IMG/VR virus record: IMGVR_UViG_3300020450_000082
Location: 1-26,199 of that record
Origin: a virus
Length of the DNA stretch: 26,199 nt
Direction: 5' to 3' (one strand)
Below the pieces are notes generated by a model, which was given only the letters and a program-made list of their open reading frames with translations, did not search any database and was not told where the DNA came from. This document shows, one piece after another, positions 1 through 26,199 of the stretch (position 1 is its first letter; every line of letters begins with the position of its first letter). The position numbers were made by a program, and so were the translations under genes.

Positions 1-975
1 GCGGAGTTTATCAAAATCAATCAGCCTAAATGCTTTATACTAGAGAATGTAAAAGGATTATTAAGCCATGAGGGAGGTGAGACATTCCAAACCATTATAA
101 GCCTGTTGACTGACAATGGAGGTACTGCCAATGGGCAGATGTTTATACCTTACTTTGAGGATGGCTTAGGATATCATGTTTATTACAAGGTATTAAATAC
201 TAAAAATTTTGGTATCCCTCAGAATAGGGAAAGAATATTTATTGTAGGGTTTAAGGAGTTTCGGGAGTTCAGATTTCCTAAGCCATTCCCATTAGAGCTT
301 AGGTTAAAGGATATGCTACAGGATAATCCAGAGTATAAATATTTTTTGAGTAATAAGATGGTAAATGTATTGAAAAAACATAAAAATTCTATAGTAGGCA
401 AATCTAAGAACGATGACTATTCTGCTTGTATTCACGCAGGCTACCATAAGATGGGAGGCAGAGATCAACAGTATGTTATTGATGACAAGTACTACCTAAG
501 TGATAGAATGATTAATACATTATTTACTAAAGATAGCGGTAAAAATAACACATTTAAAAAAGCAGAGGTTAAAGGAGATGATGATATAGCTCAATGTTTA
601 AATCATCGTATTCCTAAAATGGGCAGAGGAGATAATTATATTCAAGTACCATCAGCCACAAAGAAAGGATATGAGGAGGCAGAGGATGGAGATAGTATAA
701 ACTTTAGCGTACCTAACTCAAAGACTCGCAGAGGTAGAGTAGGCAAGGGAGTAGCACAAACATTAGATACTGCCTGTAATCAAGCGGTAGTTAATACATA
801 CAAAATACGTAGATTAACACCTTTAGAATGCTGGAGGTTACAAGGATATCCAGATGATGCTTTTTTTAAAGCACAAGAGGTAAATTCTGATACTCAGCTC
901 TATAAACAAGCAGGTAACTCAATAACAGTAAATGTAATGATGGAATTGCTTAAAAAAATATATGATACCATTTAA
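1..975 (+). CDS. DNA (cytosine-5) methyltransferase, 5' end cut by window edge
   Basis: This frame is open from base 1, so the gene starts upstream; the internal ATG at 106 is not the start. It would transfer a methyl group from S-adenosylmethionine to carbon 5 of cytosine in a short target. Visible motifs in order are ENV (motif IV, bases 43-51), QNRERIFIVGF (motif VIII, near 220-255), RRLTPLECWRLQGYP (motif IX, near 810-855) and QAGNSI (motif X, near 910-925). Motif I and the catalytic PC lie outside the window. Between motifs VIII and IX is an unusually long target-recognition region holding two related segments of about 50 residues (337-477 and 490-648), each starting Y-[FY]-L-S and ending K-M-G-x-x-x-x-Y. 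A terminator-like hairpin follows the stop. The family is certain; the target is unknown. Confidence 0.95.
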   Translation, partial: AEFIKINQPKCFILENVKGLLSHEGGETFQTIISLLTDNGGTANGQMFIPYFEDGLGYHVYYKVLNTKNFGIPQNRERIFIVGFKEFREFRFPKPFPLELRLKDMLQDNPEYKYFLSNKMVNVLKKHKNSIVGKSKNDDYSACIHAGYHKMGGRDQQYVIDDKYYLSDRMINTLFTKDSGKNNTFKKAEVKGDDDIAQCLNHRIPKMGRGDNYIQVPSATKKGYEEAEDGDSINFSVPNSKTRRGRVGKGVAQTLDTACNQAVVNTYKIRRLTPLECWRLQGYPDDAFFKAQEVNSDTQLYKQAGNSITVNVMMELLKKIYDTI

Positions 976-981
976 ATCACT

Positions 982-1009
982 AGCTATCCTCCCCTGGAGG
1001 ATGGCTTTT
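982..1009 (+). terminator. Intrinsic terminator after the methyltransferase gene
   Basis: An 11-bp stem (982-992 with 996-1006, one G-T wobble) closes on a 3-base CCT loop and runs into TTTT. It begins 7 bases after the methyltransferase stop and ends 9 bases before the next preferred start. It should end transcription of the upstream gene. Confidence 0.8.
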
Positions 1010-1018
1010 CCACACAAA

Positions 1019-1543
1019 ATGAAAATACACATATCTAATCAGCAGCAGATTGATAGTTATAAGTATGCAGTCAAAATAGTTGAAATAGGTAAAGCGTATA
1101 AAAGATTTGGAGAAACCAAAGAGCAACAGATAGAGAGGTGGTATTTAGGGAAGCTTGGAGAGATAGTGTTTTTTAACCTTCTAGCTAAAAATGATATACA
1201 CGTAGATTACTCAGAGCTATTCAAGTTTGAAGCAGATGAGTATGATTTTATAATGCCTAATCAAGATTTAAAGATAGATGTTAAAACGTGTAAGCCATTC
1301 GATAGATATCTGCTAGTGCCAGAGGAGCAGACAAACAATAAAGCAGAGATAGATATCTATGTAGCTGCTATTGTAGATGAAAAAAACTCTATAGGTTTTA
1401 TTGATGGGTATATCTGGAAAAATAACCTGATTAAGAATAGTGATCCTGCAGTCAGTAAGAATATGCCAGAGGGAAGGTGCTACAATTCTAAGCTATGTGA
1501 TTTAAAAAACATCAATAAATTATTTGCATATTGGTATTTTTAA
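1019..1543 (+). CDS. PD-(D/E)XK nuclease-like protein
   Basis: The gene encodes 174 residues from ATG 1019. An in-frame ATG at 962 is possible, but it would overlap the methyltransferase and read through the terminator hairpin at 982-1009, so I reject it. Residues 43-54 form a helix containing LGE (Glu48). They are followed by YDF (Asp76) and, after a short turn, K-I-D-V-K-T (Asp87, Lys89). This E, D, then D-x-K order is the signature of the PD-(D/E)XK metal-dependent nuclease fold, seen in restriction enzymes and recombination nucleases. No other domain is visible. The neighbour is a cytosine methyltransferase, so a restriction partner is possible, but the terminator between them argues against one operon. 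Other possibilities are a repair or DNA-processing nuclease. The fold call is moderate and the exact role is unknown. Confidence 0.6.
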   Translation: MKIHISNQQQIDSYKYAVKIVEIGKAYKRFGETKEQQIERWYLGKLGEIVFFNLLAKNDIHVDYSELFKFEADEYDFIMPNQDLKIDVKTCKPFDRYLLVPEEQTNNKAEIDIYVAAIVDEKNSIGFIDGYIWKNNLIKNSDPAVSKNMPEGRCYNSKLCDLKNINKLFAYWYF

Positions 1544-1560
1544 TTATCTTAGTAATGTTG
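1531..1560 (+). promoter_or_regulatory. Possible Bacteroidetes-type promoter
   Basis: TTG at 1531-1533 is separated by 19 bases from TAATGTTG at 1553-1560. This is one base off the Bacteroidetes -7 consensus TAnnTTTG, with suitable spacing to the -33 element. Initiation would fall near 1567, just before the inverted repeat at 1575. It overlaps the end of the preceding gene. The call rests on consensus matching only. Confidence 0.35.
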
Positions 1561-1574
1561 TTAAAGAATTTTTT

Positions 1575-1659
1575 AGAGTAGTGTTATGCAATCGTATAAT
1601 TTTTCATTTTTTTTACACTTGTGGTTAATAGCAAAAAAAATAACACTACTCTTTTTTTT
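1575..1659 (+). terminator. Terminator-like long inverted repeat, possibly a small RNA
   Basis: A perfect 13-bp inverted repeat pairs 1575-1587 with 1640-1652 and is followed by eight T (1652-1659). The 52-base spacer can itself fold, because a T8 run (1607-1614) faces an A8 run (1633-1640). The structure could terminate transcripts from upstream. If the promoter at 1531-1560 is real, it could instead be a small RNA of about 90 bases with paired ends. No coding sequence is seen here. Confidence 0.55.
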
Positions 1660-1710
1660 AATGGCTTGTGAGTAAAAGACTTACTACATTTTTCATAGAT
1701 ATCCAATTTT

Positions 1711-1743
1711 AGGCATTAGACGGCAACTCTAGTGCTTTTTTTT
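1711..1743 (+). terminator. Second terminator-like hairpin upstream of the early cassette
   Basis: Bases 1711-1719 pair with 1729-1737 (9 bp, two wobbles) around a 9-base loop, running into a T8 tract (1736-1743). It lies only 45 bases before the start of the next gene. It may therefore act as an attenuator or insulator for the cassette. The bases between it and the gene (1744-1788) are almost pure A/T. Confidence 0.5.
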
Positions 1744-1788
1744 CTAATCAATCTATTAATTTTTTAATAGAATTTAATAAACAATCAA

Positions 1789-2031
1789 ATGAAAGCAGAA
1801 CAATTAAAAGCTAGAGGTTTTATTCCTCATGGCATATCTGGAGAATGGAACTACATCTCTGGATATAAAACTATTACAGTAATACTAGGTAGATATGAAT
1901 CTATTGAGATTTATGATCAAGGGAGGTTACAAGCAGCATTCCCAGTAAACTCTATCCATCAGGTGGATCAGGTTTGTTTTGACAATGGCATTTATTTTAA
2001 AACTAAAACTATAGAAAATGGAAATCACTAA
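1789..2031 (+). CDS. Hypothetical protein, 80 aa, first gene of early cassette
   Basis: This is a small soluble protein of 80 residues with no signal peptide or membrane segment, and I do not recognise a family. The sequence alternates short hydrophobic strands (KTITVILG, ESIEIYD) with polar turns, which suggests a small beta-rich fold. The start is ATG 1789, preceded by the A-rich context AACAATCAA and lacking a Shine-Dalgarno sequence, like many starts in this window. Its last 14 bases overlap the next gene, so the two are probably translationally coupled. It is the first gene after a 245-base non-coding region holding two hairpins. Confidence 0.7.
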   Translation: MKAEQLKARGFIPHGISGEWNYISGYKTITVILGRYESIEIYDQGRLQAAFPVNSIHQVDQVCFDNGIYFKTKTIENGNH

Positions 2032-2239
2032 AGATATAATAAACAGAATGGTATCAATCAAGAATATGTCTGCTCTAGATCCAGAATGCTATTTTTTGGT
2101 ATGTAAAGAGGAAAAGATAAGTACTGTAAGGTTTGAGGATAAAAAATCTATAGACAAAGAGATAGAAGCAGATAAAGGTAGGTATTCTAATCATGTAGGG
2201 TACTACAAAAATGGGAAGTATTTTTCAATCAATAAATAA
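2018..2239 (+). CDS. Hypothetical protein, 73 aa
   Basis: The gene encodes a charged 73-residue protein rich in Lys, Glu and Asp, without membrane segments or a recognisable motif. It starts inside the end of the previous gene (14-base overlap, different frame) and is followed 12 bases later by the helicase gene, so it belongs to the same transcript. The pattern looks like an alpha/beta mini-protein, with a strand near YFLVC and another near GYYKNGKYFSI at the C-terminus. Function is unknown. The confidence concerns its being a real gene. Confidence 0.65.
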   Translation: MEITKDIINRMVSIKNMSALDPECYFLVCKEEKISTVRFEDKKSIDKEIEADKGRYSNHVGYYKNGKYFSINK

Positions 2240-2251
2240 ATATTAAACGAC

Positions 2252-3619
2252 ATGAATTATCAAAATTTTTTAGAAAGTAAAAAGCATAATTTAGGTAGCT
2301 ATGGCTTTGAACCTAATTTTATACCTGATATATCTTTCGACTTTCAGCGAGAGATTATAAATAGAGCAGTAAAAAAAGGAAGGATAGCCATATTTGCAGA
2401 TACTGGATTAGGTAAAACACTAATACAATTATCAATAGCTCAAAACATAGTTAATCATACTAATAAAAAAGTATTAATATTAACTCCTTTAGCGGTAGCT
2501 TTTCAGTTTATACAAGAGGCTCATAAAATAGGCATAGATGATATTGAGTATTCAAAAGATGGTAAGCATACTAAAAAAATAGTAATCTGTAATTATGAAA
2601 GATTGCATCTCTTAGATTCAAATGATTTTACAGGAATGATACTAGATGAAAGTAGTATCTTAAAAAACTTTAAAGGAAAGATAAAAAGCCAGATTACATC
2701 TTTTATAAAAAAGATTAATTATAGATTTTTAAGTACTGCTACTCCTTCACCTAATGATTTTATAGAACTAGGAACTAGCTCCGAAGCTCTAGGTTATATG
2801 GGATATATGGATATGCTTACTAAGTTTTTTAAAAATAATCAAAATTCTACAGATAGTAACAATAGTAATATTGGTAACAAATTTTATCTTAAGCCTCATG
2901 CAGAAAACGACTTTTTTTCATGGGTAAATCAATGGGCAATAATGATTAAAAAGCCATCTGATTTAGGTTTTAGTGATGATAGATATGCACTACCTGAATT
3001 AATAATAAATAACCATGAGGTAAAAAATCAATCTTTAATAGCTCATAATGGTCAAGTTTTATTATTTACTCCTATAGCTAAAACTATGACAGAGGTAAGG
3101 CATGAGCAAAAAGAAACTACAGAGCAAAGATGCAAAAAAGCAGTAGAACTAGCAAAAGATAAAGTTTCTGTATATTGGTGTAATACAAATGCTGAAAGTC
3201 ATTTAATTAAAAAGTTAGATCCATTGTCAGTAGAGATTTTAGGTAGTATGTCCATAGATAAAAAAGAGGATATATTATTAAATTTTGCTAAAGGAAACAT
3301 ATCCAGGATAATAACTAAGGCAAAAATGACAGGAATGGGATTGAACTGGCAGCATTGTAATCATTCTGTTTTTTTTCCTACCTGGAGTTATGAGCAGTAT
3401 TATCAAGCTATACGCAGGTTTTGGAGGTTTGGACAGAAAAGAGATGTCACTATTGATCTAGTTATATCCGATGGTCAAAAAAGAGTTATAAGAGCATTGG
3501 ATCAAAAAACAAAAAAAGCTATAGAATTATATCAAAAGTTATCTGACTGTGTAAATAACAGTTATAATCATACATACAGGGAATTTAGTAAAAATATTAT
3601 TCAACCAAAATTTATTTAA
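2252..3619 (+). CDS. SNF2-type superfamily 2 helicase/translocase
   Basis: The protein has 455 residues with a full set of SF2 motifs. These are a DFQ segment near 30-32, Walker A TGLGKT at 51-56, motif Ia LTPLAVAFQ near 78-86, Walker B LDESS at 131-135, motif III STATPSP at 161-167, and motif VI QAIRRFWRFGQ at 385-395, which has the SNF2/Rad54-like R-x-x-R-x-x-Q ending. It should hydrolyse ATP to move on double-stranded DNA. There is no fused nuclease or methylase domain. The stop is separated by one base from the following methyltransferase gene, so the two are very likely co-translated and may act together. A translocase assisting modification, replication restart or anti-restriction are all possible. 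Family certain, task inferred. Confidence 0.9.
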   Translation: MNYQNFLESKKHNLGSYGFEPNFIPDISFDFQREIINRAVKKGRIAIFADTGLGKTLIQLSIAQNIVNHTNKKVLILTPLAVAFQFIQEAHKIGIDDIEYSKDGKHTKKIVICNYERLHLLDSNDFTGMILDESSILKNFKGKIKSQITSFIKKINYRFLSTATPSPNDFIELGTSSEALGYMGYMDMLTKFFKNNQNSTDSNNSNIGNKFYLKPHAENDFFSWVNQWAIMIKKPSDLGFSDDRYALPELIINNHEVKNQSLIAHNGQVLLFTPIAKTMTEVRHEQKETTEQRCKKAVELAKDKVSVYWCNTNAESHLIKKLDPLSVEILGSMSIDKKEDILLNFAKGNISRIITKAKMTGMGLNWQHCNHSVFFPTWSYEQYYQAIRRFWRFGQKRDVTIDLVISDGQKRVIRALDQKTKKAIELYQKLSDCVNNSYNHTYREFSKNIIQPKFI

Positions 3620-3620
3620 A

Positions 3621-4625
3621 ATGACAAAGCAGCAATTAATTACAGATGATTACGCTATCTATAATAGCGATTGTATGGAAATTTTACCAACATTAAAAAA
3701 TGAAAGCGTAGATCTTTCTGTTTACTCTCCTCCTTTTGCAGGATTATATAATTATTCTAGCTCTCATAGAGATTTTTCTAACTGTGATAGCAAAGAACAG
3801 TTTTTAGATCAATATAATTTTTTAATATCTCAGATGGCTAGAGTAACTAAAAAAGGTCGTATAAATTGTGTTCATGTTACAGAGGTAGTAGATAATAATG
3901 GATCTAGTTGGGATTTTCCTAATGAGGTAATAAGATTACATGAGCAAAATGGTTTTTTATATAAAGGTCGTATTACTATATGGAAAGAGCCTCTAAAAGT
4001 TAGAATGCGTACTATGGTAAAATCATTAATGCATAAACTAATAGTAGAGGATGCTACTCAATGCTTTCCTGCTCAACCAGACTATCTATTATTGTTTAAG
4101 AAAAAAGGAGATATAGAAACTCCTGTAGAGCATAAATATGGTATGAATGATTATTTTGGAGCTACTCCTATATTACCAAACATTTTAAAAGCATGGAATA
4201 ATGCAAATAATACAAATTTAAATGCTGATCAGTTATGGAATCATCTAAATAATATCAATGAATCTGATAGTATAACAAAGCTTAATCATTACATTTGGCA
4301 AAGATACGCATCGTCTGTATGGGATGATGTAAGATTAGAAAATGTATTACCATTTAGAGATAGCAAAGAGGATGACGATGAGAAACACGTGCATCCATTA
4401 CAGTTAGATGTAATTGATAGATGTGTAACCTTATGGTCTAATCCTGGAGATGTTATTTTAACTCCTTTTATGGGTGTAGGTAGTGAGGTGTATTCTCCTG
4501 TATCATTAGGCAGAAAAGCCATAGGAATAGAATTAAAAGATAGTTATTATAAACAAGCTACTATCAATCTAAAACACGCAGAAAACAGATTTAAAAACAC
4601 TAAAAAACAAATGTCAATATTTTAA
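3621..4625 (+). CDS. Beta-class DNA amino-methyltransferase (N6-adenine or N4-cytosine)
   Basis: The protein has 334 residues. The catalytic motif IV is YSPPF (S-P-P-F at residues 36-39), placed near the N-terminus. The S-adenosylmethionine-binding motif I, FMGVG at 283-287, is near the C-terminus and is followed by GRKAIGIEL. That order (IV first, I last, target domain between) defines the beta class. A Ser in first place of the catalytic tetrad is typical of many N4-cytosine enzymes, although some N6-adenine enzymes share it. The middle part (about 120-250) is the likely target-recognition region. The gene follows the SNF2 helicase by one base and precedes the MazG gene by two. It is a second, unrelated methyltransferase besides the C5 enzyme at the window start. 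No cognate nuclease is adjacent. Confidence 0.9.
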   Translation: MTKQQLITDDYAIYNSDCMEILPTLKNESVDLSVYSPPFAGLYNYSSSHRDFSNCDSKEQFLDQYNFLISQMARVTKKGRINCVHVTEVVDNNGSSWDFPNEVIRLHEQNGFLYKGRITIWKEPLKVRMRTMVKSLMHKLIVEDATQCFPAQPDYLLLFKKKGDIETPVEHKYGMNDYFGATPILPNILKAWNNANNTNLNADQLWNHLNNINESDSITKLNHYIWQRYASSVWDDVRLENVLPFRDSKEDDDEKHVHPLQLDVIDRCVTLWSNPGDVILTPFMGVGSEVYSPVSLGRKAIGIELKDSYYKQATINLKHAENRFKNTKKQMSIF

Positions 4626-4627
4626 TT

Positions 4628-4921
4628 ATGAAAGAGTTAGAGAAAAAAGTAATACAATGGGCAATAGATAGAGGGATACACCATCCCTCTAATGCCAAAA
4701 ACCAACTACTTAAATCATTTGAGGAGATGGGAGAATTAGCCAGAGGTATACTAAAGGATGATAGAGAACTAATTATAGATTCTATTGGAGATGTGCTAGT
4801 TACATTAATAATATTATCTGAAACAAAAGGACTATCATTAGAATACTGTTTAGATCATGCCTGGAATGAGATTAAAGATAGGACAGGAAAAACTATTAAC
4901 GGAACATTTATAAAAGATTAA
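4628..4921 (+). CDS. MazG-like nucleotide pyrophosphohydrolase
   Basis: This is a single-domain, all-helical protein of 97 residues. The metal-binding pattern of the MazG/all-alpha NTP pyrophosphatase family is visible: FEEMGELA at 31-38 (E33, E36), then DSIGDVLVTL at 51-60 (D51, D55). A C-terminal helix with W-N-E-I-K-D-R-T-G-K follows, a typical MazG-like ending. It would cleave (d)NTPs or related nucleotides to monophosphate plus pyrophosphate. In phages such proteins are thought to tune nucleotide or alarmone pools. It sits two bases after the methyltransferase and two before the next gene, inside the early cassette. The substrate cannot be read from the sequence. Confidence 0.85.
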   Translation: MKELEKKVIQWAIDRGIHHPSNAKNQLLKSFEEMGELARGILKDDRELIIDSIGDVLVTLIILSETKGLSLEYCLDHAWNEIKDRTGKTINGTFIKD

Positions 4922-4923
4922 AG

Positions 4924-5151
4924 ATGGAAACAATCAAAAAACTGCAGGATTATATAAGAAAATATTTAGCTAAAGAGAATATATCTATAGAGCAATTGAG
5001 ATTAGGTTATGTAGATAATCCTTTACCTATAGGTTTTAGCTCCTTAATGAATTTGCTAAATAAAAATGAGCTTTCTCTAAAACAACAAGCACTACTTATT
5101 GAGTTTTTTGGATTTGAATATGAGTTAGTTATGTACAATTATGAATTTTAA
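4924..5151 (+). CDS. Hypothetical protein, 75 aa
   Basis: The gene encodes a small, mostly helical protein. The central segment SSLMNLLNKNELSLKQQALLI looks loosely like a helix-turn-helix of the kind found in short phage regulators, but I cannot match it to a family. It begins two bases after the MazG-like gene, and its end overlaps the next gene by 11 bases, so it belongs to the cassette transcript. It has no signal peptide or membrane segment. Function is unknown. Confidence 0.65.
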   Translation: METIKKLQDYIRKYLAKENISIEQLRLGYVDNPLPIGFSSLMNLLNKNELSLKQQALLIEFFGFEYELVMYNYEF

Positions 5152-5530
5152 CAAAAAACTTACTGATGATGACTGGATAGCTATTAAATTATTTTATAAT
5201 GACGATGGCACTAAAAAGATATATCCTTTTAGAAAAGGAGTTATGCAAGGTAGTTATTATAAAAAAAACTGGAATAATGGCAGTTTTGATAAATTGTTAT
5301 TTAGTGTTTATAATAAATACAAAAAACTATTAAATGAGCTATCTAAAAAAAAATATGGTATAGATATATCTATTAAGACATTCACAGTAAAAAAAAAGAT
5401 AGGAGGTTTGTTTTTAAATGGTAAAAAAGCTCAAACAATTAGTAGAGATATAGAGATAAAAGATCTCGCAAAATTGCCATTAAAAAAACAACTTTCAATG
5501 ATAGAAAACTTGTTTAATAAAGATTATTAA
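5141..5530 (+). CDS. Hypothetical basic protein, 129 aa, last gene of early cassette
   Basis: This is a Lys-rich protein of 129 residues with aromatic patches in the first half (LFYNDDG, YPFRKG, SYYKKNW). The C-terminal half looks helical (LKKQLSMIENLF). No known domain is recognised. The overall charge suggests nucleic-acid contact, but that is only inference. Its start overlaps the previous gene by 11 bases. Its last 21 bases contain the -33 element of the strong promoter that opens the replication block. It is therefore the last gene before a transcriptional boundary. Confidence 0.65.
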   Translation: MNFNKKLTDDDWIAIKLFYNDDGTKKIYPFRKGVMQGSYYKKNWNNGSFDKLLFSVYNKYKKLLNELSKKKYGIDISIKTFTVKKKIGGLFLNGKKAQTISRDIEIKDLAKLPLKKQLSMIENLFNKDY

Positions 5531-5540
5531 AGTATATTTG
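5510..5540 (+). promoter_or_regulatory. Bacteroidetes-type promoter for the leader RNA/replication genes
   Basis: TTG at 5510-5512, a 20-base spacer, then TATATTTG at 5533-5540. The second element matches the Bacteroidetes -7 consensus TAnnTTTG exactly, at the expected distance from the -33 TTG. Transcription should begin near 5546-5548, giving a leader of about 180 bases before the replication gene at 5729. It is the best promoter match I found in the window. Confidence 0.65.
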
Positions 5541-5545
5541 AGTAG

Positions 5546-5711
5546 CAGATGGATTAGGTGGCACTATCCTAGATACTGCTAAAAAGATAACGTAACATCG
5601 ACATAAATTGAATTTTATTTTACTTTGTATAGATAAGTCTATACAGGTGATTTGTAAGGAGCTTGTCGATGGCTCAGCCAAAACTTATGATCACTTGTAT
5701 AGACTTTTTTT
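5546..5711 (+). ncRNA. Structured leader or small RNA with intrinsic terminator
   Basis: Between the promoter and the replication gene lies a non-coding stretch with four nested structural signals. (1) A 5' hairpin pairs 5543-5548 with 5576-5581 and 5554-5558 with 5568-5572; its first bases precede the estimated start. (2) A main stem of 18 continuous pairs joins 5635-5652 to 5689-5706 (two G-T wobbles). It is extended after a one-base bulge by 5654-5658 with 5684-5688 and capped by 5659-5662 with 5672-5675, then runs into T7 (5705-5711). (3) A competing hairpin pairs 5626-5633 with 5638-5645 and shares the 5' arm of the main stem. (4) The 9-base apical loop contains an octamer (5664-5671) perfectly complementary to 5596-5603, a possible pseudoknot. 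The geometry fits an attenuator, a riboswitch-like leader or a free small RNA. I recognise no known class. Confidence 0.6.
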
Positions 5712-5728
5712 ATTTAAATAAATACAAT

Positions 5729-6445
5729 ATGGAAAGAGATTCAATGGTAATATATAAATCGTTTTATGAAGCAATAAAAGATCTAGATACTGAAACAAAA
5801 GTACAGATTTATGATGCTATTTATCAATATGGTTTGTTTTTAATAGAGCCAAAAAGATTAAAAGGAGTAGCAAAAATAGTATGGACTTTAATAAAACCAC
5901 AGTTAGATGCAAACATAAAAAAGTATCAAGATGGTAAAAAAGGAGCTAAACATGGATCAAAAGGTGGTAGACCTAAAAAACCCCATACGGTTAATAATAA
6001 AAACCCCTTAGGGGTTAATAGTAAAAACCCCATACGGTTAGAGTCTAAAACCCCTAATGTAAATGTTAATGTAAATGATAATGATAATGTAAATGATAAT
6101 GTAAATAAAGAATTAGATTTTTCTAAAAATAATTTAAATGATTTACATAAACATCTAGATAAATCATTCCAATTAGATGGACAGAAAAAACTAAGGAATA
6201 ATTTAGAGCTATACAGAATGTTTCTTAAATGGATAGTCTATAGAGGGATTGATAGGAATAATCTGCCAGTAGTAGAAATGACTTTAAAAATATTTATTAG
6301 ATTCTGCAAAAATAATTATACTACAGATTCCATCATAGCAGCTACAGAATATGCTATGCTCGAAAATAATAAAACTATCCACCCTAAAGAAAAGATAGAT
6401 CCTTCAATGACCATAAATCTAAGGGAGGATATAAAAAATTCATAA
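5729..6445 (+). CDS. DUF6291-type replication initiator-like protein
   Basis: The product has 238 residues from ATG 5729. In-frame upstream starts (TTG 5663, ATG 5669) lie inside the leader hairpin and would add about 20 residues ahead of the usual family start. ATG 5744 is also possible. The N-terminal domain (MVIYKSFYEAIKDLD through ANIKKYQDGKKGAK, about 6-78) matches the DUF6291 family found in phage replication loci. It ends in a basic GSKGGRPKK stretch. Next comes a linker of four 8-residue repeats (K-N-P type) and an Asn/Val/Asp-rich run, encoded by the iteron-like repeats and AT-rich DNA described separately. The C-terminal helical domain (about 140-238) could recruit the DnaB helicase encoded four bases downstream, as lambda O recruits lambda P and host DnaB. 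That role is inferred from order and architecture. Confidence 0.75.
   Translation: MERDSMVIYKSFYEAIKDLDTETKVQIYDAIYQYGLFLIEPKRLKGVAKIVWTLIKPQLDANIKKYQDGKKGAKHGSKGGRPKKPHTVNNKNPLGVNSKNPIRLESKTPNVNVNVNDNDNVNDNVNKELDFSKNNLNDLHKHLDKSFQLDGQKKLRNNLELYRMFLKWIVYRGIDRNNLPVVEMTLKIFIRFCKNNYTTDSIIAATEYAMLENNKTIHPKEKIDPSMTINLREDIKNS
5975..6055 (+). repeat. Iteron-like array of four 24-base repeats inside the initiator gene
   Basis: Four units with a 24-base codon period start with A-rich runs followed by CCCC at 5981, 6004, 6028 and 6051. Units 1 and 3 share an identical 18-mer (5976-5993 and 6023-6040). Unit 2 is a perfect palindrome around TTA (AACCCC-TTA-GGGGTT, 6002-6016). Unit 4 is degenerate. Inverted AACC/GGTT symmetry inside units 1-3 looks like a protein-binding site. 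The array is followed by AT-rich DNA, as in iteron origins. It also encodes a protein linker, so a purely coding explanation remains possible. Confidence 0.55.
6054..6170 (+). other. AT-rich low-complexity stretch, candidate DNA unwinding element
   Basis: This stretch directly follows the iteron-like array, inside the same gene. It begins with tandem hexamers of the GTAAAT/GATAAT type (6059-6112), encoding an Asn-Val/Asn-Asp run, and continues with almost G/C-free DNA to about 6170. Next to iterons, such DNA is where origins melt. Without the array it would be read only as a flexible linker. Confidence 0.4.
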
Positions 6446-6449
6446 CGAC

Positions 6450-7877
6450 ATGGAAAAATCAATGATGCATCCAAATGCTCCAGAAATAGAAGCAGCATTA
6501 GTATCAGCAATAATAACATCTCCAGACAATATCTATAGCTGCATACAACTATTAAACTCTGATTGTTTCTATACAAACAAATATAGAGTAGTATGGAATG
6601 CCTTAATAGATATGCATAAAAATGCTAGTGTTATAGATGTCCCTAAACTCTATCAATATCTTAAAGATAATAATCAACTAGATGAGATAGGAGGAGCAGC
6701 AGATATAGCAGGACTAACAAACAAGTATTTTACTCATGATGTGCCAGGATACTCTAAAATATTGTATCAAAAGTACATGAGGAGAGAAGCTATAAAAAAA
6801 GCTAGTAAGCTGCTTAGATCAAGTTTTGACGAGTCTAATGATATATTTGATGTACTTACTAACACAAAGGAATCATTAATATCAATTCTATCTCCAGATG
6901 TATCAAGGGTAAATACTGCACATAGCATCATAAATAATAATTTGATGCATCTAAAAGAGAATATAGGCAAGTATCAAGAGGTCACAGGAATACCAACAGG
7001 TTACGAGCATTTTGATAAACGTACTGGAGGATGTGGAGCAGGGTGGCTTATGATTATAGGTGGACGTCCTGCAATGGGCAAAACTACCTTTGTATTAAAT
7101 GTTGCTTGGAATGCGTACAAACACTTTAATAAATCTGGAATGTTTTTTAGCGGAGAGATGTCTAGCAAACAAATATCTCACTTGATAATGGCTACTGAGT
7201 CCGGTATACCTGCATCCGACATAAAAAAGAATAGAGTATCTAGCTTACAACTAGAATGTATGTTTGATACTTTTAGAGAAAAAAAGAAAAATGTATTTTT
7301 AATAGATGATACTCCTAATCCTGCACTTACTCACATACTAGCAGAAGCAACAAAAGCAAAAATGCAACATGATATAGATTTTGTAATTATCGATTATATT
7401 CAGCTTGTTAAAGCTACAGGAGCATCTAGGCATTTAGAGGTAGGTAAAATATCTAGAGAGCTAAAAGCACTAGCAAGAAACTTAAATATACCTGTAATAG
7501 CACTAGCACAATTAAGTAGAGCAGTAGAAAATAGACCTAACAAAAAACCACAATTATCGGATCTTAAAGAGTCTGGAGATATAGAGCAGGATGCAGATGT
7601 AGTATCTTTCCTTTATAGACCTGAATATTATGGAATAGAAAAAGATAATGATGGTATGAACTTAGAAGGAGTAACATACTTAATTACCAAAAAAAATAGG
7701 CATGGAGAGGTAGGCACAGATTTACTACACATGAACAAAAAAACATCTAGCTTTGAGATGTTTGATGTAGAAGGGCAGCAGTCAATACCAGTAGAAAGAT
7801 ATGATAGGAGATTAACACAAATGCAAGATATGAACACAGTTACAATAGATTTTGATGGTGATGCTTTGCCATTTTAA
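6450..7877 (+). CDS. dnaB: Replicative DNA helicase DnaB
   Basis: The helicase has 475 residues. An N-terminal DnaB helical domain (about 8-110) begins with the family signature around APEIEAALVSAI. The RecA-like ATPase follows: GGRPAMGKT Walker A at 204-212, a catalytic Glu in SGEMS near 234-238, Walker B VIIDYIQLV at 312-320, ALAQLSR near 351-357, and the DLKESGDIEQDADVV motif at 371-385. It unwinds DNA as a hexamer at the phage replication fork. It lies four bases after the DUF6291 gene, which probably loads or recruits it. Oddly, the C-terminus ends in an acidic stretch closing with DGDALPF, very like the tip of single-stranded DNA-binding proteins. The nearby SSB-like protein ends in DDLPF. 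Confidence 0.96.
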   Translation: MEKSMMHPNAPEIEAALVSAIITSPDNIYSCIQLLNSDCFYTNKYRVVWNALIDMHKNASVIDVPKLYQYLKDNNQLDEIGGAADIAGLTNKYFTHDVPGYSKILYQKYMRREAIKKASKLLRSSFDESNDIFDVLTNTKESLISILSPDVSRVNTAHSIINNNLMHLKENIGKYQEVTGIPTGYEHFDKRTGGCGAGWLMIIGGRPAMGKTTFVLNVAWNAYKHFNKSGMFFSGEMSSKQISHLIMATESGIPASDIKKNRVSSLQLECMFDTFREKKKNVFLIDDTPNPALTHILAEATKAKMQHDIDFVIIDYIQLVKATGASRHLEVGKISRELKALARNLNIPVIALAQLSRAVENRPNKKPQLSDLKESGDIEQDADVVSFLYRPEYYGIEKDNDGMNLEGVTYLITKKNRHGEVGTDLLHMNKKTSSFEMFDVEGQQSIPVERYDRRLTQMQDMNTVTIDFDGDALPF

Positions 7878-7924
7878 ACTAAAATTATTATATTCAAGAA
7901 ATTATAAACAAAACAATCAAAACT

Positions 7925-8143
7925 ATGCAGATAAAAGCCTTAGAGTATAGTGAAAGAGATCAGCTTTTTCATTACAACACAGATACTCACAAACAACCAG
8001 AGAATACAAACACGTATAAAACAATAGTTAACAACATAAGCTTAGAAAAAGCAGAAAAATTTACTTATTTTGTTTATAGCAAAAACAAAGATTACACAGT
8101 AGCAGAGATAAAATCATTATTTAACAACAATCAAAACATTTAA
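7925..8143 (+). CDS. Hypothetical protein, 72 aa
   Basis: This is a small polar protein with no recognised domain. The C-terminal half (SLEKAEKFTYFVYSKNKDYTVAEIKSLFNN) reads as helix-strand-helix. The start, ATG 7925, is preceded by an A-rich tract containing AACAATCAAAA, the same start context as the gene at 1789, and by no Shine-Dalgarno sequence. It sits between the helicase and the SSB-like gene, four bases before the latter, so a replication accessory role is plausible but not shown. Confidence 0.65.
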   Translation: MQIKALEYSERDQLFHYNTDTHKQPENTNTYKTIVNNISLEKAEKFTYFVYSKNKDYTVAEIKSLFNNNQNI

Positions 8144-8147
8144 AACA

Positions 8148-8501
8148 ATGGAAATTAAAGGTAAATTAATCAAAAAGTTCGACGTTACAACCCATGGAGA
8201 ATCATTCCAAAAGCAGGAGTTTGTAATCGAAACATTAGATGACAAGTATCCTCAAACAATAAAGCTACAAGCTACACAGGACAGGATACAAAAGTTAGCA
8301 GAAACAAAAATAGGAATGGTGTATGACTTTCATTTCAATCTCAGAGGTAGAGCATGGACATCTCCAGAAAACAAAACTGTCTATTTTAACACTATCGAAG
8401 TCTGGAGAGTAGAGCAGGATGCGGATCATGCTCCTGAACCCAACAAAGTAGTACAAGCTCCAATAGATATTAATACATTAGCTGACGATCTACCATTTTA
8501 G
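8148..8501 (+). CDS. DUF3127 SSB-like protein (OB fold)
   Basis: The product has 117 residues. MEIKGKLIKK at the start, FQKQEFVIET at about 21-30, and the strand pattern ending in VYFNTIEVWRVE match DUF3127, a family largely of Bacteroidetes with an SSB-like OB fold. After the domain come an Asp/Pro linker and the terminal LADDLPF, which resembles the acidic tip with which SSB binds partner proteins. It probably coats single-stranded DNA during phage replication. The last gene pair of the replication block places it four bases after the small gene at 7925 and three bases before another small gene. This is one of the main pointers to the host phylum. Confidence 0.8.
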   Translation: MEIKGKLIKKFDVTTHGESFQKQEFVIETLDDKYPQTIKLQATQDRIQKLAETKIGMVYDFHFNLRGRAWTSPENKTVYFNTIEVWRVEQDADHAPEPNKVVQAPIDINTLADDLPF

Positions 8502-8503
8502 CC

Positions 8504-8683
8504 ATGACAGAAAAAGAATTACAGTTAGAGATAACTAGACTAAAGTCACAGAATGAAATATTAAAGCAGATAATATTTGAAACAAAAAAGACTTTAAATA
8601 ATATCGAAAACTTTATTATCATTGATCATCCAACAAATAGCAGAGCAAAGATAAAATCTGTGTTTGGACAAAAAGAGGATTAA
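8504..8683 (+). CDS. Small hypothetical coiled-coil-like protein, 59 aa
   Basis: This short gene starts at ATG 8504, three bases after the SSB-like stop. It encodes 59 residues. The first 35 residues (MTEKELQLEITRLKSQNEILK and following) show heptad-like Leu/Ile spacing, suggesting a helix that dimerises. Its stop overlaps the start of the next gene (TAATG), a translational coupling signal that supports both being real. No family is recognised. Confidence 0.6.
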   Translation: MTEKELQLEITRLKSQNEILKQIIFETKKTLNNIENFIIIDHPTNSRAKIKSVFGQKED

Positions 8684-8814
8684 TGACATTACTGGATAGA
8701 CTACACAGAGCAGAGGAGTTTTTAAAAATTCCTCTGTCTCCTAAAACATTAACTCAGCAGGAGATAAAACAAAAATTAAAATATATCAGAGAAACATTCA
8801 AAATAATAATATGA
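8683..8814 (+). CDS. Small hypothetical protein, 43 aa
   Basis: The gene starts at ATG 8683 within the TAATG overlap with the preceding gene, and stops in an ATGA overlap (8811-8814) with the next. It encodes 43 residues, mostly helical (MTLLDRLHRAEEFLK, then a turn with P-L-S-P-K, then QEIKQKLKYIRETFK). The two junctional overlaps are the main evidence that it is translated. Function is unknown. Confidence 0.55.
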   Translation: MTLLDRLHRAEEFLKIPLSPKTLTQQEIKQKLKYIRETFKIII

Positions 8815-9182
8815 AAACTTTAATAATAATCTTAATAGCAGCAGTAACATTACAAGGACAAACAACATTAAAATTAGATAATCTACCTAAACACAAAGCA
8901 GCATTTTATAGCAATAATTTCGATATGGCTTGGTATACATACGTTAAATGGAATGTTCCAGTATACTATACTTTAGCTTTTGCAGCACATAAAACGAATT
9001 ACGGCAGAAACTGTAGATACAAGGTAGGAGATATATTTGGAACAGGTAAAAAGTATAAATATACCAATGCCTGGGATGAATGGGGATTGATGATGAAAAC
9101 AACTTACAACAACCCAAAGCTATCAAGAAAAGAGGCAATCTTAATTTCAAAAAAAACGCAGGAACTTTTAAATAATTTTTAA
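8811..9182 (+). CDS. Secreted protein, possibly related to glucosaminidase-type lysozymes
   Basis: The product has 123 residues. MKTLIIILIAAVTLQGQ at the N-terminus is a clear Sec signal peptide, with cleavage likely after residue 16 or 17, so the protein is exported to the periplasm. The mature part has VYYTLAFAAHKTNYG (51-65) followed by GDIFGTGKKYKYTNAWDEW (73-91). This resembles the pattern of glucosaminidase-family muramidases (a helix ending L-E-S-G-W-G, then N-L-F-G-I-K and a W-rich turn). At the position of the catalytic Glu there is Lys61 instead. If the match is right, the enzyme is inactive or uses another residue. It could be an envelope-modifying or superinfection-related protein. 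The family assignment is weak; the export signal is strong. Confidence 0.6.
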   Translation: MKTLIIILIAAVTLQGQTTLKLDNLPKHKAAFYSNNFDMAWYTYVKWNVPVYYTLAFAAHKTNYGRNCRYKVGDIFGTGKKYKYTNAWDEWGLMMKTTYNNPKLSRKEAILISKKTQELLNNF

Positions 9183-9190
9183 ATGAGATC

Positions 9191-9640
9191 ATGCTTTTAT
9201 ATATCAACTCCCAACAGGATATACCTATAGGTGCAGTTATAGAAATCCCTAATATGTGCGTATTATTCCAGGAGCGAGTAGATGCAGTAGTAGATAGAAA
9301 ATTAGAGTCTATAGAAAATAATAAGGAAAAGTCTTATACCTTCAAAGTAATCATAGATGAACCAATACATGATCCATTGATACAGGTGCAAAATGATTCT
9401 ATTTATGTGCCTAATGATATAGGACTATTCCATGACCATAGATCTGGAGGATTAGCATATGAGGAGTTTATAAAAAAGATTACCAACATAAATGACAGTA
9501 AAGATATCTATCTAACAGAGGCACTATTGAATCAGATAAAAGATATAGGATTTAAAGGAGTCTGGATATTTGATAACGGAAAAAGGAACGTGATAACTGT
9601 AGAGCCAATATCAGGTTTAGTAATCGGTTCAACGAAGTAG
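9191..9640 (+). CDS. Hypothetical protein, 149 aa, end of early/middle transcript
   Basis: This is a soluble protein of 149 residues without a recognised family. The sequence alternates beta-strand-like segments (AVIEIPNMCVLF, YTFKVIIDEPI, GVWIFDNGKRNVITVEPI) with helices. An ATG at 9183 is in another frame and stops after 15 codons, so ATG 9191 is the start. It begins 8 bases after the secreted protein gene and is followed by a terminator hairpin at 9661-9690. It is thus probably the last gene of its transcript. Function is unknown. Confidence 0.7.
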   Translation: MLLYINSQQDIPIGAVIEIPNMCVLFQERVDAVVDRKLESIENNKEKSYTFKVIIDEPIHDPLIQVQNDSIYVPNDIGLFHDHRSGGLAYEEFIKKITNINDSKDIYLTEALLNQIKDIGFKGVWIFDNGKRNVITVEPISGLVIGSTK

Positions 9641-9660
9641 TTTTGATTTTATTTGTAGCT

Positions 9661-9690
9661 AAGGGATAGATGTAATGTTTATCCCTTTTT
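9661..9690 (+). terminator. Intrinsic terminator closing the early/middle block
   Basis: AAGGGATA (9661-9668) pairs perfectly with TATCCCTT (9680-9687) around an 11-base loop, ending in a T5 run (9686-9690). It lies 20 bases after the stop of the preceding gene and 10 before the next start. It is a clear transcript boundary between the early/middle block and the late genes. I could not find a convincing promoter for the late genes in the 60-base gap. Confidence 0.75.
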
Positions 9691-9700
9691 AAAGTTTAAC

Positions 9701-10051
9701 ATGAATGCAAAGAAAAGATTTATCAAAAAATCATTTAAACTAGCAAAGGTAATTAAGCCATTGTTAGGATGCGTATGGTATAAGAAGCTAGATCAGGAGC
9801 AGAAAGATATACTCAATGATATTACCTACATGGATGAGTCTATGATAGATTTTTTGCTACTAGATGATGGTATTAAGAGTAAAATTGATTATTTTAACTC
9901 TATTGATGTATTTTTGCTATTAGAGAGTAAAACTTTTAATTATAAACATCCGTTAAAATATAAAGTAGGTAGTATGAGTCTGTTAACTAAGCAGATATAT
10001 CTACAACATGATTTTATAGATCTAAAGAATAAAATAGGATTAAATGGCTAA
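9701..10051 (+). CDS. Hypothetical protein, 116 aa, first gene after the terminator
   Basis: The product has 116 residues, with a basic N-terminus (MNAKKRFIKKSFKLAKVIKP) followed by an acidic, helical middle (DQEQKDILNDITYMDESMIDF). No domain is recognised and no signal peptide is seen. It starts 10 bases after the terminator hairpin and ends overlapping the next gene by 8 bases. It therefore travels with the basic-protein cluster and the terminase genes. The function cannot be told. Confidence 0.65.
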   Translation: MNAKKRFIKKSFKLAKVIKPLLGCVWYKKLDQEQKDILNDITYMDESMIDFLLLDDGIKSKIDYFNSIDVFLLLESKTFNYKHPLKYKVGSMSLLTKQIYLQHDFIDLKNKIGLNG

Positions 10052-10340
10052 GCGTAAATCTAGAATACAGATAGGTAAGACTATAACAGTCAAAGGTAGA
10101 AAGTATAAGATAGCTGCAGGTACTGCCAAAGGTAAAAAGTATAAAGCTATTCCATTTGATGGTGCTAAAGGAGTTATACAATTTGGTGCTAAAGGATTCA
10201 AAGTAGCTCCTGGTACTGATAGAGGAGATAACTACTGTGCAAGATCTAGTGGTATCAAGTCAAGCAAACGTGGAGCATCTGCTAATGATTTTGCTAGGAT
10301 TTTATGGAATTGTGAAGGTAAAAAATCAAGAAATAAATAA
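10044..10340 (+). CDS. Small basic protein with G-D-N-Y-C-A-R-S motif
   Basis: The gene encodes 98 residues, strongly basic. The first part repeats short Gly/Lys strands (KTITVKGRKYKIAAGTAKGKKYKAIPF, about 12-38), suggesting a small beta barrel or two related hairpins. Near residues 57-70, the segment APGTDRGDNYCARSSGI is a motif I have seen in small proteins of phages and large eukaryotic viruses, usually beside DUF5872 proteins, but I cannot name a characterised function. It overlaps the previous gene by 8 bases and lies two bases before the DUF5872-like gene. DNA binding or a capsid role is possible given the charge and the position before the terminase. Confidence 0.7.
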   Translation: MAKRKSRIQIGKTITVKGRKYKIAAGTAKGKKYKAIPFDGAKGVIQFGAKGFKVAPGTDRGDNYCARSSGIKSSKRGASANDFARILWNCEGKKSRNK

Positions 10341-10342
10341 CT

Positions 10343-10729
10343 ATGCCAGAGCCAAAGAACAAAAAGCTTTATGAATCTATAAAGCAAAAGATAAAAAGAC
10401 AGTTATCCTCTAAAGGTCAGAGGTGGTCAGCTAGAGCATCTCAGCAGCTAGTAAACCAATATAAGAAAGCAGGAGGAACATACTCTGGAAGTAAAGCAAA
10501 TTCTAGTTTGACGAATTGGCAAAAAGCTAACTGGGTAGCTATTAACTCTAGTGGAGAGATAATTGGAGCCTGTGGCAGCAGTAGAACTAAGAGCGGAAAG
10601 CAGTACAGATGCTTACCCGAAGCCAGAGCAAAGAGATTAACCAAGAGCCAGAGAGCAGCTACTGCAAAAAAGAAACTAGCTACACCAAACAAAGTAACTC
10701 CTAACACTAAAAAAGCGAAAAAGAAATGA
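10343..10729 (+). CDS. DUF5872-like small basic protein
   Basis: The product has 128 residues. The core fits DUF5872, a family known from large eukaryotic viruses and some phages. It has LYESIKQKIKRQ at the start, SARASQQLVNQYKKAGGTYSG at about 33-53, LTNWQKANWVAI at about 59-70, a Cys (ACGSS), then KQYRCLPEARAKRLTKSQ. The C-terminal 25 residues are a Lys-rich, disordered tail like a histone tail. No biochemical function is established for the family to my knowledge. It lies two bases after the motif-bearing protein at 10044 and overlaps the next gene by four bases (ATGA). The grouping with other basic proteins suggests DNA condensation or a virion role, which is inference. Confidence 0.65.
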   Translation: MPEPKNKKLYESIKQKIKRQLSSKGQRWSARASQQLVNQYKKAGGTYSGSKANSSLTNWQKANWVAINSSGEIIGACGSSRTKSGKQYRCLPEARAKRLTKSQRAATAKKKLATPNKVTPNTKKAKKK

Positions 10730-10926
10730 AATATAAATCTAAGTCTAAAGCATCTAAGACTAAAAAAACTAGCACAGGAAAGCTAACAAAAAGTCAACAA
10801 GCAATGCTTAAAACTCATTCAGTACATCATACTGCTGCACATATGAGAGAGATGCGTAAATTAATGCGACAAGGATTATCTTTTAACAGAGCTCATAACA
10901 TTGCAATGGGCAAAATAGGAAAATAG
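10726..10926 (+). CDS. Small basic protein with His-rich H-S-x-H-H-T motif
   Basis: The gene encodes 66 residues. A Lys/Ser/Thr-rich N-terminal 18 residues is followed by LTKSQQAMLKTHSVHHTAAH (about 20-39) and MREMRKLMRQGLSFNRAH (about 40-57). The helix with regularly spaced His and Met, then G-x-S-F-x-x-A-H, is a compact pattern I have seen in other phage and large-virus small proteins without known function. It is translationally coupled to the DUF5872-like gene (ATGA overlap). A metal or nucleic-acid contact through the His cluster is possible but unproven. Confidence 0.65.
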   Translation: MKYKSKSKASKTKKTSTGKLTKSQQAMLKTHSVHHTAAHMREMRKLMRQGLSFNRAHNIAMGKIGK

Positions 10927-10928
10927 TT

Positions 10929-11027
10929 ATGCCAAAAAGTAAATACCCAAAAAGAGGAATGAGAGTAAAAACTACTCTTAAAAATCGAACGAGAGTAAAA
11001 AGTACTAAAACTAAGAAAAAGAAATAA
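10929..11027 (+). CDS. Very small basic peptide, 32 aa
   Basis: ATG 10929, two bases after the previous stop, opens a 32-residue frame ending TAA at 11025-11027. More than a third of residues are Lys or Arg (MPKSKYPKRGMRVK to start, KTKKKK at the end). The reading frame continues the series of basic proteins with the same tight spacing, which is the main reason to accept it. It resembles a free histone tail. A chance frame in an A-rich region cannot be excluded. Confidence 0.45.
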   Translation: MPKSKYPKRGMRVKTTLKNRTRVKSTKTKKKK

Positions 11028-11064
11028 TTAATTAATTCCGTTTAAGTACGGACAAAAAACGGTT

Positions 11065-11385
11065 ATGAGGGATAATAACGGTAGATTCGTAAAAGGTAAC
11101 ACAGGTAGACCTAAAGGGAGCAAAAATAAGGAGCTTTCTGGATTCAAAAAGGAGCTAAAATCAGGACTTATAGAAAGACTTGGATACTTTTTTGAGTTAC
11201 TAGATAGTCCAGATTTAGCAGATAAAGATAAGATTAATGCATATCTAAAAGCATTAGAGTTTGTTATGCCTAAGCAGCAAAAGATAGACATGGATGCAGA
11301 TCTACATACAAATCTTATACAGGTGCAGTTTGAATCTACAAACGTTCTACCCATACATTCAGAGTCAGAGTTTTTAGATGATTAA
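11065..11385 (+). CDS. Probable terminase small subunit
   Basis: The product has 106 residues. The N-terminal RFVKGNTGRPKGSKNK (about 7-22) is the AT-hook-like basic motif common at the start of small phage terminase subunits. It is followed by helices (FKKELKSGLIERLGYFFELL, then DKINAYLKALEFV). It should recognise the packaging site and feed DNA to the large subunit. Its place directly before the large terminase, with an 8-base overlap, is the strongest support. It is shorter than many small terminases, and the oligomerisation part may be the acidic C-terminus. Confidence 0.75.
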   Translation: MRDNNGRFVKGNTGRPKGSKNKELSGFKKELKSGLIERLGYFFELLDSPDLADKDKINAYLKALEFVMPKQQKIDMDADLHTNLIQVQFESTNVLPIHSESEFLDD

Positions 11386-12565
11386 TCCTTTCCCTATATC
11401 CCCTATCTTTGAATGGAACTACAAGAGCAAAAAGCAGATAGTAGTTAATCAAGGTGGTACATCTAGCGGAAAGACATATTCATTACTCCAGGTACTAGCT
11501 TGTAAAGCTGCAGAGAAAGCTAATCAAGTGATTACTGTAGTAGGTCAGGATATACCTAACCTGAAAGCAGGAGCAATAAGAGATTTTGATAACATCATTA
11601 GCTCTATCCCCTTTTTTGAGTCAATGATTAAGGCAGTAAATAAGACAGATAAAACCTATTACTTTCATAATGGTAGCATCATTGAGTTTAAGAGTTTCGA
11701 CAATGAGCAGGATGCAAAAAGTGGTAAAAGAGATTATCTGTTTATGAATGAGGCAAATGGCATTCCTTATAGCATCTATGATCAGTTGCAGATAAGAACT
11801 ACCAAACAAGTATTTATAGATTACAATCCTACCTTTGCATTCTGGGTACATAATAAGCTTATAGGTGCTGACAATGTTAAGGTATTTATATCCAACTATA
11901 CACACAATCCATTCCTAAAAGATAGCATAAAGAGAAAGATTGAAAAGCTAAAAACTAAAGATCCTAATAAGTGGAGGGTATATGGACTAGGGATGACAGG
12001 ACAAGTAGAGGGAGCAATATTCCCAGTAGTAAACTGGATCTCTAAGCTACCTACAGACAACATTAAAAAATCATGCTATGGGATGGACTTTGGATATGCT
12101 AACGATCCTACTACCTTAGTAAAGCTAGTGCTTAGTGAGGGACAGTTATATGGTCAGCTACTGCTATACAAGACAGGATTAACTAATCAAGATATTGGAA
12201 AGGAGTTTGAAAGGTTAGGAATAAAGAAAGGATTAAAGACAGGAGCTTTGATTATGGCAGATAGTGCAGAGCCTAAATCTATAAAAGAGTTACGTAACTT
12301 AAATTACAGAGTAAAGCCATGCAAAAAAGGAGCTGATTCTATACGTAATGGCATAGATAAGATTAAAAGTTATGGCAGCATAAACCTAGTTAATAGTGAA
12401 TTATGGAAACAAGAACAACAAAAATACGTATGGAAAATAGATCGTAAAGATGGGAGAGCCTTAAATAAGCCAGTAGATCAATTCAATCATATCTGGGATG
12501 CTTACCGTTATGGAGAACAAGGAATTAGGAAAAATACTAATAATCTCGTATCTTACGGCACATAA
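11378..12565 (+). CDS. terL: Terminase large subunit (PBSX/Terminase_3 type)
   Basis: The protein has 395 residues with both enzyme domains. The ATPase has Walker A GGTSSGKT at 26-33, Walker B with catalytic Glu in YLFMNEAN (120-127), and the coupling segment FIDYNP at 146-151. The RNase H-like nuclease carries its metal ligands in GMDFGYANDP (Asp236), MADSAEP (Asp294) and IWDAYRYG (Asp373). It cuts concatemeric phage DNA and pumps it into proheads through the portal. The combination of motifs is of the PBSX-like group. It overlaps the small subunit gene by 8 bases. All catalytic residues are present, so it should be active. Confidence 0.95.
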   Translation: MINPFPISPIFEWNYKSKKQIVVNQGGTSSGKTYSLLQVLACKAAEKANQVITVVGQDIPNLKAGAIRDFDNIISSIPFFESMIKAVNKTDKTYYFHNGSIIEFKSFDNEQDAKSGKRDYLFMNEANGIPYSIYDQLQIRTTKQVFIDYNPTFAFWVHNKLIGADNVKVFISNYTHNPFLKDSIKRKIEKLKTKDPNKWRVYGLGMTGQVEGAIFPVVNWISKLPTDNIKKSCYGMDFGYANDPTTLVKLVLSEGQLYGQLLLYKTGLTNQDIGKEFERLGIKKGLKTGALIMADSAEPKSIKELRNLNYRVKPCKKGADSIRNGIDKIKSYGSINLVNSELWKQEQQKYVWKIDRKDGRALNKPVDQFNHIWDAYRYGEQGIRKNTNNLVSYGT

Positions 12566-12574
12566 AAAAGAATT

Positions 12575-13210
12575 ATGGCATACGTTTTATTATCATCACA
12601 ATTTTTAACAGGACTGCAGAGTAATACTGCTCTACTGCTAGAATCTCTAAGACAGATAACCTTAGTATCTCCTTTTACTATTCCTGCTTGTAGGACTGCA
12701 CTAGAACTAAATCAGACTACAACTTTCACAGATAATGCATTTGATCAGTTCCTTCATGAGCTTTATGATCTGGAGCTAGATCAAGCATCATTAACTGCTG
12801 CTGAGAAAACTGTACTTAATGTTATTAGGGATTATCTACAACCACAACCATCATTTAACTGTTGTGGAACGGATACTCCAACATTAGCAGCATATACTAA
12901 AGAGGTAAATGATAAGGTAGGTAGTGCTACTTTTGAGAAGGAGTTTAGGCTAAACCTGGCAGATACTGTAACTTGTGATGTGTTCAACATAGAAGTAACT
13001 TTTAATCCTGTATCTCCTGCTCCTGCTCTTACTGTATCTCCAGTAACATTAAGCAGTTTAGGATGTGTACAGGGTAAAAGTGTCTATAGCAAGTTATGGA
13101 TAGATTTTGTATCCTCTCCTGCAGGACAGAGCTATGATTTAATTGTTAACTTTAAAGATTCAACGGGGGCAAGTATTGTATCTATCCCCGATTATATTAC
13201 TATTACTTAA
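12575..13210 (+). CDS. Hypothetical virion-type protein, 211 aa
   Basis: The protein has 211 residues. The N-terminal half is helical and Leu-rich (about 1-95). Then comes NCCGTDTP and a long Ser/Thr/Val/Pro-rich half with strands such as VFNIEVTFNP and YDLIVNFKDSTG. This resembles an immunoglobulin-like or jelly-roll domain of the sort found on capsid decoration proteins. No family is recognised with confidence. It stands between terminase and portal, where head accessory genes are sometimes inserted. Codon use and composition look like those of the neighbouring structural genes. Confidence 0.65.
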   Translation: MAYVLLSSQFLTGLQSNTALLLESLRQITLVSPFTIPACRTALELNQTTTFTDNAFDQFLHELYDLELDQASLTAAEKTVLNVIRDYLQPQPSFNCCGTDTPTLAAYTKEVNDKVGSATFEKEFRLNLADTVTCDVFNIEVTFNPVSPAPALTVSPVTLSSLGCVQGKSVYSKLWIDFVSSPAGQSYDLIVNFKDSTGASIVSIPDYITIT

Positions 13211-13222
13211 TTTATTTTAATT

Positions 13223-13885
13223 ATGAATTTATTAAATTGCTTTTTATTAGACTGCTGCCCCTTAGATCCTAGTCTATCTGACATTCCTGCTAGTGGATGT
13301 CCTGAAAACATTGGGCAGATACAAAGATTTTGGTTTGTACGTAAAGGTCAGGTTATCTGGGATACTGCTACACCTGCTAACAATGTTCCAAGTTCAATAG
13401 CAAGTACTACACCTAGTGCTGCTGCAGGATGGAATATATTATTTGCTGCATCTGATGATACTCATGTAGTTAAATCTCCCCTGATCGGAGGAGATTCTAC
13501 CTTAACTGCAGGTACTACTATCACACAAGGAGGAGGAGATAACTCTACTCTTAATGGAGAAACATTAGTAAATGGTATCAACCCTACAGATGGTTCAGCT
13601 CGTTTTGATTCTCTAACTGCTGCACAAATTTTAGCTTTCCGAAAGTTAGCTTGTGAGGGTAATGGTTTAGAGGTATATCTAATCTCTCAAGAGGGTAAAA
13701 TTTGGGGATCTAAAGTAGGCGATTTAGTTACTGGTTTTGATGCTACAAATGTAGTACTAGGTTCTATGTCTAATGCAGGATTTGGAACTAGAGATAGCAA
13801 TGTTTTGACTTTCCAATTACCTTTTGATTGGGATGAAACTAAACACGCAGTTACTCCTACAGATTTTAATGCTTTAACTGTTTAA
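13223..13885 (+). CDS. Probable phage structural protein, 220 aa
   Basis: The protein has 220 residues. The N-terminus is Cys-rich (Cys at 6, 11, 12 and 26). It leads into IGQIQRFWFVRKGQVIWDT, a start I associate with structural proteins of Bacteroidetes phages. The body is Gly/Thr/Ser-rich and beta-like (DSTLTAGTTITQGGGDNSTL). The end, LTFQLPFDWDETKHAVTPTDFNALTV, resembles tail tube or decoration proteins, but I cannot name a family. A major tail protein would normally be encoded after the capsid gene, so this position is unusual. No signal peptide is seen. Confidence 0.6.
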   Translation: MNLLNCFLLDCCPLDPSLSDIPASGCPENIGQIQRFWFVRKGQVIWDTATPANNVPSSIASTTPSAAAGWNILFAASDDTHVVKSPLIGGDSTLTAGTTITQGGGDNSTLNGETLVNGINPTDGSARFDSLTAAQILAFRKLACEGNGLEVYLISQEGKIWGSKVGDLVTGFDATNVVLGSMSNAGFGTRDSNVLTFQLPFDWDETKHAVTPTDFNALTV

Positions 13886-13886
13886 T

Positions 13887-14090
13887 ATGGCTAAGCCTAC
13901 GACAGTAAAAATGATAACTAAGGCTGGTGCATGTGTTGAGTTAACCTTGGCACATGCACAAGCAGTCTTACAGTTACAAGCATCTCAGGGTAGAGTAGAT
14001 TGGATGTTAGATAGTAAAAAGTTTCAATTTAAAGACAATGTTATTAAACGAAAACCAAGTAATAAAGCTAGTAAAGCAGAAAAAGAATAA
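13887..14090 (+). CDS. Hypothetical protein, 67 aa
   Basis: This is a small protein whose first 50 residues read strand-helix-strand (TVKMITKAGACVELTLAHAQAVLQLQ) and whose tail is Lys-rich (RKPSNKASKAEKE). It begins one base after the previous stop and ends 10 bases before the preferred portal start. No family is recognised. Its place among head genes suggests a head accessory role. A longer portal frame beginning at 14038 would overlap its end, which I consider unlikely. Confidence 0.6.
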   Translation: MAKPTTVKMITKAGACVELTLAHAQAVLQLQASQGRVDWMLDSKKFQFKDNVIKRKPSNKASKAEKE

Positions 14091-14100
14091 TATAGGTCAG

Positions 14101-15780
14101 ATGATGTCCTACGAGAGTAGGTTAAAAGTCATGAGCGAACCTATGTTCTTTACTGAACTAGAATCAGAGGTAGGATGGGATGAGATAAAACGTGCCATCT
14201 ACAATAGTGTTACACAGGAAAAATACCAGAGGGTACTAAATTATTTTAGCTATCCTTTAGCTATTGTATCTATCTCCGATGATATTATGGGAGATCTTAA
14301 CAGAGTCTTTAATGGTAGAAATGCTAACTTTGGCATCGAATATCCTAACAAGAGAGCAGAGGAGCAAACATCTCAGATGCTAATGAACCTGGATACCAGA
14401 AAATATATTGAGAAGGTAGGTAGGAAAGCTTTTAAATGTAAACCACAAGCTATCGTAGTAGTAGATAAAGACATGAGCGGAGTTCCTTACTATGTTACTG
14501 TGCATCTAGACAAGCTTATTAACTACGAACTTACACCATGTAAGCAGAACTTTAAGTATATCATATTCCATCATAGTGATGGTCAGGATGAAAATGGTAG
14601 CTTTAAAAAGATAGCTTTCTATGATGATGAGTATTACAGAGTAGTAGAGCTAAGAGATAAAAAATATAGCTTAGTGCTAGAATCTCCGCATAACTTAGGA
14701 TACTGTCCTGCTAGATGGTTTATTGATACACCATTAAACAGTAAAGACGAGAGTAAAAGATTTGCTCCATTGTCTGCAGTTTTAGGTAGTATGTCTGAAT
14801 GGCAGCAGTTCCATGCCTATAGCTACTATGCTGAGCATTATGGAGTATTTCCAGTAGTAGAATATGCAGCAGCAGTTTGTGAGGATGATTACTGTACCAA
14901 TGGTATGGTATCTGTACCAATGGAGAATGGAGAGATGTCTACTCCTACTGCATGTAAATCTTGTACTGCTAATAAGTTTAGTGGTGCAGGAACTGCTATC
15001 AAGATAAATCCTAAGATAGATACAGATGAAAATGATGTATCTGGATACTTTAGATTTATATCTCCTCCTACATCTAACCTGGAGTTTGAGCAAACTAAGC
15101 AGGATAAGAGAGAAAACTTTATAAAGGTTAACACTACAGGATTCAATGATGTAATGAATAAGGAAGCAGTTAATGCTGATCAAGTTCGTTCATTGATGGA
15201 GGACAGGAAAAAGCCATTACTAAAACTTGCAGGAATCTGTAATAGACTACATAGGTGGTTAATTAAGACATCTGTAAAGTTAGCTATAGATGTTGATGTA
15301 ATGGTTCATGCTAACTATGGTACTGAATGGTTCCTTCTTACAGAGGCACAACTACAGGAATTGTTTGTAGGTGCTAAAAATGCAGGAATGCCAGAGTCCG
15401 AGATAGATCAGATCTACAAGCTGCTTATAGAAACCAAGTACAAAGGAGATCCGCATACAGTAAAAAAACTGATGATTGAAAACAATATAAATCCTGCTCC
15501 ATATTCTACTCTTGAGGAGTGCTATAAAAAGCTAGATATGGGAGTGATGCAGCTAGAGGATTTGTATATTAAGGCTAATTTCACTAAATTTGTTAGTAGA
15601 TTTGAGCGTGAGAATGGTAGTTTAGTAGATTTTGGTGCAGATATCACGTTTGAGCAGAAAATAGATATTATTTATAACACATTCAAAAATTACGTAAAAG
15701 ATGAAACAGATCAAAATGATTCAGGGGAATCTAGTGAGCAAGAGCAAGGAGCTGCAACAAGTGATCAAGCAGTATCCTAA
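14101..15780 (+). CDS. Portal protein
   Basis: The protein has 559 residues from ATG 14101 (14104 is also possible). An in-frame ATG at 14038 would overlap the preceding gene by 53 bases and is less likely. Size, position after the terminase and before scaffold and capsid, and the C-terminal half fit a phage portal. That half has a long helix around QVRSLMEDRKKPLLKLAGICNR, and later the segment LTEAQLQELFVGAKNAGMPE, a common portal crown feature. It forms the dodecameric DNA channel at one head vertex. An unusual central insertion carries four Cys in C-x4-C and C-x2-C pairs (bases 14878-14964), possibly a zinc site. The last 80 bases overlap the next gene's longest frame. Confidence 0.85.
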   Translation: MMSYESRLKVMSEPMFFTELESEVGWDEIKRAIYNSVTQEKYQRVLNYFSYPLAIVSISDDIMGDLNRVFNGRNANFGIEYPNKRAEEQTSQMLMNLDTRKYIEKVGRKAFKCKPQAIVVVDKDMSGVPYYVTVHLDKLINYELTPCKQNFKYIIFHHSDGQDENGSFKKIAFYDDEYYRVVELRDKKYSLVLESPHNLGYCPARWFIDTPLNSKDESKRFAPLSAVLGSMSEWQQFHAYSYYAEHYGVFPVVEYAAAVCEDDYCTNGMVSVPMENGEMSTPTACKSCTANKFSGAGTAIKINPKIDTDENDVSGYFRFISPPTSNLEFEQTKQDKRENFIKVNTTGFNDVMNKEAVNADQVRSLMEDRKKPLLKLAGICNRLHRWLIKTSVKLAIDVDVMVHANYGTEWFLLTEAQLQELFVGAKNAGMPESEIDQIYKLLIETKYKGDPHTVKKLMIENNINPAPYSTLEECYKKLDMGVMQLEDLYIKANFTKFVSRFERENGSLVDFGADITFEQKIDIIYNTFKNYVKDETDQNDSGESSEQEQGAATSDQAVS

Positions 15781-16147
15781 TTATGATTTTCCTGTATTGA
15801 TACCAGAGCATAATGCAGGAGGTTACTGCTTTATAGGTATAAGAGCAAAAAATAATGGACTAACACAGAGCCTACAGATACATCAATTCTGTAAAAGTAC
15901 TGCTGACTGGATGGCACTCAAAGATGAATACAAAACTCCTGAGTTTCTTGGCAATTATCATTCAATTATCATGATCCACAATCCTACAATAGTAGAGAAA
16001 GTAGAAGCAGTAAAGGAGAAAAAGAAAAAACGAGTTACTCCTCCTGTAAAGAAAAAGATTGAAGCATTAGCTGCAGATGGTGCTAGTGCTGACGTTATTG
16101 CAGAGGAACTAGGCTTAGAAGTAGAGCAGGTAGAAAAATATTTATAA
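15701..16147 (+). CDS. Hypothetical head protein overlapping the portal end
   Basis: The protein has 148 residues if it starts at ATG 15701, overlapping the portal gene by 80 bases in another frame. ATG 15716 or GTG 15761 (20-base overlap) are alternatives. The core (YDFPVLIPEHNAGGYCFIGIRAKNNG, then a helix with STADWMAL) is not a family I know. After a Lys-rich hinge (KEKKKKR), the last 40 residues, VKKKIEALAADGASADVIAEELGLEVEQVEKYL, have a helix-turn-helix rhythm like that of sigma-factor or resolvase DNA-binding domains. The protein could bind DNA during head assembly or regulate. Its position between portal and scaffold is where protease or head accessory genes often lie, but no protease motif is seen. 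Confidence 0.6.
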   Translation: MKQIKMIQGNLVSKSKELQQVIKQYPNYDFPVLIPEHNAGGYCFIGIRAKNNGLTQSLQIHQFCKSTADWMALKDEYKTPEFLGNYHSIIMIHNPTIVEKVEAVKEKKKKRVTPPVKKKIEALAADGASADVIAEELGLEVEQVEKYL

Positions 16148-16173
16148 ACATTCAAAAAATCATATAGGGACAT

Positions 16174-17064
16174 ATGGACGATTTTAAAGCAAAATTAGCA
16201 GAGGACAAAACTCTCCAGGCACAGGTTTTAGACATCTTAAAAACTACTGACGTAGGTAAGGCATATGCTGAAACAATAGCTAAAAACTATTTTGAGCAGA
16301 ACATAGGACAGGAGCATAAAAAGATTTATGACTTTGTAGATAATGCTCTTACATCTGTAGGACTAGAGAAACCATCGGGAGTAAAAACATCTGATTGGGC
16401 AAAGATGATAGCAGAGCAAAATAAAGAGCTATCAGATAAAATAGAAAGCTTAAAGAGTAACACTAATCCAGATGAAACGTTAAAAAAATTGGAGGCTTTG
16501 AAGGCTAAACATAAAAAGGAGAAAGCTGAACTTACAAGTGCTGCACAGATGCAGATACAGGAAAGAGAGCAAATAATCCAGAGCCTAAAGACTAAAGAAA
16601 GAAACCTTACAATGAGTACAGAGATAAATAGTACTTTGAGTAAGCTAGAATTTAATAAAGGTTTAGATGATGCCTTAATTAGTGACATCATAAAAATGAA
16701 AACCCAGACATTAATAGCTAATGCAGTAGAGGAGGATGGTAAGACTATCTGGTGCAAACCTGATGGTACTGCTTATAAGGATGGTATCCTTAATGCCTCA
16801 TTAGAGACAATTCTACAAAATGAGCTACAGTCTGTATTACATAAGAATACTACAGGAGGGGGTGCAGGGAATATACCTACTACTGGAGATTTTAACGGAT
16901 CACAGATAATAGTATCTGAATCCACATTCAAAACTCAAGAGCAATTTTTGACTGAGTTTGACAAGATAGCACAAAGGAAAGGGATCCCTAAAGGCGATGA
17001 ATACAACAAATTATACTGGGAAGCTTTTGAGCGTTATAATGTAAAAACGCTAAGAGAATACTAG
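16174..17064 (+). CDS. Capsid scaffolding protein
   Basis: The protein has 296 residues, highly charged and helical. The middle (about 80-150) has heptad-like runs (EQNKELSDKIESLK, LKKLEALKAKHKKEKAEL, QIQEREQIIQSLKTKE), which indicate coiled coil. The C-terminal part carries the Gly-rich hinge TTGGGAGNIPTTG (about 226-238) and a short end domain. This is the usual build of scaffolding proteins, with a capsid-binding C-terminus. It lies directly before the major capsid gene, separated by 18 bases, as expected. No protease domain is fused. Scaffold would guide prohead assembly and leave before packaging. Confidence 0.8.
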   Translation: MDDFKAKLAEDKTLQAQVLDILKTTDVGKAYAETIAKNYFEQNIGQEHKKIYDFVDNALTSVGLEKPSGVKTSDWAKMIAEQNKELSDKIESLKSNTNPDETLKKLEALKAKHKKEKAELTSAAQMQIQEREQIIQSLKTKERNLTMSTEINSTLSKLEFNKGLDDALISDIIKMKTQTLIANAVEEDGKTIWCKPDGTAYKDGILNASLETILQNELQSVLHKNTTGGGAGNIPTTGDFNGSQIIVSESTFKTQEQFLTEFDKIAQRKGIPKGDEYNKLYWEAFERYNVKTLREY

Positions 17065-17082
17065 TAATCAATTTTTATTAAA

Positions 17083-18126
17083 ATGAGTATTGTAAATTTA
17101 AAAAAGCAAAATGCTAGAGGTGTCTATCCCTCGTTATTAGATAGACAAGAATTAAGACAACAAGAGTATGGATTTATAGACATGGCACTTAGAGGTACTG
17201 ACAGTATCCTATCTGGTGTTAACCAAAATGTAATCTCTCAATCATGGGGAGCTCCTGCTACTCAGATTCCTGTATTTTCTAAAAATGTTGCTGCTGCTAC
17301 TGTAGGTACTATGACGTGTACGTTCCCTACAGAGGATGCAAATGCTGCTCTAGTTAATGTAACTTTTGTTAAGGCACATACTGGATTCCGTATCATTCCT
17401 AGATTGACTGATCAGTCTGATATCGTAACAGAAGCTCAAGATTTTATGCGTCAGTATAGTGATGCTGAGGAGTCATTAGCAAACTTTTTAGAGGCACAGA
17501 TTTTATCTGCCGTAGATACTGCTAAAGCTAGTACTTTTAACTCTGCATTTGTAGGTGCTGCATCTAAGTATAATACTGCATCTGATGCTCTCCAGGTAGT
17601 AGCTGCTGATCAAGACTTTTTCTTAAATGATGCTAAGTCTATCATGCAGGCTGATAATTTTAGCCGTAACGATTTAGAGGTTATTGGAGATGCTCAGTTA
17701 GCTAGTTTTGTTTCAAAATTTGTAAATCAAGGAGCAGGTAACTCTGCTAATAGTGCATTCCAATTTGCAGGATATACTTTCCAGTATTCTAATACTGTTG
17801 CTACATCTGCAGGAGCTATTTCTACAGGATACATTATGCCTGCAGGTTCAGTTGGTATTGTTGCAAAAGTTTCTCCTGATGCTGCTGCTAATAGAGAATC
17901 TGTAGGTTCTGGTATCAGATGGTCAGTTGAAAACTCTGATTTGATGGGTATTCCTATGAGCTTAATGATTAAAGATGATTGTGCTGATGTTAATGCTATT
18001 ACTGGCAATGCAGAGGATACTAATGCTTTAGTTAAGTCATATCAGATGGGAATCAACGTGGCAATTGTTACTCCTTACAACACAGGTACTAACGGAGGTA
18101 TTAAGAAATTTGATTACCTACCATAG
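17083..18126 (+). CDS. Major capsid protein
   Basis: The protein has 347 residues. Composition (Ala, Ser, Asn and Thr rich, low Lys in the body), size, and placement between scaffold and connector genes fit a HK97-fold major capsid protein. A helical N-terminal arm (about 1-40) is followed by a beta-rich body. The segment SDAEESLANFLEAQILSAVD (about 125-144) would be the long spine helix. Later come strands typical of an A-domain (FQFAGYTFQYSNTV). The codon choice is less extreme in A/T than in the early genes, consistent with high expression. A hairpin follows the stop at 18152. No delta-domain cleavage site is obvious, in keeping with a separate scaffold. Confidence 0.85.
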   Translation: MSIVNLKKQNARGVYPSLLDRQELRQQEYGFIDMALRGTDSILSGVNQNVISQSWGAPATQIPVFSKNVAAATVGTMTCTFPTEDANAALVNVTFVKAHTGFRIIPRLTDQSDIVTEAQDFMRQYSDAEESLANFLEAQILSAVDTAKASTFNSAFVGAASKYNTASDALQVVAADQDFFLNDAKSIMQADNFSRNDLEVIGDAQLASFVSKFVNQGAGNSANSAFQFAGYTFQYSNTVATSAGAISTGYIMPAGSVGIVAKVSPDAAANRESVGSGIRWSVENSDLMGIPMSLMIKDDCADVNAITGNAEDTNALVKSYQMGINVAIVTPYNTGTNGGIKKFDYLP

Positions 18127-18151
18127 TTTTACGTTTTTTTTTGATTGTTTC

Positions 18152-18184
18152 GGGGAGGTGGTGTCCTGCTGCTGCCATCTCCCC
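18152..18184 (+). terminator. Hairpin after the capsid gene, possible partial terminator
   Basis: GGGGAGGTGG (18152-18161) pairs with CCATCTCCCC (18175-18184) as a 10-bp stem with one wobble around a 13-base loop. It lies 25 bases after the capsid stop. No clean T tract follows (ATCTTAATATATTT). It may act as a weak terminator, or protect the capsid transcript from degradation so that capsid is made in excess. Confidence 0.5.
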
Positions 18185-18200
18185 ATCTTAATATATTTGT

Positions 18201-19340
18201 ATGTTTGATAATCGAGTTATAGCAGAGTTAAAGAAAGTTATTGGATGGAAGGATCATTGGGATGTTTCAGAGATTCCTTCACTACCTGCAGAACTAAAGG
18301 AAACTGAATCTAGACAGTATTACCAGGAATATCATCCATCTGTTAGACTTGATTACATACAAGCTTTATTACCTTCTAATTATCCTCTAAATACTTTTTT
18401 GGATGATATAGAAACTACTGCCATAAGACAGATGTTAGAGAAGCTAGTGCAGGAGAAAAAGCTTAATAATTCAGGGATGGATTTAGCTAGAAATAACCTG
18501 ATCTATGACAATGTTTTAAAAGATAAGCCTATTATTAATGAGGGCAGATTTGTAGGTATAGAGTTCTACTTAGATCCTACTCTAGGACTTAGAGCTACCT
18601 TGCATAGAATAGGCTTATACCTAACACAGGTACAACCTGGTTTAACACTATACTTATACAATAGCTTACAAGAGTCTGCAGTAGCGCAGTATGTTTTTAC
18701 ATCTACACAGGCTAATAGCTTTACATGGTTAGATGCTAATGCAATCCTGGACTATTCTACTGGCACAGGAACAGAGGGAGGTGTATGGTACTTGGGGTAT
18801 TATCAGAATGATCTAGTAGGACAGGCTATCCAGTATGATTCTTTGAATTTTAAAAATGGTTACTGTAGGACTTGTGATGGTGGTAAGAGATCTAGCAAGT
18901 ATAATAGCATATCTAAGTATGTGCAGATGTCACCATTCTACATAGATGCAACTAAAGTTCCTGCAGTAGGTACTATATTTGATAAGGATGATATTATCTA
19001 TACCTATGATAATAACTATGGATTTAATTGTAACATCTCTATAAAGTGCAACCTAACACAGTTCTGGATAGACAATAGGCTAACTATGACACAGGCAATA
19101 GGTAAGATGGTAGCATTAAAGGTGCTGCAGATGATGAAAGCTAGTTCACAAATTAGTGCAGTAGAGCAGAATGTACAGATAAATATTATTAGAGACTTAG
19201 AAGGAGATTCCGATACAAGGCAAGTTCCCTATTGGGCGCAAGTAGAAAGAGCAATAAAGGCTACTAATTTAGATCAAGCTAATGTCAATAGTGTATGTGT
19301 ACCATGTGCTAGAAAAGGAGCTATCTATGGAGCGATATAA
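18201..19340 (+). CDS. Probable head-tail connector/neck protein, 379 aa
   Basis: The protein has 379 residues and no family I can name with certainty. The N-terminal third is helical (MFDNRVIAELKKVIGWKDHWD, and a helix around LDDIETTAIRQMLEKLVQE). The middle is a beta-rich region with aromatic strands (GVWYLGYYQND). Two C-x2-C pairs are present, in GYCRTCDGG and near the end in VCVPCARKG. The gene directly follows the major capsid and precedes a gp10-like protein, the position of connector and adaptor genes. The capsid-side hairpin at 18152 separates it from the capsid gene. ATG 18201 is the only suitable early start. Confidence 0.6.
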   Translation: MFDNRVIAELKKVIGWKDHWDVSEIPSLPAELKETESRQYYQEYHPSVRLDYIQALLPSNYPLNTFLDDIETTAIRQMLEKLVQEKKLNNSGMDLARNNLIYDNVLKDKPIINEGRFVGIEFYLDPTLGLRATLHRIGLYLTQVQPGLTLYLYNSLQESAVAQYVFTSTQANSFTWLDANAILDYSTGTGTEGGVWYLGYYQNDLVGQAIQYDSLNFKNGYCRTCDGGKRSSKYNSISKYVQMSPFYIDATKVPAVGTIFDKDDIIYTYDNNYGFNCNISIKCNLTQFWIDNRLTMTQAIGKMVALKVLQMMKASSQISAVEQNVQINIIRDLEGDSDTRQVPYWAQVERAIKATNLDQANVNSVCVPCARKGAIYGAI

Positions 19341-19792
19341 TGGCTTATGATGATTCTATATTAAATGACTTAAGGAATACTGTAGAAACACTACAGAAGT
19401 CTATCAATAGCAGTATCCAAGAGAGTATAAACAACAATAAAGACGAGATTAAGTTCCTTCAAACACAGGAGCAGTTGTTTTTAGGTAAGAATAGCAAAGG
19501 TGTAGATATAAAACCTGCTTATGCTAATTCAACCAAAAAACTCAAACTAAAGAAGTTACTACCTACAGATAGAGTTACTTTGTTTGATACTGGAGATTTT
19601 TACAGGAGTTTGGAGATTATTGCAGGGAGTAATGAGGCTATTATTAGGACAGTAATAAGCTATTCTGTATTTTTAGTAAATAAATATGCAGATATACTTG
19701 GGCTAGATAAAGAATCATGGACTAAGTTTCTAGCAGATAAGACTATACCAACTATTAAAAAGAATTTCGATGATATTATTGCAAGATCCTAG
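19340..19792 (+). CDS. HK97 gp10-like neck/tail-completion protein
   Basis: The protein has 150 residues. The N-terminal helices (LNDLRNTVETLQKSINSSI) are followed by the pattern FDTGDFYRSLEI, then an exposed strand and SYSVFLVNKYADILGLD. This resembles the T-G-x-L-x-x-S-I then Y-A-x-x-x-E-x-G order of HK97 gp10-type proteins, which join head and tail. The Asp in place of the usual Glu of that motif is a minor deviation. It overlaps the previous gene by one base and the next by 23. The assignment depends on motif order and position. Confidence 0.55.
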   Translation: MAYDDSILNDLRNTVETLQKSINSSIQESINNNKDEIKFLQTQEQLFLGKNSKGVDIKPAYANSTKKLKLKKLLPTDRVTLFDTGDFYRSLEIIAGSNEAIIRTVISYSVFLVNKYADILGLDKESWTKFLADKTIPTIKKNFDDIIARS

Positions 19793-20375
19793 TGTTCCTA
19801 CTGCTACTAATCCTGTAGAGATAGATGCAGCAATCTTAGATATAAAAGCTAAGCTAGAAACTAATCTAACATGGTTAACTCATGGCTATGGTAGAACCTA
19901 TAAAAACCTAGATGCTCGTAATGGAACTACTGTATTTTATCCAGAGGTATATCTAGGTACACAAAACAATAGCCAGAGATACGTTAATATTTCCCCTGAT
20001 AATGATAAGACAGGTCAATGTATGTTCTATGTATTTAGAGAGAATATACAACAATTTAACACTAATATGTATAGCTTTCTATCCTATGATACTGCTATAA
20101 TTTTTAGTGTAAATATGGATCTTATAAATACTAGAGTTTTAGAAACTGAAATCTTTCAGCAGAACCTAGTAGCACAAGTTAGAGATGTATTGACTAGAAA
20201 GCTTTTAGCAGTTAATTATAACCTAACTATAACGAGTATAGACTTTCTATTTGAGAATGTATTTAGTGAGTTCAATTTAGCAGATGCTACACAACTAGAG
20301 AAAGCTCCATTATCACATTTTAGATTTAACTGCACTATTCAGCTACCAGAGGCTTGTCCTGTGCCTGGAATATGA
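19770..20375 (+). CDS. Probable tail-terminator or neck protein, 201 aa
   Basis: The protein has 201 residues, alpha/beta in pattern, with strands such as TVFYPEVYLG and QCMFYVFREN. A long helix is likely around TEIFQQNLVAQVRDVLTRKLL, and the C-terminus is SHFRFNCTIQLPEACPV. Size and position after the gp10-like gene fit the tail terminator, a hexamer that ends tail growth and binds the neck. No diagnostic motif is recognised. It begins 23 bases inside the previous gene, and its stop overlaps the small membrane protein gene that follows. Confidence 0.5.
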   Translation: MILLQDPSVPTATNPVEIDAAILDIKAKLETNLTWLTHGYGRTYKNLDARNGTTVFYPEVYLGTQNNSQRYVNISPDNDKTGQCMFYVFRENIQQFNTNMYSFLSYDTAIIFSVNMDLINTRVLETEIFQQNLVAQVRDVLTRKLLAVNYNLTITSIDFLFENVFSEFNLADATQLEKAPLSHFRFNCTIQLPEACPVPGI

Positions 20376-20473
20376 TGAAGTTTATTAAAAAATATCGTAA
20401 CTTTATAGTACTGTTATTGATAGTGATAGCTGCTTTTACATATTTTATAATCAACTTTATCAATCTATTATGA
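20372..20473 (+). CDS. Tiny single-pass membrane protein, 33 aa
   Basis: The ATG at 20372 (ATGATG, overlapping the previous stop) opens 33 residues, MMKFIKKYRN and then an unbroken hydrophobic helix (FIVLLLIVIAAFTYFIINFI), ending at TGA 20471-20473. The basic N-terminus should stay in the cytoplasm. It overlaps the next membrane-protein gene by four bases (ATGA). The two overlaps and the clear membrane helix support it. It could be a holin-like or other membrane accessory protein; this cannot be decided. Confidence 0.55.
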   Translation: MMKFIKKYRNFIVLLLIVIAAFTYFIINFINLL

Positions 20474-20721
20474 TGCATTTCATAGCTTTTTTTCTTTTTT
20501 TTTGGTGGATTATGCTTATATTCTACAAGCTAGAGCTACCTATAAAGATATACAATAAGTCTAAGACAGAATTTATAGATCAGTTAACTAGTTGTGAGTT
20601 CTGTATGGAATCTCATATGGCTACAATATTAGCAATTATATTAGCAGTTATTCAGCAGGATTATACAGTAATATTATATGCTCCAATGTCAGCAGCATTG
20701 ATAAACATTCTTAAAAAATGA
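20470..20721 (+). CDS. Two-helix membrane protein, 83 aa
   Basis: The protein has 83 residues with two membrane segments: FIAFFLFFWWIMLIFY (4-19) and ATILAIILAVI, YTVILYAPMSAALI (51-78, broken by a charged turn). Between them is SCEFCMESH (41-49), a Cys-x-x-Cys pair just before the second hydrophobic part. This recalls the C-x-x-C near the membrane of DUF1360-like phage membrane proteins, but the match is loose. It is coupled to the preceding 33-residue membrane protein and overlaps the next gene by four bases. A lysis or envelope role is possible. Confidence 0.6.
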   Translation: MMHFIAFFLFFWWIMLIFYKLELPIKIYNKSKTEFIDQLTSCEFCMESHMATILAIILAVIQQDYTVILYAPMSAALINILKK

Positions 20722-21197
20722 TAACATTCAAAAAACGTAAAGCAGAGGTTATATTTTATGATTCTATAGAGGAGATGCCACATAGGCGATACATGAAATT
20801 TAACAAGGAGATGATGAGGAGTAACGAGGTAGGTAATACCAAAGCAGATATTATCAAGAGGGTAAACAGAGCAATGGGATTTATAGGGGCAAATGAGCCA
20901 GATAAAGCTATGAAAGAACTATCTAATGCTAGGATGGCTTATAACTACTCACAGGCAGAACTAGAGCCTAGAGGATTAGCATTAGCCGCAATGGTAAAGA
21001 GCATTAATGGTGTAGAGGTGGAGGATATTACGACATCAGGACTACAAAACACATTAGAAGTGCTGCAGAGGTTAGGATTAACCAAGAAAGAGGTAGATGA
21101 TAATGCAGATTCTATAAAAAAAAAGTGGAGCAGGAGCTTAAGATTTTCTTTCCTCTCCAGTTTGAAGGAAAAAATATCATCTATAATCAAGCGTTAA
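20718..21197 (+). CDS. Tail assembly chaperone, short form (gpG-like)
   Basis: The protein has 159 residues and is mostly helical (KADIIKRVNRAMGFIGANEPDKAMKEL, PRGLALAAMVKSINGVE, LQNTLEVLQRLGLTKKEVD). The residues encoded around 21116-21125 are part of an A9 run that holds the slippery heptamer for a -1 frameshift. A second frame then continues to 21469. Position just before the tape measure gene, size and the shift geometry fit the lambda G / GT arrangement. The short form is made by standard translation and the long form by the shift. No sequence similarity to lambda gpG is visible, but these proteins diverge fast. Confidence 0.75.
   Translation: MITFKKRKAEVIFYDSIEEMPHRRYMKFNKEMMRSNEVGNTKADIIKRVNRAMGFIGANEPDKAMKELSNARMAYNYSQAELEPRGLALAAMVKSINGVEVEDITTSGLQNTLEVLQRLGLTKKEVDDNADSIKKKWSRSLRFSFLSSLKEKISSIIKR
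21119..21125 (+). other. Programmed -1 ribosomal frameshift site (A_AAA_AAG)
   Basis: The A9 run at 21116-21124 plus G gives the heptamer A AAA AAG in the zero frame (codons 21120-21122 and 21123-21125), a classic bacterial -1 slip site. Shifting by one base enters the frame open to 21469. A stem-loop directly downstream pairs 21126-21130 with 21155-21159 and 21132-21135 with 21151-21154, with one bulged base, and may stimulate the slip. Confidence 0.75.
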
Positions 21198-21469
21198 TCA
21201 AGAAACTAAAGAGCCAGTTATCCGTAATAATTGGAGAGGATGGTGCAGAGCAGAGCAGTAAACAGGCAAATGATGAGTTATTAAGACTTATAAATCCTAA
21301 CTACTGGAATTTAAGCAGAGATAATTCAGCAGAGAAAGAGATAGAACTAGGTTTTGAGGAGTTTATGTTAGCGGTAAAGGAACATACAACAGAGGACTTA
21401 GATAAAATTACTACCTTTAGATTTTACAGTCTATTGGACTACATAAAGAAAAAGCAAAAAAATGGCTGA
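21125..21469 (+). CDS. Frameshift extension of tail assembly chaperone (gpGT-like)
   Basis: This frame is open only from 21104, after a TAA at 21101, so it is not an independent gene with a normal start; GTG 21125 would be its first start codon. Read through the -1 shift after AAG 21123-21125, it joins 136 residues of the upstream chaperone to 114 residues from here, a 250-residue fusion. The extension is charged and helical (ELGFEEFMLAVKEHTTEDL). It should recruit tape measure protein during tail assembly, as lambda gpGT does. It overlaps the tape measure start by eight bases. Confidence 0.75.
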   Translation: MEQELKIFFPLQFEGKNIIYNQALIKKLKSQLSVIIGEDGAEQSSKQANDELLRLINPNYWNLSRDNSAEKEIELGFEEFMLAVKEHTTEDLDKITTFRFYSLLDYIKKKQKNG

Positions 21470-24077
21470 TAGCGTTATTAATTATTCTGATCTCATTGGG
21501 AAAGACGATACATTTTCTGAGATATTTGCAAATATAGAGAGATTAAAAAAGGAGTTAGCAGATCTGGCTAAACAGGCACAGAAAGACCTAGATCTTATCA
21601 ATCCTAACAATGAGGAAAAGCTAAAAAAAGCAGTTAAGCAAGTTGAGGATCTAACTAAAGCCAGTAAGCAGTTAGAAACAGAGCGGAAAAAGGCAGTAAA
21701 AACCAGAAAGAAGTTAGCAGATCTTACAGATGAGGAGCTAATACAAAGAGAGAAACAAAGAATAGCCAATAGAGAAAGAGTACAGATAGCTAAACAAACT
21801 GCTATAGTCCAAAGCCAACAGGCAGGACAGATAGAAAAGCTTAGAGCACAACTATCTTTAACTACCTTACAATGGAAAAAGCTTAGTAAAAACGAGTTAG
21901 AGAATGGTAAAGAGGGTAAAAAGCTTATAAAAACTAAGAAAAGACTTACAGAGGAGCTAAAAAGACTGGAGAAACAGACAGGAGATAACAGAAGGAATGT
22001 AGGAAACTATACATCATCATTAGGTAGATTAGGAAAAGTAGCATTAGGGATATTTGTAGGTAGAAACTTAATCTCTGGTATTCGTAGAGTAGGAGGTGCA
22101 TTTGTAGATTTATTTAAAGAAAATCAAAAAGGGAATGAAACTTTTGAAAAGTTTAGTAATACAGTAACATCTATTATATCAACTACTAAAAAGTTTGGTG
22201 TACAGATACTAGAGTTTATTATCCCTGCATTTCAAAGAGGAGTAAGATTATTCCAGTTTGCATTTGAAAAGATAAGAGATTTTGGATCGTCATTAAGTGG
22301 TGTAGGTGAATCAAGCTCCATAGTAGGTAAAATATTAACTGCTGCTTTTAGTAGAATTGCTAAGGGTGTTAAATTTGTAACTAGTCTATTTACAGAGTTT
22401 CCTTTTATTTTTGCAGGGATTGTAGCAGGAGCTAAGCAGCTAAGATCTAATCTAGCAGATGTATTTACAAAACTATCTTTAAGATTACAGATATTATTTG
22501 AAAACATAAAAAGTAATATCCCTTTTCAAGATGAGGAAACACAACAAAAAATACAAAAAAATATAGAGCGCTTAAAAACTCAACTAGATACAGTAAATAA
22601 ATCTCAAAAAGGAGTAGGAGAGGCATTCAGAGAGGCTTTTAATCAAGCTAAAAATGAGTTTGAGGAGTTTAGTAAGGCTAGAGATATAGAGGATGCAAAG
22701 ATAGCAGAAGCAGAAAAGAGAAAGGAGAAAGCAGCAAAAAGACGAGAGGCATCATTAAAAAGACAAAATGAGCTACTAGCACTACAACAATCTATAGAGC
22801 AGAACATATCTAGCAGAGTAGAGGCTATTGTATCTCTACAGAACCAGATAGAACAAGCAGAAGCAAACTCTATAGAGGATAGCCAGGAGCGATTACTAAG
22901 ATTAGAGGAGTTAAAGGCTAAAGCAGTAAACGAGCAAAGAGAGAAACAGTTTGATGCATTTGTCGCACAACTAGAGAAACAAGAGGAGGAGTTAATAGCT
23001 TTCTTTGGAGAGAATAGTGCAGAGGTGTTAAAGTTTAGAGAGGAGGTAGGAGATGAGTTACTACTATTAGAAAAAAAGAATCAACTACTATCAGAGCTAC
23101 AACTACAGGAGTCAGAAGCTAGAAAAAAAGCTATAAGAGATAAGGCAAAAAAGGAAACAGTTAAGGATATAAAAAAAGCAGTAGAGGAGATTAGTGCAAT
23201 CACAAAAACTCAGCAGGAGAAAGATGAGAAAGATCTAGAGGATTTTAATAAAAAGCAAAGAGAATTAGTAGATTTAGGTGCTAAAATTGATGAGCAGAAT
23301 GCTAAAGATAAGGAGAAAAGACAAAAAAAGCTATTTAATGCTATAGCTGCTACAAGTCAAAAGATAGGTGATGTAATTAATGCAGCATTTGAGAAGCAGT
23401 TAAACCTAGCTACAAGTCTAGTAGAGCAGCAATCAGCAGCAGTAGATACACAGAGAGAAAGAGCAGAACAAGGATTAAAAAGTACTTTGGCATTTGAGCA
23501 GCAAGAGTTAGCAGATAGAGAAGCAGAAAGAATAAGAGCAGAAAAAAAAGCTAAACAAGCTGCAGAGTTTATAACACTACTAAACCTGGTATCTGCATAT
23601 GCTGCAAGTGGAGATAGCAATGCACTTGCAAGAGGCTTAATAGATTTTAGCTTACTAAAGGCATTAGAAACAGGATTAGGCTTTGAGGAGGGAGGTTATA
23701 CTGGAGATAATGGTACTAAAGATATTGCAGGAGTCGTACATGGTCAGGAATATGTAGTTAGAGCAGAGGATGTAAAAAGATTTGGACTTACTGGCAAAGG
23801 TGGAGATGAGTTTGGAGAGGCTATGAGTGATTACTTTTATTCTCCATTGCAGCAGAACCTATATGATGCACAGGCTAACAACTTTAAAAAAGGAATGACT
23901 GTAGTCAATAAGTTTGCATCTTTAGAGAATGAAGTAAAGGAGATGCGTAAAGCCTTCCAATCTATGCCACAGAAAGACTATGATCTAGTACAAATGACTG
24001 ATTATTTTGTAGAGATCTCTAAAAGAGTGACACAAAACAAGCTAACAAACGTATCTAAACAGAGAAAAAGATTATAA
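21462..24077 (+). CDS. Tail tape measure protein
   Basis: The protein has 871 residues. Residues 20-175 are a long coiled coil (IERLKKELADLAKQAQKDLD and following heptads). They end in KQTGDNRRNVGNYTSSLG (171-188), a signature I associate with Bacteroidetes tape measures. Hydrophobic segments follow at about 190-215 and 245-330. A second long coiled coil runs at about 370-700. Near 740-772 is GFEEGGYTGDNG, then GVVHGQEYVVRAEDV, the C-terminal motif of many tape measure proteins. It sets tail length and helps DNA cross the envelope. By the usual 0.15 nm per residue it would give a tail of about 130 nm. It starts within the end of the chaperone extension and shares one base with the next gene. 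Confidence 0.92.
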   Translation: MADSVINYSDLIGKDDTFSEIFANIERLKKELADLAKQAQKDLDLINPNNEEKLKKAVKQVEDLTKASKQLETERKKAVKTRKKLADLTDEELIQREKQRIANRERVQIAKQTAIVQSQQAGQIEKLRAQLSLTTLQWKKLSKNELENGKEGKKLIKTKKRLTEELKRLEKQTGDNRRNVGNYTSSLGRLGKVALGIFVGRNLISGIRRVGGAFVDLFKENQKGNETFEKFSNTVTSIISTTKKFGVQILEFIIPAFQRGVRLFQFAFEKIRDFGSSLSGVGESSSIVGKILTAAFSRIAKGVKFVTSLFTEFPFIFAGIVAGAKQLRSNLADVFTKLSLRLQILFENIKSNIPFQDEETQQKIQKNIERLKTQLDTVNKSQKGVGEAFREAFNQAKNEFEEFSKARDIEDAKIAEAEKRKEKAAKRREASLKRQNELLALQQSIEQNISSRVEAIVSLQNQIEQAEANSIEDSQERLLRLEELKAKAVNEQREKQFDAFVAQLEKQEEELIAFFGENSAEVLKFREEVGDELLLLEKKNQLLSELQLQESEARKKAIRDKAKKETVKDIKKAVEEISAITKTQQEKDEKDLEDFNKKQRELVDLGAKIDEQNAKDKEKRQKKLFNAIAATSQKIGDVINAAFEKQLNLATSLVEQQSAAVDTQRERAEQGLKSTLAFEQQELADREAERIRAEKKAKQAAEFITLLNLVSAYAASGDSNALARGLIDFSLLKALETGLGFEEGGYTGDNGTKDIAGVVHGQEYVVRAEDVKRFGLTGKGGDEFGEAMSDYFYSPLQQNLYDAQANNFKKGMTVVNKFASLENEVKEMRKAFQSMPQKDYDLVQMTDYFVEISKRVTQNKLTNVSKQRKRL

Positions 24078-25840
24078 TGGCAGATATTAGGCACTATAGG
24101 AATGGCATTCTAGTAAATCCTAGAGATTTTGATCAGGCTAAGATAGTCATGGATTGGGAAGGTAAAAAGGAAGCTGCCAATATTACTATTAACTCTATCA
24201 GATTAGTAGCAGAGGAGGGTAAGTTTTTGAGAGATAGAATACTATCAGGATTAACAGGAGGAGTAGGATTTTTTGAGGGAGAACCTTACAGGATAGAGGT
24301 TGGAGATTTATCTAATCCTGCTATCTTTTATGGATTCCTAGATTTTAGTGCAGGAGTGCAGTTCATTGATGAGTGCGAGGTAGAATGTACACTAAAAAGA
24401 GAACAAGGTACAGACTGGTTAAACGAGGTGGCAGATGGATTTAGCTATAGATACCTGGAGAATAGAGGTATAATAACAGATGCAGATTTTATATCTGTGC
24501 CTTATGTTATAAATTTTATACCTGATGCTGCTCAGTTACTTATATTATCAATATCTACCTTTATGGTAACTAAGGAGCTGATAGAAAGTATTAAGGAAGT
24601 AAGTAAAAATATAGCTAATATTGTTAGTGGTGCTACTCCTATTGCTCCTTTCGGTGTTAATGTAGGACAGATAATCTTAACATCTATTAAGTTAGTAGCA
24701 CAGTTAGCATATTTAGTAGCAGTAGTTATTGCTTTAGTCAAACTTATAGAGCAGATTATAGAGCAGCTAATGCCTCCTAAAAGATTTCATAAGGGCATGA
24801 CTGTAAAAAGCCTATTTAGTAAAGCTTGTGAATATCTGGATCTAACACTAGAAAGTACATTACTTGATAGCCTAGATGTTAGCGGTAACCAATGGGTAGT
24901 AATTCCTGCAAAGAATCATAGAGGAGGAGAGAAACCAACAGGAGCAGATAATAGTTTTAGAGAGACTGGTGTACCTTCCGCTCAAGATCCATTAAATACA
25001 TTTGCAGGAGTAGTAAGAACTTTTAAAGATGTTTTTAATGCAGACTTTCAGCTAAAGGATGGAAAGTTTATTTTTGAGCGTAGAGATTACTTTGAAAAAA
25101 GTACAGGATATGTAATACCTGATACTTTCATAGATCAAGATAAGCTAATAGATACCAATAGTTTCAATACAGAGGACTTAAAAGCTAATTATAATATCAA
25201 TTGGTCATTTGATAGCCAGGATCTAAATACCTTAGATAATCAGAATGGCAGAGTATATCAGGCAGTATTGAATCCTAAAACTACTAACATCTCTAGACTT
25301 ACTACCTTAACAGGATTAAAAGAAGTTAGTATCCCTATAAGCTTGGCTATCAGAAAAGATAAGTTAACAGTAGTAGAGGAGATAGTAAAAGCCTTAGTTA
25401 GTGCAGTAGATGCTCTTACTGGGCAGCTAGGGAATCCTCAAAGCTTATCTGGAAAGATAAAGAATAGAATAGGTGCTATGTCGAGCTCTAGTCATTTTAG
25501 TAGTGGATGCAGGATGGTAGTGATGGCAGGAAGCAGTTTACAGAAAAACCAGAGAAGTATTTTGGCTGCATCAAAACTATGGGATAATTACCATTTTATA
25601 AATAGCTTTAAACCAATAGATGGTAAGCATAACCAATATTGGATATACAGAGAGCAAAAAATACCTTTTTGTTTTGAGGATTTTGTAACTTTACTAGATA
25701 GCAATCAAGTAGAAACACAGGCAGGAGAAACTGCACAAATAGAGTCTTTAGAGTGGCAGATATATGATAATTATGCTACTATAAACTACAAGGTAAATAG
25801 ATTGTACGATAACAATTTTGAATTAACATTTTTAGAATGA
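24077..25840 (+). CDS. Large tail-tip/baseplate protein, 587 aa
   Basis: The protein has 587 residues, encoded directly after the tape measure (one-base overlap), where distal tail and hub proteins lie. The N-terminal 130 residues look like a distal-tail beta domain (FYGFLDFSAGVQFIDECEVECTL). Residues 149-168 and 197-224 are strongly hydrophobic, the second being a possible membrane helix (VAQLAYLVAVVIALVKLI). A soluble virion protein would not normally need this. The C-terminal half is mixed alpha/beta (TFKDVFNADFQLKDGKFIFERRDYF). No enzyme motif is recognised. It probably belongs to the hub that contacts the cell surface. Confidence 0.65.
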   Translation: MADIRHYRNGILVNPRDFDQAKIVMDWEGKKEAANITINSIRLVAEEGKFLRDRILSGLTGGVGFFEGEPYRIEVGDLSNPAIFYGFLDFSAGVQFIDECEVECTLKREQGTDWLNEVADGFSYRYLENRGIITDADFISVPYVINFIPDAAQLLILSISTFMVTKELIESIKEVSKNIANIVSGATPIAPFGVNVGQIILTSIKLVAQLAYLVAVVIALVKLIEQIIEQLMPPKRFHKGMTVKSLFSKACEYLDLTLESTLLDSLDVSGNQWVVIPAKNHRGGEKPTGADNSFRETGVPSAQDPLNTFAGVVRTFKDVFNADFQLKDGKFIFERRDYFEKSTGYVIPDTFIDQDKLIDTNSFNTEDLKANYNINWSFDSQDLNTLDNQNGRVYQAVLNPKTTNISRLTTLTGLKEVSIPISLAIRKDKLTVVEEIVKALVSAVDALTGQLGNPQSLSGKIKNRIGAMSSSSHFSSGCRMVVMAGSSLQKNQRSILAASKLWDNYHFINSFKPIDGKHNQYWIYREQKIPFCFEDFVTLLDSNQVETQAGETAQIESLEWQIYDNYATINYKVNRLYDNNFELTFLE

Positions 25841-26094
25841 GTATACAGGAGAGTTTAGACAACTTAAGAAGCACAGTAGATCAAGCTAATGCTATGATAC
25901 AAGCTACAGAAAATATTATAAATACTACTATGGATGCACTTATGAAAAATGCTAAGCCAGAGGAGTTATTAGGCATTCAAAACAATGTTAAAACTATAAA
26001 AAACCTAATGAATAAGGCTAAGAGAGGAGAAAATATTGATGCAGAGGTTAATGCTATAGCTAAAACTATAAACAATGGGAGTAGAAATAAATAA
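25837..26094 (+). CDS. Hypothetical helical protein, 85 aa
   Basis: The product has 85 residues, almost all helical and amphipathic (MSIQESLDNLRSTVDQANAMIQATENIINTT, then a turn and KTIKNLMNKAKRGENIDAEVNAIAKTI). It is a likely small coiled-coil or bundle protein. It overlaps the tail-tip gene by four bases (ATGA) and the next gene by 20, so it is part of the tail operon. No family is recognised. Confidence 0.6.
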   Translation: MSIQESLDNLRSTVDQANAMIQATENIINTTMDALMKNAKPEELLGIQNNVKTIKNLMNKAKRGENIDAEVNAIAKTINNGSRNK

Positions 26095-26199
26095 AAGGGA
26101 GTATACATCCCCATATAGACCAGTAGATAGTAATATTAACTGGTTATTAGGTAATAGTGGAGATTGGCAGAAGCTTACTATAGAGGCAAGTTTCGGTGT
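26075..26199 (+). CDS. Start of a further tail gene, cut by window edge
   Basis: ATG 26075 opens a frame that runs to the end of the window (41 codons), overlapping the previous gene by 20 bases. The visible N-terminus (MGVEINKREYTSPYRPVDSN, then INWLLGNSGDWQKLTIEASF) has the beta-strand and Gly pattern of a tail protein. Too little is present to name it. Confidence 0.5.
   Translation, partial: MGVEINKREYTSPYRPVDSNINWLLGNSGDWQKLTIEASFG

Follow-up and report, generated by a model that had tools for sequence, protein, structure and literature searches.

A structured leader RNA before replication genes of uncultivated phages, with a 5′ segment complementary to the loop of its own putative terminator

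A leader lying between promoter and replication genes in a 26.2-kb viral record from IMG/VR (the whole record being the window analysed here) carries a segment, a, that is exactly complementary to the loop, a′, of an intrinsic-terminator-like hairpin further along the same strand. Comparison of sequences gives good support to this a:a′ contact and to the terminator stem, b:b′, as structures of a family of leaders, and to their presence in the window through the architecture that it shares with the family. Position and analogy suggest that the leader is probably a cis-acting transcription attenuator of the early replication operon.

All elements of the window leader lie on the + strand. A Bacteroidetes-type promoter (5510–5540) consists of a −33 TTG at 5510–5512, a spacer of 20 nucleotides and a −7 element, TATATTTG, at 5533–5540, which would place the start of transcription near 5546. 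A 5′ hairpin region (5544–5580; AGCAG/CTGCT and GGAT/ATCC) was recognised from the sequence and from alignment A7; minimum-energy folds differ here and the exact pairs are uncertain. Segment a, CATCGACA, occupies 5596–5603, and is followed by arm c, TTGTATAGA (5625–5633), which copies part of b′ and can pair with the 5′ part of b to form an alternative, antiterminator-like hairpin of 8 bp (5626–5633 with 5638–5645). The terminator is formed by the 5′ arm b (5635–5652) and the 3′ arm b′ (5689–5706), which give an 18-bp stem with two G-U pairs, and ends in a T7 tract (5705–5711; arm and tract together 5689–5711). Sequence and folding place within it an apical hairpin (GAGC/GCTC, 5659–5675), whose nine-nucleotide loop (5663–5671) displays a′, TGTCGATG (5664–5671), matching a over 8 bp.

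A first-pass annotation had noticed the promoter, stem, T7 tract, alternative hairpin and loop match, and the pairing coordinates that it gave were all exact, both when read directly and by tool. It had also described the stem as extended and reading as an intrinsic terminator; that layout is present, with the extra pairs of b:b′ appearing in the minimum-energy fold. Its view of the region as a structured RNA is borne out by a fold z-score of −4.1, equalled by 0 of 200 shuffles, and by compensatory changes in a:a′ and b:b′ in relatives. In the same architecture, the strength of a:a′ was reached in three of 5000 dinucleotide shuffles of 5510–5728, and jointly with the strength of the terminator in none of 5000. 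The alternative pairing of L1 with b (8 nucleotides) was reached in 0 of 200 shuffles of L1, and the c:b hairpin in the window has p = 0.003. Segments a and a′ each occur only once within the 26-kb window.

No Rfam 15 covariance model matched the window at E values up to 1, and none, RF01695 included, matched the leaders in 18 relatives or six loci of the family's type A. Catalogued phage isolates yielded no convincing DNA match, and no description of such a leader was found in papers, although unpublished or subscription-only accounts are possible. The leader RNA, missing both from Rfam and from the literature searched, looks undescribed, as the first-pass annotation had supposed.

Directly downstream of the leader, and starting 17 nucleotides past its T-tract, is a gene for a DUF6291 protein (5729–6445, + strand; Pfam PF19808, E = 4e-22). 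PHROG 15768 brings the DUF6291 protein together with a DnaD-like loader, and the protein is likely to be a replication initiator or loader; its predicted structure was of low confidence (pLDDT 61) and had no match in the PDB. The second gene of the presumed operon encodes a DnaB-type replicative helicase (6450–7877, + strand; Pfam DnaB_C, 1e-78), and the other + strand genes include DUF3127/SSB, terminase and virion genes. An open reading frame of 129 amino acids (5141–5530) sits just before the promoter, the 5′ part of which overlaps its end. This frame has no Pfam or PHROG match, and the viral collection contains nothing related to it, so that close relatives of the window are out of reach. 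The TAnnTTTG promoter and the protein families, rather than a taxonomic assignment, suggest a Bacteroidota host. Weak complementarity (71%) was seen between 5607–5630 and 5722–5745 of the window, and pairing of these segments would mask the DUF6291 start codon. Elsewhere, L076:1479–1556, close to another DUF6291 gene, is a type II hammerhead ribozyme according to Rfam.

Within the DUF6291 gene of the window (5976–6109) are three iteron-like repeats of about 23 nucleotides (AAAAACCCCATACGGTTA...) followed by an AT-rich tract of 6-nucleotide repeats, and other iteron-like repeats with an AT-rich tract occupy the same place in L048, L039 and L113. The λ origin sits within gene O, and by analogy the repeats suggest a λ-type origin inside the putative initiator gene. 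If so, initiator synthesis and transcription through the origin would both come under the control of the leader.

To compare leaders, we collected 124 distinct sequences from upstream of DUF6291 homologues and applied fixed criteria: a Watson-Crick a:a′ match, a b:b′ stem and a T-tract. Of the 124, 49 had the elements arranged as a, b, a′, b′, T; 50 rounds of shuffling averaged 1.36 such leaders and never gave more than 4, and two of 122 control regions taken 500–740 nucleotides upstream showed the arrangement. A −7 box, TAnnTTTG, lay within 30 nucleotides of segment a in 32 of the 49 relatives but in 3.2% of shuffles. The pattern is not due to chance. Three sequence types were distinguished among the leaders, A (41), B (16) and C (21). 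The terminator stem covaries in all three, and apical stems equivalent to that of the window covary in types A and B. Covariation in the leaders of related phages had been named beforehand as the check on the structure; compensatory changes were found in the main stem and in the loop contact across the three types. An exact search for the loop motif GAGCTTGTCGATGGCTC gave 32 matches, none of them inside such a leader.

Type A is the commonest and corresponds to an RNA of about 97 nucleotides. Segment a lies in the loop of the 5′ hairpin and a′ in the small apical loop of the terminator, so that their contact would be a kissing loop. In alignment A3 (n = 41) this helix was paired in 98.2% of cells, with compensatory changes in six of eight pairs, a score that is partly circular because membership of A3 was partly set by complementarity. 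For the whole structure 94.0% of cells were paired, against 70.9% after shuffling and 36–52% when slid. Sets chosen without regard to complementarity back A3, namely loci picked by 5′ motif, promoter and T-tract, DUF6291-anchored leaders, and alignments A6 and A7, assembled by 5′ motifs. The first of these sets held 54 loci, two of which were chance hits in coding sequence; all 52 true leaders had a matching a′, 50 exactly and two with one G-U pair, whereas non-cognate combinations of a and a′ matched in 2 of 2634 cases. The leaders L307:10276–10372 and L257:5509–5605 are identical at all 81 positions outside the kissing contact and differ within it by two compensatory pairs. These two leaders precede different genes.

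When whole records were searched, 40 of them each contained a single strong type A copy. The ATG lies 4–25 nucleotides past the RNA end or T-tract in 67 of 71 type A loci, and no more than 87 nucleotides past it in all 71. The genes that follow are mostly DUF6291 genes, the others encoding DnaD-like loaders, SNF2 helicase-methylases, HNH proteins, endonuclease VII or small open reading frames. Unpaired letters are conserved within type A (an ATTATA loop and a GAA/GGA internal loop) and not across types. When the window was compared with the type A model R1 there was no significant match, and none at 5546–5711 on the + strand; the window appears related to type A in architecture only.

The window resembles type B more closely. 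Type B leaders have, in order, a 5′ hairpin, a segment a of the form NNNNNAC, a c arm, a terminator of 17–20 bp with a′ in the loop of an apical hairpin, and a T-tract. The window follows this order, with an a ending in AC (CATCGAC, compared with CATCTAC and CATCAAC in type B), a c arm copying b′, a long terminator and a T-tract, and its 5544–5580 hairpin region occupies the position of the type B 5′ hairpin. It lacks the type B 5′ motif, CGGAGTNACGAACCGA, and the second apical hairpin, and is therefore a divergent relative of type B and not a strict member. The type B a:a′ helix was paired in 95.8% of cells, with compensatory changes, in an alignment of 17 rows that include the window, which MAFFT placed out of register. 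In type B leaders (for example L303 and L488) the loop of the 5′ hairpin includes ACGAA, and TTCGT is present in the second apical loop; these could form a second kissing contact, and both are invariant.

The first-pass annotation had further proposed that the c:b hairpin and the terminator are mutually exclusive, and this part of the model stood for the window and type B and failed for types A and C, in which the c:b hairpin is not kept. In type B the c arm copies part of b′ (AACATTTAG, ATTAGG, CATTAG or CTTTAG, where the window has TTGTATAGA), the mean c:b score was 7.0 against 3.6 after shuffling, and c:b formed before b′ in 15 of 16 folds against 38% with shuffled L1. The antiterminator had initially been judged not conserved, a verdict that the type B data reversed for the sub-type of the window. 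With two of the three types lacking c:b, the family as a whole does not share a two-hairpin switch as its mechanism.

Type C forms an H-type pseudoknot in which a lies where the transcript is expected to begin. Its a:a′ helix (n = 21) was 98.9% paired, and both sides had changed in seven of nine pairs. Two type C leaders that differ in segment a occur together in some phages, one before the DUF6291 gene and one before an SNF2-helicase/methylase gene. The 18 larger records mostly contain one leader each, and one record of 34.9 kb has three; these belong to different types, differ in segment a and precede three different genes. Another variant, type D, was seen in L159, L164, L283 (+ strand) and L453 (record G025, near 21586); here a loop, TGTGGTAG or TGTAGGAG, is carried by a GTTG/CAAC-like hairpin and its complement lies in the terminator loop.

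Among the functions listed in the first-pass annotation, attenuation is the best supported, the start codon being too near the T-tract for another promoter. As in an attenuator with an intrinsic terminator, the stem and T-tract separate the gene from its promoter and no second promoter intervenes; the 4–25 nucleotides between T-tract and ATG in most type A loci mean that the gene must be expressed by read-through. Before b′ is made, the window transcript folds into nested a:a′ and c:b helices (−29.5 kcal/mol), and into the terminator once b′ is present. In these calculations on growing transcripts, which use a nested model without kinetics or pseudoknots, a:a′ was part of the minimum-energy fold before b′ in 39 of 41 type A, 21 of 21 type C and 3 of 16 type B leaders, the low count in type B arising because the apical hairpin competes. 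Transcription would start just before the 5′ hairpin, and a would pair with a′ as soon as the latter is transcribed. In the window and in type B, c would meanwhile occupy the 5′ side of b, until the emerging b′ displaces it to form the terminator, with a:a′ retained as a pseudoknot or kissing contact. Most transcripts would end at the T-tract; delayed pairing of b′, or an early fold stabilised by a phage or host protein, a ligand or polymerase speed, would allow read-through into the replication genes. Comparison establishes, at the level of sequence, the promoter, the short distance from T-tract to start codon, the a:a′ and b:b′ helices and, for type B, the c:b hairpin, and from these we infer that termination occurs at the leader and is regulated there. 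The a:a′ contact could either aid or hinder termination.

The promoter and terminator at opposite ends of the leader would also suit an RNA of about 95–165 nucleotides that is itself the product, a stable small RNA capped by its kissing or pseudoknot fold, whose targets in trans would be the host, co-infecting phages or new leaders of the phage itself (as a copy-number brake, with a binding a′ of another molecule), while the gene behind lives on leakage. Most genomes having a single copy, before differing first genes, fits such a role, as do the differing kissing letters of close relatives, such as the pair with 81 identical outside positions, and the differences between co-resident copies. 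The very tight spacing to the ATG speaks against it. Exact extra targets for the kissing sequence in 18 phage genomes numbered 2 against 7.0 expected; this lack of a surplus, together with the single a and a′ of the window, makes action in trans less likely and favours action in cis. No leader was found in sampled bacterial genomes (0 of 396 with the model and 0 of 395 with the pattern, no positive control genome being among them), which weakens a role in prophage immunity; a scan of GTDB loci gave 17 hits where 7 were expected, of which one (L184) was convincing. We consider the small RNA unlikely. A related and rather less likely idea is that the kissing segments are self-recognition tags: once terminated, the leader RNA of a phage would base-pair in trans with any nascent leader bearing its own tag and silence the replication operon behind it. 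It would imply RNA-based control of copy number and superinfection, with diversification by paired changes like that of plasmid incompatibility loops.

There is a slim chance that the transcript, or its passage, primes or activates a replication origin and does not control the gene. The place of the leader before replication genes, and the iteron-like repeats and AT-rich tract within the next gene as in the λ origin, agree with this, but the terminator would halt a primer 265 nucleotides short of the repeats, there is no GC-skew switch at the leader, and some phages have the RNA before other genes or in two or three copies. An equally slim chance attaches to a translational leader or mRNA stabiliser, in which the pseudoknot shields the 5′ end and the base of the hairpin sets ribosome access to the ATG; the start codon 4–25 nucleotides past the hairpin and a type C a that begins at about the expected transcript start would suit it, yet the T-tract beside a GC-rich stem is kept throughout and is unneeded for such a role. 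AT-rich DNA gives many weak repeats, and a loose stem scan was near noise (132 hits against 105 in shuffles), for which reason it was replaced by stricter scans, controlled by shuffles, by control regions and by cognate/non-cognate comparison. An ordinary terminator with accidental complementarity is nevertheless refuted for the family by the covariation, the cognate/non-cognate test and the census. A DNA-level palindrome is likewise already refuted for the family: as the first-pass annotation had argued from the wobbles, the G-U pairs favour RNA, and so do the strand-specific promoter and T-tract. The chance left to these two readings is negligible.

The results point to a widespread layer of RNA control before replication genes in uncultivated phages apparently infecting Bacteroidota. 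As an attenuator the design would be unusual, in that the 5′ end of the transcript contacts the loop of its own terminator and the contact is kept, in several sequence types, through full turnover of the sequence. The leader could also serve elsewhere as an orthogonal control part.

Riboswitches and protein-responsive attenuator leaders share with this family a promoter-proximal structured leader, an intrinsic terminator and a coding region right behind it, and with the window and type B also a competing 5′ arm that copies part of the terminator 3′ arm. They differ in that here there is no Rfam match and the partner of the 5′ strand is the loop of the terminator itself; most unpaired letters vary between types, and no shared aptamer core was seen. 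The c4 antisense RNA (RF01695) and the P4 CI RNA are processed antisense RNAs that give prophage immunity. Like them, the leader is an early-operon phage RNA whose short complementary segments within one transcript drift while keeping their complementarity, but it has no targets outside itself, was not found in prophages and does not match RF01695. The put RNA of HK022 is similarly structured and likewise opens an early phage transcript, but it makes polymerase ignore later terminators and, unlike the leader described here, has no terminator of its own. Plasmid replication control (RNA I/RNA II, pT181, pIP501) likewise combines kissing loops with leader attenuation before a replication gene. 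In the plasmids a separate antisense transcript supplies the partner loop, whereas the two partners in the phage leaders share a strand and covary.
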